Origin: Limnohabitans sp.
GTDB taxonomy: Bacteria > Pseudomonadota > Gammaproteobacteria > Burkholderiales > Burkholderiaceae_C
Length of the DNA: 64,000 bases
Reading direction: 5' to 3'
Assembly (NCBI GenBank): GCA_030158125.1
Contig: JAOATL010000013.1
Span: 64,879-128,878 of the forward strand
The notes beneath the pieces are model-generated. The model did not search any database. It was not told where the DNA came from and worked only from the letters and a program-made list of their open reading frames with translations. This document shows positions 1 to 64,000 of the stretch, in pieces (the stretch's first letter is position 1; each line of letters begins with the position of its first letter). A program made the translations under genes and the position numbers.

Positions 1-1
1 G

Positions 2-742
2 CGCGTGTTGGGTGCCAGCGCTTATGCGGCGGAAGGCGCCACAGAAGTGATTGCCAGCCAAGGCACTTATGAGTTGATTGTGGAGCGCGGCGCGCAAGAC
101 ATGAAGAGTGAAATGGAGCGCTTCCCTCGTTTGTTCCGCGGCGCTGAAGAAGTGCCTGGCCTCACCTGGCCCACCATGGTGATTGGCGGCGGTGATGCCA
201 CCAAGGGCGAAGTGCCCGGCAAATTGGTGGTCGACTTAGGCGGCGTGAAGGTTCAAATCTGGAGCCCCGGTTATGGCCACACGCGCGGTGACACCATTGC
301 TTGGGTGGAAGAAGAAAAAGTATTGTTTTCGGGCGACTTGGTGGAATACGAAGCGGGCGTCTACACCGGTGATGCACAACTGCAAGAGTGGCCTGCGACG
401 TTGGAAGCCTTGCGCGCATTGAAAGCAGAAGCCATTGTGCCTGGCCGCGGTGAAGCCATGAAAGGCCAAGCCGATGTGAACAAAGCTTTGGACTACACCA
501 AGCGCTGGGTGGAAACTTTGTACAAAGCGGGCCAAGAAGCTGTGGCCGCCAAGATGGATCTCAAAGCCGCCATGGCCCATGCCCGCAAAAGCATGGACCC
601 TGTGTTTGGCCATGTGTTCATCTACGAACACTGCCTGCCCTTCGACGTGACTCGCGCTTACGACGAAGCCTCGGGCATCAAGAATCCCCGCATCTGGACT
701 GCAGAGCGCGACATGGAGATGTGGAAAGCCTTGCAGGACTGA
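2..742 (+). CDS. MBL-fold metallo-hydrolase, C-terminal part (cut by window edge)
   Basis: This is the C-terminal part of a metallo-beta-lactamase-fold hydrolase. The reading frame is open to the left edge, so the N-terminal part, including the expected HxHxDH zinc motif, lies outside the window. Visible MBL signatures are the zinc-ligand His in GHTRGDTIAWV and the metal-bridging Asp in VLFSGDLVEYEAG. The sequence style recalls MBL proteins of the SoxH/quinoprotein-relay type, but the substrate cannot be told. A GTG at base 5 could be read as a start, yet the family needs about 100 more upstream residues, so I treat the gene as truncated by the window. Repeat element A follows the stop codon directly. 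Confidence 0.85.
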   Translation, partial: RVLGASAYAAEGATEVIASQGTYELIVERGAQDMKSEMERFPRLFRGAEEVPGLTWPTMVIGGGDATKGEVPGKLVVDLGGVKVQIWSPGYGHTRGDTIAWVEEEKVLFSGDLVEYEAGVYTGDAQLQEWPATLEALRALKAEAIVPGRGEAMKGQADVNKALDYTKRWVETLYKAGQEAVAAKMDLKAAMAHARKSMDPVFGHVFIYEHCLPFDVTRAYDEASGIKNPRIWTAERDMEMWKALQD

Positions 743-747
743 AGCAG

Positions 748-900
748 AATAATTGGGGTCAGATCAACATTAATTTCCAATCAGTGAGGGCTCAACCCAA
801 GGGGGGCTGAACGATTTCTGGTACCCCAGTATGAGGAAGCCCCCCTTGGGTTGAGCCCTCACTGATTGACCAAATTAATGTTGATCTGACCCCAATTATT
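748..900. repeat. Long hairpin repeat, copy A
   Basis: A 153-base imperfect palindrome. The left arm is 748-808 and the right arm 838-900; they are complementary except for a small internal loop near 777. The 29-base loop (809-837), read on the minus strand, contains CTCATACTGGGGTACCAGAA followed by ATCGTT, the core shared with copies B (5849-6001) and C (19225-19308). The outer part of each arm carries GGGGTCAGATCAACATTAA, also shared with copy B. The element separates two convergent genes and could act as a bidirectional terminator. GGGGTCAGA-type ends recall REP-like sequences spread by RAYT transposases, but that link is only a resemblance. Confidence 0.9.
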
Positions 901-1787
901 TAAATCAAGTCGCGCAGATCGGTTTCGTAGGCGCGCAATCTGCGTTGCGCTTTTTGGCGCTGGGCAGGGGTGGTGGTGTTGTGCAGTTGCGAAAAATTGA
1001 CGCAAGCTTGCTGTTCAATTTGAAGTTGCAAATTGAGCAGCACAGGGTCCTGCGGGCGGACGGATTGCAGGCTGAGTTGCAACACTGTTTTTTCAGCTTG
1101 TGCCAAATTAAAGCCTGGCTTTGTAGATTCTTGAATCAGGTTTTGCAAAATTTGCAATTGAGCTTGCTGTCGCTTGATGCGATTTTGCAGCGCAACTTCA
1201 GGCGACCAAATAGACTGCTCAATTTGTTGTTTAAGCAACTTGACTTGCTCAGTATTCAGGTCGCCATACATGTCTGAAAAACGATCGACCGTGGCGTCGA
1301 GGCGTTTCTTCAAACGGTCCTCGGCATTGGCTTGTAACCAATCTTTTTTCCAATCGTCATTTTTAACCGCCCATTGCTTTTCCAGGTGGCGCAGTTGACG
1401 CGGCGTCAGTTGCAACACAATGGGCGTGGCCAAGCGCGAACTTTCCAGTGCCACAGCTTCTATGCGCTTCTCCATCTTGCCCCAGACCTCGCAAGCTTGC
1501 TGCGGCGAGATGCTGTGAGGTGCCATGCTTTGGGCTTGCCCCAATAAATCGGCTATCAGGGGCAGTTCTTCTTTGCGATGCCATGCCTGAAGTTTTTTCA
1601 GTGCTTGTTTGGTTTGAGCGGCTTGGGTGTCGGTGAAGTTGGCATAGTTGTCGAGCCACCACGAACTGATCTCTGGCAGCTGGTTGTAACCTAATTTGAT
1701 GGCGCTGCAGCCACTTAAGCTGGCACTGAGCACCACAGCCGCTAAAGAAGCCGCGATAATTCGAACCCAGAAGGAAATTTTCGCCAT
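900..1787 (-). CDS. DUF6279 family lipoprotein
   Basis: Predicted lipoprotein of about 295 residues. A hydrophobic signal segment is followed by the lipobox LSGC, and the mature part opens with SAIKLGYNQLPEISSWW, typical of DUF6279. The rest is helical, rich in Gln, Leu and charged residues, without recognisable catalytic motifs; its function is unknown. I chose the ATG at 1787-1785 because GAGG lies 8 bases upstream on the minus strand; a GTG at 1796 is an alternative. The ATG overlaps the glmU ATG on the other strand within CATG. The stop codon (900-902) touches the outer end of repeat A. Confidence 0.85.
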   Translation of the reverse strand: MAKISFWVRIIAASLAAVVLSASLSGCSAIKLGYNQLPEISSWWLDNYANFTDTQAAQTKQALKKLQAWHRKEELPLIADLLGQAQSMAPHSISPQQACEVWGKMEKRIEAVALESSRLATPIVLQLTPRQLRHLEKQWAVKNDDWKKDWLQANAEDRLKKRLDATVDRFSDMYGDLNTEQVKLLKQQIEQSIWSPEVALQNRIKRQQAQLQILQNLIQESTKPGFNLAQAEKTVLQLSLQSVRPQDPVLLNLQLQIEQQACVNFSQLHNTTTPAQRQKAQRRLRAYETDLRDLI

Positions 1788-3240
1788 GTCGGACACCTCA
1801 ACAAATCAGACAGCATTGTCACCTCAACCACCCTTGGACGTGGTTGTCATGGCGGCGGGTAAGGGTACTCGAATGAAAAGCCGTCTGCCCAAAGTCTTGC
1901 AGCGCTTGGCAGGCAAGCCGCTGTTGGGCCATGTACTCGACACGGCAGCTCAACTGCAAGCCCGGTCTGCCGTGGTCATTACGGGTCATGGTGCCGACGA
2001 AGTAGAAGCTGCGGTGGCCCAACAAGCTTCAGGATTGGCGGTGAAGTTTGTGCGCCAAGAACCGCAGTTGGGGACTGGCCACGCCGTGCAACAGGCTGTG
2101 CCCGCATTGGCCGACGATGGCTTGGTGGTGGTGTTGTCGGGCGACGTGCCCCTGACACAAGCCGACACGCTGAAAGCTTTGATGGCATGCGTTCACGCAG
2201 CAGGCGCAGATCGCTTGGCCTTGCTCACCCTCGACATGCCCAATCCCACAGGCTACGGCCGCATTGTTCGCACGGCGCAAGGCGATAGCGTACAAGCCAT
2301 CGTGGAGCAAAAAGACGCCAACCCAGAACAGCTCAAAATCCAAGAGGTGTACAGCGGCATCATGGCCGTGCCTGCGCGCCAACTCAAAACCTGGCTGGCC
2401 AAACTCGACAACCAAAACGCCCAAGGCGAGTACTACCTCACCGACGTGGTGAAGTGGGCCGTGGCCGATGGCGTGACGGTGGTGGCCCATCGCATTCAAG
2501 ACGAATTGCAAGTGACGGGCGTCAACAGCCCGCAACAATTGGCGCAACTTGAGCGACCTTTCCAATTGCAACAAGCCAACGCGCTGATGGTTCAAGGTGT
2601 GCGTTTGGCCGATCCTGCACGATTGGATGTGCGCGGTCATTTGCAATGCGAAGCCGATGTTGAAATCGATGTGAACTGTGTGTTCGAAGGCCAAGTGCAT
2701 TTGGGTGAAGGCGTTCGCATCGGCCCTAACTGCGTCATTGCCAATGCACGCATTGCTGCAGGTGCCGTGATTCATGCCTTCACCCACATCGATGGCGAAA
2801 AGCTAGGTGTGACCGTGGGCGAAGGTGCCTTGATTGGTCCGTTTGCCCGCTTGCGCCCTGGCGCGCAACTGGGCGCTGAAGTGCACATTGGCAATTTTGT
2901 CGAAGTGAAAAATTCCACCTTGGCCAAAGGCGCCAAGGCCAATCACTTGGCCTACTTGGGCGATGCCACTGTGGGCGAGCGCGTTAACTATGGCGCGGGC
3001 AGCATCACGGCCAATTACGACGGTGCCAACAAGCACCGCACCGTGATTGAAAACGATGTGCATGTGGGCAGCAACTGCGTGTTGATTGCGCCTGTCACCA
3101 TTGGTGCGGGCGGCACTGTGGGCGGTGGTTCTACCATCACTAAAAGCACCGAGCCTGGCGCATTGAGTGTGGCCCGTGGCAAGCAGGTGAGCATTGCCAA
3201 TTGGAAGCGGCCCCAAAAAGCGCCCAAGCCCGGCAAGTAA
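1786..3240 (+). CDS. glmU: Bifunctional UDP-N-acetylglucosamine pyrophosphorylase / glucosamine-1-phosphate N-acetyltransferase
   Basis: GlmU makes UDP-GlcNAc for peptidoglycan and lipopolysaccharide by acetylating glucosamine-1-phosphate and then uridylating it. The N-terminal pyrophosphorylase domain starts with MAAGKGTRMKSRLPK near residue 22 (nucleotide-binding loop). From about residue 260 the protein turns into hexapeptide repeats of the left-handed beta-helix acetyltransferase, with the family signature YGAGSITANYDG. At 484 residues it is a little longer than usual because of the N-terminus. Start chosen at the ATG with AAGGAAA upstream. A possible -10 (GATAAT, 1755-1760) lies inside the opposing lipoprotein gene. 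glmS follows 700 bp downstream. Confidence 0.97.
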   Translation: MSDTSTNQTALSPQPPLDVVVMAAGKGTRMKSRLPKVLQRLAGKPLLGHVLDTAAQLQARSAVVITGHGADEVEAAVAQQASGLAVKFVRQEPQLGTGHAVQQAVPALADDGLVVVLSGDVPLTQADTLKALMACVHAAGADRLALLTLDMPNPTGYGRIVRTAQGDSVQAIVEQKDANPEQLKIQEVYSGIMAVPARQLKTWLAKLDNQNAQGEYYLTDVVKWAVADGVTVVAHRIQDELQVTGVNSPQQLAQLERPFQLQQANALMVQGVRLADPARLDVRGHLQCEADVEIDVNCVFEGQVHLGEGVRIGPNCVIANARIAAGAVIHAFTHIDGEKLGVTVGEGALIGPFARLRPGAQLGAEVHIGNFVEVKNSTLAKGAKANHLAYLGDATVGERVNYGAGSITANYDGANKHRTVIENDVHVGSNCVLIAPVTIGAGGTVGGGSTITKSTEPGALSVARGKQVSIANWKRPQKAPKPGK

Positions 3241-3270
3241 ATCGGTAGACCTTGCTTTGTTCCTTTGCTC

Positions 3271-3789
3271 TTAGGTTGGAGCGCTTGGCAACGGAATTTC
3301 GGTGCCAAACTTGGCGCGCTTCACGCTGAAAAAAGCCTTCACATTTCGCACGTTGGCGTCTTGCGTCAGCAGCCTTTGGGTGAACGCCAAATAGGCTGGC
3401 ATGTCGGGCACTTGCACCACCAGCATGAAATCGGGGCCTGGCGATACACGCCAACATTGCTGAACCGATGCTTCTTGAATGGCACGCGTTTCGAAGGCCT
3501 GCAGCAACTCCTCGCCTTGCTTGTCTAAGCTGACTTCAATCAGCGCAGTCACGCTGTGACCCATGAGCTGCGCCAGTTTGTTCGACGACAAAATGGCCAC
3601 CTGCTTTTCGATCCAACCCTCTTGTTGCAAACGCTTGGTGCGGCGCAAGCAGGTGGGCGCGGAAATGCGCAATTTGTCGGCCAATGCAATGTTGCTGATG
3701 CTGGCATCGGCTTGCAAAATGGCCAGCAATTGAAGGTCGATGGCATCCAAGCTACTGGCTGAGGCGTTTGCTTCAAAGGAAGGGGGCAT
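3271..3789 (-). CDS. Lrp/AsnC family transcriptional regulator
   Basis: A 172-residue Lrp/AsnC regulator. Residues about 17-60 form the winged HTH (LDAIDLQLLAILQADASI, then a recognition helix around SAPTCLRRTKRLQ). The C-terminal half is the RAM/AsnC ligand-binding domain, with the family-type stretch VSPGPDFMLVVQVPD. The effector is unknown, probably an amino acid. The gene diverges from glmS across an AT-rich spacer carrying four matching half-sites, so autoregulation and an effect on glmS are plausible. It converges with glmU with only 30 bases between stop codons. Confidence 0.93.
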   Translation of the reverse strand: MPPSFEANASASSLDAIDLQLLAILQADASISNIALADKLRISAPTCLRRTKRLQQEGWIEKQVAILSSNKLAQLMGHSVTALIEVSLDKQGEELLQAFETRAIQEASVQQCWRVSPGPDFMLVVQVPDMPAYLAFTQRLLTQDANVRNVKAFFSVKRAKFGTEIPLPSAPT

Positions 3790-3793
3790 GTGA

Positions 3794-3862
3794 ATTATTT
3801 CAATTTAATTCGATAAATGAAATAATAAACCATCAATGTATATTAATGAAATATTATTTCAT
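3794..3862. promoter_or_regulatory. AT-rich spacer with four ATTATTTCAT-like half-sites (candidate Lrp-type operator)
   Basis: Between the divergent Lrp-type gene and glmS, the 10-mer ATTATTTCAT occurs four times with at most two mismatches: 3794-3803 forward, 3817-3826 reverse, 3846-3855 reverse and 3853-3862 forward. The last two form a 25-base near-perfect palindrome at 3842-3866. Centre-to-centre spacing (about 23 and about 32 bp) is close to whole helical turns, as expected for an Lrp octamer wrapping DNA. The sites are seen directly; the binding protein is inferred from position. Confidence 0.5.
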
Positions 3863-3940
3863 TAATCTAAATAATTATTAAAAGTAATTTCTATTTAAGC
3901 CGCCTAAGATTCACGCACTTTCAATTCAAAGGTTGATCCT

Positions 3941-5842
3941 ATGTGCGGCATTGTTGGTGCAGTTTCCGATCGAAACATCGTTCCTATCTTGGTTCAGGGC
4001 TTGCAGCGCCTGGAGTACCGAGGCTATGACTCTTGTGGCGTGGCCATTCATGAAGCCAGTCTCAAGCGCGGCGCTGGTGGCTTAAAGCGCGCACGCAGCA
4101 CCTCCCGCGTCGCAGAGCTGATGACGCAAATTGAAACCGATCATTTGGAAAGCGGCACGGGCATTGCCCACACTCGCTGGGCCACCCATGGCGCGCCTGC
4201 CGTTCACAATGCCCACCCACATTTCAGTTCAGGGCCCGGCAATTTAGAAAGCCTAAAAGACAAGCCCGGCCGCGTAGCCTTGGTGCACAACGGCATCATT
4301 GAAAACCACGACGAATTGCGTGCGCAGTTGCAAGCCAAAGGCTATGTGTTCACCAGTCAAACCGACACCGAAGTGATCGCGCATTGGGTGGACAGTGTCT
4401 ACGACGGGGATTTGTTTGACGCCGTCAAACGTACCGTGAGCGAACTCAAAGGCGCTTTCGCCATCGCTGTGTTTCACAAAGACGAACCGCAACGCGTGGT
4501 GGGCGCGCGTGCTGGATCGCCATTGATTTTGGGTGTGGGCACATCACATCACGAAAACTTTTTGGCCAGCGATGCCATGGCATTGGCCGGTGTCACCGAT
4601 CAAATTGTTTACCTCGAAGAAGGCGATGTGGTTGACATTCAGTTGGGCAAGTATTGGATTGAAGACCGCTTGCATCAGCGTGTGGAGCGACCTGTCAAAA
4701 CTGTGCATGCCCACAGCGGTGCTGCCGAGTTGGGCCCTTACAGGCACTACATGCAGAAGGAAATTTTTGAACAACCCCGCGCCATTGCCGACACCTTGGC
4801 AGGTGTGGAACACATCGTGCCTGAGTTGTTTGATGGCGTGAACGGTGGCGCGCAATCGGCCAGCGCATTCAAAGTGTTCAAAGAGATCGACAAGGTCTTG
4901 ATCTTGGCCTGTGGCACCAGCTACTACAGCGGCTGCGTGGCCAAGTATTGGTTGGAGTCGGTTGCCAAAATTCCATGTCAAGTAGAAATTGCCAGTGAAT
5001 ACCGCTATCGCGATTCTGTACCCGATCCCAAAACCTTGGTGGTCACCATCACGCAATCGGGCGAAACGGCCGACACCCTGGCCGCTTTGCGGCACGCGCA
5101 AAGCTTGGGCATGCAACACACGCTCACCATTTGCAATGTGGCCACCTCGGCCATGGTGCGTGAGTGCAAGTTGGCTTATGTGACACGCGCTGGTGCTGAA
5201 ATTGGCGTGGCCTCTACCAAGGCCTTCACCACCCAATTGGCAGGCCTCTTCTTGCTGACCCTGGCCTTGGCGCAAAGCAAAGGGCGTTTGAGTGAGGCGG
5301 ATGAAGCCATGCACCTCAAAGCCATGCGCCACTTGCCTGCTGCTTTGCAAGCGGTGTTGGCACTCGAGCCTCAAATCATCAGCTGGGCGCAAGAATTCGC
5401 ATCCAAAGAAAACGCGTTGTTCTTGGGGCGTGGTACGCATTACCCCATTGCGTTGGAAGGTGCGTTGAAGTTGAAAGAGATCACGTACATTCACGCCGAA
5501 GCTTATGCCGCGGGTGAACTGAAGCATGGTCCCTTGGCTTTGGTGACGAGTGAGATGCCGGTGGTGACGGTTGCGCCAAACGACACTCTGCTTGAGAAAC
5601 TCAAAAGCAACATGCAAGAGGTGCGGGCACGTGGCGGCGTGCTGTATGTCATGGCCGATGGCGACACCAAAATTGCCAGCAGCGAAGGTGTGAATGTGAT
5701 CCGCATGCCAGAGAACTATGGGGTGTTGTCACCCATCTTGCACGTCGTGCCTTTGCAGTTGTTGGCGTATCACACGGCTTGTGCTCGCGGAACTGATGTT
5801 GATAAACCGCGAAACTTGGCTAAGAGCGTGACGGTGGAGTGA
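3941..5842 (+). CDS. glmS: Glutamine--fructose-6-phosphate aminotransferase (isomerizing)
   Basis: GlmS makes glucosamine-6-phosphate from fructose-6-phosphate and glutamine, the first committed step to UDP-GlcNAc. The protein starts MCGIVGAV, so Cys2 becomes the N-terminal nucleophile of the glutaminase domain (about 1-230). Two SIS sugar-isomerase domains follow (CGTSYYSG and SQSGETADT-like phosphosugar loops; [18 protein letters not shown]). The C-terminus [13 protein letters not shown] is the conserved substrate-binding tail. At 633 residues it is slightly longer than the E. coli enzyme (609). An AAGG precedes the ATG. I see no glmS-ribozyme-like structure in the 150-base leader. Repeat B follows the stop codon. 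Confidence 0.97.
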
Positions 5843-5848
5843 TCTTCG

Positions 5849-6001
5849 AATAAATGGGGTCAGATCAACATTAATTTCTAATCAAAGAGGCTGAAGGCTA
5901 AGGGGGGCTTCCTCATACTGGCGTACCAGAAATCGTTCAGCCCCCCTTAGCCTTCAGCCCCTTTGATTGACAAAATTAATGTTGATCTGACCCCATTTAT
6001 T
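5849..6001. repeat. Long hairpin repeat, copy B
   Basis: A 153-base imperfect palindrome, the same length as copy A. Arms are 5849-5909 and 5939-6001. The 29-base loop (5910-5938) matches the minus-strand loop of copy A except for one base (CTGGCGTACC instead of CTGGGGTACC), so the copies lie in opposite orientation. The outer arms share GGGGTCAGATCAACATTAA with copy A. The middle of the stem differs from copy A but is still paired with its own opposite arm. It starts six bases after the glmS stop and may end that transcript. Confidence 0.9.
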
Positions 6002-6027
6002 TGGCTAGACATCTTCTGTGTACAAAA

Positions 6028-6060
6028 AGGGGTGAGCAGCTGGACCAGCTGCTCATCCCT
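6028..6060. promoter_or_regulatory. 33-bp palindrome upstream of gnd
   Basis: Arms 6028-6043 and 6045-6060 are complementary at 15 of 16 positions around a single central base; the inner ten pairs (GAGCAGCTGG / CCAGCTGCTC) are perfect. No T-run follows, so it looks more like a protein-binding palindrome than a terminator. It lies about 105 bases before the gnd start, just outside repeat B. The protein that might bind it is unknown. Confidence 0.5.
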
Positions 6061-6165
6061 CCTCCAGTTAGAAGTGACTTCCAACCTCCAAACAGAGGTG
6101 ACACCATTCCCCCCCCAATCCCATGCGAAAATCCGCCACAAATTCTTAAAGACAAACACAGTCAA

Positions 6166-7584
6166 ATGCAAGCATCACACATTGGACTCATCGGCCTCGG
6201 CGTCATGGGCGAAAACTTAGCCCTCAACTTAGCGCGCAATGGCTTCAGCGTGACAGGCTTTGACCTGGACGGCAACAAACGCAACAGCTTTGCCAAACGC
6301 ACAGAAGGCCTAAACGCCTGCGCAGCCAATACGCTGAAAGACTTGGTCGCCAATTTGCAACTGCCCCGACGCGTCTGGCTCATGGTGCCTGCTGGCGCAC
6401 CAGTCGATGCCGTCCTCAAAGAACTCACACCTTTGTTGAATGCAGGTGACGTTGTCATTGACGGTGGCAACACCCTCTACCGCGACACCCAACGCAGAAT
6501 GGAATCGCTCGAAGGCACCGGCATCTTGTACGTCGGCTCTGGCGTCAGTGGTGGTGAAGAAGGTGCGTTAAACGGCCCGGCCTTGATGCCCGGTGGCAGC
6601 TCTGAAGCATGGCCTTTGGTGCGCCCGTTTTTGCAAGCCATTGCGGCCAAAGCCGATGACGGCCAACCCTGTTGTGAATGGATGGGCCCAGGCGGCGCAG
6701 GCCATTTTGTGAAGATGGTGCACAACGGCATTGAATACGCGGACATGCAAATGATTTGCGAAGCCTATGCCCTCATGAAGGGCCTCGGCATGACGGCGCA
6801 GCAAAAGAGCGCGGTGTTTCGCGAATGGGGTCAAGGCGAGTTGAGCAGTTATTTAATCGACATCACGGCCGACATCTTGTCGCACGAAGACCCAGAAACT
6901 GGCAATGCCTTGGTCGACATGATTCTCGACACAGCAGAGCAAAAAGGCACAGGCAAATGGACCAGCCAAATTGCGTTAGACATGGGTGTCAGTGCGCCCA
7001 CCATTGCCGATGCTGTGTTTGCGCGCACCATGAGTGCCGTGCAGCCCGAGCGCGTGTTGGCTTCCAAATTACTGAAAGGCCCTCGGCCTCAAGCTGTACA
7101 AAACCTCCAAGAGGTGCTGCCCAAAATTCAAAAGGCTTTATTGGCCGCCAAAATTTGCGCCTATGCCCAAGGCTTTGCCTTGATCAAAGCCGGCGACAAA
7201 GAACACGATTGGCAATTGCCCATGGACAAAGTAGCGTCGGTGTGGCGCGCCGGTTGCATCATCCGTGCGCATTTGTTGGAAGACATTCGCCGTGCGTTTG
7301 CCGTTCAACACAATCTCACCAATTTGCTGGTGGACGATCACTTTGCACGTCTGATGGCCGAATGCCAGCAAGATCTGCGTGAGGTGGTGGCCATGGCGGC
7401 CATGAACGGTGTGGCAGTGCCTGCGTTCATGAGTGCCCTGAGTTATTACGATGCGTACCGCACAGAGCGCTTGCCCGCCAACTTGTTGCAAGCACAGCGC
7501 GATTATTTTGGCGCCCACACGTATCAACGTTTGGACAAACCTGGCAAGTTTCACACCCAATGGCCTAAGGCAAGCAAGTCATGA
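6166..7584 (+). CDS. gnd: 6-phosphogluconate dehydrogenase (decarboxylating)
   Basis: Converts 6-phosphogluconate to ribulose-5-phosphate and CO2 in the oxidative pentose phosphate pathway. At 472 residues it has the full-length family size. Visible are the Rossmann loop GLGVMG (10-15), the substrate motif SGVSGGEEGA, the catalytic region GAGHFVKMVHNGIEY, and the C-terminal QRDYFGAHTYQR. The strand-2 end reads FDLD (32-35), where NADP enzymes such as E. coli Gnd have FNRS; the Arg/Ser that hold the NADP 2'-phosphate are replaced, suggesting NAD preference (inference). The start ATG fits the family N-terminus; earlier in-frame codons are not expected to be coding. The stop overlaps the next gene's ATG (ATGA). 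Confidence 0.95.
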   Translation: MQASHIGLIGLGVMGENLALNLARNGFSVTGFDLDGNKRNSFAKRTEGLNACAANTLKDLVANLQLPRRVWLMVPAGAPVDAVLKELTPLLNAGDVVIDGGNTLYRDTQRRMESLEGTGILYVGSGVSGGEEGALNGPALMPGGSSEAWPLVRPFLQAIAAKADDGQPCCEWMGPGGAGHFVKMVHNGIEYADMQMICEAYALMKGLGMTAQQKSAVFREWGQGELSSYLIDITADILSHEDPETGNALVDMILDTAEQKGTGKWTSQIALDMGVSAPTIADAVFARTMSAVQPERVLASKLLKGPRPQAVQNLQEVLPKIQKALLAAKICAYAQGFALIKAGDKEHDWQLPMDKVASVWRAGCIIRAHLLEDIRRAFAVQHNLTNLLVDDHFARLMAECQQDLREVVAMAAMNGVAVPAFMSALSYYDAYRTERLPANLLQAQRDYFGAHTYQRLDKPGKFHTQWPKASKS

Positions 7585-8186
7585 ACTTCAACGTCGAACT
7601 GGTGGCGGCCATGGCCATGTTTGCCTTCGTGACCTCGGTCACGCCTGGGCCCAACAACATGATGCTGTTGGCCTCGGGCGTTAACTTTGGTGTGAAGCGC
7701 ACACTGCCGCATTGGCTGGGCGTTTCTCTGGGTCACTTTGTGATGCTGCTGTTGGTCGGTGCAGGTTTAGAGAGTTTGTTGAAGGCGTATCCCTTTGTGT
7801 ACCAAGTGATGAAGGTGATGGGTTTTGCTTACCTGGTGTATTTGGCATGGGGTGTGGCGCGCAGCGGAGCGCCAGAGCGCAACGGCGAAGAGGCCACACA
7901 ACCCATCAGCTTCTTGGGCGCAGCCGCTTTTCAGTGGGTCAATCCCAAAGCCTGGATCATGTCGATTGGCTATTTCAGCAACTACATGCCCACCGATGCA
8001 TCGCTCACTTTTGTGGTGCTCACCTGCATGATGTTCAGCGCCATTAATTTTCCCAGTGTGGGTTTGTGGGTGTGGCTGGGCGCCAGGTTAGAGCGCTATT
8101 TGCAACAAGACACATGGCGCCGTATTTTCAATTGGACGATGGCCTTGCTGTTGGTGGTGTCCATGATTCCTGTTTTGTTCGTTTAA
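7581..8186 (+). CDS. LysE/RhtB family amino-acid exporter
   Basis: A 201-residue inner-membrane protein of the LysE/RhtB family, which exports amino acids or related metabolites. The diagnostic N-terminal motif is TPGPNNMMLLASGVNFG, followed by GVSLGHF and a series of hydrophobic helices; the conserved NPKAWIM is also present. Substrate unknown. It is translationally coupled to gnd through an ATGA overlap, so both are probably on one transcript. Confidence 0.93.
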   Translation: MNFNVELVAAMAMFAFVTSVTPGPNNMMLLASGVNFGVKRTLPHWLGVSLGHFVMLLLVGAGLESLLKAYPFVYQVMKVMGFAYLVYLAWGVARSGAPERNGEEATQPISFLGAAAFQWVNPKAWIMSIGYFSNYMPTDASLTFVVLTCMMFSAINFPSVGLWVWLGARLERYLQQDTWRRIFNWTMALLLVVSMIPVLFV

Positions 8187-8206
8187 CTTTCATCTGATTC
8201 TTTCCC

Positions 8207-8842
8207 ATGAAAAAATTCATCAGTTTGTTGGCCTTGTCTTTGCTGGGTTTGTCGGCGCAGGCTGGCCATCCTTTGAATGTGGACGATGCCAATGTGAATG
8301 ACGTGGGCGTGGCGCACGTTGAAACATTTTGGTCCCGCGCAGCAGACGGCTCACGCAGCTTGACCATCGCGCCGGCATTTTCACCCTTGCCCGGCTTGGA
8401 TTTGGTGGCGCAAGATGTTCGCACTTTCTCGGGTGGCCCGCACAGCCAAAGCTTGTTGGCCAAGATGCAAGTCTCGGCGCCGCGCGAAAACACATGCCAT
8501 TTTGCATGGGTGTTGGGTGTCACCCAATGGCAAAAAGGTGAGGGATCTACCGCCTTGGTAGGGGCCAATGCCACGTGCGACATGGGCGTGGGCAGTCTTC
8601 ACTCGAGCATCGTCAGTGCGCGCGATGCACTAGGCAAAGATGTGCCTACATGGGGCTTGGCTTGGGAACAAGCCTTCGGTGAGTGGACCGCTCACTTAGA
8701 GTCGGTGGCGCAGCGGGCAGCCAAACCTTTGGTCGGCGTGGGTTTGCGCAAAGAGGTGTTGCCAGGCCTGCAGCTCGATGGCACTTGGGGCAAGCAAGGT
8801 GGCAAGGCTGTGTTCAGCCTGGGCACCAAGTACACGTTTTAA
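8207..8842 (+). CDS. Hypothetical secreted protein, possible small outer-membrane barrel
   Basis: A 211-residue protein I do not recognise. Residues 1-19 look like a Sec signal peptide with an AQA cleavage site (LSLLGLSAQA, then GH). The mature part has alternating hydrophobic/polar strands, two cysteines, and ends in Phe (KYTF), a usual last residue of outer-membrane beta-barrels. I infer a periplasmic or outer-membrane location; no function is suggested. It follows the LysE gene by 20 bases. Its stop is one base from the stop of the convergent FAD enzyme. Confidence 0.75.
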   Translation: MKKFISLLALSLLGLSAQAGHPLNVDDANVNDVGVAHVETFWSRAADGSRSLTIAPAFSPLPGLDLVAQDVRTFSGGPHSQSLLAKMQVSAPRENTCHFAWVLGVTQWQKGEGSTALVGANATCDMGVGSLHSSIVSARDALGKDVPTWGLAWEQAFGEWTAHLESVAQRAAKPLVGVGLRKEVLPGLQLDGTWGKQGGKAVFSLGTKYTF

Positions 8843-8843
8843 G

Positions 8844-10661
8844 TCAGGCTTTGGTCACAATGGCCTGGGCCAAAGCCTCGGCCACTTTGATGCCATCGAC
8901 GCCGGCCGACAAAATGCCGCCGGCATAACTGGCGCCTTCGCCTGCTGGGTACAGGCCTTGGGTGTTCAAGCTTTGAAAGTTGTCGCCGCGACCCATTTTG
9001 AGTGGCGATGAGGTGCGTGTTTCCACACCGGTCAGTACCGCATCTGACATGTCATACCCCTTGATCTTGCGACCAAACACGGGCAAGGCTTCGCGCATGG
9101 CTTGCACTGCAAACGCTGGCAGTACTTGCGACAAATTGCCCAAACTCACACCGGGTTTGTAAGAGGGCTGCACAGCACCAAAGTCGGTGGAAGCACGTGC
9201 TTGCAAAAAGTCGCCCACCAATTGACCGGGCGCGGTGTAGTTTTCACCGCCTGCCACAAAGGCTTTAGATTCCAACAGACGTTGAAACACAATGCCCGAC
9301 AGCGGGTGATAAGCCTTGGGCGATTGCTGGGCCATGGCCTGTGCTTGGGTGGCCCATTTCAAACCATCGGCATCGCCAAATGCGGCTTGCCATGCGGCCA
9401 CATCGAGTGGGTAATCTTCAGGATCGATGGCCACCACCATGCCGGCGTTGGCATTGCGTTCGTTGCGTGAGTATTGGCTCATGCCGTTGGTGACCACGCG
9501 ACCGGCTTCGCTGGTTGCCGCCACCACCGTGCCACCGGGGCACATGCAAAAGCTGTAAACCGCACGGCCGTTTTGTGCGTGGTGGACCAACTTGTAATCG
9601 GCGGCGCCGAGCAAGGGATGGCCAGCATGGCGTCCCCAACGCGCTGCATCGATCACGCTTTGCGGATGTTCAATGCGCACGCCAATGGAGAAAGCTTTGG
9701 CTTCCATGGACACGCCGCGCTCGTACAGCAAGGTGAACGTGTCACGTGCGCTGTGGCCCAACGCCAGGACCACATGGCGAGTGGCCAGGTGAGACCGCGC
9801 GTCTGTATTGCGATCTTCCATGTGCAAGCCTGTGACTTGTCGGCCCGTTGCCGTGGTTTCGATGTCGATGTCCACCACGCGTTGTTCAAAGCGTACTTCA
9901 CCACCCAATGCAATGATTTGCTCGCGCAGGTGTTCCACCACTTTCACCAATTTGAAGGTGCCGATGTGGGGGTGCGCTGCAAACAAAATGTCGCGAGGTG
10001 CACCCGCTTGCACAAATTCGTTCATCACCTTGCGGCCCAAATGGCGCGGGTCTTTGATTTGGCTATAGAGCTTGCCGTCAGAAAAAGTGCCAGCACCGCC
10101 TTCGCCAAACTGCACATTGCTTTCGGGGTTGAGTGTTTTTTTGCGCCACAAACCCCAGGTGTCTTTGGTGCGCTGGCGCACAGGGCTGCCGCGTTCAATG
10201 ACGATGGGCTTGAAACCCATTTGCGCCAAACTCAAGGCTGCAAAAATACCGCAAGGGCCAAAGCCCACCACCACGGGGCGTTCGCCTTCATTCAAGCCAA
10301 AGTTGGCGGGCGCATGACAAGGCGCCTGCCAAGTCATGTTGGGCGTGGCTTGAATGTGGGGGTTGCCTGCAAACTTGTTGAGCAGCGATGCCTCTGCTGC
10401 AGGATCTTTCAAGCGGATGTCCGCAATGAACACCGCCAACAAATCGGCTTTGCGTGCGTCGAAGCTGCGTTTGAACACATTCAGTTGGTCAATGGCCAAC
10501 ACATCGATGTCCAGTGCGTTTGCGGCCAGTAGGCGCAGCGCTGCTTCGGGGTGAGGGGGCGGAATGCGGTCCTCGTCAGTTTCTGACGGGGCATCTGCGG
10601 CGCGGCGCACTTCGACTGGCAATGCAGTCAAAGGCAATTTGAGTTCTGAGATTCGAATCAT
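8844..10661 (-). CDS. FAD-dependent oxidoreductase (COG2509-type)
   Basis: A 605-residue flavoprotein of the uncharacterised FAD-dependent dehydrogenase family (COG2509). An N-terminal domain of about 125 residues precedes the Rossmann FAD site VVGFGPCGIFAAL (about residue 129) and the conserved block NVQFGEGGAGTFSDGKL. The C-terminus GEGASYAGGILSAGVDGIK closes the FAD domain. The family is widespread but its substrate is not settled. cysK lies upstream in the same direction, about 100 bases away. Confidence 0.9.
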   Translation of the reverse strand: MIRISELKLPLTALPVEVRRAADAPSETDEDRIPPPHPEAALRLLAANALDIDVLAIDQLNVFKRSFDARKADLLAVFIADIRLKDPAAEASLLNKFAGNPHIQATPNMTWQAPCHAPANFGLNEGERPVVVGFGPCGIFAALSLAQMGFKPIVIERGSPVRQRTKDTWGLWRKKTLNPESNVQFGEGGAGTFSDGKLYSQIKDPRHLGRKVMNEFVQAGAPRDILFAAHPHIGTFKLVKVVEHLREQIIALGGEVRFEQRVVDIDIETTATGRQVTGLHMEDRNTDARSHLATRHVVLALGHSARDTFTLLYERGVSMEAKAFSIGVRIEHPQSVIDAARWGRHAGHPLLGAADYKLVHHAQNGRAVYSFCMCPGGTVVAATSEAGRVVTNGMSQYSRNERNANAGMVVAIDPEDYPLDVAAWQAAFGDADGLKWATQAQAMAQQSPKAYHPLSGIVFQRLLESKAFVAGGENYTAPGQLVGDFLQARASTDFGAVQPSYKPGVSLGNLSQVLPAFAVQAMREALPVFGRKIKGYDMSDAVLTGVETRTSSPLKMGRGDNFQSLNTQGLYPAGEGASYAGGILSAGVDGIKVAEALAQAIVTKA

Positions 10662-10763
10662 GGCAGTCGATCAATGGGCTTGTGGTTATCAAGCAGACCC
10701 GCCAATTATCGCGCGAGATGCCAAGCAAGGAAACCCTGCTTTGCATCCAGAAGTTTCAAAGAT

Positions 10764-11681
10764 TCAATTTGGCAAGAAGCCTTCAATGGACAAGTAACGC
10801 TCGCCCGTGTCGTAGTTGAAGCCCAGCACGGTGGCACCGGCGGGCAACTCTTTCAATTTTTGGGCAATGGCGGCCAATGTGGCGCCTGAAGAAATGCCCA
10901 CCAACAAGCCTTCTTCACGCGCAGAGCGGCGTGCGTATTCGCGCGCGTCTTCGGCTTCCACTTGAATCACGCCATCCAGCAAACGGGTGTCCAGATTTTG
11001 AGGAATGAAGCCTGCGCCAATGCCTTGGATGGGGTGGGGTGCCGGTGCGCCGCCAGAGATCACAGGCGATGCGGTGGGTTCGACGGCAAACACTTTGAGA
11101 TTTGGAAATTTGGCCTTCAAAACTTTGGCAGTGCCCGTCAAGTGGCCGCCGGTGCCGACACCTGTGATGATGGCGTCGATGCCTTCGGGAAAGTCCGCCA
11201 AAATTTCTTGCGCTGTGGTGCGAACGTGCACATCCACGTTTGCAGGGTTTTCAAACTGCTGAGGCATCCAAGCGTCGGGCGTACTGGCCACCAACTCTTG
11301 GGCGCGTGCAATGGCGCCCTTCATGCCTTTTTCGCGCGGTGTGAGGTCGAAGGTGGCGCCGTAGGCCAGCATCAAGCGGCGGCGTTCAATCGACATGCTG
11401 TCGGGCATGACCAAGACCAATTTGTAGCCCTTGACGGCCGCCACCATGGCCAAGCCAATGCCGGTGTTGCCAGAGGTGGGCTCAATGATGGTGCCGCCCG
11501 CTTGGAGCGCGCCTGATTTTTCGGCGTCTTCGACCATGGCCAAGGCAATGCGGTCTTTCACCGAACCGCCGGGGTTGCTTCGCTCAGATTTGATCCACAC
11601 ATTGGCATTGGCGCCAAACAGTTTGTTGATGCGGATGTGAGGCGTGTTGCCAATGGTCTGCAAAACGTTTTGAGCTTTCAT
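10764..11681 (-). CDS. cysK: Cysteine synthase A (O-acetylserine sulfhydrylase)
   Basis: PLP enzyme making cysteine from O-acetylserine and sulfide. At 305 residues it has family size. The PLP lysine is in NPGGSVKDR; the substrate loop is [12 protein letters not shown]; the phosphate-binding loop is [11 protein letters not shown]. It reads away from rnpB across a 110-base spacer that must hold both promoters. A cysteine-free Rrf2 regulator lies just beyond rnpB; in Bacillus, CymR (also Rrf2) binds CysK, so the proximity is noted, but no link is shown here. Confidence 0.96.
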
Positions 11682-11782
11682 GATCGCGGTCCTTGGGTTG
11701 TCAAGAGGAATGAATTGAACGACTGAGACTGATTTTGACCTACTTGTTCTGTCAATTCCTGCATATGGTTATGCCACGAGGC

Positions 11783-11788
11783 GATAAT
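11783..11788 (+). promoter_or_regulatory. Candidate -10 element for rnpB
   Basis: GATAAT ends five bases before the predicted 5' end of RNase P RNA (11793), the right spacing for a sigma-70 -10 box. No good -35 is seen 16-18 bases upstream, so the call rests on the -10 and its position. Confidence 0.45.
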
Positions 11789-11792
11789 GCAC

Positions 11793-12194
11793 GTGTGAAG
11801 CTTGCCAGACCGTCGCTGGTGCTAGCTGACATGTGATGGCGCAAGCCATTTCATGGATGCCATGGTTCAAGAATTTCTTGGGCCATGGGCCGAAAGGCCG
11901 CACTGGAGGAACGTCCGGACTGCACAGGACAGCGTAGGAGGTAACACCTCTCCACCGAAAGGCCGCAAGGCACCAAGGTGAGGATTAGAGCAACAGAGAC
12001 GAGCCGATTGAGTTCGGGTGAAACGGGCAATCTCTACGCGCAGCAATACCAAATAGGCACACGTTGATCTGGTTCCGGAGAGTGTGCGGGTAGGTAGCAC
12101 CGAGCCGAGTGGGCAACCCTCGGCCCAGAGTAATGGCGGTCACATTGAAGGCAACTTCAATGCACAGAATCCGGCTTATCGGTAGGCTTCACAC
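11793..12194 (+). ncRNA. rnpB: RNase P RNA component (class A)
   Basis: The catalytic RNA that trims tRNA 5' ends. Seen directly: helix P1, formed by GTGTGAAGC at 11793 and GCTTCACAC at the 3' end; the CR-I block GGAGGAACGTCCGGACT; the central ACAGAGACGAGCCG and GGTGAAACGG blocks; CAATACCAAATAGGCA; and the 3' block CAGAATCCGGCTTATCGG. CR-I usually reads GAGGAAAGTCC; here the third A is a C. The region between P1 and CR-I is long and contains an extra hairpin near 11860-11890, so P3 seems enlarged. A strong terminator follows at 12223-12248. Confidence 0.95.
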
Positions 12195-12222
12195 TTTTTT
12201 CGAAGGCCATGCAAGGGCCAAA

Positions 12223-12248
12223 AAAAACGCGCTCTAGAGCGCGTTTTT
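12223..12248. terminator. Bidirectional terminator between rnpB and the Rrf2 gene
   Basis: A perfect 26-base palindrome, AAAAACGCGCTC and its complement, giving a GC stem followed by T-runs on both strands. It serves rnpB on the plus strand and the convergent Rrf2 gene on the minus strand. Confidence 0.9.
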
Positions 12249-12267
12249 GCGGGGTTGAATTTTGGAC

Positions 12268-12795
12268 TTAGCGCGTTGGCACCAAGCTGGCAGCCAAGGC
12301 AAACACCGAGTTGGGCACGTTCATTTTCACGGGCTGACTTTTGGGCTTGGCAAACACGCCGCGCTTGACCATAGACGGTGCGGGCTCTACGGTCACGCCT
12401 TTGGCACGTTGCTCTGACACCAGCTGGCGCAAGCTGATGGACTGCAAATGCGCCAACATCTTCTCGTTCAGGCTGGCCCACAAATCGCTGCTCATCCAGG
12501 TGCTGCCTTCGGTGTTGCTGGCGTCTTCAGATTCGGCCGAGCTGTCGACGGCGCTCACAATGTCGGCCATGGTGATTTTTTCGGCATTGCGCGCCAAAGA
12601 GTAACCACCACCAGGGCCGCGTGTGCTTTCAACCAACTGGTGTTGACGCAGTTTGCTGAACAGTTGCTCAAGGTAGGAGAGCGAAATTTGGTGACGTTCG
12701 CTGATGGCCGAGAGCGAAACAGGGCCGCGATCTTCGCGCAAGGCGACATCGATCATGGCCGTGACGGCAAAACGACTTTTGGTGCTCAAACGCAT
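12268..12795 (-). CDS. Rrf2 family regulator, IscR-like but lacking all cysteines
   Basis: A 175-residue Rrf2 regulator. The N-terminal winged HTH closely resembles IscR (MRLSTKSRFAVTAMIDVAL; SLSYLEQLFSKLR; RGPGGGYSLAR). IscR binds [2Fe-2S] through three cysteines just after the dimerisation helix; here that stretch (SAVDSSAESEDASNTEGSTW) has none, and the whole protein has no cysteine. It therefore cannot bind a cluster in the IscR way and probably acts as an always-apo regulator or senses something else. No isc or suf gene lies beside it. A clear GGAAAG precedes the ATG. A 17-bp inverted repeat upstream may be its operator. Confidence 0.92.
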   Translation of the reverse strand: MRLSTKSRFAVTAMIDVALREDRGPVSLSAISERHQISLSYLEQLFSKLRQHQLVESTRGPGGGYSLARNAEKITMADIVSAVDSSAESEDASNTEGSTWMSSDLWASLNEKMLAHLQSISLRQLVSEQRAKGVTVEPAPSMVKRGVFAKPKSQPVKMNVPNSVFALAASLVPTR

Positions 12796-12828
12796 GGTGC
12801 TTTCCTTTCAGCGCAAGCGGCGAATCAA

Positions 12829-12845
12829 TTGAGACATTTTCTCAA
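12829..12845. promoter_or_regulatory. Inverted repeat TTGAGA-N5-TCTCAA upstream of the Rrf2 gene
   Basis: Six-base arms with a five-base spacer, 34-50 bases before the Rrf2 start codon. A second palindrome lies at 12878-12901, where AGGGCTT is repeated inverted around one base, with flanking TTTCA/TGAAA pairs. Neither has a T-run. Their place just upstream of a regulator suggests an autoregulatory operator; binding is inferred. Confidence 0.35.
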
Positions 12846-12933
12846 ACTTACAAGCCAATTGAGGATGACCTGACGAATTTCAAGGGCTTCAAGCCCTGAA
12901 ATGTCGCAAAAATGCGCCAAAACCCGATTTTTA

Positions 12934-13650
12934 TCAGAATCTTTCGTAAGGCATGAGTGCGCGCCATTGACCCGGTGTCAAGGGGGCCATCAAAACCCGA
13001 CCCATTCGAACTCTTTTGAGGCCGATCAGCCGCAGGTCTGCATTTTCAATGACACCTGCGGCATACCCAGGTTGGTACCCCTTAAAAGCCATGCGCAAAC
13101 CGGTCTTGTTGGGGTTTTCGCTGCTGATGCTGGTTTTGAGGCCCGTGGGGCACATGGCGTCCAATTGGTCCGCGCTCACAGCGCCTTGCACTTCGGCCAG
13201 CATTTCGTGTTCGAGGGGCGTGCGCTGATCTTGCAATTTACGCAGCATGCTGGGGTCTTCTGTGAGCACCACCAAGCCGGTGGCGGCATCTTCTAGCGCT
13301 GCTGCGCATTGCAACAATTTTTGAAGCCTGGGTGTGAGGCTGATGCCAGAGCGGTCTTGGTTGGAACGCATCTCGGATGTGAGACTGTTCCAAACTGAGT
13401 TCTTGCTTTGAGGCAAACAACTTTGGCCCGCTGTTTTGTGCATGACGATGGTGAGGAGGGGGACTTTGCCGCGCTGTGCGGTGCTGTGAATGTCGATGGT
13501 TTCGTCTTTGACCCGGTGTGCGGGTTCATCCACCACCACGTTGTTGACCTTGACCCAGCCGCCCACAATCACTTGCTCGGCCTCGGCGCGAGAGCATTTC
13601 AAAATATCGGCCACGCGTTTGGCCAGGCGAATGCCTTCGGTAGAGTTCAT
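12934..13650 (-). CDS. RsuA/RluF-type pseudouridine synthase-like protein with degenerate active site
   Basis: A 238-residue protein with an N-terminal S4 RNA-binding domain (about residues 6-55, IRLAKRVADILKCSRAEAEQ) and a C-terminal half related to the RsuA/RluB/E/F catalytic domain (GLRMAFKGYQPGYAAGVIENA; GLKRVRMGR). The active-site motif GRLDxxTxGLLLLTND aligns with AALEDAATGLVVLTED: the catalytic Asp is Glu and the Arg is Ala. Activity is therefore doubtful; it may only bind RNA. The start was chosen at the ATG that begins the S4 domain. It lies eight bases after the Nudix-MBL gene, probably in one operon. Confidence 0.85.
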   Translation of the reverse strand: MNSTEGIRLAKRVADILKCSRAEAEQVIVGGWVKVNNVVVDEPAHRVKDETIDIHSTAQRGKVPLLTIVMHKTAGQSCLPQSKNSVWNSLTSEMRSNQDRSGISLTPRLQKLLQCAAALEDAATGLVVLTEDPSMLRKLQDQRTPLEHEMLAEVQGAVSADQLDAMCPTGLKTSISSENPNKTGLRMAFKGYQPGYAAGVIENADLRLIGLKRVRMGRVLMAPLTPGQWRALMPYERF

Positions 13651-13658
13651 TGTTGCGG

Positions 13659-15299
13659 TTAGTTGTTGCCAGGCGGCATGGACTGGATGCGGTCCACGTG
13701 GGCCTGGAGTGAACGTGCAGCCACTGGCCACAAACGTTGGGGCACGTCGTCGTAGGCGTGCGCCACCCAGTCCTCGAGTGTGCCATGCGGCAAGGCCTGC
13801 ATGGCGGCGATCACTTTGGCTTCGCGTTTTAAGCGGTGCGCCTTGAGTTGGGCAATGGCTTGTGCGGCAAATCCCAACACGTAGCCATGGGCCGGCAAGA
13901 TGAATTCGAGGCTGTGTGCCCGGCATTCAGTGGCCAACAAGTCGAGTGAATCGAGGTAATCGTTCATGCTGCCATCTGGCGGGTTGACCACCGTGGTGCT
14001 GCCGTTGAGCACATGGTCGCCCGAAAACAGCAAGCCGTCTTCGAGCAAGGCCAAGCACACATGGTTGGCGGCATGGCCGGGGGTGTGTAGCACTTTGAGG
14101 CTGTGCTCGCCCACTTTCAAAATTTCACCGTGAGCCAATGAGCGGTTAGGCGTGAACAGGCTTTGTGCGTTGGCCGTGCTGGCAGAGGGCAAGCCCAGTA
14201 TGGGTGGCGCGGCGCCAGTCGAGTCTTTGCACAGTTCCTGCAAAGGCTTGGCGCCAGGCGAGTGATCGGGGTGCGAGTGGGTGCACACAATCATGCGAAT
14301 TTGACCGCTGGTGGCGCGCCAAATTTTGTCCAAGTGATCGGGGTCGGCTGGGCCTGGGTCGATCACGATGTAGCCGCTGTGAGGGTCGCCCACCCAGTAG
14401 GTGTTGGTGCCGGGACCTGTCATCACGCCTGGGTTGGGTGCGGTGAGGCGTTGCACATTTTTGAGCAAGGCCACGGGGTGGTCGGACTGCCAATCGAGGT
14501 GGTGCACGATTTGGCCATCGGGGCTGGTGAGGGCCAATTCGCCATAAGGTGACTCGTGCTCCATGTAGCGCTCTTCTTTGCCGGCCAACCAGCCCGCGCG
14601 GGGGCAGCTGGTCCACAAAGGCTCGTCGTTGACAGCGCAGGCGTCCATCACGGCTTGCACGTTGGCAAATGCAGTGAGGCGTTGCAGCGTGCGAATGGTG
14701 GGGAAGATGATGAAGAAGCTGCCCGCTTCGTGGCGCTGCAGCGCGTCGGCAGGGCGCACCCACACGGGTTCGAACTGTTCAGATTCGTCGGCCACCGGTG
14801 TTTGGCCTTCGGGCATGCGTGCTACCAAAAAGGGCACGTCAAAGCGTTTGGGTAAATCGCGGTCGGTGATCCAATGGGCAAGTACATAGACTTGATCGGC
14901 GGCCAGTTGTAGACCGTGTAAGGCGCATTGCGAGGCAAACGGCTGGCTGCGGTCGAGCAGGGCAATGTCTTGCGCCGTGGCCATGCTTTGGTCTGAGCGG
15001 TAGGCCAACAAAATGCCCAGCTCTTCAAAACTTTCGCGAATGGCGGCAATGGCTTGTGTGAGGTGCAGGTCACTTTGGGTGGGGCGTCGCTGCGCTTGGG
15101 CATGCGAGGCGGCATCGAGCGCGTCAACGCCACCGCCCGGAAAGACATAAGCGCCAGGGGCAAAACTGGCAGTGAGTGAGCGCCGCGTCATGAGCACTTC
15201 AAGGCCTTGGGCACTGTCGCGCAGCAACAGCACCGTGGCGGCCGGCCGTGTCACGGCGGGTTCTCGTTGGGGATGCAAAAGTTGTTGAGGTCTGACCAT
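13659..15299 (-). CDS. Nudix hydrolase--MBL-fold hydrolase fusion
   Basis: A 546-residue two-domain protein. Residues 1-250 are a Nudix domain: PGGGVDALD near 55-62 and RESFEELG at 88-95, with about 25 residues inserted inside the Nudix box, as in NUDT19-like CoA diphosphatases. Residues about 270-546 are an MBL domain of the LACTB2/glyoxalase II kind (THSHPDHSPG, HTPGHAANHVCL, FSGDHVL) with a C-terminal helical tail. Substrates are unknown. Start: the ATG at 15299, preceded at six bases by GATAAT, suggesting a leaderless mRNA. It diverges from dapF. Confidence 0.9.
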   Translation of the reverse strand: MVRPQQLLHPQREPAVTRPAATVLLLRDSAQGLEVLMTRRSLTASFAPGAYVFPGGGVDALDAASHAQAQRRPTQSDLHLTQAIAAIRESFEELGILLAYRSDQSMATAQDIALLDRSQPFASQCALHGLQLAADQVYVLAHWITDRDLPKRFDVPFLVARMPEGQTPVADESEQFEPVWVRPADALQRHEAGSFFIIFPTIRTLQRLTAFANVQAVMDACAVNDEPLWTSCPRAGWLAGKEERYMEHESPYGELALTSPDGQIVHHLDWQSDHPVALLKNVQRLTAPNPGVMTGPGTNTYWVGDPHSGYIVIDPGPADPDHLDKIWRATSGQIRMIVCTHSHPDHSPGAKPLQELCKDSTGAAPPILGLPSASTANAQSLFTPNRSLAHGEILKVGEHSLKVLHTPGHAANHVCLALLEDGLLFSGDHVLNGSTTVVNPPDGSMNDYLDSLDLLATECRAHSLEFILPAHGYVLGFAAQAIAQLKAHRLKREAKVIAAMQALPHGTLEDWVAHAYDDVPQRLWPVAARSLQAHVDRIQSMPPGNN

Positions 15300-15305
15300 G
15301 CCTGG

Positions 15306-15311
15306 ATTATC
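15306..15311 (-). promoter_or_regulatory. -10-like hexamer six bases before the Nudix-MBL ATG (leaderless type)
   Basis: On the minus strand GATAAT ends exactly six bases before the ATG at 15299, and no Shine-Dalgarno is present. Transcription would start at or near the A of ATG. The divergent dapF has the same arrangement. Confidence 0.5.
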
Positions 15312-15374
15312 GGTCCTAGTCCACGGCTTGTCGCCTTGGCTGGCGCGCTTTGTTAAAACCACGTCCGAACCGAG

Positions 15375-15380
15375 GATAAT
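15375..15380 (+). promoter_or_regulatory. -10-like hexamer six bases before the dapF ATG (leaderless type)
   Basis: GATAAT, then TCGGCC, then ATG at 15387. There is no Shine-Dalgarno in the gap, so the mRNA probably starts at the start codon. rodA has nearly the same sequence in front of its ATG. Confidence 0.5.
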
Positions 15381-15386
15381 TCGGCC

Positions 15387-16277
15387 ATGCGAATTCGCTT
15401 TACAAAAATGCAAGGGGCGGGCAACGATTTTGTGGTGCTCGACGAAACGCGTGCGCGTTTCAATTTCACCACCGCCCAATACCGCTTCTTGGCCGACCGC
15501 CATTTTGGGGTGGGTGCCGATCAAATCCTGACGGTGCGCCCAGCGCCCAACGACACGCTCGATTTTGAATATGTGATTCACAACGCCGATGGCGGCGAGG
15601 TGGAGCACTGTGGCAATGGCGCGCGTTGCTTCGTGCGCTATGTGCGCGACAAAGGCCTGACCACCAAAGACCGCGTTCGCGTGAAAGTCCAGCAAGGCGA
15701 GATTGAGTTGCAAATGAACGCCGATGGCCGCGTGACGGTCAACATGGGTGCGCCTATTTTGGATTTGCCCAAGGTGCCTTTCAAAGCCGAAGGTTTGCAG
15801 CACACCCAAGTGAATGGTTGCGAAGTTTGGCAACTGCCTTTGAGCACCGTTGATGCAGGTGTCGTGGCCCCTGTGGCCGTGGTGTCGATGGGCAACCCAC
15901 ACGCCGTTCAGGTGGTGGACAACGTTGATACAGCGCCCGTGCTGACCCACGGCCCTTTGATTGAACACCACCCTGCATTTCCCAACCGCGTTAACGCAGG
16001 CTTCATGCAAATTGTGAGCCGCGACGCCGTGCGTCTGCGCGTGTTTGAGCGCGGTGCTGGCGAAACCTTGGCCTGCGGCACCGGTGCTTGCGCCGCCGTC
16101 GTGGCTGGTATTCGCATGGGCTTGCTCAACCCCAAAGTGGATGTGCAAACCCATGGCGGCACCCTCACCATTGAATGGCAAGGCCTTGCCAAAAACGATC
16201 TGTCGCAAGCGGTCTTCATGACCGGCCCCGCCACTTCCGTTTTTGAAGGCGAGATTGACGTTCCCAACTTACCTTGA
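15387..16277 (+). CDS. dapF: Diaminopimelate epimerase
   Basis: Converts LL- to meso-diaminopimelate, the lysine precursor and the peptidoglycan cross-linking residue used by MurE in this organism. The two catalytic cysteines are in EHCGNGARC and LACGTGACA; the N-terminus [16 protein letters not shown] is diagnostic. At 296 residues it is slightly longer than the usual ~275. It heads the dapF-DUF484-xerC operon conserved in proteobacteria (14- and 10-base gaps). Confidence 0.97.
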
Positions 16278-16291
16278 TTTGAAAGACAGGC

Positions 16292-16987
16292 ATGACTCCT
16301 ACCCCTATCAATCCGATGAACCCCATCACCGAAGATGACATCGCTGATTTTTTGGCCAACACGCCTGACTTTTTTGAGCGCCATGCGCAGTTGCTGGCCA
16401 CGGTGCAATTGCTCAGCCCCGACAACCACCGTTCGGTGAGTTTGCAAGAGCGCCAAGCGCAAATGTTGCGCGACAAAATTCGGGCCTTGGAAATGCGCAT
16501 CATGGACATGATTCGCCACGGCAACGAAAACATGATCATCACAGAGAAGCTGCAAAAGTGGGCGTGTGAGTTGTTGCAGACACCTGCGGCCGAGCGTGTC
16601 CCTTCTGCGCTGAAAAACATTGAGTTGCGTTTCCAGGTGCCGCAAGTGGGGGTGCGTTTGTGGGGTGTGTCAGAAGCCTTTGCCCATGCAGATTACAGCC
16701 AAGCTGTCAGCGACGAAGTAAAACAAGCGGCGGCCAGTTTTGCGACACCTTTTGTGGGGGCCAGCTCTGGTGTGGATGCGGTGCAATGGTTACAAGAGCC
16801 CGCGCAGGCGGCGTCCGTTGCCTTGTTGCCTTTGCGTTTGCGCAAAGACCTGGCACCGTTTGGTTTGTTGGTGCTGGCCTCGCCTGATGCACAACGGTTC
16901 CACAGCGGCATGGGCACAGATTTCTTAGAGCACTTGGCTGAGCTGTGCAGCGCAGCCCTGTCGGCCTTGTTGCCTTCTCAGGACTGA
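16292..16987 (+). CDS. DUF484 family protein
   Basis: A 231-residue protein of the DUF484 family, routinely found between dapF and xerC. The N-terminal helical part (DIADFLANTPDFFERHAQLL, then a region rich in Gln/Arg) is followed by a GAF-like fold. No catalytic residues are evident and the role is unknown. A weak AAAGACAGG precedes the ATG. The first three codons before MNPITEDD could be dispensable. Confidence 0.92.
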   Translation: MTPTPINPMNPITEDDIADFLANTPDFFERHAQLLATVQLLSPDNHRSVSLQERQAQMLRDKIRALEMRIMDMIRHGNENMIITEKLQKWACELLQTPAAERVPSALKNIELRFQVPQVGVRLWGVSEAFAHADYSQAVSDEVKQAAASFATPFVGASSGVDAVQWLQEPAQAASVALLPLRLRKDLAPFGLLVLASPDAQRFHSGMGTDFLEHLAELCSAALSALLPSQD

Positions 16988-16997
16988 GGTTCAAGGG

Positions 16998-17975
16998 ATG
17001 GACGAGCGCGTCGCTCGTTACCTCGACCATGTGCGTTTTGAAAAACGCCTGGCCGAGAGAACCTCGACGCTGTATTCGTTAGACCTGCAAAAACTGTCTG
17101 AGTTGGCGCTGACGGCCAACGTCGATTTGGCCCAGGTGCAAACCATGCACGTGCGCAGGTGGGTGGCGCAAATGCACAGCGGTGGCCGAACCGGTCGCGG
17201 CATTGCACTTATTTTGTCGGGCTGGCGCGGCTTCTACCATTGGTTGGCGCGCGAGAGCCTCATTGCGCACAACCCCGTTGAAGGCGTACGTGCACCCAAA
17301 GTGGCCAAGCCTTTGCCCAAAGCTTTGGGGGTGGACGAAGCCGTGCAATTGGCCGAGCACACCGAAGAGGCAGACGATCCCTGGTTAGAAGCGCGCGATG
17401 CGGCCATGGTGGAGCTGCTGTATGGCTGCGGTTTGCGGGTGGCAGAACTCACCGGTTTGGACGTGGTGGCCAGCACGGACGCGTCTAAAAAAGGCCGAGG
17501 TTGGATTGATTTGCAAGGCGCCGAAGTGATGGTGCAAGGCAAGGGCGGCAAACGCAGAACGGTGCCATTGGGCCAAGCCGCCGTCATGGCCCTTGAAGCT
17601 TGGTTGCCACTGCGGAGCCAGGCCATGGGCATGATGACGCAATCGGCGCCTGGCCTGTCGGATGTCGCGTTGGCGCTTTTTCCGGGGCGGCATGGCACGC
17701 GCCTCACAGCGCAGTCGGTGTGGCAACGTTTGAAACGGCGCAGTTTGCTGGCGGGCTTGGCCACGCCGGTGCACCCCCACATGTTGCGCCATTCTTTTGC
17801 CAGCCATGTGTTGCAATCGAGCAGCGATTTACGGGCAGTGCAAGAGTTGTTGGGCCATGCCAACATCAGCACCACGCAGGTGTACACACGCTTGGATTTT
17901 CAGCATTTGGCCAAAGCCTACGACGCGGCGCACCCAAGGGCCAAACGTGGTGCGGGCAACTCAGAGAAAAAATAA
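16998..17975 (+). CDS. xerC: Tyrosine recombinase XerC
   Basis: Site-specific recombinase that with XerD resolves chromosome dimers at dif. The N-terminal core-binding (SAM-like) domain covers about residues 1-95; the catalytic domain shows Arg in CGLRVAELTG, Lys in GKGGKRR, HxxR in HMLRHSFASH, His in LGHANI and the nucleophile Tyr in TTQVYTR. Its place after dapF-DUF484 marks it as the housekeeping XerC, not an integrase of a mobile element. The partner XerD is not in the window. Confidence 0.95.
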   Translation: MDERVARYLDHVRFEKRLAERTSTLYSLDLQKLSELALTANVDLAQVQTMHVRRWVAQMHSGGRTGRGIALILSGWRGFYHWLARESLIAHNPVEGVRAPKVAKPLPKALGVDEAVQLAEHTEEADDPWLEARDAAMVELLYGCGLRVAELTGLDVVASTDASKKGRGWIDLQGAEVMVQGKGGKRRTVPLGQAAVMALEAWLPLRSQAMGMMTQSAPGLSDVALALFPGRHGTRLTAQSVWQRLKRRSLLAGLATPVHPHMLRHSFASHVLQSSSDLRAVQELLGHANISTTQVYTRLDFQHLAKAYDAAHPRAKRGAGNSEKK

Positions 17976-18014
17976 TCGCCAACTGCTGCAGGCGTTTTTA
18001 ACCCTGCCGAGTGG

Positions 18015-18020
18015 GACAAT
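18015..18020 (+). promoter_or_regulatory. -10-like hexamer six bases before the rlmI ATG (leaderless type)
   Basis: GACAAT, then GGCGGC, then ATG at 18027. The GGCGGC is not a good Shine-Dalgarno and is too close to the start codon. The spacing equals that at dapF, rodA, tldD, lpxC and mpl. Confidence 0.4.
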
Positions 18021-18026
18021 GGCGGC

Positions 18027-19211
18027 ATGAAAACGATTCGACTCAAAGCTGGCAAAGAACGCTCTTTGCAACGTCAACACCCCTGGATTTTTGAATCGGC
18101 CATCGCCAAAGGCAGTGCCGATGCGGGGGAAACTGTGCGAGTGGAATCGCACGAAGGGGTGTTTTTGGCGTGGGCGGCATTCAGTCCCACTTCGCGCATT
18201 CGCGCACGGGTCTGGAGTTTTGATGAAGCGCAGCGCATTGATGCGGCCTTCATTGAGGGGTTGATTCAAAAATCAGTTCAAGCGCGCCGTTTGTTTGACA
18301 TTCAAAGCAATGGCATGCGGCTGGTCCATGGCGAGTCCGATGGCTTGCCTGGCTTGGTGGTTGACCGCTATGGTGACACGTTGGTGGCCCAGTTCACATC
18401 GTGCGGCACCGAGCGATTTAAGGACGTGATGGCCGATGCTTTGCTCAAAGCCACCGGTCTGACCAAGCTTTATGAGCGTTCTGATGCCAACGTGCGCTCG
18501 CTTGAAGGTTTGCCCGAAGTGACGGGTTGGCTGCGCGGTGAAGGCCCTACAGAACTCACGTTGCAAGAGCATCAGTGGCAGCTGACACTCAACATTGCTG
18601 AAGGCCACAAAACGGGGTTTTATTTGGACCAACGCGACAGCCGTTATCGCTTTTTTCAACACACGCAGTTTCGAAAATTTCAAAGTGTGCTCAATTGCTA
18701 TTGCTACACCGGTGGTTTCAGTGTGGCGGCTTTGGCGGGCGGGGCTGCGCACGTCACGTCCATTGATTCATCGGGGCCTGCGCTTGAAAAGGCCAAGGCC
18801 AATGTGTTGTTGAATGGCTTTGAGTTGTCGCGCACCACGTTCATGGATGCGGATGTCAATGCGTCACTGCGTTCGTTCATTGAGCAGGGTGTGCAGTTTG
18901 ATGCCATTGTGCTAGACCCGCCTAAGTTTGCACCGACAGCGGCGCATGCCGATCGGGCTGCGCGGGCTTACAAGGACATCAATCGCTTGGCGTTTAAGTT
19001 GCTGGCGCCTGGGGGGGAGTTGTTCACTTACTCTTGCTCGGGTGGCATCAGTGCCGATTTGTTTCACAAGATTGTGGCGTCGGCTGGGACGGATGCGGGG
19101 GTGGATGGGTACATCAGTGAGCGGCTGCAAGGAGCGCCTGATCATCCAATGACGGTTCATTTTCCTGAAGGTGAGTACCTCAAGGGCTTGGTTGTAGTTA
19201 AGAAGCTTTGA
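18027..19211 (+). CDS. rlmI: 23S rRNA (cytosine-C5)-methyltransferase, RlmI family
   Basis: A 394-residue class I SAM-dependent methyltransferase of the RlmI/YccW family. An N-terminal PUA domain (about 1-75, KAGKERSLQRQHPWIFESAI) is followed by an EEHD-like middle domain and a Rossmann SAM domain (NCYCYTGGFSVAALAGGA), with the catalytic loop LDPPKFAP. RlmI methylates C1962 of 23S rRNA in E. coli; the same role is inferred here. It is followed by repeat C. Confidence 0.9.
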   Translation: MKTIRLKAGKERSLQRQHPWIFESAIAKGSADAGETVRVESHEGVFLAWAAFSPTSRIRARVWSFDEAQRIDAAFIEGLIQKSVQARRLFDIQSNGMRLVHGESDGLPGLVVDRYGDTLVAQFTSCGTERFKDVMADALLKATGLTKLYERSDANVRSLEGLPEVTGWLRGEGPTELTLQEHQWQLTLNIAEGHKTGFYLDQRDSRYRFFQHTQFRKFQSVLNCYCYTGGFSVAALAGGAAHVTSIDSSGPALEKAKANVLLNGFELSRTTFMDADVNASLRSFIEQGVQFDAIVLDPPKFAPTAAHADRAARAYKDINRLAFKLLAPGGELFTYSCSGGISADLFHKIVASAGTDAGVDGYISERLQGAPDHPMTVHFPEGEYLKGLVVVKKL

Positions 19212-19224
19212 GACTTCTCGCGCT

Positions 19225-19308
19225 TCCTGGACAAGGATGAATGGGGCGGGCGCCTCATGCTGGGGTACCAGAAATCGTTGCCCACCCCATTCATCCTTGC
19301 CCAGGAAT
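19225..19308. repeat. Long hairpin repeat, copy C
   Basis: An 84-base palindrome. The arms 19225-19252 and 19281-19308 pair at 26 of 28 positions. The 28-base loop contains CTCATGCTGGGGTACCAGAA followed by ATCGTT, the same core as copies A and B. The stem sequence is unrelated to A and B apart from a G-rich stretch beside the loop, and the outer GGGGTCAGATC arm is missing. It lies between rlmI and the CobW gene and could terminate rlmI. Confidence 0.85.
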
Positions 19309-19405
19309 GACACTTGGTACTCGATGACATCCTCATCCTGCTGGGTTTTTTCTGGGGTGGGTACACTTCAGGGCTGTTTTATTTTCTGTCTTTTGGAGTA
19401 TTTCC

Positions 19406-20470
19406 ATGGCTTTGATTCCTGCAACCATCCTGACGGGCTTTTTGGGCTCGGGTAAAACGACGCTGCTCAAGCGGGTGTTGACGGAGGCGCATGGCCAGAA
19501 GATTGCCATCATTGAGAATGAGTTTGGCGAAGAGAACATTGACAATGACATTTTGGTGTCAGACACCAATGAGCAAATCATTCAAATGAGCAATGGGTGC
19601 ATTTGTTGCACCATTCGGGAAGATTTGCGAACCACTTTGCAAACCTTGGCAGCCCAAAAGCGCAAGGGTGAATTGAACTTTGACCGCGTGGTGATTGAAA
19701 CGACGGGCTTGGCCGATCCGGGTCCTGTGGCGCAAACGTTTTTCATGGACGATGAAATTGCGGAAAGCTTTTTGCTGGACTCTATTCTCACGTTGGTCGA
19801 TGCCAAGCACGCAGCTCAGCAGTTGAACGATCGCCAAGAGGCGCGCCGTCAAGTGGGGTTTGCCGATCAAATTTTCATCAGCAAGGCCGACTTGGTGTCT
19901 CAGCCTGAGCTCGAGGCGCTGCAGCACCGGTTGGCCCACATGAACCCGCGTGCCCCTCAAAAGGTGGTGCATTTTGGCGAAGTGTCTTTGGCCGAAGTGT
20001 TTGATTTGCGCGGATTCAATTTGAACGCCAAGCTCGACATCGACCCCGATTTCTTGAAAGAAGAAGAGCCGCATGTGCACGACGCGCATTGTGGCCACGA
20101 CCATGCGCACGGCGAGAGCTGCAACCACCCTTCACACCAAGGCGAAGGCCATGGCCATCACCATCACTTTGACGATGATGTGAAGAGCTTTGTCTTTAAA
20201 TCAGACAAAGCCTTTGAGCCTGCCAAGTTGGAGGACTTTTTGGGGGCCATCGTGAATGTGTACGGCCCGCGCATGCTGCGCTACAAAGGCGTGCTTAACA
20301 TGAAAGGCACCGAGCGTAAGGTTATTTTCCAAGGCGTTCATCAGCTCATGGGCAGTGATTTAGGGCCTGTTTGGGCAGAAAACGAGCCTAAAGTCAGCAA
20401 AATGGTCTTCATTGGCATCGACCTGCCCAAAGACATTTTGTTGCAGGGGCTAGAGCAATGTTTGGTTTAG
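19406..20470 (+). CDS. CobW/COG0523 G3E-family GTPase (putative metallochaperone)
   Basis: A 354-residue P-loop GTPase of the G3E/COG0523 family. Walker A is GFLGSGKTTLLKR; the metal-binding CxCC motif is GCICCTIRE; SKADL replaces the usual NKxD. Residues about 216-255 are very His-rich (HVHDAHCGHDHAHGESC, then HGHHHH), a likely zinc store, followed by the CobW C-terminal domain. Members deliver zinc or other metals to client proteins; the substrate here is not proven. The next gene is a cysteine-poor dksA, a partnership seen in zinc-limited bacteria. I found no Zur-like box upstream. GGAG precedes the ATG. Confidence 0.92.
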   Translation: MALIPATILTGFLGSGKTTLLKRVLTEAHGQKIAIIENEFGEENIDNDILVSDTNEQIIQMSNGCICCTIREDLRTTLQTLAAQKRKGELNFDRVVIETTGLADPGPVAQTFFMDDEIAESFLLDSILTLVDAKHAAQQLNDRQEARRQVGFADQIFISKADLVSQPELEALQHRLAHMNPRAPQKVVHFGEVSLAEVFDLRGFNLNAKLDIDPDFLKEEEPHVHDAHCGHDHAHGESCNHPSHQGEGHGHHHHFDDDVKSFVFKSDKAFEPAKLEDFLGAIVNVYGPRMLRYKGVLNMKGTERKVIFQGVHQLMGSDLGPVWAENEPKVSKMVFIGIDLPKDILLQGLEQCLV

Positions 20471-20663
20471 TTTTCTAGAAAGCGTTTTGAGGCGTTTCAG
20501 TCGCTACAATCTGCGCCCTGACGGGGTCCCTTATTGAGGCCTCTATGCGCCCAGAAGGTCGAAAAATATGGGTTTTGACGCAAATGAACCAATGACCACA
20601 ATTCATTTGCCAATGGCTGGTGCCTGTAAAGGCGCGTAAGCCGCCACGGCTAGGAGTCAGGAC

Positions 20664-22034
20664 GTGAAAAAGCCCCTTAAAACGAGCTCAAAATCCGCAG
20701 TTAAAAAATCCAGTTCTACAGCGAGTGCCAAGGCCAAATCGGCGGCGCCAGCCAAAAAACTGAACAAGCCAGCGCCTGCGAAGGCGGCCAAAACTGCTGT
20801 CACCAAAGTCGTGTCCAAAGGCAAACCTGTTGTGAAGAAAGCTGCCCCTAAAGCAGCCGCCAAGCCTGCAGCCAAACCCGTGTCCAAAACGACACAGACC
20901 AAGGCCAAAGTGGCTGCCAAGCCTGCTTTGAAAGCCAAGCCAGCAGCCAAAGCTGCCAACAAGGCGCCGGCCAAAGCCGTGGTTAAAGCACCCGTTAAAG
21001 CACCGGTTAAAGCCAAAGTGGCTGCAAAACCCGTGGCCAAAACTGCGGGCAAGGTGATGGCCAAGCCCGTTGCTAAAGCCAAACCTGTCGCCAAACCTGT
21101 CGCCAAACCTGTCGCCAAACCTGTCGCCAAACCTGTCGCCAAACCTGTCGCCAAGCCAGCAGCTAAACCAGCAGCTAAACCAGCAGCCAAGCCTGTTGCC
21201 AAACCTGTTGCCAAAGCGGTGCCCAAGGCGATCGTCAAGCCCACCCCTAAGTCTGCCCCTAAGCCTGCAGCCAAACCTGCAGCCAAACCAGTGCCAGCCC
21301 CCAAACCTGCAGCGCCCGTTAAGGCAGAAAAAGTCGCCAAGGCTGCTAAACCAGCTAAGGCCGTCAAAGTTGAAAAAGTGGCCACACCGCCCGCAGCCCC
21401 GGTTGCAGCGCCTGTGGTCTCGGGAGATGTTCCTGCGCGCGCAGTTCGTCCTTCCGCGCGCTTAGCCCAAATCACAGTGCCATCGATGGCTCAATCGGTG
21501 GCTTCCACGGCTGCAAAAGCCAGTTATCTCCAAAACATGCCATCTCAAGTTCTTACTCCTCCCCCCTTTGTTGCCGTTAAAAAAGACGCTAAATTGGCGA
21601 ATAACTGGAAAACCAAAAAACCTGACCAACTCAGCGATGCTGAAGTCATGGCCATGTCCGATAACGACTACATGAACGATGCCCAAATGGCATATTTCCG
21701 CCTCAAACTGGTGGCTTTAAAGCAGGGCATTCTGGCCAATGCTGGCGAGACCACCGAGCATTTGCGTGAAGACACCGTGGTGGTGCCCGATCCTGCAGAC
21801 CGCGCCACCATTGAAGAAGAGCACGCGTTGGAATTGCGTACGCGCGATCGCGAACGCAAGTTGCTGAAGAAAATTGAGCAATCGATCCAGCGCATTGATG
21901 CGGGCGACTATGGCTACTGTGACGAAACAGGCGAACCCATCGGCGTCGGCCGTTTGCTGGCCCGTCCTACCGCCAACTTGTCTTTAGAAGCACAGCAACG
22001 TCGAGAACTCAAACAGAAAATGTTTGGTGATTGA
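20664..22034 (+). CDS. dksA: DksA-type RNA polymerase-binding regulator with long basic N-terminal tail
   Basis: The C-terminal ~150 residues are DksA, which enters the RNA polymerase secondary channel and works with ppGpp. The coiled-coil tip Asp pair is present in DPADRAT (D376, D379), followed by ELRTRDRERKLLKKIEQS. The zinc finger is degenerate: only C419 of the four cysteines remains (GYCDETGEPIGVGRLLARP). Residues 1 to about 280 are an added low-complexity Lys/Ala/Pro/Val tail of KPVA- and KPAA-type repeats, like histone H1 tails. The start is GTG with GGAG eight bases upstream. The leader of about 190 bases before it holds no other gene; TACAAT near 20505 is a possible -10. Confidence 0.9.
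   Translation: MKKPLKTSSKSAVKKSSSTASAKAKSAAPAKKLNKPAPAKAAKTAVTKVVSKGKPVVKKAAPKAAAKPAAKPVSKTTQTKAKVAAKPALKAKPAAKAANKAPAKAVVKAPVKAPVKAKVAAKPVAKTAGKVMAKPVAKAKPVAKPVAKPVAKPVAKPVAKPVAKPAAKPAAKPAAKPVAKPVAKAVPKAIVKPTPKSAPKPAAKPAAKPVPAPKPAAPVKAEKVAKAAKPAKAVKVEKVATPPAAPVAAPVVSGDVPARAVRPSARLAQITVPSMAQSVASTAAKASYLQNMPSQVLTPPPFVAVKKDAKLANNWKTKKPDQLSDAEVMAMSDNDYMNDAQMAYFRLKLVALKQGILANAGETTEHLREDTVVVPDPADRATIEEEHALELRTRDRERKLLKKIEQSIQRIDAGDYGYCDETGEPIGVGRLLARPTANLSLEAQQRRELKQKMFGD
21081..21152 (+). repeat. Six perfect tandem copies of a 12-bp unit inside dksA
   Basis: AAACCTGTCGCC is repeated six times without change, coding KPVA repeats in the DksA tail. Slightly diverged copies continue on both sides. 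Perfect identity at the DNA level suggests recent expansion or slippage, so tail length probably varies between strains. Confidence 0.95.
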
Positions 22035-22056
22035 TGCACCGTGTGCAGCTCCCTCG

Positions 22057-22083
22057 AAAAGGCTCCGACAGGAGCCTTTTTTT
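22057..22083 (+). terminator. Rho-independent terminator of dksA
   Basis: AAAAGGCTCC-GACA-GGAGCC followed by seven T. It starts 22 bases after the dksA stop and separates it from the dcw cluster. Confidence 0.92.
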
Positions 22084-22279
22084 CGTCTGAAGCCGGACAT
22101 GACGAATTGATCTCAAATAGTTATGAAATTTATGAAAATATTTTTCGCCTGAAAAAGTCTCATAAGTTACTTGCAAACAAACTTCTAAGTGCCTAATTTT
22201 CAAGGATTTTTTGCAGCAGAATCTGATGCAAAGAGTGTCCTAAGCCCTTGATTTCATTGAAAAAAACTCGAAAAACCCC
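22084..22279. other. AT-rich spacer upstream of the mraZ promoter, no gene seen
   Basis: AT-rich sequence with short direct repeats of TATGAAA near 22120-22140. No convincing coding frame, RNA structure or operator was found. It may hold upstream promoters of the dcw cluster. Confidence 0.4.
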
Positions 22280-22307
22280 TTGCGAGGTGGTGATTTCCTG
22301 ATACAGT
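22280..22307 (+). promoter_or_regulatory. Candidate mraZ/dcw promoter
   Basis: TTGCGA (22280-22285), a 16-base spacer, and TACAGT (22302-22307), giving a start near 22314, about 63 bases before the mraZ GTG. The MraZ-type repeats begin at the -10 and run into the leader. Confidence 0.55.
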
Positions 22308-22330
22308 GCAAAAAAGTGCAATTAAGTGGG
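22306..22330 (+). promoter_or_regulatory. Three GTG repeats at 10-bp period: candidate MraZ-binding repeats
   Basis: GTG occurs at 22306, 22316 and 22326, each in an AAGTGxxAA-like context (AGTGCAAAAA, AGTGCAATTA, AGTGGGAGAA). MraZ is known to bind direct TGGG-type repeats at 10-bp spacing upstream of its own gene. The position and period fit; only the last repeat carries the full GTGGGA. Confidence 0.55.
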
Positions 22331-22376
22331 AGAAATACCCAAATTGCGTGTGTATTGACCAGGAATCGAGAATCAA

Positions 22377-22805
22377 GTGTTTCAAGGTGCATCTTCGTTG
22401 AGTTTGGACGCCAAAGGCCGCCTGTCGGTGCCTACGCGTCACCGCGAGGTTTTGAGTGCCACGGCGGGTGGTCAGTTGACCATCACGAAACACCCTCACG
22501 GCTGTTTGATGGTGTTTCCGCGCACTGAGTGGGAGCGCTTTCGCGAACGCATCGCGCAGCTGCCCATGGAAGCGCAGTGGTGGAAACGCATTTTCCTGGG
22601 CAACGCCATGGACGTTGAGATGGATGGTACGGGCCGCGTCTTGGTATCGCCTGAACTGCGCGCTGCAGCGGGCATTGCCAAAGACACCATCTTGCTGGGC
22701 ATGGGCAATCATTTTGAGTTGTGGGACAAAGAGGCCTACGACGCACAAGAAGCCAAAGCCATGCAGGGTGCCATGCCCGATGTCTTCAAGGACTTTTCGT
22801 TCTGA
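22377..22805 (+). CDS. mraZ: Transcriptional regulator / cell division protein MraZ
   Basis: A 142-residue protein with two SpoVT-AbrB DNA-binding domains ([16 protein letters not shown] and [15 protein letters not shown]). First gene of the dcw cluster, and in E. coli a repressor of that cluster. The start is GTG, giving [15 protein letters not shown], as expected for the family. rsmH follows after 7 bases. Three GTG repeats in the leader suggest autoregulation. Confidence 0.96.
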
Positions 22806-22812
22806 GGCCTGT

Positions 22813-23757
22813 GTGACAACGACTTGGCAACACACCACCGTCTTGCTCACTGAAGCAGTAGATGCGTTGTTAGGCAATGCAGGCGAAGTCGCCGATCATG
22901 CACCAACACCAGCGACCTATGTGGATGCAACCTTTGGTCGCGGTGGGCATTCACGTTTGATTTTGTCGCGCATGCCAGCACAGGCCAAGCTCATTGCCTT
23001 TGACAAGGATGTGGAGGCCATTGCAGAGGCTGCAAAAATTCAGGATGCGCGTTTCGCCATTCGGCACGAAGGTTTTCGCAACCTGGGTGAGTTGCCACCC
23101 AGCAGCATCGCTGGTGTGTTGATGGACCTGGGCATCAGCTCCCCTCAAATTGACAACCCCGACAGGGGTTTTTCTTTTCGTTTCGATGGCCCCTTAGACA
23201 TGCGCATGGACACCACGCGCGGTCAGAGTGTGGCTGAGTGGCTGGCCTCTGCCAGCGTGGATCAGATCACGGAGGTTGTACGTGACTATGGCGAAGAACG
23301 GTTTGCTTTTCCGATTGCAAAGGCGATTGTGGCTCGCAGACAAGAGCGGGGCCCAATTTCATCCACCGCCGATTTGGCCGGGATCGTGGCTAACACGGTC
23401 AAAACCCGCGAGCCGGGCAAGGACCCTGCAACGCGGACATTTCAGGCTCTTCGGATTTTCATCAACGCCGAGCTTGAGGAGCTTGAACAAGCGCTAGAGG
23501 CCAGTTTGCAAGTATTGCAGCCGGGTGGGCGTTTGGTGGTGATCAGTTTCCATTCGTTGGAAGACCGCATCGTGAAGCAATTCATTGCGAAGCATTCCAA
23601 AGAAGTTTATGACCGTCGCGCACCCTTTGCCGTGCCGCAGGCCATGAAACTGAAATCCATCGAGCGCATTCGCCCCAGTGAGGCGGAAGTGGCGGCCAAC
23701 CCTCGCTCGCGTAGCGCCATCATGCGTGTGGCCGAAAGAACCGAGGTGGCCGCATGA
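22813..23757 (+). CDS. rsmH: 16S rRNA (cytosine(1402)-N(4))-methyltransferase
   Basis: RsmH (MraW) methylates N4 of C1402 in 16S rRNA. At 314 residues it has family size. The SAM-binding motif is [14 protein letters not shown]; other family blocks are [28 protein letters not shown] and [14 protein letters not shown]. The start is GTG (giving [12 protein letters not shown]), with GAGG six bases upstream overlapping the mraZ stop. An upstream in-frame extension inside mraZ is not used. Its end overlaps ftsL (ATGA). Confidence 0.96.
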
Positions 23758-24077
23758 CCCGCCTGAATGTGTTTTTGGTCATTGCCATTATTTTCTCAGC
23801 CATGTTCTTGGTGCACAGCCACTACGAAGCCCGCCGTTCGTTCATGGCCTTAGAAGTTGCCACCAAAGAAGCAACACGACTTGAGTTGGAGCACGAGCGC
23901 TTGCAAGTGGAGCGACGTGCGCAAGCATCGCCTTTGCGCATTGAGCAAATTGCCAAGCAACAATTGCAAATGCGTTTGGTCACGCCAGGCATCACGCAAT
24001 ATGTGAAGCAGCCTTCTGACATGACGCGCCCTGACGTGCAAACGCAAGTCAAAACAAACACGGGCCAGAAACCATGA
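23754..24077 (+). CDS. ftsL: Cell division protein FtsL
   Basis: A 107-residue bitopic membrane protein of the FtsQLB subcomplex. A short cytoplasmic N-terminus precedes one TM helix ([17 protein letters not shown]), then a periplasmic leucine-zipper coiled coil ([15 protein letters not shown]). The start codon overlaps the rsmH stop and its stop overlaps ftsI, so translation is coupled. ftsB is not in the window. Confidence 0.94.
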
Positions 24078-25807
24078 GCCGCAGCGTTCAGCTTTCCTCC
24101 AGCCCGCTGCTGGCCAGCAAGACGCCCGTTTGGCGCAGTAAATTAATTGTGGCCGCCATGGCCATGGCTTTTGTGGGCTTGGCGGGTCGCGCGGCCTATG
24201 TGCAAGTCTTTGACAATGCATTTTTCAAACGTCAAGGCGAAGTGCGCTTTGCGCGGACCCTCACTTTGCCGGCCAACCGCGGCAGAATTTTGGACCGCAA
24301 TGGCTTGATTTTGGCCTCCAGTGTGCCTGCACCCAGCGTGTGGGCCAATCCAGAAGAAATCGATCGTTCGCCAGAAGGTCTGCGGCAGCTGGGTAAGTTG
24401 CTTGAAATGACGCCAAACGAATTGGCCAAAAAATTAGAAAACGAAGACAAGACCTTCGTGTGGTTGCGTCGTCAAATGGACGAGTCGGTGGTGAAAGAAA
24501 TTTTGGCCTTGAACATCAAGGGCATTTACACCATCAAAGAATACAAGCGCTTGTACCCCGAAGGTGAATCGGCTGCACACATTGTGGGCTTCACCAATGT
24601 GGAGGACAAAGGTCAAGAAGGCATTGAGTTGATTTTTCAAAATCAATTGGCAGGTACATCGGGTGCGCGTCGTGTGATCAAGGATCGTCTGGGCCGAGTG
24701 GTCGAAGATGTGGGGCAAATGACATTGCCCGTCGATGGTGAAGATTTGCAATTGAGCATTGACAGCAAAGTGCAGTTCTTTGCGTACCAAAAATTGCGCG
24801 AAGCGGTACTGGAAAACAAAGCCAAAGCTGGCAGCGTCGTGGTGCTTGATGCGCAGTCGGGTGAAATTTTGGCTTTGGCCAATTACCCCAGTTACTCGCC
24901 TGACAAACGCGTCAATTTGAGCGGCGAGCAATTGCGCAACCGTGCATTGACGGACAGTTTTGAACCTGGCTCCACCATGAAGCCTTTTGCCATTGCATTG
25001 GCATTGGAAAAAGGCTTGATCAAGCCCGAAACAGTGATTCAAACCGCCCCAGGTCGAATCAACATCACGGGCTCGACCATCACAGATGCGCATCCACATG
25101 GCGCCTTGACCGTGAACGAGGTCATTCAAAAGTCAAGCAACGTGGGCACTGTGAAAATTGCCATGCAAATGCAACCCCGCGAAATGTGGGAGATGTTTAC
25201 TGCCGTGGGTTTTGGACAGAAACCACAACTGCCATTTCCGGGTGTGGTCAGTGGCCGCTTGCGCGCAGCCAAAACATGGCGACCCGTTGAACAGGCCACC
25301 ATGAGCTATGGCTATGGCGTGTCGGTCAGTTTGTTTCAGATGGCACGCGCGTACACCATCTTTGCCAGCGATGGCAAGTCGCTGCCTGCAACCTTGATCA
25401 AGAATGGTCAGATTCCTGTGGGTGTGCCAGTGATCAGCCCTGACCACGCACAAGCCATGCGTCACATGTTGAACATGGCAGCTGGCCCCGGCGGTACGGC
25501 TCAAAAGGCCCAAACCGTTGGTTATTCGGTTGGTGGCAAAACAGGCACGGCTCACAAACAAGAAGGCAAAGGCTACGCCGGTAAAAAATACCGTGGCGTG
25601 TTCGTGGGCTTGGCGCCCATAGACAAGCCCCGCATAGTGGTGGCCGTGATGATTGATGAGCCCTCCAATGGTCGTTATTACGGTGGCGATGTGGCCGCAC
25701 CTGTGTTCAGCCAAACCGTGCAGCAAAGTTTGCGTTTGTTGGGTGTGCAACCCGACATGAGCGTCAAACCACAAATTGTGGCCAATGGTGTGGAGGAGTC
25801 CTTCTGA
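24074..25807 (+). CDS. ftsI: Peptidoglycan D,D-transpeptidase FtsI (PBP3)
   Basis: Class B penicillin-binding protein that cross-links septal peptidoglycan with FtsW. One N-terminal TM helix (LIVAAMAMAFVGLAGRAAYV) precedes the pedestal domain and the transpeptidase domain, with the three active-site motifs STMK (S300), SSN (354-356) and KTGT (489-492). At 577 residues it has normal size. Start and stop overlap ftsL and murE. Confidence 0.97.
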   Translation: MSRSVQLSSSPLLASKTPVWRSKLIVAAMAMAFVGLAGRAAYVQVFDNAFFKRQGEVRFARTLTLPANRGRILDRNGLILASSVPAPSVWANPEEIDRSPEGLRQLGKLLEMTPNELAKKLENEDKTFVWLRRQMDESVVKEILALNIKGIYTIKEYKRLYPEGESAAHIVGFTNVEDKGQEGIELIFQNQLAGTSGARRVIKDRLGRVVEDVGQMTLPVDGEDLQLSIDSKVQFFAYQKLREAVLENKAKAGSVVVLDAQSGEILALANYPSYSPDKRVNLSGEQLRNRALTDSFEPGSTMKPFAIALALEKGLIKPETVIQTAPGRINITGSTITDAHPHGALTVNEVIQKSSNVGTVKIAMQMQPREMWEMFTAVGFGQKPQLPFPGVVSGRLRAAKTWRPVEQATMSYGYGVSVSLFQMARAYTIFASDGKSLPATLIKNGQIPVGVPVISPDHAQAMRHMLNMAAGPGGTAQKAQTVGYSVGGKTGTAHKQEGKGYAGKKYRGVFVGLAPIDKPRIVVAVMIDEPSNGRYYGGDVAAPVFSQTVQQSLRLLGVQPDMSVKPQIVANGVEESF

Positions 25808-27357
25808 TGCAAACTCTGCACAGTCCGATTCAGGCTGCACAATGGTTGCGTCAGCACGTGACGGGCGTTTTGTGCACCGACAGTCGTGCGGTTAAAGCCG
25901 GCGATGCGTTCATTGCTTGGCCGGGTGCCGCTACTGATGGCCGTGCGTATGTCACTTCTGCGCTTGGCAAAGGTGCTAGCGCTTGTTTGCTGGAAGCGCA
26001 CGGCAGCGATCAGTGGACTCAAGAGTGGCTGAACACTTTGGCGCATGCGCCTGCGCAATTGGCCACTTATGTTGGATTGAAGGCCGACACTGGCTGGATC
26101 GCCGATGCCTATTACGAACAACCCAGCCAGGCCTTGAAGGTCATGGCCGTCACGGGGACCAACGGTAAAACATCCTGCACATGGTGGTTGGCGCAAGCTT
26201 TGAACACGCTGAATGCGACAACGCGTCAGACCCGTTGCGCAGTGGTGGGCACTTTGGGTGTGGGCGAGCCGCCCCACTTGGTGTCAACAGGAATGACCAC
26301 GCCCGATCCTGTGTTGTTGCAAGCGCAGTTTCAAAATTTTGTCTCTGCCGGTGTGACACACTGCGCCATTGAAGCCAGCTCTATTGGAATTGCCGAGCAA
26401 CGTTTGGCAGGTACCCGCATTCAGTTGGCGGTGTTCACCAATTTCACGCAAGACCATTTGGACTATCACGGCTCCATGGCCGCTTATTGGCAGGCCAAAG
26501 AAGCCTTGTTTGCATGGCCCGATTTGCAAGTGGCGGTTGTCAATGTGGACGATGCGCATGGCGCGCAGTTGGCGGAAGATTTGCATGCGCGCCAAACCAC
26601 AGACTTGTGGACTTGTTCAAGTCAAGGCAAGCCCGCGCGCTTGCAAGCACTGAATTTGCAACGCACTGCTGCAGGCATGGCCTTTGATGTGAAAGAGGCT
26701 GATCAGCTTTTGCACTTGCAGACCCGTTTGATGGGTGATTACAACGTCGACAATTTGCTGGGCGTCATGGCGGCCTTGAGAGCTTTGGATGTGCCTTTGG
26801 TCAAAGTGCTCGAAGTCTGTGCAAGTTTGCAAGCTGTGCCTGGTCGCATGGAAAAAGTTGCCGGCGTAGACGGCCTGGCCTTGCCTTTGACGGTGGTGGA
26901 CTATGCGCACACGCCCGATGCAGTCGCGCAAACTTTGGCCACTTTGAAGCGGGTTGCGCAAGACTTGGGCTCGCAGCTCTGGTGTGTATTGGGTTGCGGT
27001 GGCGATCGCGATGCCAGTAAGCGTCCCATGATGGCCGCCGCCGCCGAGTCTGCCGCCGACCATGTGGTGTTGACCAGCGACAACCCTCGCACGGAATCAC
27101 CGGCCGCCATCGTGCAAGACATGCTCAAAGGCTTGAAGGCGCCGCAGGCCGTTCATCAAGAGCTCGACCGTCAAAAAGCAATCGCCCACGTGGTGATGCA
27201 GGCCAGTGCCCATGATGTTATTTTGATTGCTGGCAAAGGTCATGAAGTGACGCAGGAGATTGCCGGCGTGAAACATCCGTTTGATGACCGCTTGCAGGCA
27301 CAGCGTGCACTGCTTGAGCGTGCACGACGCCTGACGACCCAAGAGGCTCGGCCATGA
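25807..27357 (+). CDS. murE: UDP-MurNAc-L-Ala-D-Glu:meso-diaminopimelate ligase
   Basis: Adds the third residue to the muropeptide. The ATP loop is VTGTNGKTSCTWW. The DNPRTESP motif (DNPR type) indicates meso-diaminopimelate rather than lysine as substrate, in line with dapF in this window. At 516 residues it is at the long end of the family. The ATG shares one base with the ftsI stop. Confidence 0.96.
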   Translation: MQTLHSPIQAAQWLRQHVTGVLCTDSRAVKAGDAFIAWPGAATDGRAYVTSALGKGASACLLEAHGSDQWTQEWLNTLAHAPAQLATYVGLKADTGWIADAYYEQPSQALKVMAVTGTNGKTSCTWWLAQALNTLNATTRQTRCAVVGTLGVGEPPHLVSTGMTTPDPVLLQAQFQNFVSAGVTHCAIEASSIGIAEQRLAGTRIQLAVFTNFTQDHLDYHGSMAAYWQAKEALFAWPDLQVAVVNVDDAHGAQLAEDLHARQTTDLWTCSSQGKPARLQALNLQRTAAGMAFDVKEADQLLHLQTRLMGDYNVDNLLGVMAALRALDVPLVKVLEVCASLQAVPGRMEKVAGVDGLALPLTVVDYAHTPDAVAQTLATLKRVAQDLGSQLWCVLGCGGDRDASKRPMMAAAAESAADHVVLTSDNPRTESPAAIVQDMLKGLKAPQAVHQELDRQKAIAHVVMQASAHDVILIAGKGHEVTQEIAGVKHPFDDRLQAQRALLERARRLTTQEARP

Positions 27358-28808
27358 ACCTCTCCTTGACCCAATTGCAAAACTGGTTGCCAAATGCAAA
27401 GGCAGTGCCAGGTACGCTCACCGCAGTACCACTGGCGTCTGTGCGCATTCAAGCGGTTCGCACCGACAGCCGCAGCGTGGTCGCCGGTGATTTGTTTGTG
27501 GCTTTGAAGGGTGAGACCTTTGATGGCACCGCATTTTTGCTGCAGGCCCAGACGCAGGGCGCTGTGGCGGTATTGTTTGAGGCGGACGATTTGCAAAACA
27601 GCGACGTCTTGACGCATTTGCAAGGTGTGCACATTCCCGCATTTTGTGTGCCCAATGCACGTGAAGCATTGGGCCAACTGGCTGCGCAGTGGCGACGTCA
27701 ATTTGATGTGGCGCTCATTGGCGTCACAGGCAGCAATGGCAAAACCACTGTGACGCAAATGATTGCATCTGTGTTGCGTGCCGATGCGTCGCAACCCTCC
27801 ATGTCAACGCAAGGCAACTTGAACAATGAGATTGGCGTGCCACTTACATTGTTCAATGTGCGGGCCACACACCGCCGCGCGGTGATCGAGCTTGGTATGA
27901 ACCATCCTGGTGAAATTGAAGTGCTGGCTCGCTACGCTCAGCCCAACATTGGTTTGGTGAACAACGCTCAACGCGAACACCAAGAGTTCATGGCCACGGT
28001 AGAAGCCGTCGCTCGTGAAAATGCCGAAGTCATTCGGGCGCTGCCTGCAAGTGGTGTTGCCGTGTTTCCTGCAGTCGACGCATACACCAGTTTGTGGCGC
28101 GAGTTGGCAGGTCAACGACAAGTCATCACCTTTGGCTTCGAGGTGGGTGACGTGCAGGCGCATCAGATTGTGTGGACACAAGGTGCTTGGCAGTTCAACT
28201 TGGTGGCTGCTTCACAAGCGTTGCCTTGTCGCTTGAACATTGCAGGTCGCCACAACGTGCTCAACGCTTTGGCCGCCACTGCCTGTGCATTGGCGGCGGG
28301 CATGCGTCTGACGGACATTGTGCGCGGGCTTGAAAGTTTTGAGCCTGTCAAAGGCCGCTCTAAATCTTGCCAGTGGCACATCAAAGGCCATCCCTACACC
28401 TTGGTCGATGACACCTACAACGCCAATCCCGATTCTGTGCGTGCTGCCATTGATGTCTTGGCCGAATTGCCAGCGCCCCGTTTGTTGGTGCTGGGCGACA
28501 TGGGCGAAGTGGGGCAGCAAGGCCCTGAGTTTCATGCCGAAGTGGGTGCTTATGCCAAGTTACGTGGCATCGAAAGTATGTTCACGCTGGGCAGTTTGTG
28601 TGTGCATAGCAGTCAAGCCTTTGCAGGTGCGCGTCATTTTGAAACGATCGATGCGCTGCAAGCCGCTGTCGTGGCGCATATGCCAGCTTGCAACAGTGTG
28701 GTCATTAAAGGATCGCGGTTTATGAAAATGGAGCGCGTGGTGGAGAGCTTGCGCGTGCTGACCGAGTCAGCTCAAGCAAACGAAAGAGAGTCTGTTCATG
28801 CTGCTTAA
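27354..28808 (+). CDS. murF: UDP-MurNAc-tripeptide:D-alanyl-D-alanine ligase
   Basis: Adds D-Ala-D-Ala to complete the pentapeptide. The ATP loop is [14 protein letters not shown], and the family motif [11 protein letters not shown] is present, followed by the [16 protein letters not shown] block. 484 residues. It overlaps murE by four bases and mraY by eleven. Confidence 0.96.
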
Positions 28809-29976
28809 TTTGGCACAGTGGTTGCAAAGCTTGTCGCCCGAGTGGGGATTTTTGCGCGTGTTTCAGTACATCACGTTCCGTGCTGTCATGGCGGCTTTGA
28901 CCTCGCTTTTGATTGGTTTGATTGCCGGCCCAGCCGTCATTCGACATTTGGCCGCTTTGAAAATTGGTCAGCCTGTGCGTGGTTATGGCATGGAAACACA
29001 CCTGGCCAAAAGCGGCACGCCCACCATGGGCGGTGTGCTGATTTTGTTGTCGATTGCCATCAGCACCTTGCTGTGGTTTGACTGGGCCAATCGTTTTGTG
29101 TGGATTGTGTTGATTGTGACCTTGGGCTTTGGTGCCATTGGCTGGGTAGACGATTGGCGCAAGGTGGTCAACAAAGATCCTGAGGGCATGCGTTCTCGCG
29201 AAAAATATTTCTGGCAATCCATGATTGGGTTGTTGGCTGCGTTCTATTTGGTCTTCAGTATTTCCGAAAGTTCCAACATGCGCGTGTTGGATCTTTTTGT
29301 GAAGTGGGTCATCTCAGGCTTTGATGTCAACTTACCGCCCAAGGCGGGTTTGTTGGTGCCGTTTTTCAAAGAAATCAGCTACCCCTTGGGTGTGTTTGGT
29401 TTCATGGTCATGACCTATTTGGTCATCGTGGGTTCTAGCAATGCCGTGAACTTGACTGACGGCCTTGATGGTTTGGCCATCATGCCTGTGGTGATGGTGG
29501 GTTCTACCTTGGGCGTGTTTGCCTACGTTACGGGCAGCTCTGTGTATGCCAAGTACTTGTTCTTGCCCTACATTCCGGGCGCAGGTGAATTGATGATTTT
29601 TTGCGCCGCCATGTCGGGCGCAGGTTTGGCCTTCTTGTGGTTTAACACGCATCCTGCACAAGTGTTCATGGGCGACGTGGGTGCTTTGGCTTTGGGCGGC
29701 GCCTTGGGCACCATTGCCGTCATCGTGCGCCAAGAAATTGTGTTGGCCATCATGGGCGGTATTTTTGTGGTGGAAGCTTTGTCGGTGATGTTGCAAGTGT
29801 CTTACTTCAAATACACCAAGAAGAAATATGGCGAAGGTCGCCGCATTTTGAAGATGGCACCTTTGCACCATCACTTTGAGAAGAGTGGTTGGAAAGAAAC
29901 CCAAGTGGTTGTGCGTTTTTGGATCATCACCATGCTCTTGTGCTTGGTGGGCCTGTCGACTTTGAAGTTGAGATGA
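28798..29976 (+). CDS. mraY: Phospho-N-acetylmuramoyl-pentapeptide transferase
   Basis: Inner-membrane enzyme that makes lipid I from UDP-MurNAc-pentapeptide and undecaprenyl phosphate. A ten-helix protein of 392 residues with the catalytic blocks [20 protein letters not shown] and MAPLHHHFE. The start lies 11 bases inside murF, preceded by AAAGAGAG. Confidence 0.96.
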
Positions 29977-31493
29977 GCATGAATTACCTTCAAGGCCAAC
30001 ACATTTTGATTTTGGGTCTGGGCGCCTCCGGCCTGGCCATGGCACGCTGGTGTACTTATGCGGGTGCAGAAGTCACTGTGGCCGATACGCGTGAAGCGCC
30101 TTCAAATTTAAGCCTTCTGCAAAGTGAATTGCCAGCAGTGCATTGGGTATCTGGCCCCTTCAATGCCAGCTTGGTAGAGGGAACTGCCATTCGCGCTGTT
30201 TTTGCCAGCCCTGGTTTGGCACCTGCTGATACGGCGCCTGTGTTGGATGCCGCCAAAACCATGGGTCTTTGGACCGGTGGCGAATTGACCTTGTTTGTCC
30301 AAGCGCTTGAAAAACTCAAAGCCACGCGTGACTATGCCCCCCAAGTGCTGGCCATCACAGGGACCAACGGCAAGACCACCGTGACTGCTTTGACCGGTCA
30401 GTTGGTGGCGCGCGCTGGCAAATCAGTCAAAGTTGCGGGCAACATTGGCCCCACGTTGCTGGACACCCTGCGTGAATGCATCGACGAGGCGTTGCCGGAG
30501 GTGTGGGTTTTGGAGTTGTCGAGTTTCCAGCTTGACAATGCTGGCCCCTTTGAGCCCACTGCCGCCACTGTTTTGAATGTGACGCAAGACCACTTGGACT
30601 GGCACGGCAGCATGGATGCCTACACCGCAGCCAAAGCAAATATTTTTGGTCAACAGACCTTGATGCTGTTGAACCGTGACGATGCACGTGTGATGGCCAT
30701 GCTGCCAGAACCCATTCGTGCCAAGCTGCAAAAACCCATCGTGCGTGAACACATCACCTATGGTGCCAGCATGCCCGAGCGTCCTGGTGATTTTGGGTTG
30801 GAGACTGTCAATGGCATGACCTGGTTGGTGCGTGCATTGGAGTCCGATGAAACACGTCGATTGCGCAAAGGCGAAGTGGAAGAAATTCACATCCAGCGTT
30901 TGATGCCAGCCGATGCGTTGCGCATTCGGGGACGTCACAATGCCGTCAACGCATTGTCCGCATTGGCTTTGGCCAGCAGCACAGGGTGCAGCTTGGCGAG
31001 CATGCTGTTTGGTTTGCGCGAATACAAGGGCGAACCCCACCGTGTGGAATCTGTGGCCATCGTCAATGATCTTGAGTATTTTGACGACAGCAAGGGCACC
31101 AACGTTGGTGCCACCGTGGCGGCTTTGGTGGGCTTGGGTTCAGAACGACGTGTGGTGGTGATTTTGGGCGGCGATGGCAAAGGCCAAGACTTTTCGCCAC
31201 TGGCCGAACCGGTTGCACGCTACACACGTGCAGTGGTGCTGATCGGCCGCGATGCCCCCATCATCCGCGAAGAACTGAAACTGTGTGGCGTGCCATTGAT
31301 TGATGCCAGCACCTTGCCTGAAGCGGTGCTGGCTGCCAAAGCGGTGGCGCAACCAGGCGATGCTGTTTTGTTGTCCCCTGCATGTGCAAGCTTTGACATG
31401 TTCCGAGATTACCCGCATCGCGCACAAGTCTTCTGTCAAGCGGTTGCCGACATTGCAGAAGCAGCTGGACAAGTTGTGGAGTCTGCACTGTGA
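29973..31493 (+). CDS. murD: UDP-MurNAc-L-alanine:D-glutamate ligase
   Basis: Adds D-glutamate, the second residue of the muropeptide. N-terminal Rossmann [15 protein letters not shown] loop [13 protein letters not shown], and the C-terminal block [12 protein letters not shown]. 506 residues, slightly longer than the usual ~450. The start was chosen at the ATG overlapping the mraY stop (ATGA); upstream in-frame codons lie inside mraY. Confidence 0.95.
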
Positions 31494-32776
31494 ACGCCTT
31501 CGTGACACGTTTATCCGCTTGGAGCGCCGGCTTGTTCAGCCGCGCGGGCGGCGGCGCGTCAGTGCAGGGGGCTGCCGAGATGGGCTTGCCTGTCAATTTG
31601 GGAAGTTACGACTACGCCAAAAATGGCGCTGCGCAAGGCAAGATTCAAAACATCGATCAAGCCCTGGTGTGGGTGGTCTTGGCCTTGCTGATGTGGGGCA
31701 TGATCATGGTGTACTCGGCCAGCATTGCCATGCCAGACAATCCCAAGTTTGCGCGTTACTCGCAAACCCACTTTCTCATTCGCCACGTCATCTCCATCTT
31801 GATTGGTTTTGGTGTTGCGCTGTTGGCATTCCAGGTGCCTCTTGAAATGTGGGAGAAAAACGCACGGCCTTTGTTCATCTTCGCTTTGATTTTGTTGGCC
31901 GCTGTGCTGATTCCTTTCATCGGCAAAGGTGTAAACGGTGCACGTCGTTGGATTTCATTGGGCGTGATGAATTTTCAGCCGTCTGAATTTGCCAAGCTGG
32001 CCGTCATCATCTATGCATCCGATTACATGGTGCGCAAGATGGAAGTGAAAGAACGCTTCTTCCGCGCGGTGTTGCCCATGGGTGCCGCGGTGGCCTTGGC
32101 CGGTATTTTCTTGTTGGCCGAACCCGACATGGGTGCCTTTTTGGTGATCGCCATCATTGCCATGGGTATTTTGTTTTTGGGGGGCGTCAATGCCCGCATG
32201 TTCTTCTTGATTTTGGCCATCTTGGTGTTTGCTTTTGCCATGATCATTGCCGCATCGCCCTGGCGCCGGGAGCGCATTTTTGCGTACCTCGATCCTTGGG
32301 ATCCCACACATGCCTTGGGCAAAGGCTATCAGTTGTCGCACTCTTTGATTGCCATTGGCCGCGGTGAAATTTTTGGCGTGGGACTGGGCGGCAGTGTGGA
32401 GAAGCTCCATTGGTTGCCAGAAGCACACACCGATTTTTTGTTGGCCGTGATTGGTGAAGAATTTGGCTTGGTGGGCGTGATTGCCGTCATCGGTATGTTC
32501 TTGTGGCTCAGCCGCCGCATCATGGTGATTGGTCGTCAAGCCTTGGCCTTGGACCGCACATTTCCCGGCTTGGTCGCACAAGGTGTGGGCATCTGGATCG
32601 GTTTTCAGTCTTTCATCAACATGGGTGTGAACTTGGGGGCGCTGCCCACCAAGGGCTTGACCTTGCCGCTGATGAGTTATGGCGGCTCGGCCATTTTGCT
32701 GAACATGGTGGCCATTGCCATTGTGTTGCGCATCGATGCCGAGAACAAACAAATGATGCGAGGTGGTCGCTCATGA
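31490..32776 (+). CDS. ftsW: Septal peptidoglycan polymerase FtsW
   Basis: SEDS-family glycosyltransferase that works with FtsI at the septum. 428 residues, with a cytoplasmic N-terminal extension of about 55 residues before the first TM helix. SEDS signatures: [11 protein letters not shown] followed by QPSEFAKL, and [10 protein letters not shown] near the C-terminus. The start is GTG, overlapping the murD stop (GTGA). The housekeeping elongation counterpart, rodA, lies at 47 kb. Confidence 0.95.
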
Positions 32777-33834
32777 GTCGTTGCGCGTTGATCATGGCGG
32801 GCGGTACTGGTGGACACATCTTTCCAGGTTTGGCTGTGGCCGAATCATTGCGTGATGCTGGTTGGCGCGTGCACTGGCTGGGCGTGCCTGGCAACATGGA
32901 AAGCCAATATGTACCTCAGCGCGGATTTGCATTTGAGCCTGTTGAGTTCGGTGGTGTGCGCGGCAAAGGTGTGCTGAGCTTGGCCCTGTTACCGCTGCGT
33001 TTGCTCAAGGCTTTTTGGCAAAGTTTGCAAGTGATCCGCCGTGTGCAACCCGATGTGGTGGTGGGCCTAGGCGGCTACATCACGTTTCCCGGCGGCATGA
33101 TGTCGGTGCTGATGGGTAAACCTTTGGTGTTGCACGAACAAAATTCAGTGGCCGGCTTGGCCAACAAAGTGCTAGCAGGTGTGGCCGATCGCATTTTCTG
33201 TGCATTTCCGCATGTCTTGAAAAAAGGCATCTGGGTCGGCAATCCACTGCGTCAAAACTTTTTAAACAAGCCTTCACCTGCCACACGTTTTGCCGGTCGC
33301 ACCGGACCTTTGAAGGTGTGGGTGGTCGGTGGCAGTTTGGGTGCACAAGCCTTGAACGACATCGTGCCGCAAGCCTTGGCCTTGATGGCAACGGCGCAAA
33401 GGCCTGAGGTGGTCCATCAAAGTGGCGCCAAGCAGATTGATGCTTTGCGAGCCAATTACGCCAAGGTCGGCGTGCAAGCTGAATTGACGCCATTCATCGA
33501 TGACACCGCACAAGCTTTTGCCGATGCTGACCTGGTCATTTGCCGTGCAGGTGCCAGCACCGTGACCGAAATCGCAGCGATTGGTGCGGCGGCCATTTAC
33601 GTACCTTTCCCATTTGCAGTGGACGATCATCAAACGACCAACGCCCATTTTTTGGTTCAGCAAGGCGCTGGCTGGTTGATGCCGCAAGCCCAGCTGACGC
33701 CTGAATCTTTGGCTGCGCGCTTGAGCAGTTTGACACGTGAAGAATTGTTGGTCTGTGCTGAAAAAGCATGGGCTTTGAAAAAGACCCAAGCCACCCAAGA
33801 TGTGGTGGCTGCTTGCGAGGCACTGGCTGCATGA
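32773..33834 (+). CDS. murG: UDP-GlcNAc:undecaprenyl-PP-MurNAc-pentapeptide GlcNAc transferase
   Basis: GT28 enzyme that converts lipid I to lipid II on the cytoplasmic membrane face. The N-terminal loop [15 protein letters not shown], the lipid-I-binding [14 protein letters not shown], and the UDP-GlcNAc pocket [15 protein letters not shown] are all seen. 353 residues. The start overlaps the ftsW stop (ATGA). Confidence 0.96.
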
Positions 33835-35240
33835 AACACGCCATTCGTCACATCCATTTCATTGGCGTCGGCGGCGCCGGCATGAGCGGCATTGCCGAAG
33901 TTTTGCTGAACTTGGGCTACACCATCTCGGGTTCTGACTTGTCTGACAGCAGCACCTTGCGTCGTTTAGCAGGTCTGGGCATTCAAACCCATGTGGGTCA
34001 CAGCGCTGACAACGTTCAAGGTGCTGACGCGGTCGTCACGTCAACTGCGGTGAAAGCCGACAACCCAGAGGTGTTGGTGGCACGTGCGCGGCACATTCCG
34101 GTGGTGCCACGCGCTGTGATGTTGGCCGAATTGATGCGCATGAAGCAAGGCGTTGCCATTGCTGGAACACACGGCAAAACCACCACCACCAGCCTGGTGG
34201 CCAGCGTGTTGGCTGAAGCGGGCCTCGATCCCACCTTTGTGATTGGGGGACGCTTGAACAGTGCTGGCACCAATGCCAAATTGGGCACGGGCGACTACAT
34301 CGTGGTGGAAGCCGACGAATCTGATGCGTCGTTCCTGAATTTGCTGCCGGTGATGGCGGTGGTGACCAACATCGATGCCGATCACATGGAAACCTATGGC
34401 CATGACTTTGAAAAATTGAAGTCTGCCTTTGTCGAATTTTTGCACCGCATGCCCTTTTATGGCACCGCCATTTTGTGCAGTGACGACCCGGGTGTGCGCA
34501 GCATTGAAGCTTTGTTGGCTCGCCCCGTAACCACCTACGGCCTGCAGGAAGGCGCGCAGGTGAGGGCGGTCGATGTTCGCGCCGAAAACGGCCAAATGCA
34601 TTTCACGGTTCAACGCCGAAATGGGGTGGTCATGCCCGATCTGCCGGTGGTGCTGAACTTGCCGGGTGAGCACAATGTGCTTAACGCCTTGGCCGCTATT
34701 TCGGTGGCCGTTGAGCTGGGTGTGGAAGATGCTGCGGTTCAGCGCGCTTTGGCTCACTTCAAAGGTGTGGGTCGACGTTTTCAGCGCTATGGCGAAGTGA
34801 AGCTGTTGAACCAAGCCGGCAGCTTTACCTTGATCGATGATTACGGCCACCATCCAGTTGAAATGGCAGCCACTTTGGCTGCCGCACGCGGTGCGTTTCC
34901 TGGCCGTCGTTTGGTGCTGGCATTTCAGCCTCATCGCTACAGCCGAACACGTGATTGCTTTGAAGATTTTGTGCGTGTGATCAGCCACGGCGCAGACACG
35001 GTTTTATTGTCCGAAGTGTATGCCGCGGGTGAGGCGCCCATCGTGGCCGCCGATGGTCGATCTTTATCTCGTGCTTTACGCATTGCAGGCAAAATTGAAC
35101 CCGTTTTTGTCGATAAAATTGAGGGCATGGCGCAGGCTATTTTTGACAACGCAAAAGACGGTGATATCGTCATTTGCATGGGTGCCGGCTCCATTGGCGC
35201 AGTGCCCGCCCAGGTCCAAAAAATGGGAGGTGCTGCATGA
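33831..35240 (+). CDS. murC: UDP-N-acetylmuramate:L-alanine ligase
   Basis: Adds the first residue, L-alanine, to UDP-MurNAc. N-terminal [18 protein letters not shown] loop [12 protein letters not shown], and C-terminal [12 protein letters not shown] and [11 protein letters not shown] blocks. 469 residues. It overlaps murG and ddl by four bases each. The related salvage ligase Mpl is at 51-53 kb. Confidence 0.96.
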
Positions 35241-36214
35241 GCAACACCCTCACCCAGTTTGGCAAAGTGGCCGTGCTCATGGGCGGCCAATCGGCCGAAC
35301 GCGAAGTCTCTCTCATGTCCGGCCACGGCGTGCTCAACGCACTGCTTAGCCAAGGTGTTGATGCCCACGCCTTTGACCCCGCCCAACGCGACCTGGCCGA
35401 GCTCAAAAAAGAAGGCTTCCAACGTTGCTTCATTGCATTGCACGGCCGCTTCGGCGAAGACGGTACGGTGCAAGGTGCACTCGAATTGTTGGGCATCCCT
35501 TACACCGGCTCTGGCGTCATGGCTTCTAGCATCGCCATTGATAAAACCATGACCAAACGCGTGTGGTTGTCTGAGAATGTGCCCACGCCACGCTACGTAT
35601 TGCTCAAGCAGAATAATTTAGGTGAAACTGCGCAGGCACATGTGTTGCAAACTTTGGGTTTGCCGCTCATTGTCAAGCCTGCCCGCGAGGGCTCGTCGAT
35701 TGGTGTGGCCAAAGTCACGCAAGCCAGTGAGTTACCGCAAGCCTTGCAAGCTGCCGCTTTGTGCGACACCGATGTGCTGTGCGAGCAGTTCATTGCAGGC
35801 GACGAAGTCACTTGCCCTGTCTTGGGTGAGGGCGATACAGCACACGCGTTGCCCGTGATTCGCATCGTGGCACCGGCCGGCAATTACGATTACCAAAACA
35901 AATATTTCACCGACGACACACAATACTTGGTGCCTTGCGGGCTGCCCGAGGCAGAAGAAAAAGCCATCCAGGCACACGTGGTCAAGGCCTACCAAGTGCT
36001 GGGCTGTAAAGGTTGGGGCCGCGTTGATGTGATGATTGACGCACAAACACGCAAGCCTTATTTACTGGAAATCAACACCTCACCGGGCATGACCAGCCAC
36101 TCCTTGGTGCCCATGTCGGCCAAGGCTGCAGGCATGGATTACGAAAGCTTGTGCATGCACTTGCTGGCCAGCGCTGGTTTGGAGCACGCCACAACTCAAA
36201 AGGATGTGGCATGA
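35237..36214 (+). CDS. ddl: D-alanine:D-alanine ligase
   Basis: ATP-grasp enzyme supplying D-Ala-D-Ala to MurF. Substrate motif [19 protein letters not shown]-grasp lysine block [14 protein letters not shown], and metal-ligand end [12 protein letters not shown]. 325 residues (DdlB length). It overlaps murC and ftsQ by four bases each. Confidence 0.96.
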
Positions 36215-36999
36215 AAAAGTCCATCACCTTGCCCATGGAAGTGCGCTTGATGCAATGGACCTCGGGCCTGATGTTTGCATTGGCCTTTGTCTTGTGCTTG
36301 GCCAGTGGCATCGGTTGGTTGCTCCGTCATCCTGCGTTTTCAATTCAAGGCATCACGGTGCGCGGCAATGTGACGCACAGCAATGCGGTAACTTTGCGCG
36401 CCAATGTGTTGCCGCAATTGACGGGCAACTTTTTCACCTTGAACTTGTTGCAGGCACGTCAGGCCTTTGAGCAAATCCCTTGGATTCGAAGCGCCTTGGT
36501 GCGCCGCGAGTTCCCCAACCGCTTGGCCGTGACTTTGGATGAGTTTCAGCCCATTGCGCAATGGGGTGCCGAAGGTGAAGGCAAATTCTTGAGTGCCGAG
36601 GGTGCGGTATTTGAAGTCAACGCCGATGATGTGGACAGTGAAAATTTACCCACCCTCAAAGGCCCGGAGTCACAAGCCAGAGTGGTCTTGGAAATGTTCC
36701 AGTACCTCAAGCCCTTGTTGGCCAAGATGGACATGAATTTGGACAAGCTGGAATTGAGCCAGCGTGGCAGTTGGTCTGCCCAACTTGAGTCTGGTGCTGT
36801 CTTGGAATTGGGCCACGGCACAGACCAAGAACTGGGCGGCAAGTTGCAGTTGTTTTTCAAAACATTGACGCAGGTGGCATCGCGCTATGGTCGCACCTCT
36901 ACGTCCTTGTTGTCAGCAGATTTGCGTTACGAAAATGGTTATGCCTTGCGCTTGCGCGGTGTGAGCACGTTGGCGGCAGATGGTTTGAAAAAACCTTGA
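36211..36999 (+). CDS. ftsQ: Cell division protein FtsQ
   Basis: Bitopic divisome protein that links FtsA/FtsK to FtsL/FtsB. Short cytoplasmic N-terminus, one TM helix ([19 protein letters not shown]), a POTRA domain ([17 protein letters not shown]) and the FtsQ beta domain. 262 residues. Start chosen at the ATG overlapping the ddl stop. It ends the run of overlapping genes; ftsA follows after 34 bases. Confidence 0.94.
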
Positions 37000-37033
37000 T
37001 CGATTGAAGATTTAGTTAAGAACGGTTGGACAT

Positions 37034-38263
37034 ATGGCAAAAGAATACAAAGATTTGGTAGTCGGTCTCGACATTGGCACGTCCAAGGTCATGGTCGTCG
37101 TGGCCGAGGTCATGCCAGGTGGTGAATTAAAACTGGCCGGCATGGGCTTGGCCCCCGGCAACGGTTTGAAGCGCGGTGTGGTGGTCAACATCGATGCCAC
37201 CGTTCAAAGTATTCAACAAGCCTTGAAAGAAGCCGAGTTGATGGCCGATTGCAAAATCACGCGCGTCAACACCGGCATTACTGGCAGCCACATTCGGGGT
37301 TTGAACTCCAGCGGCATGGTGGCTGTCAAAGACAAAGAAGTCACGCCCGCCGATGTGGCCCGTGTGGTTGAAACAGCGCGTGCCATCAACATTTCGACAG
37401 ACCAACGTTTGTTGTTGGTGGCGCCTCAAGAATTTGTGATCGATGGCCAAGATGTCAAAGAGCCCATTGGCATGAGCGGTATGCGCCTTGAAGCCAAGGT
37501 GCACATCGTGACCGGTGCGCAAAGTGCTGCAGAAAACATCATCAAGTGTGTGCGACGCTGTGGACTGGAAGTAGACCAGTTGCTGCTCAATCCATTGTCT
37601 TCCAGCTTGGCGGTATTGACTGAAGACGAGCGCGAACTGGGTGTGGCCTGCGTCGACATTGGCGCAGGTACCACCGACGTGGCCATCTTTACCAATGGCG
37701 CTATTCGCCACACGGCCGTTATTCCAATTGCTGGCGATTTGATCACCAGCGACATTGCCATGGCATTGCGCACACCGACCAAAGACGCAGAAGACATCAA
37801 AGTTGAAAGCGGTTGTGCCAAACAATTGTTGGCAGACCCAGAAGCACAAGTTGAAGTGCCTGGCTTGGGCGATCGCGCACCCCGCATGTTGTCCAAGCAA
37901 GCACTGGCGGGCGTGATCGAGCCACGCGTAGAAGAAATCTTCTCCTTGGTGCAACAAGTCATTCGCGAATCGGGTTACGAAGAAGTTTTGTCGTCCGGCA
38001 TTGTGCTGACAGGCGGAAGCGCGGTCATGCCAGGCATGGTCGAGTTGGGTGAAGACATCTTTTTGAAGCCGGTGCGCCGCGGCGTTCCCAAGTACAACGG
38101 CGCCCTGTCTGACATGGTCAGCCAACCGCGTGTGGCCACCGTCATGGGTCTGATGGAAGAAGCCCGTCTGGCACGCTTGCGTGGTTTCAAAGTTTCGCAA
38201 AAGAAGGGTTCCATGAACAACGCCTTCACACGCTTCAAAGACTTCATCGTGGGCAACTTCTGA
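37034..38263 (+). CDS. ftsA: Cell division protein FtsA
   Basis: Actin-like ATPase that anchors FtsZ to the membrane. GLDIGTSKVMVVVAE (phosphate 1) and VDIGAGTTDVAIF (phosphate 2) are seen. The extreme C-terminus (NAFTRFKDFIVGNF) is the amphipathic membrane-targeting helix. 409 residues. A weak AAGAACGG lies before the ATG. A 129-base gap follows before ftsZ, which may hold a promoter. Confidence 0.96.
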   Translation: MAKEYKDLVVGLDIGTSKVMVVVAEVMPGGELKLAGMGLAPGNGLKRGVVVNIDATVQSIQQALKEAELMADCKITRVNTGITGSHIRGLNSSGMVAVKDKEVTPADVARVVETARAINISTDQRLLLVAPQEFVIDGQDVKEPIGMSGMRLEAKVHIVTGAQSAAENIIKCVRRCGLEVDQLLLNPLSSSLAVLTEDERELGVACVDIGAGTTDVAIFTNGAIRHTAVIPIAGDLITSDIAMALRTPTKDAEDIKVESGCAKQLLADPEAQVEVPGLGDRAPRMLSKQALAGVIEPRVEEIFSLVQQVIRESGYEEVLSSGIVLTGGSAVMPGMVELGEDIFLKPVRRGVPKYNGALSDMVSQPRVATVMGLMEEARLARLRGFKVSQKKGSMNNAFTRFKDFIVGNF

Positions 38264-38392
38264 TGGACTGGCAAAAACTTTACTTGGCAAGGGGGAGTCC
38301 TCATCAGCGATGTTGAATCCCACTTAATCCCATAAAAATAAAATTTTCAAAAATCAATATTTAGGCAACTGCAACAGTTTTAGGAGAGCACC

Positions 38393-39616
38393 ATGAGCAT
38401 TGAAATGATCCAAGTCGAAGAGTTCAACCAAGGTACGCAAATCAAAGTGATCGGCGTGGGCGGTGGCGGCGGTAACGCGGTCGAGCACATGATCGAGCGC
38501 AACGTACAAGGCGTTGAATTCATTTGCGCCAACACCGATGCGCAAGCATTGGCCCGCAGTGCAGCGCACCGCTTCATTCAATTGGGTCACACCGGTTTGG
38601 GCGCTGGCAGCAAACCTGAAAAAGGTCGCGATGCGGCAGAAGAGGCGGTGGAAGACATCCGAGCCGCCATTGAAGGCGCGCACATGTTGTTCATCACAGC
38701 GGGCATGGGCGGCGGTACCGGCACTGGTGCAGCACCCGTGATTGCGCGCGTTGCCAAAGAAATGGGCATCCTGACTGTGGGTGTGGTGACCAAGCCTTTC
38801 GACTTTGAAGGTGGCCGTCGCATGCAAAGTGCTGAATCTGGTTTGGCTGAGCTTGAAGCCAACGTCGACTCATTGATCGTGGTGCTCAATGAAAAGTTGA
38901 TGGAATTGCCAGGCGGCGAAGACATGACCCAAGACGAAGCCTTTGCCCACGCCAATGACGTGCTCAAAAACGCAGTGGGTGGTATTGCAGAAATCATCAA
39001 TGTGCCTGGCCATGTGAACGTCGACTTTGAAGACGTGCGCACTGTCATGGGCGAACCCGGCAAAGCCATGATGGGTACTGCGTCTGCCAGCGGCCCTGAC
39101 CGTGCGCGCATTGCCTCAGAGCAAGCTGTTGCTTGCCCATTGCTCGAAGGCATCGATTTGTCTGGCGCCAAAGGCGTGTTGGTGTTGATCAGCGCGGCCA
39201 AAGGCTCACTCAAATTGAGCGAGTCCAAGCAAGCCATGAACACCATCCGTGCATATGCGTCTGAAAGCGCTCATGTCATTTACGGTACCGCTTACGACGA
39301 AAGCTTGGGCGACGAAATTCGCGTCACTGTGGTGGCCACCGGCTTGTCAAGCCAAGGTGCTCGTCGCACAGCGCCTCCGCTGCAAGTGTTGCGCACAGGT
39401 ACCGATAACGTGCCATTTACAGTGGACGCGCACGATGCTGTGTCGCCTACGCTGGGCGGCCAAAGCCCCGCTTTGGGTGGTGACTACGGCCGTTTGAACA
39501 CACCCAGCGTGTGGCGTACCAACCGTACACAAGCCGCCGCCAAAGTGGATGGCATGGCGTCTGCTGGCATGGACGACATCGAAATTCCAGCTTTCTTGCG
39601 CAAGCAAGCCGACTGA
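38393..39616 (+). CDS. ftsZ: Cell division protein FtsZ
   Basis: Tubulin-like GTPase that forms the division ring. GTP signature GMGGGTGTGAAPVIA, T7 synergy loop NVDFEDVRTVM, a linker of about 70 residues, and the conserved C-terminal peptide DDIEIPAFLRKQAD for FtsA/ZipA binding. 407 residues. A clear AGGAGAG precedes the ATG. The AT-rich gap from ftsA (38264-38392) could allow separate expression. Confidence 0.97.
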   Translation: MSIEMIQVEEFNQGTQIKVIGVGGGGGNAVEHMIERNVQGVEFICANTDAQALARSAAHRFIQLGHTGLGAGSKPEKGRDAAEEAVEDIRAAIEGAHMLFITAGMGGGTGTGAAPVIARVAKEMGILTVGVVTKPFDFEGGRRMQSAESGLAELEANVDSLIVVLNEKLMELPGGEDMTQDEAFAHANDVLKNAVGGIAEIINVPGHVNVDFEDVRTVMGEPGKAMMGTASASGPDRARIASEQAVACPLLEGIDLSGAKGVLVLISAAKGSLKLSESKQAMNTIRAYASESAHVIYGTAYDESLGDEIRVTVVATGLSSQGARRTAPPLQVLRTGTDNVPFTVDAHDAVSPTLGGQSPALGGDYGRLNTPSVWRTNRTQAAAKVDGMASAGMDDIEIPAFLRKQAD

Positions 39617-39673
39617 TTGTCAGATGCCGTGGGTCTCAAAAACCCTCGTTGTGCAAGCTTGCGCTTGAAAATT

Positions 39674-39679
39674 TAAAAT
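39674..39679 (+). promoter_or_regulatory. -10-like hexamer six bases before the lpxC ATG (leaderless type)
   Basis: TAAAAT, then CAGCGC, then ATG at 39686. There is no Shine-Dalgarno in the 69-base ftsZ-lpxC gap, which suggests lpxC has its own leaderless transcript. Confidence 0.45.
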
Positions 39680-39685
39680 CAGCGC

Positions 39686-40609
39686 ATGCTTGCTCAAAGA
39701 ACCATCAAAACCCTGACCCAAGCCGTGGGTGTGGGTTTGCACAGCGGCCAACGGGTTGAGTTAACGCTCCGACCCGCACCCATAGACACGGGCATTGTGT
39801 TTCGGCGTGTCGATTTGGCCGAACCTGTCGACATTCACATCAATGCGCTCAGCGTCACAGATACGCGGCTGGCCTCCACCATTTCAAGTGGCCAGGCCAA
39901 AGTGCACACCGTGGAACATCTGATGTCCGCATGCGCTGGTTTGGGCATCGACAATTTAATCATCGACATCACGGCAGAGGAAGTGCCCATCTTGGATGGC
40001 TCGGCTTCTTCGTTTGTGTTCCTGCTGCAAAGCGCCGGCATTGAGCTGCAAAAAGCACCCAAGAAATTCATCCGTGTGCTCAAAACTGTAGAGGTCCGCG
40101 ACGGGCAAGGCGAAAACGTCAAGTGGGCCAAGCTCGAGCCCTATGACGGTTACCGCCTTAGCTTTGAAATTGATTTTCATCACCCAGCGGTCGACTCCAC
40201 AGGTCAACAGGTGGTCTTCGACATGGGCCGCGATGTCTACGCACGTGACATTGCACGTGCACGCACCTTTGGCTTTACCAAGGACGTTGAAATGTTGCGC
40301 TCCAATGGCCTGGCGCTGGGCGGCGGTCTCGACAACGCCATCGTGATGGACGACTACAAAGTCTTGAACAGCGACGGTTTGCGTTATGACGATGAATTCG
40401 TCAAACACAAAATTTTGGACGCCATGGGCGATCTGTACATCATTGGCAAACCTTTCATTGCCAGCTACACCGCTTTCCGTTCAGGTCACGCCATGAACAA
40501 CCAACTGTTACGTGCGTTGTTAGACCAACCCGATGCCTATGAAATTGTCAGCTTTGACGATGTTAAAAAAGCACCCGAAGGATTTGCTTTGCCTGTACGT
40601 GCCTGGTAG
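39686..40609 (+). CDS. lpxC: UDP-3-O-acyl-N-acetylglucosamine deacetylase
   Basis: Zinc deacetylase, the committed step of lipid A synthesis. Zinc ligands are His in [15 protein letters not shown] and His/Asp in [11 protein letters not shown]; the catalytic base region is [13 protein letters not shown]; the C-terminal [13 protein letters not shown] His is present. 307 residues. Usual neighbour of ftsZ. Confidence 0.96.
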
Positions 40610-40618
40610 GGCTCGCTC

Positions 40619-41848
40619 ATGAAGCCCGTGGCACAGTCCTCCCTCAGAGACTTGTTCTCGCACCAGCCGTTCTTGCGTTTTTGGTTGGCGCGCTTGGCGG
40701 GTATCTTGGCTACGCAAATGTTGATGGTGGCGCTGGCTTGGCACATGTACGAAATCACGGGCAGCGCTTGGGACTTGGGTTTGGTGGGCTTGTTTCAATT
40801 TGTGCCTGCGCTCATTCTCACCTTGCCCGCCGGTCAAATTGTGGACCGGGTTCACAAAGTTCACATTTATGCCGCCTGCATGCTGATCCAGGCGGCGGTG
40901 GCGGGCTTGCTGGTGTGGGGCACAGCCGCTGATCAAGTCACGCGCGAATTGGTGTTGTTCATCTCAGCCGTGTTGGGCATGGTGCGGGCTTTTCAAATGC
41001 CCACACAACAAGCCCTCACACCGCATTTGGTGCCCAGCCATTTGTTGCAACGCGCTGTGGCTTTGAGCTCGACGGGTGTTCAGACCGCTGTCATTGGCGG
41101 TCCTGCATTGGGCGGTATCTTGTACGCCATGCACGTGAATGCCGTGTATGCCACGTGCGCTGCATTTTTGTTCATCGCATTTTTATTGGCACTGTCGGTA
41201 CGCTACGAACACAAACCTTCCCAAGCTGCTGCAGATTTGCGCAGCGTGTTGGCAGGCGCTCACTTTGTGTGGCATCACAAAGTTTTGTTGGGTGCCATTG
41301 CATTGGATTTGTTTGCGGTGTTGTTGGGCGGCGTCACCGCGCTTTTGCCCATCTATGCCAAAGACATTTTGCACACAGGCCCAGAAGGCCTGGGCCTGTT
41401 GCGCTCATCGCCTGCGGTCGGTGCCCTGTTCATGGCTGCTGTGCTCACACAGTGGCCGATCGAGCGCCGTGTGGGGCCTTGGATGCTGATGGCCGTGGCC
41501 GTGTTTGGCATGGCCAATTTTGTCTTTGGTATTTCCACGCATTTTGCGTTGTCTATGTTGGCTCTGATGGTGGCCGGCGCTGCCGACAACGTCAGTGTGG
41601 TAACCCGCTTGACCCTGCTGCAATTGGAAACCCCTGAGGACATGCGCGGCCGCGTGGCGGCAGTCAATTCCATCTTCATTGGCGCATCAAATCAACTGGG
41701 TGAATTTGAGTCGGGGGCAACTGCTGCGATGTGGGGCCCGGTCGGCTCTGTGGTGTTTGGGGGCCTGGCCACTGTGGGCGTGGCACTGGCGGCTGTCAAA
41801 ATATTTCCCTCCTTGGCCAAGCGCGACCACATGGTTTTGCCCAAGTAA
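40619..41848 (+). CDS. MFS transporter (DHA3/EntS-like)
   Basis: A 409-residue major facilitator with about 12 predicted TM helices. The loop-2 motif region is LPAGQIVDRVHKV, and DMRGRVAAVNSIFIGASNQLG near the end is typical of the EntS/DHA3 exporter group. Substrate unknown. It starts nine bases after lpxC, but the two are functionally unrelated. It converges with ruvC; a short AGCCAC/GTGGCT stem between the stops has no T-run. Confidence 0.9.
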   Translation: MKPVAQSSLRDLFSHQPFLRFWLARLAGILATQMLMVALAWHMYEITGSAWDLGLVGLFQFVPALILTLPAGQIVDRVHKVHIYAACMLIQAAVAGLLVWGTAADQVTRELVLFISAVLGMVRAFQMPTQQALTPHLVPSHLLQRAVALSSTGVQTAVIGGPALGGILYAMHVNAVYATCAAFLFIAFLLALSVRYEHKPSQAAADLRSVLAGAHFVWHHKVLLGAIALDLFAVLLGGVTALLPIYAKDILHTGPEGLGLLRSSPAVGALFMAAVLTQWPIERRVGPWMLMAVAVFGMANFVFGISTHFALSMLALMVAGAADNVSVVTRLTLLQLETPEDMRGRVAAVNSIFIGASNQLGEFESGATAAMWGPVGSVVFGGLATVGVALAAVKIFPSLAKRDHMVLPK

Positions 41849-41868
41849 AGCAAGCCACCGCACCGTGT

Positions 41869-42417
41869 TCAGTGGCTCCGTCCATCGCGGTACATGCCAT
41901 GCGTTTTGCGATTGAGCACATCCAAGGCAGCCAACTTGTTCATCGATGGACTGGCATGTGCATGGGTAATGGCCAAACCCAATGCATCAGCAGCATCGGG
42001 TCCAGGCACAGACGGCAACTTGAGCATGCGCTTGACCATCTCCTGAATTTGCGACTTGGCAGCTCGGCCATGCCCCGTGATGGCCTTTTTCATTTGCAAA
42101 GCGGTGTACTCGGCTACCGGTAAATTGCAGGTGACCAAGGCGGTGACGCAGCAGCCACGTGCTTGCCCCAACAACAGCGTGGCTTGCGGGTTGACGTTCA
42201 CAAACACAATTTCAACCGAGGCTGAGTTGGGTTGATACCGTTGGTTGATTTCAACAATGCCGTCGTAAATCACCTTCAAACGGTTGGGCAAATTGCCTTG
42301 CTGAACTTTGTCTGTGCGAATCACGCCACTGGCCACGTACGTGAGCTTGGCGCCGTCGACGTCAATCACCCCAAAGCCCGTGGTTTGGAGACCGGGATCA
42401 ATGCCAAGAATTCTCAT
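41869..42417 (-). CDS. ruvC: Holliday junction endonuclease RuvC
   Basis: Cuts Holliday junctions with RuvAB. The acidic active site is seen as Asp in [11 protein letters not shown], Glu in [12 protein letters not shown] and the pair in [11 protein letters not shown]. 182 residues. The start was set at MRILGIDPG; a longer frame reaching into mtgA is unlikely. It lies 22 bases after mtgA. ruvA and ruvB are not here. Confidence 0.95.
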
Positions 42418-42439
42418 GGGTGGAAGGTCCTTGGCGTGT

Positions 42440-43186
42440 TCAGGGCAGCGCCACATCGTTCATGCGCGCCATGATGGTTTGCGCACGGTCACTGAGGTAG
42501 GCCGACTGCGGTAGCTTTTCAAAATAACGCGGACGCGGCAACATCACTGCCAAGCGTGCGGCCTCCCAATCGCTGAGCTGACTGGCGGGCTTTTGAAAGT
42601 AATGTCTTGCTGCAGCTTCTGCACCAAACACGCCATTGCCCCATTCCACATGGTTCAGGTACAAGGTGAGGATTCTTTGTTTAGACAAAAAAGTTTCCAA
42701 GGCCAACGTGATGACCCATTCTTGCGCTTTGCGGATCAGGGTGCGTTCGCCACTGAGCATCAGGTTTTTGGCCAATTGTTGGGTGATGGTGGAGCCACCC
42801 ACAATTTTGGGCGCCACTACTTTGCCATTTTTCTTTTGAGTAGATTGGGCGTCGACTCTGGCTTGCGCCTTGGCATTTTTACGCCAAGCATTTTCGACCG
42901 CATCCCACCAAACGCCGTAGTGCGTGGTGAAAGCGCTGTCCTCTGAGGCCAGAACCGCACGTTTGAGTGACTTGGCAATTTGATCGGAAGGTGTCCAAGT
43001 TTGGCGCCACATCAAGCGACCTTGGCGGTTCACAATTTGCCAAGCCTGAGAGCGCTCAAACGCGGTGGACGCAGGGTCGACCACGGCCATGAAAGCCACG
43101 CGACCCACCCAAAAAAATTGGAGCAACACCAGGCCCACCAGCATCAGTACCAGCCACTGTTTGAATGCGAAGAGAGCGTTGCGCAT
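42440..43186 (-). CDS. mtgA: Monofunctional peptidoglycan transglycosylase
   Basis: GT51 glycosyltransferase that polymerises lipid II without a transpeptidase domain. An N-terminal TM helix ([17 protein letters not shown]) is followed by the GT51 motifs [15 protein letters not shown] (catalytic Glu), [13 protein letters not shown] and [17 protein letters not shown]. 248 residues. A TACACT hexamer ends eight bases before the ATG. Confidence 0.95.
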
Positions 43187-43220
43187 GGGATGGCAGTGTA
43201 CAAACGTTGCGAAGACCTGA

Positions 43221-44063
43221 CTAGGCTTGCGCCATCAATGCGCGCAAGTCAGACAACACCGGTGCGGTGGGGGGGCGAACGCCTCGCCACAAATGGAAAG
43301 ATTCAGCGGCTTGCTCTACCAGCATGCCCAGCCCATCTCGCGCGAGTGTGCCGTGGTCAGTGGCCCATTGCATGAAGCCTTGGGCGGCAGGTCCGTACAT
43401 CAAATCGCAGGCCATGCCGTGCTGGCTCAGCACGCTGGCGGGCACGGGCAACGCGCCTTGGTGCAAGCTGCTGCTGGAGGCGTTGATGACCATATCAAAG
43501 GCCTGACTGCTGACCCGTTCGTGCTGCAAGCCAAACGCTTGGCAATCCACGCCTTCTGCAAGTGCCAAGCTGTTGTGTGCCTGAACCAATTGAATGGCTT
43601 TTTCGGGGGTTCGATTGACCACCCAAATGCTGCGCGGTTTTTCACACAACAAAGGACCCAAAACCCCGGCTGCGGCGCCGCCTGCGCCAATCAGCAAGAC
43701 GCTTTTGCCGCGGAGTGAAAACCCAGCGTTGCGAACCAAGTCGTTGACCAAGCCCAAGCCATCTGTGTTGTCGCCATAAATTTCGGCGCCGTCAAATTTC
43801 AAGGTGTTGCAGGCTTGGGCCAAACTGACACGCGGGCTACAGCGCGTGGCCAATGCCGCAGCTTCTGTTTTGAAGGGCAGCGTCACGTTGCAGCCTTTGC
43901 CACCACTGACTTGAAAGGCATGCACGGTGTGGGCAAAGCCATCCAAGGGCACCCGTGTTTTGTGATACTGCAAGCTTTGACCCGTCAGCTGGGCAAAGCG
44001 TGCGTGAATCCAAGGGGATTTGCTGTGTTCTATGGGATGACCGAAAACGCAGTACGTGTCCAT
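43221..44063 (-). CDS. aroE: Shikimate dehydrogenase
   Basis: Reduces dehydroshikimate to shikimate with NADPH. Shikimate-binding FGHPIEHSKSPWIHARF, catalytic Lys in NVTLPFKTEAAAL, NADP loop IGAGGAAAG and VVNRTPEK. 280 residues. The start at MDTYCVFGHPIEHS fits the family; the longer upstream frame overlaps the TonB gene. The window also holds the pathway's first enzyme, aroG. Confidence 0.95.
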   Translation of the reverse strand: MDTYCVFGHPIEHSKSPWIHARFAQLTGQSLQYHKTRVPLDGFAHTVHAFQVSGGKGCNVTLPFKTEAAALATRCSPRVSLAQACNTLKFDGAEIYGDNTDGLGLVNDLVRNAGFSLRGKSVLLIGAGGAAAGVLGPLLCEKPRSIWVVNRTPEKAIQLVQAHNSLALAEGVDCQAFGLQHERVSSQAFDMVINASSSSLHQGALPVPASVLSQHGMACDLMYGPAAQGFMQWATDHGTLARDGLGMLVEQAAESFHLWRGVRPPTAPVLSDLRALMAQA

Positions 44064-44076
44064 TGCAATAAGTCCG

Positions 44077-45003
44077 TTAAGGGGCTGGCTGGACAGGTGT
44101 CGAGCGAGCAGGGCGAGCCTTGGCTTGGGGTGCCAGCATCTGAGTGGCCAGCGTTTCATCGCGGGCAAAGTGAAAGCGTGACACCACCACCAATTGGTCT
44201 GCCTGGCGTTTCATCTCGGGCGTGAAGGTGTCGAAAGGAGATGCGCCGCGCACGATGGCTTGTGCGCGTTTGTCTAGCAGCGGCTTGCCAGAGGCCGAGG
44301 CAATTTCTGTCTCAAGCACGCGCCCTTTGGCATCGAGTGTGATGACCATGGTGAGGCTGCCGTAGAGTTTTTCACCACTGGCTTGTGGGAAATTTTCGGT
44401 ACCCGTGAGCTCTATGGTGCGACGCATTTTGTCGTAGTAGCGCGCAAACGAAACCTCTTGCGTGGCAGGCCCGATGTAACGTTTTTTGGGACCACCTTGC
44501 AGCGCTTGCGATTGTTTTTCAATCTGCGCCAATTGGCTCGAGAGTTGGTGTTTGCGTTCGGTCAAGGCATCGGCCTTGCCATCGCTGGCCGAGACCGGTG
44601 CCTGACTGCTCAGTTGCGACAGTTCTTGTTTGAGTTGTTGAATAAGTCTGACTTGTTCGCTTTTCAGCGTCTCGATTTTTTTCTCGACTTGTTGCAGTTC
44701 TTGGCCATTTTGATCTTGCATGTTGGCGCTGAATGGGCTGCTTTGCAACGTGGTGCCTGGCACTTGACCACCGCCAGCCAGATTGACTTGCGCCAAAGCC
44801 AGGGGTGCGTCGGGCACGTGGGTGCTGCGCGAGTTGACCAACACCACTTCCAAGGTATGGGTCTCAAAAATGCGATCGAAAGTGGCGGGGGACACCCATC
44901 TCAAGGTGAGCAAGCCCGCATGCACCAACACCGAAACACCCAGTGCCCACAAAAGCGTGCGGTGTGAAGTGCTTGCAGAAAAAGGCGTGGCAGACGTCGA
45001 CAT
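44077..45003 (-). CDS. TonB-family protein with coiled-coil spacer
   Basis: A 308-residue protein with one N-terminal TM helix (LLWALGVSVLVHAGLLTL) and a C-terminal TonB-like domain (GSLTMVITLDAKGRVLETEI; SGKPLLDKRAQAIVRGASPF). The usual Pro-rich EP/KP spacer is missing; instead, residues about 97-170 form a long Gln/Leu/Lys-rich predicted coiled coil. No exbB or exbD is nearby. Role as an energy transducer is inferred from the C-terminal domain. It starts five bases after the RNB gene, in the same direction. Confidence 0.85.
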   Translation of the reverse strand: MSTSATPFSASTSHRTLLWALGVSVLVHAGLLTLRWVSPATFDRIFETHTLEVVLVNSRSTHVPDAPLALAQVNLAGGGQVPGTTLQSSPFSANMQDQNGQELQQVEKKIETLKSEQVRLIQQLKQELSQLSSQAPVSASDGKADALTERKHQLSSQLAQIEKQSQALQGGPKKRYIGPATQEVSFARYYDKMRRTIELTGTENFPQASGEKLYGSLTMVITLDAKGRVLETEIASASGKPLLDKRAQAIVRGASPFDTFTPEMKRQADQLVVVSRFHFARDETLATQMLAPQAKARPARSTPVQPAP

Positions 45004-45008
45004 GGGGT

Positions 45009-47078
45009 TTATTCTTCGGCAGGCGCCTCGTTGACGTTCATGGCAATGGCAATGGGGCCCGTGGCCGCGTCCTCGAGGTCTTCCAGAGATTCATCCACGC
45101 CTTCTTCGCTGGTGTCGGCTGCAGTGTGTTCGGTGATGATTTTCTCTATCACGGTGCCGCTGATGTCCAATGCCATGGCATCGACTGCGCCCAATTGCAC
45201 TTTGACTTTGTCGCCGCGCATCAACCCAGCAGCCCCCATGACAGTGAGCATGAGAGGCAAGCTGTCGGCACGCACCAACCAGCTGCCACCGGCCATCTCT
45301 TTGACCAAACTGGCCACCACTTCCGTGATCTTTTCTTGCTGCAAGTACTGCAATGTCCAAAAGCGCTCCATGCCAGACTGGTAGCCGTTGTAGGCGCTGT
45401 AGGCGGCATCAAAAGCGCTGATGATGGCAAACAGCTGCGCATCTTTGGGCTTGAACGGCGCGGCCAGGGCTGCCGTGGCGCCGTGTTTGGCACAGGCAAT
45501 GATTTGCCACTGGTTGACCAAGTCGGTGTACCGGCGAAGTGGTGATGTGCTCCATGCATAAGCGGGAACGCCAATGCCTGCGTGCGGCAAAGCCTTGGTA
45601 CCCATGCGAACTTTGACGCCGGGCGCCATGCTGGCTTGGCTGCGATAAATGGCCGGCACACCCAAGCTGGCCAACCATTGGCCCCAGGTGCTGTTGGCCA
45701 GGATCATGGCTTCAGCCACGATCAAGTCGAGCGGCGCGCCGCGTTGGCGCACCGAAATTTGCACCGTTTCTTGACCTGTGGGCGGGGTGTCTTTGCTGTC
45801 GCGCACCAAGCGGAAGTTGTAGTCGGGGCGATTGAAGTTTTCGGGTTTGCCACGCACCACTTCACGACCCGCTTTGAGGTGCTGCGCCAAGCGCCAGAAA
45901 AATGCCAGTGCGTGGTGGTCAATGGGCAATTGGGGTTCGCCCTCGCGCGCAGCCGGGGTACTGTCTTCTAACCAAGCTTGTGTGACCCATTGGTCGAGTT
46001 GGTCGTGGCGCAAGTTGGCCTTGATGGGCACGCGCTCTAGTTTGGTTTCGCTGTGTTGGATGCTGAGTGTGGCTTCGTCAAAGGTGACATACAGCGACAC
46101 GGCCGGACACGCCTGGCCCTCGGCCAAGGTGTAGCTTTGCACCACGTCATCGGGCAGCATGGTAATTTTGTAACCCGGCATGTACACCGTGGACAAACGG
46201 TTGCGCCCCACGTTGTCGATGGCGCTGTTGGGTGCAATGGCCAGGCCTGGGGCTGCAATGTGGATGCCCACCACCACGGTGCCTGTGCCCAGGCCTTGCA
46301 AAGACAGTGCATCGTCGATTTCGGTGGTTTGCGAATCGTCGATGGAATAGGCTTGCACAGTGGCCAAGGGCAATTCTTGCGCAATGGCTGGTGCATCCAG
46401 CTTTGGAAACCCAGTGCCCTTGGGAAAGTTGTCAAACAAAAAACGTTGCCAGTGAAAGTCGTAAGCGCTGGCAATGGCCCCTGCATTTTGCAGCAGGGTG
46501 AGTGGCGCCGTTTGACTGGCACGACTGGCCTCGACCACCGCTTTGTATTCGGGCGCGTTTTTGTCGGGACGAAACAAAATTTTGTAGAGCTGCTCTTTGA
46601 TGGGCGCAGGGCATTGGCCCGCCATCAACGCGTGTGACCAGCTCTCAATTTGTGCTTGAATTTGCTTTTTCTTTTCGATGCCGGCCAACGCCAACTGCAC
46701 TGTTTCGGCAGAGGCCTTTTTGAAACGACCTTTGCCAGCTCGCCGAAAGTAATGCGGTGCTTCGTAGAGGCGAATGAGGGCACCCACTTGTTGGGTGGTG
46801 GTGGCATCGGCGTTGAAATATTCGCGTGCGACATCGGCAAAGCCAAACTCGGTGTCGGGCGCAAATTCCCACGCCAAATCGAGCTCGATGGTTTGGCTGA
46901 TGGCGGTGGCGTCGGCCAGCAATTGGGCTGGCGCCGGTTTGTCAAATTTCAAAAGCACATTGGCGCCTTTGACCTTGACCCGCTTGCCGCTGTCCAATTC
47001 CACTTGCACCGAGGCTTCTGCCTCTGACAAGACGCGCCCGGCAACAAATTTGCCAGCTTCTTCAAACAATAAAAACAT
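45009..47078 (-). CDS. RNB-domain exoribonuclease (RNase II/R family)
   Basis: A 689-residue 3'-5' exoribonuclease of the RNB family. The active-site motif is SIDDSQTTEIDDALS: the usual four Asp are D, E, D, D, an arrangement also seen in plastid/cyanobacterial members. The C-terminal RNB blocks YAWSTSPLRRYTDLVNQW and an S1-like end are visible. The N-terminus (MFLLFEEAGKFVAGRVL) is a short beta-barrel domain rather than full cold-shock domains. The start was chosen there; GACAAT ends seven bases before the ATG, so the mRNA may be leaderless. Confidence 0.9.
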   Translation of the reverse strand: MFLLFEEAGKFVAGRVLSEAEASVQVELDSGKRVKVKGANVLLKFDKPAPAQLLADATAISQTIELDLAWEFAPDTEFGFADVAREYFNADATTTQQVGALIRLYEAPHYFRRAGKGRFKKASAETVQLALAGIEKKKQIQAQIESWSHALMAGQCPAPIKEQLYKILFRPDKNAPEYKAVVEASRASQTAPLTLLQNAGAIASAYDFHWQRFLFDNFPKGTGFPKLDAPAIAQELPLATVQAYSIDDSQTTEIDDALSLQGLGTGTVVVGIHIAAPGLAIAPNSAIDNVGRNRLSTVYMPGYKITMLPDDVVQSYTLAEGQACPAVSLYVTFDEATLSIQHSETKLERVPIKANLRHDQLDQWVTQAWLEDSTPAAREGEPQLPIDHHALAFFWRLAQHLKAGREVVRGKPENFNRPDYNFRLVRDSKDTPPTGQETVQISVRQRGAPLDLIVAEAMILANSTWGQWLASLGVPAIYRSQASMAPGVKVRMGTKALPHAGIGVPAYAWSTSPLRRYTDLVNQWQIIACAKHGATAALAAPFKPKDAQLFAIISAFDAAYSAYNGYQSGMERFWTLQYLQQEKITEVVASLVKEMAGGSWLVRADSLPLMLTVMGAAGLMRGDKVKVQLGAVDAMALDISGTVIEKIITEHTAADTSEEGVDESLEDLEDAATGPIAIAMNVNEAPAEE

Positions 47079-47085
47079 GGGCGCA

Positions 47086-47091
47086 ATTGTC
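47086..47091 (-). promoter_or_regulatory. -10-like hexamer seven bases before the RNB gene ATG
   Basis: On the minus strand GACAAT, seven bases, then ATG at 47078, without a Shine-Dalgarno. The divergent rodA shows the same design. Confidence 0.4.
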
Positions 47092-47166
47092 CCACGCGCA
47101 GGCCCGTTGTCCGGCCAAACGAGGTTCAAATTTAAGGGGAAAGCCCCTAATTCTTGTGAACCCAAG

Positions 47167-47172
47167 GATAAT
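47167..47172 (+). promoter_or_regulatory. -10-like hexamer six bases before the rodA ATG (leaderless type)
   Basis: GATAAT, then TCGGGC, then ATG at 47179. The 15-base string differs from that of dapF at one position only. Confidence 0.5.
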
Positions 47173-47178
47173 TCGGGC

Positions 47179-48333
47179 ATGTCCCTCGTCATTGAAAAAC
47201 CCAGCTGGCCATCTCGCTTCCTTCATTTGTTTGAAGGTTTTGATGGGCCTTTGGCCTTTGCCGTGTTTGTGCTGGCCTGCGCGGGCATGCTCATCATGTA
47301 CTCCTCTGGCTACGACCATGGCTCCCGCTTTGTCGATCATGGCCGCAACATGCTGATTGCTGGGGGCATCATGTTCATCGTGGCGCAAATTCCACCGCAA
47401 CGTCTGATGAGTTTGGCCGTGCCCATTTACACCATGGGTGTGCTGTTGCTCATTGCTGTGGCCATCTTTGGCATTACCAAAAAAGGTGCCAGACGTTGGC
47501 TCAATGTGGGCGTGGTGATCCAGCCCAGCGAAATTCTCAAAATTGCCATGCCGCTGATGTTGGCCTGGTGGTTCCAAAAGCGTGAAGGCCAATTGCGCCC
47601 CTTAGACTTTGCCGTGGCTGGCGTGTTGCTGCTCATCCCCGTGGGGCTCATCATGCGTCAGCCCGACTTGGGCACCGCTTTGTTGGTACTCAGCACAGGC
47701 TTGGCAGTGCTGTTTTTTGCGGGTTTGAGTTGGCGCTTAATTTTGCCGCCCGTTTTGTTCGGCTTGTTGGGCTTGGTTTTGTTGGTGATGTTTGAATCAC
47801 AGCTGTGTGCCGAGGGGGTCGACTGGAAAGTTTTGCACGAATACCAGCGACAACGTGTTTGTACCTTGCTAGATCCTGCGCGAGACCCCCTGGGCAAAGG
47901 TTTTCACATCATTCAGGGCATGATTGCCATCGGTTCTGGCGGCTTCTGGGGCAAGGGCTTCATGCAAGGCACGCAAACCCATTTGGAATTCATTCCTGAG
48001 CGCACCACCGACTTCATTTTTGCGGCATTTTCTGAAGAATTTGGCTTGCTAGGCACGCTGCTCTTGATCATGGGCTTCTTCTTTTTGGTGTTCCGCGGAC
48101 TGGTCATTGCCAAAGAAGCCCCATCGCTCTTCACCCGCTTGCTGGCCGGTAGCGTCAGCATGATTTTCTTCACCTATGCCTTTGTCAACATGGGCATGGT
48201 CAGTGGCATTTTGCCCGTGGTGGGGGTGCCTTTGCCCTTCATCAGTTATGGCGGCACGGCCATGGTCACTCTGGGTTTGGGCTTGGGCATTTTGATGTCC
48301 ATTGCCAAAGCCAAGCGACTGGTGCAAACCTAA
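47179..48333 (+). CDS. rodA: Rod-shape peptidoglycan polymerase RodA
   Basis: SEDS glycosyltransferase of the elongasome. 384 residues, about ten TM helices. Signatures: KKGARRWLNVGVVIQPSEI, MRQPDLGTALL, and VPLPFISYGGTAMVTLG. Start chosen at MSLVIEKPSW, preceded by the GATAAT element; upstream in-frame codons lie in the opposing RNB gene. Its usual partner PBP2 (mrdA) and mreBCD are not directly upstream here. Confidence 0.95.
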   Translation: MSLVIEKPSWPSRFLHLFEGFDGPLAFAVFVLACAGMLIMYSSGYDHGSRFVDHGRNMLIAGGIMFIVAQIPPQRLMSLAVPIYTMGVLLLIAVAIFGITKKGARRWLNVGVVIQPSEILKIAMPLMLAWWFQKREGQLRPLDFAVAGVLLLIPVGLIMRQPDLGTALLVLSTGLAVLFFAGLSWRLILPPVLFGLLGLVLLVMFESQLCAEGVDWKVLHEYQRQRVCTLLDPARDPLGKGFHIIQGMIAIGSGGFWGKGFMQGTQTHLEFIPERTTDFIFAAFSEEFGLLGTLLLIMGFFFLVFRGLVIAKEAPSLFTRLLAGSVSMIFFTYAFVNMGMVSGILPVVGVPLPFISYGGTAMVTLGLGLGILMSIAKAKRLVQT

Positions 48334-48391
48334 GTGCCTTCTTTCTAAAGGTCCAGCAGTCCGTCTTTCAGCAGGGCCTTCAGCGCTTGCC

Positions 48392-48397
48392 TACAAT
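48392..48397 (+). promoter_or_regulatory. -10-like hexamer six bases before the tldD ATG (leaderless type)
   Basis: TACAAT, then GGCAAT, then ATG at 48404; no Shine-Dalgarno. Confidence 0.5.
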
Positions 48398-48403
48398 GGC
48401 AAT

Positions 48404-49864
48404 ATGATTTCACGCGAACCTACCCTTGAACGCTTGGCCACGGCCAGGTCTTTGTTGCTCGAGCCCTTTGGCTTGGACGAAACCCATTTGGCCAAGGCCT
48501 TGAGCGCTATCAAAGCGCACAAAGTGGACGACGCCGATTTGTACTTTCAATACACCCGCGCCGAAGGCTGGAGTTTGGAAGAGGGCATTGTCAAAACAGG
48601 CAGCTTCAGCATCGACCAAGGTGTTGGTGTGCGTGCGGTGGCTGGCGAAAAAACGGCCTTTGCCTATTCGGACGACATCTCTGAGGCCTCCTTGATGGAC
48701 GCTGCACAAACTGTGCGCGCCATTGCCCAAGCCAATCAGAATCAAAAAGCCAAAGTGCCCACGCGCAAGATTGCAGGCATGCGCTCGCTCTACCCCTCAC
48801 TCGACCCCATGGGCACCCTCAACAGCACAGACAAAGTGCATTTGCTTGAAAAGGTGGAGCAATTGGCACGCGCCAAAGACCCCCGTGTCGTGCAAGTCAT
48901 GGCCGGTTTGGCCAGTGAATACGATGTGGTCATGGTGGCCCGTGCCGATGGCACCTTGGCTGCCGATGTGCGGCCTTTGGTTCGCTTGTCGGTCACAGTC
49001 ATTGCCGAGCAAAACGGCCGCCGTGAAGTGGGCAGTGGCGGTGGTGGCGGGCGTTTTGGTTTGGCCTATTTTGACGAGGCCATGGTCAATGCTTATGTGG
49101 ACGACGCAGTGCATGCAGCGCTCACCAACTTAGATGCACGTCCCGCACCTGCAGGGGTGATGACGGTGGTGTTGGGTCCAGGTTGGCCAGGTGTACTGTT
49201 GCACGAAGCCATTGGTCACGGTTTGGAGGGCGATTTCAACCGCAAAGGCTCTAGCGCTTTCAGCGGCATGATTGGCAAGCGCGTGGCGGCCAAAGGCGTC
49301 ACGGTGTTGGATGATGGCACCATTGCCGACCGCCGCGGCTCGTTGAATGTGGACGATGAAGGCTGCCCCAGCCAGCGCAATGTGCTGATTGAAGACGGTA
49401 TTTTGAAGGGCTACATCCAAGACGCCATGAATGCCCGCCTGATGGGTGTTCAGCCCACCGGCAATGGTCGACGTGAAAGCTATGCCCACATTCCCATGCC
49501 GCGCATGACCAACACCTACATGTTGGGCGGTGACAAAGCACCCGAAGAAATTGTGGCCAGCATCAAGAAAGGCTTGTACGCCACCAATTTTGGCGGCGGC
49601 CAAGTGGACATCACCAGTGGCAAGTTTGTGTTCTCTGCCAGTGAAGCCTACTGGGTTGAAAACGGCAAGATTCAATACCCTGTGAAGGGTGCCACCTTGG
49701 TGGGCAGCGGCCCAGAATGCTTGAAACAGGTCAGCATGATTGGCAACGACATGCGCCTCGACTCGGGTGTGGGCGTGTGCGGCAAAGAAGGCCAAAGCGT
49801 TCCTGTGGGCGTGGGTCAACCCACGCTGCGCATCGAAGGTTTGACCGTAGGCGGCACCGCTTAA
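48404..49864 (+). CDS. tldD: Metalloprotease TldD
   Basis: TldD works with TldE/PmbA as a zinc protease that matures peptides such as microcin B17 and acts on toxins/antitoxins. The zinc motif is LLHEAIGHGLEGD. The N-terminal part (EEGIVKTGSFSIDQGVGVR) and C-terminal GKIQYPVKGATLVGSG are family blocks. 486 residues. The partner pmbA is not in the window. Confidence 0.95.
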   Translation: MISREPTLERLATARSLLLEPFGLDETHLAKALSAIKAHKVDDADLYFQYTRAEGWSLEEGIVKTGSFSIDQGVGVRAVAGEKTAFAYSDDISEASLMDAAQTVRAIAQANQNQKAKVPTRKIAGMRSLYPSLDPMGTLNSTDKVHLLEKVEQLARAKDPRVVQVMAGLASEYDVVMVARADGTLAADVRPLVRLSVTVIAEQNGRREVGSGGGGGRFGLAYFDEAMVNAYVDDAVHAALTNLDARPAPAGVMTVVLGPGWPGVLLHEAIGHGLEGDFNRKGSSAFSGMIGKRVAAKGVTVLDDGTIADRRGSLNVDDEGCPSQRNVLIEDGILKGYIQDAMNARLMGVQPTGNGRRESYAHIPMPRMTNTYMLGGDKAPEEIVASIKKGLYATNFGGGQVDITSGKFVFSASEAYWVENGKIQYPVKGATLVGSGPECLKQVSMIGNDMRLDSGVGVCGKEGQSVPVGVGQPTLRIEGLTVGGTA

Positions 49865-49926
49865 GGGGTTTGTGCCTACGACACTTGTCAGAAAACTGTC
49901 CAAAACTTGTGCTACATTCTTTTCCC

Positions 49927-50001
49927 ATGACCAAGCGCTTTAGCTTTTTTAGCTTTTATTTTGCATTCTCAGTCCTAGGCGGACGAGAGGCCAGCGCATA
50001 A
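49927..50001 (+). CDS. Phe-rich leader peptide of the aroG attenuator
   Basis: A 24-codon ORF beginning MTKRFSFFSFYFAF. Phe codons occupy positions 5, 7, 8, 10, 12 and 14, with Tyr at 11: six of ten consecutive codons are Phe. It ends 93 bases before aroG and just before a terminator that can alternatively be replaced by an antiterminator. This is the design of pheL-type leader peptides, where ribosome stalling at Phe codons senses charged tRNA-Phe. A TACATT hexamer (49913-49918) ends eight bases before the ATG and there is no Shine-Dalgarno, so the leader mRNA may start at or next to the start codon. Confidence 0.85.
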   Translation: MTKRFSFFSFYFAFSVLGGREASA

Positions 50002-50027
50002 GTCACTGAACCCCTCTACCAACCGCC
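49978..50027 (+). promoter_or_regulatory. Antiterminator stem of the aroG attenuator
   Basis: GGCGG (49978-49982) can pair with CCGCC (50023-50027), and AGAGG (49986-49990) with CCTCT (50013-50017), giving ten pairs around a small internal loop. CCGCC is also the 5' side of the terminator, so the two structures exclude each other. The 5' strand is codons 18-22 of the leader peptide. A ribosome stalled early on Phe codons leaves it free; one that reaches the stop codon (49999) covers it. Confidence 0.75.
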
Positions 50028-50056
50028 GGACTCAACCCCCGGCGGTTTTTTTTTTG
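50021..50056 (+). terminator. Attenuator terminator upstream of aroG
   Basis: AACCGCCGG (50021-50029), a nine-base loop, CCGGCGGTT, then a run of eleven T. It lies between the leader peptide and aroG, 39 bases before the aroG ATG, so it can only act as a regulated terminator of aroG. Confidence 0.92.
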
Positions 50057-50094
50057 CCATTTTTTAATTTTCAACTTGAGAACAGGAGCCCACG

Positions 50095-51219
50095 ATGAAC
50101 AACAAAGCCAAAGCCAATTCGGAGCCACGTTATGCGAACCCCACAGATCGCACAGGCCAGACCGATGACGAACGCATCAAGGACATCACCGTGTTGCCGC
50201 CACCCGAGCATTTAATGCGATTCTTCCCCATCACGGGAACGGCTGTGGAAAGCCTGATTTCACAGACGCGGCGCAAAATCCACAACATCATGGACGGCAA
50301 GGACGATCGCTTGCTGGTGGTCATTGGCCCATGCTCCATTCACGATCCTGCTGCAGCATTGGATTACGCCCGTCGCCTCAAGCCTTTGCGAGACAAATAC
50401 CAAGACACCTTGGAAATTGTGATGCGCGTGTATTTTGAAAAACCCCGCACCACCGTGGGCTGGAAGGGCCTCATCAACGACCCTTACTTGGACGAGAGTT
50501 TTCGCATTGACGAAGGACTGCGAATTGCACGTCAATTGCTGATTGAAATCAATCGCCAAGGTTTGCCAGCAGGCAGCGAGTTCTTGGACGTCATTTCACC
50601 TCAGTACATCGGCGACTTAATCAGCTGGGGGGCCATTGGCGCACGCACCACCGAAAGCCAAGTGCACCGCGAATTGGCTTCGGGTTTGTCAGCACCCATC
50701 GGCTTCAAAAACGGCACCGATGGCAACATCAAAATTGCCACCGATGCCATTCAAGCGGCAGAGCGCGGCCATCACTTTTTGTCGGTGCACAAAAATGGTC
50801 AAGTGGCGATTGTGCAAACACAAGGTAACCCCGATTGCCACGTGATTTTGCGCGGCGGCAAAGCGCCAAACTACGACGAAGCCAGTGTGAACGCGGCTTG
50901 CAAAGACTTGGTGGCTGCCAAACTCAAGCCCACCTTGATGATCGATTGCAGCCATGCCAACAGCAGCAAGCAGCACGAACGCCAGGTGGATGTGACGAAC
51001 GACATTTCTGCGCAAATCAGCAAAGGTTCACGTCAGATTTTTGGTGTGATGGTGGAGAGTCACTTGGAGGGCGGCGCGCAAAAGTTCACGCCAGGCAAAG
51101 ACGACCCCGCCGCTTTGAAGTACGCACAAAGCATCACCGATGCATGCATTGGTTGGCCTGACAGCGAAAAAGTGTTGGAGACTTTGTCCAAGGCGGTGTT
51201 GGCACGCCGACAAAAATAA
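50095..51219 (+). CDS. aroG: 3-deoxy-7-phosphoheptulonate (DAHP) synthase, class I
   Basis: Condenses PEP and erythrose-4-phosphate, the first step to aromatic amino acids. 374 residues, AroA-I-alpha type: VIGPCSIHDPAAALDYA, EKPRTTVGWKGLINDP, SWGAIGARTTESQVHRE, GFKNGTDG, and MIDCSHANSSK (metal ligand His). GAACAGGAG precedes the ATG. The upstream leader reads Phe codons, so expression is probably set by phenylalanine supply; together with the AroG-like sequence this suggests the Phe-sensitive isoenzyme (inference). Confidence 0.95.
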   Translation: MNNKAKANSEPRYANPTDRTGQTDDERIKDITVLPPPEHLMRFFPITGTAVESLISQTRRKIHNIMDGKDDRLLVVIGPCSIHDPAAALDYARRLKPLRDKYQDTLEIVMRVYFEKPRTTVGWKGLINDPYLDESFRIDEGLRIARQLLIEINRQGLPAGSEFLDVISPQYIGDLISWGAIGARTTESQVHRELASGLSAPIGFKNGTDGNIKIATDAIQAAERGHHFLSVHKNGQVAIVQTQGNPDCHVILRGGKAPNYDEASVNAACKDLVAAKLKPTLMIDCSHANSSKQHERQVDVTNDISAQISKGSRQIFGVMVESHLEGGAQKFTPGKDDPAALKYAQSITDACIGWPDSEKVLETLSKAVLARRQK

Positions 51220-51268
51220 ATGCAAAGCAGGCAGGCCTTGTTTGACAAGGTCCTTGCCAATGTGCCCC

Positions 51269-51296
51269 AAAGCGTCTGTTTTCAGGCGCTTTTTTT
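51269..51296. terminator. Terminator between convergent aroG and mpl
   Basis: AAAGCGTCTG-TTTT-CAGGCGCTTT followed by T-rich sequence on the plus strand; the stem has one G-T pair. The last bases reach the mpl stop codon at 51295-51297. Confidence 0.85.
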
Positions 51297-52683
51297 ATGC
51301 AGGTTTCAAGGCCTTCAAGAGCTTGTCGTGAATGCCGCCAAAACCGCCATTGCTCATGCACAGCAAGTGGTCGCCTGGCTGCACCTTTGCCATGACTTGC
51401 TTCACCAATTCATCGATGTTGCCAGCCACTTGGGCTTTGGGGCCCATCTCGGCCAATGCCGCATTGGCATCCCAGTCCAGGCCGCCGCTGTGGCAAAAGG
51501 ACAGGTCGGCTTGGGCCAGGCTCCAAGGCAGCTGCGACTTCATGGTGCCCAGCTTCATGGTGTTGCTGCGTGGCTCGAAGATGGCCAAGATGCGCTGTGT
51601 GCCGACTTGCCTGCGCAGGCCGTCCAGTGTGGTGCGAATGGCTGTGGGGTGGTGCGCAAAGTCATCGTAGACCGTGACGCCCGCCACGCAGCCACGCACT
51701 TCCATGCGGCGCTTCACATTTTGAAAATTTGACAAGGCTGTCGCGGCGGTGGCGGGCGAGACGCCCACGTGTTCGGCGGCTGCCATGGCGGCCAGTGCAT
51801 TGAGTTGGTTGTGGATACCGCCCAATGCCCAATTCACATGGGCCACTTGCTTGCCTTGCTGCAAGACAGCAAAATTGCCCGGTTCGCCTTGCGCTGAAAA
51901 ATCACTGACGGTAGCGCCAAAGCTGCGGACCTCGCTCCAGCAACCTTGTGCCAGCACGCGGGTCAAGCTTTCTTCCAGTCCGTTGACCACCAAGCGGCCT
52001 TGCCCGGGCACTGTGCGCACCAAGTGATGGAACTGGCGTTCAATGGCTTTGAGGTCGTCAAAGATGTCGGCGTGGTCAAATTCCAAATTGTTCAAAATGG
52101 CCGTGCGAGGGCGGTAGTGCACAAATTTGCTGCGCTTGTCGAAGAAGGCGGTGTCGTATTCGTCGGCTTCAATCACAAAGTAGGGGCGAGCGTGGCCAGC
52201 GGCCAATTGGCCCAAGCGGGCAGACACACCAAAGTTCAGGGGCACGCCACCCACCAGGTAACCGGGGGTGAGGCCCGCGGCTTCCAAAATCCAGGCGAGC
52301 ATGGAGGTGGTTGAAGTTTTGCCATGCGTGCCTGCGACGGCCAACACATGACGGCCTTGCAACACATGCTCAGACAGCCACTGTGGGCCGCTGGTGTAGG
52401 CTGCGCCCGACTCGAGGATGGCTTCCATCAGGGGGAATTTGGGCTCGCCCGACGGCAATCGGCTGCGACTGACCACATTGCCAATCACGTACAGATCGGG
52501 CTTGAGCTGCATTTGATCGGCGCCAAAGCCCTCGATCAATTCAATGCCCAAAGCCTCTAACTGATCGCTCATAGGCGGGTAAACACCGGCATCGCAGCCC
52601 GTCACGCGGTGACCCGCCTCTCTTGCCAAAGCGGCCAGGCCTCCCATGAAGGTGCCGCAAATTCCCAATATATGTATGTGCAT
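51295..52683 (-). CDS. mpl: UDP-MurNAc:L-Ala-gamma-D-Glu-meso-DAP ligase (murein recycling)
   Basis: Mpl reattaches recycled tripeptide to UDP-MurNAc. A MurC-like ligase of 462 residues: N-terminal HILGICGTFMGGLAALA, ATP loop VAGTHGKTSTTSML, and VYDDFAHHPTAIRTTL. The GICGTFMGG start distinguishes Mpl from MurC. TAAAAT ends six bases before the ATG (leaderless type). Also in the recycling pathway is ampD, at 63 kb. Confidence 0.95.
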   Translation of the reverse strand: MHIHILGICGTFMGGLAALAREAGHRVTGCDAGVYPPMSDQLEALGIELIEGFGADQMQLKPDLYVIGNVVSRSRLPSGEPKFPLMEAILESGAAYTSGPQWLSEHVLQGRHVLAVAGTHGKTSTTSMLAWILEAAGLTPGYLVGGVPLNFGVSARLGQLAAGHARPYFVIEADEYDTAFFDKRSKFVHYRPRTAILNNLEFDHADIFDDLKAIERQFHHLVRTVPGQGRLVVNGLEESLTRVLAQGCWSEVRSFGATVSDFSAQGEPGNFAVLQQGKQVAHVNWALGGIHNQLNALAAMAAAEHVGVSPATAATALSNFQNVKRRMEVRGCVAGVTVYDDFAHHPTAIRTTLDGLRRQVGTQRILAIFEPRSNTMKLGTMKSQLPWSLAQADLSFCHSGGLDWDANAALAEMGPKAQVAGNIDELVKQVMAKVQPGDHLLCMSNGGFGGIHDKLLKALKPA

Positions 52684-52689
52684 AGGGGG

Positions 52690-52695
52690 ATTTTA
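52690..52695 (-). promoter_or_regulatory. -10-like hexamer six bases before the mpl ATG (leaderless type)
   Basis: On the minus strand TAAAAT, then CCCCCT, then ATG at 52683. The divergent gene's CACAAT (52703-52708) is only eight bases away, so the two promoters face away from each other within a 31-base gap. Confidence 0.45.
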
Positions 52696-52702
52696 GGCGG
52701 TG

Positions 52703-52708
52703 CACAAT
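52703..52708 (+). promoter_or_regulatory. -10-like hexamer six bases before the 52715 ATG (leaderless type)
   Basis: CACAAT, then GGCGAC, then ATG at 52715. Partner of the divergent mpl element. Confidence 0.35.
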
Positions 52709-52714
52709 GGCGAC

Positions 52715-53299
52715 ATGGCAGATTTAACAGATGAAATTGCAGCCTCTGCTGCGCAGTGTGTGGTGGAGGAGGGCTTGGAATACGGGCCGGCCAAGCGCCG
52801 TGCCTTGAAAATACTGGGTTTGCCCCCCAGAACACCCTTGCCCAACAACACCCAAGTCGAAGCACAGGTGCGCGAATACATTGAACTGTTTTGTGCAGAC
52901 ACGCAGCCCGGCGAGCTGCTGGCTTTGCGCCAACATGCCCTGCTGTGGATGCAGCGCCTGCAAGTGTTCAGACCCTATTTGGGAGGGGCTGTGTGGCATG
53001 GCACAGCCACGCGTTTGTCAGACATTTACCTGCAGTTGTTTTGCGATGATGAAAAATCGTGCGAAATTGAACTGATCAACCAAGGCGTCGATTTTGAGGC
53101 CCGGACAGTCAATGGCTTGCAAGGCGAACCGGTGGAGGCGCTGAGCATCCACAGTTTTTGCCAAGATTTGGGCGAGGAAATTGGGGTGCACTTGTTGATC
53201 AATGACCATGACGATGTTCGTGGTGTCATGAAGGCAGATGCACAGGGCCGTAAGCCGCGCGGTGATGCATCTGCCGTGCAGTGCCTGATTCAGATGTGA
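52715..53299 (+). CDS. Hypothetical protein with nucleotidyltransferase-like motif
   Basis: A 194-residue protein without an assured family name; similar proteins seem to sit beside mpl in related genera (recollection, not checked). The stretch GAVWHGTATRLSDIYLQLF resembles the hG[GS]...DhD nucleotidyltransferase motif, but the second Asp is Tyr, so catalysis is doubtful. No signal peptide or TM segment. The start was chosen at MADLTDEI, six bases after a -10-like hexamer; GTG at 52700 is an alternative. Confidence 0.7.
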   Translation: MADLTDEIAASAAQCVVEEGLEYGPAKRRALKILGLPPRTPLPNNTQVEAQVREYIELFCADTQPGELLALRQHALLWMQRLQVFRPYLGGAVWHGTATRLSDIYLQLFCDDEKSCEIELINQGVDFEARTVNGLQGEPVEALSIHSFCQDLGEEIGVHLLINDHDDVRGVMKADAQGRKPRGDASAVQCLIQM

Positions 53300-53332
53300 T
53301 TGAATTAAATGAACGAAGTTAATGGATAAATA

Positions 53333-53929
53333 ATGTCAGATCAAGAAAATTCAGCTCATCAAGCCAATCCACTCGAAGCCGCGACTGTGGCCGATGCAGC
53401 GCGGCGTCGTTGGCTTGTGGCGGGTGTGGCTGGCACGGCCGCCATGGCCGGTGCATTTGTCGCCTGGCAAAAGTACCAGCCGCATGCAGTGTTGGATGCC
53501 GCTGCAGTTCATTTCTGGGCGCAGTCGTTTGAAAAACCAGAAGGCGGACTTTTGCACATGGCCGATCTGCGCGGAAAGCCTTTGTTGGTGAATTTCTGGG
53601 CAACGTGGTGTCCGCCATGTATAGAGGAACTGCCTTTAATTGACGCTTTTTATCAAGAAAATAAAGCTAAATCCTTTCAAGTTGTCGGTTTGGCCATTGA
53701 TCAGCCAAGTCAGGTCAAGCGCTACCTGAGTCAAAGACCTTTGACTTTTCCCAATGCTTTGGCAGGGTTTGGCGGCACTGAGCTAGGCAAGAGTTTGGGC
53801 AATGCTGAAGGTGTGCTGCCATATAGTGTGATGTTCGATGCAAAAGGCAGGGTTTTGACGCAAAAAGCAGGTAAATTAGACCAAAAAGATTTGAATCAGT
53901 GGTTGCAAAAGGCCCAGTCGTCGGTCTGA
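53333..53929 (+). CDS. TlpA/ResA-like membrane-anchored thioredoxin
   Basis: A 198-residue thiol-disulfide oxidoreductase. One TM anchor near residues 27-45 (WLVAGVAGTAAMAGAFVAW) puts the thioredoxin domain in the periplasm. The active site is NFWATWCPPCIEELP, and a cis-Pro region follows in GVLPYSVMFD. Members reduce apocytochrome c or other periplasmic cysteines; the target here is unknown. It lies 33 bases after the hypothetical gene in the same direction. Confidence 0.92.
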   Translation: MSDQENSAHQANPLEAATVADAARRRWLVAGVAGTAAMAGAFVAWQKYQPHAVLDAAAVHFWAQSFEKPEGGLLHMADLRGKPLLVNFWATWCPPCIEELPLIDAFYQENKAKSFQVVGLAIDQPSQVKRYLSQRPLTFPNALAGFGGTELGKSLGNAEGVLPYSVMFDAKGRVLTQKAGKLDQKDLNQWLQKAQSSV

Positions 53930-53980
53930 TGGGGCGCTGGGCGTTTTGCTGCATTCACACAACGTGCCTGCTTGATGTTT

Positions 53981-53995
53981 TCATTTTGAAAATGA
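53981..53995. promoter_or_regulatory. 15-bp palindrome upstream of accB
   Basis: TCATTTT-G-AAAATGA, perfect arms of seven around one base, 73 bases before the accB ATG in the accBC promoter region. A candidate operator of unknown regulator. Confidence 0.4.
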
Positions 53996-54067
53996 GAGCA
54001 TTTGTAGCTATTTAAGGGTGTTTTTAGTGTAAATTCCATGTTTTCGACAGCAAACACAGGGGGTAAC

Positions 54068-54556
54068 ATGGATTTGCGCAAATTGAAAACCTTGATCGAC
54101 TTGGTTTCCGACTCCAACGTCACTGAATTGGAGATTACTGAAGCCGAAGGCAAAGTTCGCATCGTCAAAGGCGCAGTTGCTTCTGGTGCGCCCGTCCTTA
54201 CCCATCAAGTCATGGTGCCAGCCGCCCAAGCTGCTGCACCGGTTGCTGCGCCTACTGTGGCCGAAATTGCAGATGCCGCTGCCGTCACAGCCGCCGCTGT
54301 TGCAGCCGAAGCTGCAGCAGCAGGCCATACCGTCAAGTCACCCATGGTGGGTACGTTTTACCGCTCGTCCAGTCCTGGTGCGGCACCCTTTGTGCAAGTG
54401 GGCGATACCGTCAAAGAAGGCGACACGCTGTGCATCATCGAAGCCATGAAGATTTTGAATGAAATCGAATCAGACAAGGCCGGTACGGTGAAGCAAGTCT
54501 TGTGCGAAAACGGTCAGGCCGTTGAATACGGTCAAGCCCTCTACATCATCGAATAA
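54068..54556 (+). CDS. accB: Acetyl-CoA carboxylase biotin carboxyl carrier protein
   Basis: Carries biotin between AccC and AccAD in the first step of fatty-acid synthesis. 162 residues: an N-terminal part ([17 protein letters not shown]), an Ala/Pro-rich linker, and the biotinyl domain with K128 in [13 protein letters not shown]; the thumb loop [14 protein letters not shown] is present. AGGGGG lies four bases before the chosen ATG. accC follows after 15 bases. Confidence 0.96.
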
Positions 54557-54571
54557 CCCACCGGGATTCTC

Positions 54572-55921
54572 ATGTTCAAGAAAATTCTGGTTGCAAATCG
54601 CGGGGAGATTGCCCTGCGGATTCAGCGTGCTTGCCGCGAGCTCGGTATCAAGGCCGTCATGGTTTACTCCGAAGCCGACCGTGAAGCCAAGTACGTCAAA
54701 CTGGCTGAAGAGGCTGTTTGCATTGGGCCTGCAGCGTCCAACCTCAGTTACCTCAACATGCCGGCCATCATTTCGGCTGCCGAGGTGACCGACGCCGAAG
54801 CCATTCACCCAGGCTATGGTTTCCTGAGTGAAAACGCCGATTTTGCCGAGCGCGTCGAAAAAAGTGGTTTCCAATTCATTGGCCCCACACCTGAGTCCAT
54901 CCGCATCATGGGCGACAAAGTGTCGGCCAAGCAAGCCATGATCAAAGCGGGCGTGCCTTGTGTCCCTGGCTCCGAGGGCGAGTTGCCCGACGATCCCATT
55001 GTCATCCGTCGCACCGCCAAAAGCATTGGCTATCCGGTCATCATCAAGGCCGCGGGTGGTGGTGGTGGTCGCGGCATGCGCGTGGTGCACACCGAAGCGG
55101 CACTCATCAATGCCGTGCAAATGACCAAGGCCGAAGCGGGTGCTGCGTTCGGCAATCCTGCGGTCTACATGGAAAAGTATCTGCAGAACCCCCGCCACAT
55201 TGAAATCCAAATCTTGGCCGACAAGCACAAGAATGCGGTTTACCTGGGTGAACGCGATTGTTCCATGCAGCGACGCCACCAAAAGGTGGTTGAGGAAGCG
55301 CCGGCGCCGGGCATTCCACGCAAACTGATCGACAAGATTGGCGAGCGATGTGTGGCAGCCTGTAAAAAAATCAACTATCGCGGCGCGGGCACCTTCGAAT
55401 TTTTGTACGAAAACGGCGAGTTCTATTTCATTGAAATGAACACCCGCGTGCAAGTGGAGCACCCCGTCACAGAGTGGGTCACGGGCATTGACATTGTCAA
55501 AACCCAAATCATGGTGGCCGCTGGCGAAAAGTTGCCTTTCACGCAGCGTCAAATTGAAATTCGAGGTCATGCCATCGAATGCCGCGTGAATGCCGAAGAC
55601 CCCTTCAAGTTCACGCCTTCACCAGGCCGCATCACCACTTGGCATGCTCCTGGCGGTCCTGGCATTCGTGTCGACTCACACGTGTACAACAATTACTTTG
55701 TGCCGCCCAACTACGACTCCATGATTGGCAAAATCATTGCCCATGGCGACACGCGCGAGCAAGCCATTGCCCGCATGCAAACTGCCTTGGGTGAAACCGT
55801 GGTGGAAGGCATCAGCACCAACATTGCACTGCACCGTGAAATCTTGCGTGATTCCAAATTCATGAGCGGCGGCACCAACATCCATTACCTGGAAGAGTGG
55901 CTGCGTCAACGCAAGAACTGA
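54572..55921 (+). CDS. accC: Acetyl-CoA carboxylase biotin carboxylase subunit
   Basis: ATP-grasp enzyme that carboxylates biotin on Acc[20 protein letters not shown] at the N-terminus, glycine-rich ATP loop [13 protein letters not shown], and the active-site block [17 protein letters not shown]. 449 residues, normal size. In operon with accB; prmA follows after three bases. Confidence 0.97.
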
Positions 55922-55924
55922 CCT

Positions 55925-56809
55925 ATGTTTGAACTGAACTTGTTGTGCCCCGAGGCACGTGTAGATGTCTTGAGTGAAGCACTTGAAGCATTGGATGCCT
56001 TGAGTGTGTCAGTGGAAGATGCCGACGCGGAAACTGAGCACGAACAAGCGCTGTTCGGTGAGCCAGGCATGCCGCCCCCCAAAGAGGGTTGGCAGCGTTC
56101 CAAAATGGTGGCTTTGTTTGCCAAAGAAGAAACGGCTCGCGAGGCGGCTTTGCTGTTGGCTGCCCAGGACTTTTTTGAGTTGTGCCAAGTCTTGTCTGTT
56201 TCGGCCGTGCCCGATCAAGATTGGGTGCGCCTCACGCAGTCGCAGTTTGCGCCCGTAGAAATCACGCCCGAGTTTTGGATTGTGCCCACTTGGCATGAGC
56301 CACCTGCGCAAGCACGCGAAGTCATTCGTCTCGATCCAGGTTTGGCGTTTGGCACGGGCACGCATCCCACCACCCGCATGTGTTTGCGCTGGATTGCCAC
56401 GCAGGGTGTCAAAGGCCAGCGGGTGTTGGACTATGGTTGTGGCTCAGGTATTTTGGCCATTGGTGCGGCCAAGTTTGGAGCCTTGCAAATTGATGCAGTT
56501 GACATTGATGAAGCGGCCGTTACCTCGACCGAACTCAATGCACAAGCCAACCAAGTCCAGCTCAATGCCGGACTGCCAGAGTTGGCCCAAGGCGCTTACA
56601 ACACGGTATTGGCCAATATTTTGGCCACACCTTTGAAAGTACTGGCGCCGCTGTTGTGCGGCCATGTGCAAGACGGTGGTCATTTGGTCTTGGCGGGTAT
56701 TCTGGCGCGTCAGGAAGAAGAGCTCATCCAGGCCTATGCGCCGCATCTCACTTTGAAGGTGGCCGATCGTGAAGATGGCTGGATTTTGATGACTGCCCAG
56801 CGCAGTTGA
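55925..56809 (+). CDS. prmA: Ribosomal protein L11 methyltransferase
   Basis: Trimethylates ribosomal protein L11. N-terminal ferredoxin-like substrate domain (MFELNLLCPEARVDVLSEAL), linker, and SAM domain with FGTGTHPTTRMCL and DYGCGSGILAIGA, then the NILATPL active-site block. 294 residues. The accBC-prmA order is conserved in many proteobacteria. Confidence 0.95.
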   Translation: MFELNLLCPEARVDVLSEALEALDALSVSVEDADAETEHEQALFGEPGMPPPKEGWQRSKMVALFAKEETAREAALLLAAQDFFELCQVLSVSAVPDQDWVRLTQSQFAPVEITPEFWIVPTWHEPPAQAREVIRLDPGLAFGTGTHPTTRMCLRWIATQGVKGQRVLDYGCGSGILAIGAAKFGALQIDAVDIDEAAVTSTELNAQANQVQLNAGLPELAQGAYNTVLANILATPLKVLAPLLCGHVQDGGHLVLAGILARQEEELIQAYAPHLTLKVADREDGWILMTAQRS

Positions 56810-56825
56810 AGCATCAAACGCAGAC

Positions 56826-57317
56826 ATGACCTACGCCAGCTTGATCACCTGGGCGCTGTTGGGTGTTGTGGGTTTGCTGTTTCAGGCCACGATGTTGTTC
56901 AAAGACGCCATTGCGGCTTACCAGCCTACATTGCAACCGGCCCTGGTTCAATGGTGTGTGTGGGCGAATTGCCAAATTTTGCCTTTGCAACAAACAGATG
57001 CGGTGGTCATTGACCATGCGGCAATCGATCAGTTGCACCCTCGCCCAAACCCTGACGATGCGGATAGCTCACCTCAGTGGTCATTCGAAATCCATTTGAG
57101 AAATTCGGCCAAAGTGCCTGTGGCCACGCCCTGGATTGAACTCACACTCACCGATGCACAGGATCAGCCGGTCGTGCGCAAGGTCATGCACTTGACCGAA
57201 TGGGGGGCACCGACGGTGATGGCGCCTGGCGAAATTTGGTCACTGTCAAGCCAACTCAGCCTGTCGAGTTCAGACAGTCATTTCATGGGCTATCGCATGT
57301 TGACTTTTTATCCCTGA
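56826..57317 (+). CDS. Short DUF3426-type membrane protein without zinc ribbon
   Basis: A 163-residue protein. One TM helix (LITWALLGVVGLLFQATMLF) is followed by a periplasmic domain resembling DUF3426 (FEIHLRNSAKVPVATPWIELTLTD; MAPGEIWSLSSQL). In most Burkholderiales the gene after prmA encodes an MJ0042-type zinc ribbon followed by a long linker and this same TM-DUF3426 part; here the ribbon and linker are absent. Upstream sequence up to prmA has no room for them, so this is a reduced form. Function unknown. Confidence 0.8.
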   Translation: MTYASLITWALLGVVGLLFQATMLFKDAIAAYQPTLQPALVQWCVWANCQILPLQQTDAVVIDHAAIDQLHPRPNPDDADSSPQWSFEIHLRNSAKVPVATPWIELTLTDAQDQPVVRKVMHLTEWGAPTVMAPGEIWSLSSQLSLSSSDSHFMGYRMLTFYP

Positions 57318-57336
57318 CTGTGAGTTGGCCATGAAA

Positions 57337-57366
57337 AAAGCCCGACGCTTTGCAGCATCGGGCTTT
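57337..57366. terminator. Terminator between the DUF3426 and H1-like genes
   Basis: AAAGCCCGA and TCGGGCTTT around a 12-base loop. On the minus strand it is followed by a T-run, so it best serves the H1-like gene; it may also stop the plus-strand transcript. Confidence 0.85.
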
Positions 57367-57387
57367 GGCTAACGAACTAACGTTGAA

Positions 57388-57921
57388 TCAGGGCTTGGCG
57401 GCCGAAGGAAACGGCCATGCAGCTTGAGGATTCAATGCAGTTGCACCGGCAGCAGGGGCAGCGGGCGCTTTCGCAGCTTTCTTAGCAGCTTTTTTCGCTG
57501 GCTTTTTAGCAGCTTTTTTAGGAGCAGCTTTTTTAGCAGCTTTCTTAGCTACGGCCTTTTTGGGGGCAGCTTTTTTAGCAGCGGCTTTTTTAGGAGCAGC
57601 TTTCTTGGCTGCTGCTTTCTTAGGCGCTGCTGCTTTCTTGGCTACGGCCTTTTTAGGCGCTGCTTTTTTAGGAGCTGCTGCCTTTTTAGCGACGGCCTTT
57701 TTAGGAGCTGCTGCTTTTTTAGCGACGGCTTTCTTAGGAGCTGCTTTTTTAGGAGCTGCTGCCTTTTTAGCTACGGCCTTTTTAGGAGCTGCTTTTTTAG
57801 GAGCTGCTGCCTTCTTAGGAGCTGCTTTTTTGGGAGCAGCGGCTTTTTTCACTACGGCCTTTTTAGGGGCTGCTTTTTTTGCTGCGACTTTTTTGGGTGC
57901 CGCTTTTTTTGCAGTTGCCAT
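57388..57921 (-). CDS. Histone H1-like nucleoid protein
   Basis: A 177-residue very basic Lys/Ala/Pro protein built of KKAAPKKA- and KKAAAPKKA-type repeats, resembling the C-terminal half of eukaryotic H1 and bacterial HctB/BpH1 proteins. The C-terminus ALNPQAAWPFPSAAKP is the conserved ending of the Burkholderiales group. It probably binds DNA nonspecifically. An AGGAG lies before the ATG at 57921; a longer frame to 57942 is unlikely. It lies downstream of nrdAB behind a terminator. Confidence 0.9.
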   Translation of the reverse strand: MATAKKAAPKKVAAKKAAPKKAVVKKAAAPKKAAPKKAAAPKKAAPKKAVAKKAAAPKKAAPKKAVAKKAAAPKKAVAKKAAAPKKAAPKKAVAKKAAAPKKAAAKKAAPKKAAAKKAAPKKAVAKKAAKKAAPKKAAKKPAKKAAKKAAKAPAAPAAGATALNPQAAWPFPSAAKP

Positions 57922-58037
57922 GATTTTTTTCTCCTTGATCAATTAGAAAAATCAACAGAGGGAAACACTTTGCGAATGTTGGAGTCGCAAAGCGATTCAA
58001 GGTGCTGAGATTGAATCTCACCACCTTGAATGGGGAA

Positions 58038-58083
58038 AAACCTCACCCCAGCGCCGCTGTCAGCGGTCGTGGTGTGAGGTTTA
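58038..58083 (-). terminator. Terminator of nrdB
   Basis: Read on the minus strand, AAACCTCACACC pairs with GGGGTGAGGTTT around an inner CCGCTGACAGCGG hairpin, followed by a short T-run. It lies 25 bases after the nrdB stop. Confidence 0.7.
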
Positions 58084-58108
58084 AACAGGAACGTCATTGT
58101 TTGAATGT

Positions 58109-59317
58109 TCAGTCCCAAGACAGGGCACCGCCCGACTGGTATTCAATGACGCGGGTTTCGAAGAAATTACGTTCTTTCTTCAAGTCAATCATTTCGCTCA
58201 TCCAAGGGAAGGGATTCTCTTCGTTGGGGAAGAGGGCTTCCAAGCCGATTTGGGTGGCACGGCGGTTGGCGATGTAGCGCAAGTAGCCTTTGAACATGGA
58301 GGCATTCAGGCCGAGCACGCCGCGGGGCATGGTGTCTTCGGCATAACGGTATTCCAATTCAACGGCTTTCATGAACAGCTCATTGATTTCTGCTTTGAAC
58401 TCTGCTGTCCACAACTGGGGGTTCTCGAGTTTGATCTGGTTGATCAGGTCGATGCCGAAGTTGCAGTGCATGGACTCGTCGCGCAAGATGTATTGGTACT
58501 GCTCGGCAGCGCCAGTCATCTTGTTTTGACGACCCAAGGCCAGAATTTGGGTGAAACCCACGTAGAAGAACAGGCCTTCCATGAGGCAAGCAAACACGAT
58601 GAGCGACTTCAAGAGGGTTTGGTCTGTTTCCAGGGTGCCCGTTTTGAAGTGGGGGTCCATGATGGCGTGAATGAACGGAATCAGGAACTCGTCTTTGTCG
58701 CGAATGGACTGAACTTCGTTGTATGCGTTGAAGATTTCGCTCTCATCCAGACCCAGTGACTCGGTGATGTACTGGTACGCATGCGTGTGGATGGCTTCTT
58801 CGAAGGCTTGACGCAACAAGAACTGGCGGCACTCGGGGGCCGTGATGTGTCGGTAAGTGCCCAAGGTGATGTTGTTGGCAGCCAAAGAATCGGCCGTGAC
58901 AAAGAAACCCAAATTGCGCTTGACCAAACGGCGCTCGTCTTCAGTCAAACCATTGGGGTCTTTCCAAAGTGCGATGTCGCGTGTCATGTTGACTTCTTGC
59001 GGCATCCAGTGGTTGGCGCAAGTGGCCAGGTATTTTTCCCAAGCCCATTTGTATTTGAATGGCACCAACTGGTTCACGTCGGTTTGGCCGTTGATGATTC
59101 GCTTGTCTGCTGCGTTAACGCGGCGTGCGGCACCAGCTGGCGCAGTTTGCGTACCAGCGGCTGTCATGACAGGTGATGGTGTTGCCGCCACTGCAGAGGG
59201 CGTGTTGGCTGTGAATGCAGACAGATCGGCGAAGCGGTCGGCAGATGGACCACTTGGGGGAAAGCTTGGCATTGCAGGCTGCAACGCAGGTTTAGATGAA
59301 TCGTCCCAGGACAACAT
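58109..59317 (-). CDS. nrdB: Ribonucleoside-diphosphate reductase, class Ia beta subunit
   Basis: Small subunit with the di-iron centre and tyrosyl radical. Iron-ligand blocks are [14 protein letters not shown] (the Tyr of this stretch fits the radical site) and [14 protein letters not shown]. 402 residues, with an N-terminal Ala/Pro/Ser-rich extension of about 65 residues before the conserved [16 protein letters not shown]. The start was set at MLSWDD, with GGAAA six bases upstream; a TTG four codons earlier is less likely. It follows nrdA after a 159-base gap that shows no clear promoter. Confidence 0.95.
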
Positions 59318-59476
59318 AGAAATTTCCAATGTGTGAATTATGAAAGCTTGCGGACGAAATGCAAAGCAATGTTTTTAAATGAGTTGAAATCACGCGAAGA
59401 AGTGTTGCGTTTTTGCATTGTATTTCTTCGACGTGATGATGAAATGTTGGAAGAGAATTTCCTGAAATTTAAAAAG

Positions 59477-62389
59477 TTATTGGCAAGCTTCGCAACCGAC
59501 ATCGTCAATCGCTGTGAACTTCACATCGGTTGCAGGCACACCTGAAAACTGTGCGGGTGCTGCTGCACTCGCTGCAGATGACGCGCCTGCCGCTGAGCCA
59601 GAAGACACGGCATTCATTTGGTTGTTGGACACAGTCGATTTTTCGGCGTGTGTGGCGCTGATGGTGCGCAGGTAGTAAGTGGTCTTGAGGCCACGCAACC
59701 AAGCCAGCTTGTAAGTGTCATCCAACTTTTTGCCAGACGCACCGGACATGTAGATGTTGAGCGACTGCGCTTGGTCGATCCATTTCTGGCGGCGTGCAGC
59801 AGCTTCCACAATCCATGTGGTTTCCACTTCAAAAGCAGTGGCGTACAAGGCCTTGATTTCTTGGGGCACACGGTCGATGGGGCGCAGCGAGCCATCGAAG
59901 TGTTTCAAATCCATGACCATGACATCGTCCCACAGACCCAGGCGCTTCAAGTCGCGCACCAAGTAGCCGTTGATGATGGTGAATTCGCCGGACAAGTTGG
60001 ACTTGACCGACAAATTGCCAAAGCAAGGCTCGATACAAGCGTCCACACCAATGATGTTGGAGATGGTGGCGGTAGGCGCAATGGCCACGCAGTTGGAGTT
60101 GCGCATGCCGTCCTTGGCAATTTTCTTGCGCAAAGCATCCCAGTCCATGGTGCTGCTGCGGTCGACTTCAACATAACCACCGCGGGCTTGTTGGAGCATG
60201 TCCAAAGTGTCCAAAGGCAAGATGCCCTGATCCCACAAAGAACCTTTGTAGCTGGAGTACTTGCCGCGCTCGGCTGCCAGCTCTGTGGACGCCCAGTAGG
60301 CGTAGTAGCAGATGGCTTCCATGGACGTGTCTGCAAATTCCACGGCTTCTTGGGAAGCATAAGGCACGCGTTTTTGATACAGCGCGTCTTGGAAGCCCAT
60401 GAGGCCCAAGCCCACAGGACGGTGACGCATATTAGAGTCGCGTGCTTTTTTGACCGCGTAGTAGTTGATGTCGATCACGTTGTCGAGCATGCGCATGGCC
60501 GTTTTGATGGTGCGCTGCAGTTTGGCGTGGTCAATTTGTTTGCCGTTGGGGCCGTCCATCAAGTGCTGTGGCAAGTTCACAGAACCCAAGTTGCACACCG
60601 CTGTTTCGGTGTCGCTGGTGTTCAAGGTGATCTCGGTGCACAGGTTGGAGGAGTGCACCACGCCAGCGTGCTGCTGAGGTGAGCGGATGTTGCAAGCATC
60701 TTTGAATGTGATCCAAGGATGGCCTGTTTCAAACAGCATGGAGAGCATTTTGCGCCACAGGTCGTTGGCCTGGATGGTGCGGCTGGGCTTGATTTCGCCA
60801 GCGGCGGCTTTTTGCTCGTAGGTCACGTAGGCTTTTTCGAACGCAACGCCAAACTTGTCGTGCAAATCGGGGCAATCGGAAGGCGAGAACAATGTCCAAG
60901 TGCCTTTTTCCATGACACGGCGCATGAACAAGTCGGGAATCCAGTTGGCGGTGTTCATGTCGTGCGTGCGGCGGCGGTCGTCGCCGGTGTTTTTGCGCAG
61001 TTCCAGGAATTCTTCAATGTCGAGGTGCCAAGTTTCGAGGTAAGTACAGACAGCGCCCTTGCGCTTGCCGCCTTGGTTGACCGCCACAGCGGTGTCGTTG
61101 ACCACTTTGAGGAAAGGCACCACGCCTTGTGATTCGCCGTTGGTGCCCTTGATGTGGCTGCCCAAAGCGCGAACGCGCGTCCAGTCGTTGCCCAAGCCGC
61201 CTGCAAATTTGGACAGCAAAGCGTTTTCTTTGATGGACTCGTAAATGCCGTCGAGGTCGTCGGGCACGGTGGTGAGGTAGCAGCTGGACAGCTGTGAACG
61301 CAAACCAGCGCTGTTGAACAGGGTAGGGGTGCTGGACATGAAGTCGAATGAAGACAGCACTTCATAGAACTCGATGGCGCGGGCTTCGCGGTCGGCTTCG
61401 TTCAAGGCCAGGCCCATGGCCACGCGCATGAAGAAAGACTGTGGCAACTCGATGCGTGTTTTGCGCACGTGCAAGAAATAGCGGTCGTACAAAGTTTGCA
61501 GGCCGAGGTAATCGAATTGCAAGTCGCGCTCGGCCTTGAGGGCAGTGGCCAGCTTGCGCAAGTCGAATTGCAGTAGTTTTTCATCCAGCAAGCCGTTGTC
61601 GACGCCCTTTTTGATGTAGCCAGGGAAATAGTCAACGTAATGAGCAGGCATGTCTTTCAAGAGCACTTCTTTGCCCAAGACTTCCTTGGCAATGGTGTGC
61701 ATCAAGAGACGCGCAGTGACGTAGGTGTAGTCGGGGTCTTTTTCAATCAGGGTGCGGGACGCCAAAATGGACGCCTTGTACACCTCTTCCATGGGCACGC
61801 CGTCGTACAAGTTGCGCATGGTTTCGGCCACGATGGGGTCGGGCTGAACGTCTTGCCCCAAATTTTGGCAAGCATTGACGATGAGACCTTGCAAATAGTT
61901 GATGTCAAGGGGCACGCGTTGGCCGCCATCGATCACATGCAAGGTGGGGTGGTTGCTGACCGCCGCTTTTTCTTCTTTGACTTGGGCGCGCTCTTGGGTG
62001 CGACGCTCGCGGTACAGCACGTAGGCACGTGCTACTTCGTGGTTGCTGCTGCGCATCAGGCCCAGTTCAACTTGGTCTTGCACATCTTCAATGTGGAAAG
62101 TGCCGCCACCCGGGCGTGAGCGCATGAGGGCACGAACCACCGTTTGTGTGAGTCCTTCGACCACTTCACGAACGCTTGCGGATGCAGCACCTTGGGTGCC
62201 ATGAACCGCCAAGAATGCTTTCATGAGGGCCACGGCAATTTTGTTGGGTTCGAAGGGCACTACGGCGCCATTGCGGCGAATGATTTGGTAGTTGGCCAAA
62301 GCATGAGGGGCCGAGGCCGAGGCGGTGGATGCATCGTTGGCGCCCAAGAAGCCTTGGGGGTTCGATGTCAGATTTTGCTCAATTTGCAT
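59477..62389 (-). CDS. nrdA: Ribonucleoside-diphosphate reductase, class Ia alpha subunit
   Basis: Large catalytic subunit making deoxynucleotides. An N-terminal ATP-cone (IIRRNGAVVPFEPNKIAVAL), the ten-stranded barrel with cysteines in SSNLCTEITLN and TAVCNLGSVN, and a C-terminal redox pair in GCEACQ after a Ser/Ala-rich linker. 970 residues. The start at MQIEQNLTSN was chosen; upstream in-frame codons lie in the leader. Transcription probably starts near 62521 from a promoter overlapped by NrdR-like boxes. Confidence 0.96.
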   Translation of the reverse strand: MQIEQNLTSNPQGFLGANDASTASASAPHALANYQIIRRNGAVVPFEPNKIAVALMKAFLAVHGTQGAASASVREVVEGLTQTVVRALMRSRPGGGTFHIEDVQDQVELGLMRSSNHEVARAYVLYRERRTQERAQVKEEKAAVSNHPTLHVIDGGQRVPLDINYLQGLIVNACQNLGQDVQPDPIVAETMRNLYDGVPMEEVYKASILASRTLIEKDPDYTYVTARLLMHTIAKEVLGKEVLLKDMPAHYVDYFPGYIKKGVDNGLLDEKLLQFDLRKLATALKAERDLQFDYLGLQTLYDRYFLHVRKTRIELPQSFFMRVAMGLALNEADREARAIEFYEVLSSFDFMSSTPTLFNSAGLRSQLSSCYLTTVPDDLDGIYESIKENALLSKFAGGLGNDWTRVRALGSHIKGTNGESQGVVPFLKVVNDTAVAVNQGGKRKGAVCTYLETWHLDIEEFLELRKNTGDDRRRTHDMNTANWIPDLFMRRVMEKGTWTLFSPSDCPDLHDKFGVAFEKAYVTYEQKAAAGEIKPSRTIQANDLWRKMLSMLFETGHPWITFKDACNIRSPQQHAGVVHSSNLCTEITLNTSDTETAVCNLGSVNLPQHLMDGPNGKQIDHAKLQRTIKTAMRMLDNVIDINYYAVKKARDSNMRHRPVGLGLMGFQDALYQKRVPYASQEAVEFADTSMEAICYYAYWASTELAAERGKYSSYKGSLWDQGILPLDTLDMLQQARGGYVEVDRSSTMDWDALRKKIAKDGMRNSNCVAIAPTATISNIIGVDACIEPCFGNLSVKSNLSGEFTIINGYLVRDLKRLGLWDDVMVMDLKHFDGSLRPIDRVPQEIKALYATAFEVETTWIVEAAARRQKWIDQAQSLNIYMSGASGKKLDDTYKLAWLRGLKTTYYLRTISATHAEKSTVSNNQMNAVSSGSAAGASSAASAAAPAQFSGVPATDVKFTAIDDVGCEACQ

Positions 62390-62525
62390 AGCGTTCTCAG
62401 TGGTCAATGTCAGTTCAAAATTCAGGTCGATTGCAGCCGAGCTCAGTGGCATGGTTTTGCATTCAAACGGGGCGTCAAAGTGGGGTGTTTTTTGAGATTC
62501 ACCGGACCGTGTCTTTGGCGTTGAG

Positions 62526-62541
62526 ACACTATATCTGGGGT
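62526..62541. promoter_or_regulatory. NrdR-like box 1 (overlaps the nrdA -10)
   Basis: ACACTATATCTGGGGT fits one half of the NrdR consensus (ACAC-WATAT-...-GTGT type) well and the other half poorly. It overlaps the -10 TATAGT of the nrdA promoter on the minus strand. Confidence 0.65.
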
Positions 62542-62556
62542 CTGAGGTGAATTCAA
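62528..62556 (-). promoter_or_regulatory. nrdA promoter
   Basis: On the minus strand TTGAAT (62556-62551), exactly 17 bases, and TATAGT (62533-62528), a good sigma-70 promoter with its start near 62521, 132 bases before the nrdA ATG. Confidence 0.7.
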
Positions 62557-62557
62557 G

Positions 62558-62573
62558 CCACTAGGGGTAGTGT
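62558..62573. promoter_or_regulatory. NrdR-like box 2 (just upstream of the nrdA -35)
   Basis: CCACTAGGGGTAGTGT: the arms CACTA and TAGTG are complementary and fit the NrdR box. The distance to box 1 is 32 bp (three helical turns), the usual arrangement of paired NrdR boxes. Confidence 0.65.
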
Positions 62574-62866
62574 ACAGGGCTCTGCGCGCACTGAAAAAGA
62601 TCTTGACAAAGTGGCGGCCCGTTGCGCTGTGAAAAACAGCCAGTTTTGGGGCGCAAAAACGATGCCTCGGAATGCGCATCAAATCAGTCTGTTTGATGCA
62701 CGAGTGAGCGCTGGTGCGCTTTGTCTTGCATTTGCCTGCGCGAGGCCTTGCAAATGCATGCATTGGCAAGGGCGAAGGCTTTTTGTCATGCCGTTAACGC
62801 GCTTGCTTGGTGCAAAAAAAACCCAGTCAAGCGCGAAAAATTATTTTTAAAAAATAGAAAATATTT
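62574..62866. other. Spacer between nrdA promoter and ampD, no gene seen
   Basis: No convincing gene. A perfect -35-like TTGACA at 62603 has no matching -10. A 26-bp palindrome lies at 62746-62771. Next to ampD the sequence becomes very AT-rich, with GAAAATATTTTC and long T-runs on the minus strand that may stop ampD transcription. Confidence 0.4.
62746..62771. promoter_or_regulatory. 26-bp palindrome between ampD and nrdA
   Basis: CCTTGCAAATGCA and its complement, with a single mismatched pair. There is no T-run, so it is not a typical terminator. A related half-site, TTGCATTTGC, lies about 20 bp to the left. A candidate binding site of unknown protein. Confidence 0.4.
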
Positions 62867-63436
62867 TCAGACTTCGGGAAAATACTGATGCGGCCATGCG
62901 ACATTTTTTTTCAGCAAGGGCCAATCAAATCCTGCCCCTGGATCTTTTTTGCGACCGGGTGCAATGTGCTCGTGACCCGCGACATGCGCAATGGGGTATT
63001 GCTGGCCCAAGGCCTTGATGAGCAAGCTTAGGCTGATGTACTGCGCATCTTCAAATGTGTTTCCCTCTAAGCCTTCCAGTTCAACGCCTATAGAGTCGTC
63101 GTTGCAGTTGCTGCGGCCGCGGTAACTCGATGCGCCCGCATGCCAAGCACGGTCGTTGCAGCTGACAAATTGCCAGACTTTGCCATCCCGTTCTATGAAG
63201 AAGTGGGCAGATACTTCAAGCCCCCGAATGCTTTGAAAATATGGATGGGCATCCCAATCGAGCTGGTTGGTGAACAACTTTTGGACCGAATGAGTGCCAA
63301 AGTTGCCGGGTGGCAGACTGATTGAGTGCACGACGATCAAATCGATCAGCGCTTGGGGTGGACGAGGTCCAAAGTTGGGCGATTCACATTTTTCGGCCGC
63401 CAGGCACCAGCCGTTTTGCCAAAGATCGAATTGCAT
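62867..63436 (-). CDS. ampD: 1,6-anhydro-N-acetylmuramyl-L-alanine amidase
   Basis: Cytosolic zinc amidase of murein recycling that frees the peptide later reused by Mpl. Zinc ligands: His in LIVVHSISLPPG, and His/Asp in VAGHEHIAPGRKKDPG; the central SAHFFIERDGKVWQFV is the family block. 189 residues, no signal peptide, as in AmpD. The order CcsA-like, PP0621 and ampD is colinear on the minus strand. Confidence 0.95.
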   Translation of the reverse strand: MQFDLWQNGWCLAAEKCESPNFGPRPPQALIDLIVVHSISLPPGNFGTHSVQKLFTNQLDWDAHPYFQSIRGLEVSAHFFIERDGKVWQFVSCNDRAWHAGASSYRGRSNCNDDSIGVELEGLEGNTFEDAQYISLSLLIKALGQQYPIAHVAGHEHIAPGRKKDPGAGFDWPLLKKNVAWPHQYFPEV

Positions 63437-63455
63437 GGCGAGTCTGGTTGGGGTG

Positions 63456-63725
63456 TCAGCAGGGCTTGTCAGAAGCCGCTAAGCAATGCGCTGGCGAGCA
63501 ATAGTGGCCGCGCTGTCCTTGCACCATGTCGGCCGCTGGCATGTGAACACCGCATTGTTGGCAAGCTTGCATGGGGCTGGGTGTTGAAACGCTGGGTGAT
63601 GCAGACGCCGAATGACCCGACGCATCAGACCCTGAGGGGGGGCGTTGTTTGAGTGTGTTCAGGCGGTTTCTGCGCCACAACCAAACGGCAAACAAAAGCG
63701 TCAATAAAAACAGCAGAATTTTCAA
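63456..63725 (-). CDS. PP0621 family protein
   Basis: An 89-residue protein: one N-terminal TM helix (ILLFLLTLLFAVWLW), a low-complexity linker, and a small Cys/His motif ACQQCGVHMPAADM...HYCSPAHC, probably binding one zinc. This matches the PP0621 family, of unknown function. The start overlaps the upstream gene's stop (ATGA). Confidence 0.85.
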   Translation of the reverse strand: MKILLFLLTLLFAVWLWRRNRLNTLKQRPPSGSDASGHSASASPSVSTPSPMQACQQCGVHMPAADMVQGQRGHYCSPAHCLAASDKPC

Positions 63726-64000
63726 AGGCTGCGCCCCAAAATGATTTCAACCACAAAGCGCGAGCCCATGTAGGACAGCAACAGCAGGGCAGAGCCCACG
63801 TACAGCACCCGCACGGCGCGTCGGCCGCGCCAACCCAAACGATAGCGGCCTAGTAACAGTACGGCAAACACCAGCCAAGAAAGCAAGGAGAAAACCGTTT
63901 TGTGGTCCCATTTCAAGCGCGCGCCCGCTTCTCCATACAGGTGCTCACCAAACACCACGCCAGCGATCAGCGTCAAGGAGAGCAACACAAAACCCAGCAA
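63722..64000 (-). CDS. CcsA/YpjD-like cytochrome c assembly protein, C-terminal part (cut by window edge)
   Basis: The C-terminal 92 residues of a multi-helix membrane protein. WDHKTVFSLLSWLVFAVLL, RYRLGWRGRRAVR and SYMGSRFVVEIILGR match the end of the CcsA/HemX-like family (YpjD type). The N-terminal part lies outside the window, so the first Met seen is probably internal. Coupled by ATGA overlap to the PP0621 gene. Confidence 0.8.
   Translation of the reverse strand: MLGFVLLSLTLIAGVVFGEHLYGEAGARLKWDHKTVFSLLSWLVFAVLLLGRYRLGWRGRRAVRVLYVGSALLLLSYMGSRFVVEIILGRSL

Follow-up and report, generated by a model that had tools for sequence, protein, structure and literature searches.

A predicted aromatic attenuator upstream of aroG in Limnohabitans sp. 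and across many families of one bacterial order

Textbook control of 3-deoxy-7-phosphoheptulonate (DAHP) synthase consists of repression by TyrR and TrpR together with feedback inhibition, and aroG of E. coli is controlled by TyrR. The E. coli attenuators of pheA and pheST turn on a choice between terminator and antiterminator, and those of ilvGMEDA and thrABC carry codons for several amino acids in one leader. Attenuator transcripts of Corynebacterium glutamicum are said, in work of Neshat from 2014, to be leaderless. The E. coli part of textbook DAHP synthase control also appears in excerpts of PMC5343134, and excerpts of the review PMC11802643 describe attenuation of pheA and pheST via a leader with Phe codons. 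The nearest described case to the locus presented here is aroR-aroF of C. glutamicum, in which, according to excerpts of PMC11802643 and PMC4046766, the leader peptide aroR (Phe-Tyr-Phe) lies upstream of the DAHP synthase gene aroF and Phe limitation enhances aroF transcription. In Sinorhizobium meliloti, the trpL leader transcript has the ATG of its ORF at the 5' end (PMC7298713, in excerpt). For the serC-pheA-tyrA supraoperon of Bordetella parapertussis, an attenuator has been predicted in a database (PMC1173090, Table 7, in excerpt).

The window, a 64-kb (64,000-nucleotide) stretch of Limnohabitans sp. DNA, contains a locus with the hallmarks of such systems: an ORF rich in end-product codons, a terminator before aroG and a competing antiterminator at the end of the ORF. 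All lie in an intergenic gap (49865–50094) between a tldD frame that ends at 49864 and aroG, both on the + strand. The elements are as follows.

49910..49918, + strand: extended −10-like element TGCTACATT, with TACATT at 49913–49918
49927..50001, + strand: leader ORF MTKRFSFFSFYFAFSVLGGREASA, 24 codons, its aromatic run conserved in relatives
49963..49991, + strand: putative 1:2 (protector) hairpin, GC.TTCTC.GTCC / GGAC.GAGAG.GC, within codons 13–22
49978..49990, + strand: antiterminator 5' strand, GGCGG (49978–49982) and AGAGG (49986–49990), leader codons 18–22
50013..50027, + strand: antiterminator 3' strand, CCTCT (50013–50017) and CCGCC (50023–50027)
50021..50055, + strand: intrinsic terminator, AACCGCCGG / CCGGCGGTT, 9-nt loop, ten T
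50084..50088, + strand: aroG Shine-Dalgarno sequence AGGAG
50095..51219, + strand: aroG, type I DAHP synthase (TIGR00034, PF00793)

Judged from sequence and comparison, positions 49910–50055 very likely constitute a ribosome-mediated transcription attenuator of aroG that responds to charged aromatic tRNAs. As in C. glutamicum aroR, compared here by its working as excerpted, a leader peptide precedes a DAHP synthase gene; that leader, however, is actinobacterial and described with Phe and Tyr only, whereas most leaders here add Trp and belong to one order of Pseudomonadota. E. coli pheA and pheST share the Phe-codon leader and the choice between terminator and antiterminator, but there other genes are controlled and Phe alone is sensed. 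The multi-amino-acid leaders of ilvGMEDA and thrABC are likewise similar in kind, but sense branched-chain amino acids or Thr and Ile. The S. meliloti trpL leader, as excerpted, is leaderless; it senses Trp only and precedes trpE(G), and the start of the aroG leader is here predicted from a promoter-like element. The B. parapertussis supraoperon provides a predicted aromatic attenuator in a betaproteobacterium too, but for another operon and not for the DAHP synthase gene, and the excerpted passages name no leader peptide.

The leader ORF runs from the ATG at 49927 to the TAA at 49999–50001. Re-reading of the sequence places Phe at codons 5, 7, 8, 10, 12 and 14 and Tyr at codon 11, in agreement with the initial annotation, which had described 24 codons with six Phe and one Tyr within codons 5–14; the coordinate at which it began the element, 49913, is where the −10-like TACATT starts. 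ORFs of 12–36 codons that begin with ATG and hold at least 7 Phe, Tyr or Trp codons within 12 codons occur once in the window and on average 0.05 times in its 20 dinucleotide shuffles, and at a looser threshold of at least 6 the numbers are 2 and 0.35. A known Rfam leader or T-box was rejected as an identity for the element: neither scores above the curated threshold in the window, the leader region yields only five sub-threshold sRNA matches (best E 0.67), and ten loci from other families yield no matches. The sole Rfam match of the window at gathering score is a bacterial RNase P class A RNA at 11797–12194 on the + strand.

The terminator arms, AACCGCCGG at 50021–50029 and CCGGCGGTT at 50039–50047, fold at −16.4 kcal/mol with a z-score of about −5 (−5.0). 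The strength claimed for the terminator at the outset stands, but its T count does not, as ten T (50046–50055) rather than eleven follow GGCGG. Both pairings of the alternative stem are located in the sequence: GGCGG (49978–49982) pairs with CCGCC (50023–50027), AGAGG (49986–49990) pairs with CCTCT (50013–50017), and CCGCC is shared between the antiterminator 3' strand and the terminator 5' arm. The stem thus uses the 5' half of the terminator and has its own 5' strand in codons 18–22, as first described. The antiterminator segment folds at −22.5 kcal/mol (z −2.7), the putative protector hairpin at −12.2 kcal/mol (z −2.6), and the whole leader, whose folding had been proposed as a check, has a z-score of −3.7. 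A consensus scan of 49500–51400 that required a −35 hexamer detected no sigma-70 promoter-like site (1.0 expected by chance) and found 4 terminator-like sites where shuffles give 3.5; the aroG terminator stem appears there in a short, shifted register. This simple scan gives no support; the case rests on fold z-scores and conservation.

Conservation was assessed in a first round of 110 loci, comprising the window's own, 80 named by AroG similarity (among them Limnohabitans, Hydrogenophaga, Polaromonas, Acidovorax, Variovorax, Comamonas and Ramlibacter) and 29 drawn from 150 genomes of the window's family, 149 of which gave an AroG match. The leader is present in 103, two of which (L036 and L102) are identical. 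It is absent from six, picked out by visual inspection of the outputs (Polynucleobacter L067, L068, L069 and L071; Cupriavidus L074 and L075), and the remaining locus, L031, lies at a contig edge and cannot be judged. All but one of the 103 leaders have the terminator, and the antiterminator accompanies it in 102 of 102; at some loci the leader's stop codon falls within the antiterminator 5' strand. The exception is L015 (1850–2040), a Ramlibacter MAG that keeps the leader ORF and in which aroG seems to begin right after the 5' arm, reflecting either attenuation that was lost naturally or an error in the assembly. Among the Polynucleobacter loci that lack the leader, L067 and L071 have aroG close behind the tldD frame, and two MAGs labelled Polynucleobacter (L047 and L057) retain the leader. 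Two records named as other groups, L056 (Solimonas) and L081 (a Terrimicrobiaceae MAG), carry the leader along with an AroG 76–79% identical to the window's, through joint transfer or mis-binning in the MAG.

Beyond the family, a sequence model built from 68 leaders (R1) matches 115 of 399 genomes of the order at E ≤ 0.001. All of its best 30 loci have aroG downstream, and 17 of these 30, outside both the first-round family code and the first-round set, have an aromatic leader like the rest. With 80 further places fetched, 98 loci outside the window's family were examined jointly (L114 and L124–L220), and aroG was reached in 94. The leader lies upstream of aroG in 87 of the 98, one of which (L130) repeats first-round locus L078. 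Set aside were L216–L219, weak partial matches for which the sequence retrieved holds no aroG; L213–L215, weak partial matches in family f22; L220, the same place as L124; and L192, L204 and L212, where the model matches beside aroG and the script found no aromatic leader. In L192 and L212, both of family f44, the best ORF is almost devoid of aromatic codons, and these leaders are possibly decayed. Terminator and antiterminator were found in 85 of the 87, the script finding no terminator in L148 and L161. The alignment of relatives suggested initially has thus borne out both the aromatic ORF and the paired segments, within the first-round set and beyond it. Thirteen further family codes have the leader (f3, f4, f8, f10, f11, f12, f13, f20, f23, f30, f32, f40 and f44). 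A second model that includes the antiterminator (R2) has matches in 62 of 250 genomes from the order, with f28 marginal only (E 9e-4), and 7 of 369 genomes of the class, four of them outside the order (three in f63, one in f68). All four lie upstream of an AroG that shares 59–63% identity with the window's, and their best leader ORF contains Phe, Tyr and Trp. By these matches the attenuator is conserved across many families of one bacterial order, in which it is common but patchy, and it is rare outside at the sensitivity used.

The promoter-like element near the ATG is conserved as well, and from its position transcription is predicted to start at about 49924–49927, at or just before the leader ATG. 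Hexamers that match TACATT at 4 or more of 6 positions lie upstream in 102 of the 103 first-round loci, a count that is partly circular because TACATT was derived from the same loci; they stand 6–9 nt before the start codon in 98 and are preceded by TGn in 97. No conserved −35 is visible upstream of the leader in these loci. An SD-like 4-mer precedes the leader in 1 of 103 (3% expected in shuffles); among the 64 loci in which aligned residue 1 of aroG is an ATG, such a 4-mer precedes aroG in 59. Scoring with TATAAT and a bonus for TGn finds the −10 layout in 98 of 101 first-round leaders, 11 of 11 in f23, 8 of 9 in each of f4 and f13, 7 of 9 in f10, 4 of 7 in f44, 1 of 2 in f30 and the single leaders of f12 and f40. 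The layout is scarce in f3 (0/4), f32 (0/6), f8 (0/10), f11 (0/8) and f20 (1/7). In L124, L125 and L128 (f3 and f32), inspection by eye instead places a −10-like box some 40 nt upstream of the ATG, and f11 may use a TTGAAT box, which the rule of the script excluded. The leader transcript thus appears to be leaderless in the first-round set.

The conserved codons define what the leader would sense. In the first 19 codons of the 103 first-round leaders, Phe occurs in 103, Tyr in 100, Trp in 91 and all three in 90. In a cross-family set of 186 non-redundant leaders (L152, which would have been the 187th, departs from the pattern), 120 have Phe, Tyr and Trp, 52 including the window's have Phe and Tyr, 5 have Phe and Trp, and 9 have Phe only. 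Leaders bearing Trp make up 11 of 11 in f23, 4 of 5 in f3, 1 of 10 in f8, 1 of 7 in f44, none in f20 and 0 or 1 of 9 in f4 (counts over the first 17 and 19 codons). The window's leader and its nearest relatives, L002 and L003, lack Trp, with Ala in place of the usual Trp (YFAFS versus YFWFS). The initial annotation had described a Phe attenuator of aroG; conservation upholds the attenuator but not the restriction to Phe, and the codons instead indicate an aromatic leader family (Phe and Tyr, mostly with Trp). In 155 of 186 leaders, 8–12 nt separate the end of the last aromatic codon from the antiterminator core, so a ribosome stalled on that codon would cover part of the core, and one stalled early in the aromatic run would leave it free. 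The last Trp codon lies 12–15 nt before the core in 91 of 125.

The antiterminator is constrained as RNA. It forms in 184 of 186 leaders; with the sequence upstream of the arm shuffled, it forms in 298 of 930 (32%). Read in one frame, GGCGG-N-N-GAGAGG gives the conserved C-terminal GGREA, and in the 103 first-round loci the GGCGG element stands in three frames relative to the ORF (84, 18 and 1), with the leader stop codon ending 9 to 36 nt past the start of the element. These differing frames indicate that the RNA, not the peptide tail, is conserved. The putative 1:2 hairpin is also predicted in 184 of 186 loci, yet the same criterion predicts it in 75% of shuffles, a weak signal barely separated from its control.

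Some of the compensatory changes that the initial annotation had proposed to look for are present in the stems. In L092 and the similar L099, L104 and L105, a core G-C pair is replaced by A-U (GACG/CGTC). Beside the core, the bases on the ORF strand, 5' arm and 3' arm change in concert, reading C-G-C in 89 of 186 leaders and T-A-T in 35; other triplets make up the remaining 62, among them A-G-C in 19, which breaks the ORF-strand pair. In alignment A1 (101 sequences), 88.7% of antiterminator cells and 96.8% of terminator cells are paired, and nine or ten failing rows look out of register by one base, a reading adopted because folding pairs them. Alignment A3 (90 sequences) has 28 antiterminator cells in which both sides change, against 13.1 in shuffles, and 46 terminator cells against 16.3, with 0 of 500 shuffles as high in either case. 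Further pair types on A3 are not above shuffles (the antiterminator count is reached in 214 of 500 shuffles and the terminator count in 500 of 500). A tree-aware test of ORF strand against arm has 6 independent pairs, on average 4.3 changing the same way and 0.2 the opposite way (median p 0.125), and one of the terminator 5' against 3' arm has 5 pairs, 4 changing the same way (p 0.125). This test alone is underpowered and not significant, and with only about six independent pairs it registers few independent co-change events.

The gene downstream scores 546 bits against NCBIfam TIGR00034 (cut-off 173.2), 320.5 bits against Pfam PF00793 and 556.9 against the narrower AroG model NF006723, slightly below its cut-off of 568. 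The genome (3.06 Mb, 24 contigs) has one AroG, the sole DAHP synthase found by the profiles searched. A second enzyme was rejected: the other PF00793 match is KDO-8-P synthase, and the profile search found no type II DAHP synthase. Control of aroG by TyrR was considered as well and no TyrR was found in the genome; a search with PF18024 (HTH_50) for the TyrR HTH family gives a single match below its cut-off, in a protein that resembles sigma-54 regulators and scores 222.5 bits against the NCBIfam TyrR cut-off of 576. At the trpE locus of the same genome (L231), some 214 nt ahead of where the open trpE frame starts, a small ORF, MIQIHSFFALALPAPCGRGAWSWRQPA, contains two Trp codons and has TGTTACACT 8 nt before its ATG; by its layout it is perhaps a second leaderless leader peptide in this genome.

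In the proposed mechanism, RNA polymerase would start at or beside the leader ATG and a ribosome would translate the leader. When charged tRNA-Phe or tRNA-Tyr is scarce (or, in most relatives, tRNA-Trp), the ribosome would stall in codons 5–14, freeing codons 18–22 to pair with the terminator 5' arm, and transcription would continue into aroG. When the aromatic tRNAs are charged, the ribosome would reach the stop codon and cover codons 18–22, so that the terminator forms and transcription ends about 40 nt before aroG. The protector hairpin would keep termination on without translation. Very probably, the leader lets the cell switch on DAHP synthase when aromatic amino acids run short.

The density of the aromatic stretch (of the first 19 codons in the 186 leaders, a median of 7 and a maximum of 9 are aromatic) would also suit an arrest peptide, in which the nascent aromatic chain, possibly together with a free aromatic amino acid that binds as its ligand, and not uncharged tRNA, stalls the ribosome. 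TnaC is an arrest peptide with a free amino acid ligand. Order within the stretch is partly kept in the first-round set, where FYFYFWF occurs in 21 of 101 leaders and FFFYFWF, the next commonest, in 13. Those 101 leaders nevertheless have 40 different aromatic orders and the 186 have 99, and the frame in which the tail beyond the aromatic run is read differs between loci. Across families the order varies freely and within the family it is partly preserved, and content is kept throughout, as expected for sensing tRNA charging. This variation in order and tail frame makes an arrest peptide very unlikely.

A slightly smaller likelihood attaches to the idea that the terminated leader chiefly yields a small RNA or peptide acting elsewhere, with control of aroG secondary. 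The leaderless trpL of S. meliloti does give a trans-acting RNA and peptide (excerpts of PMC7298713). The aroG element, however, stays with its gene in all 30 of the best loci of the order search and in 87 of the 98 loci outside the window's family, four of the other 11 being the weak partial matches whose fetched stretch holds no aroG, and the conserved antiterminator points to a role in cis. An additional trans role beside cis control of aroG is compatible with these observations. T-rich DNA readily yields Phe codons and the simple scan shows no excess of terminator-like sites, as would be so if a Phe-rich stretch merely happened to lie before an unrelated terminator. Such a coincidence or artefact is rejected, and is scarcely credible, given conservation in 103 of 110 loci and 13 further family codes and the mean of 0.05 such ORFs per shuffled window. 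Attenuation of aroG by ribosome position is thus the preferred reading.

The initial annotation knew of no described aroG case in this group, and the literature searched agrees: it holds no betaproteobacterial aroG attenuator and no description of a leader with Phe, Tyr and Trp codons, the search covering openly readable papers without their supplements; supplements or subscription papers may mention such a case. Term searches within the accessible text of PMC2965389, PMC5343134, PMC1173090, PMC4603805, PMC5688073, PMC8079986, PMC4176332 and PMC3110155 gave no betaproteobacterial aroG attenuator. According to excerpts of PMC5688073, a supplementary list for B. cenocepacia holds 82 short 5' UTRs. 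Relative to known attenuators, what is new is probably the aromatic multi-input and the likely leaderless transcript, the mode being classical leader-peptide attenuation.

The broader picture, towards which the evidence tilts somewhat, is of an old DAHP synthase attenuator, present in many families of one order, that reads Phe, Tyr and Trp tRNA charging in a single leader and is leaderless in several families. Entry into the shikimate pathway would then be set at the ribosome by the scarcest end product, with single lineages such as the window's having dropped the Trp input. The charging states of two or three aromatic tRNAs would be combined by one RNA device, placed before the sole DAHP synthase that the genome was found to contain. 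The leaders differ naturally in whether they have Trp codons and whether a 5' UTR precedes them; this gives a series for testing multi-input attenuation, and the same series makes direct tests of initiation on leaderless leader mRNAs possible.
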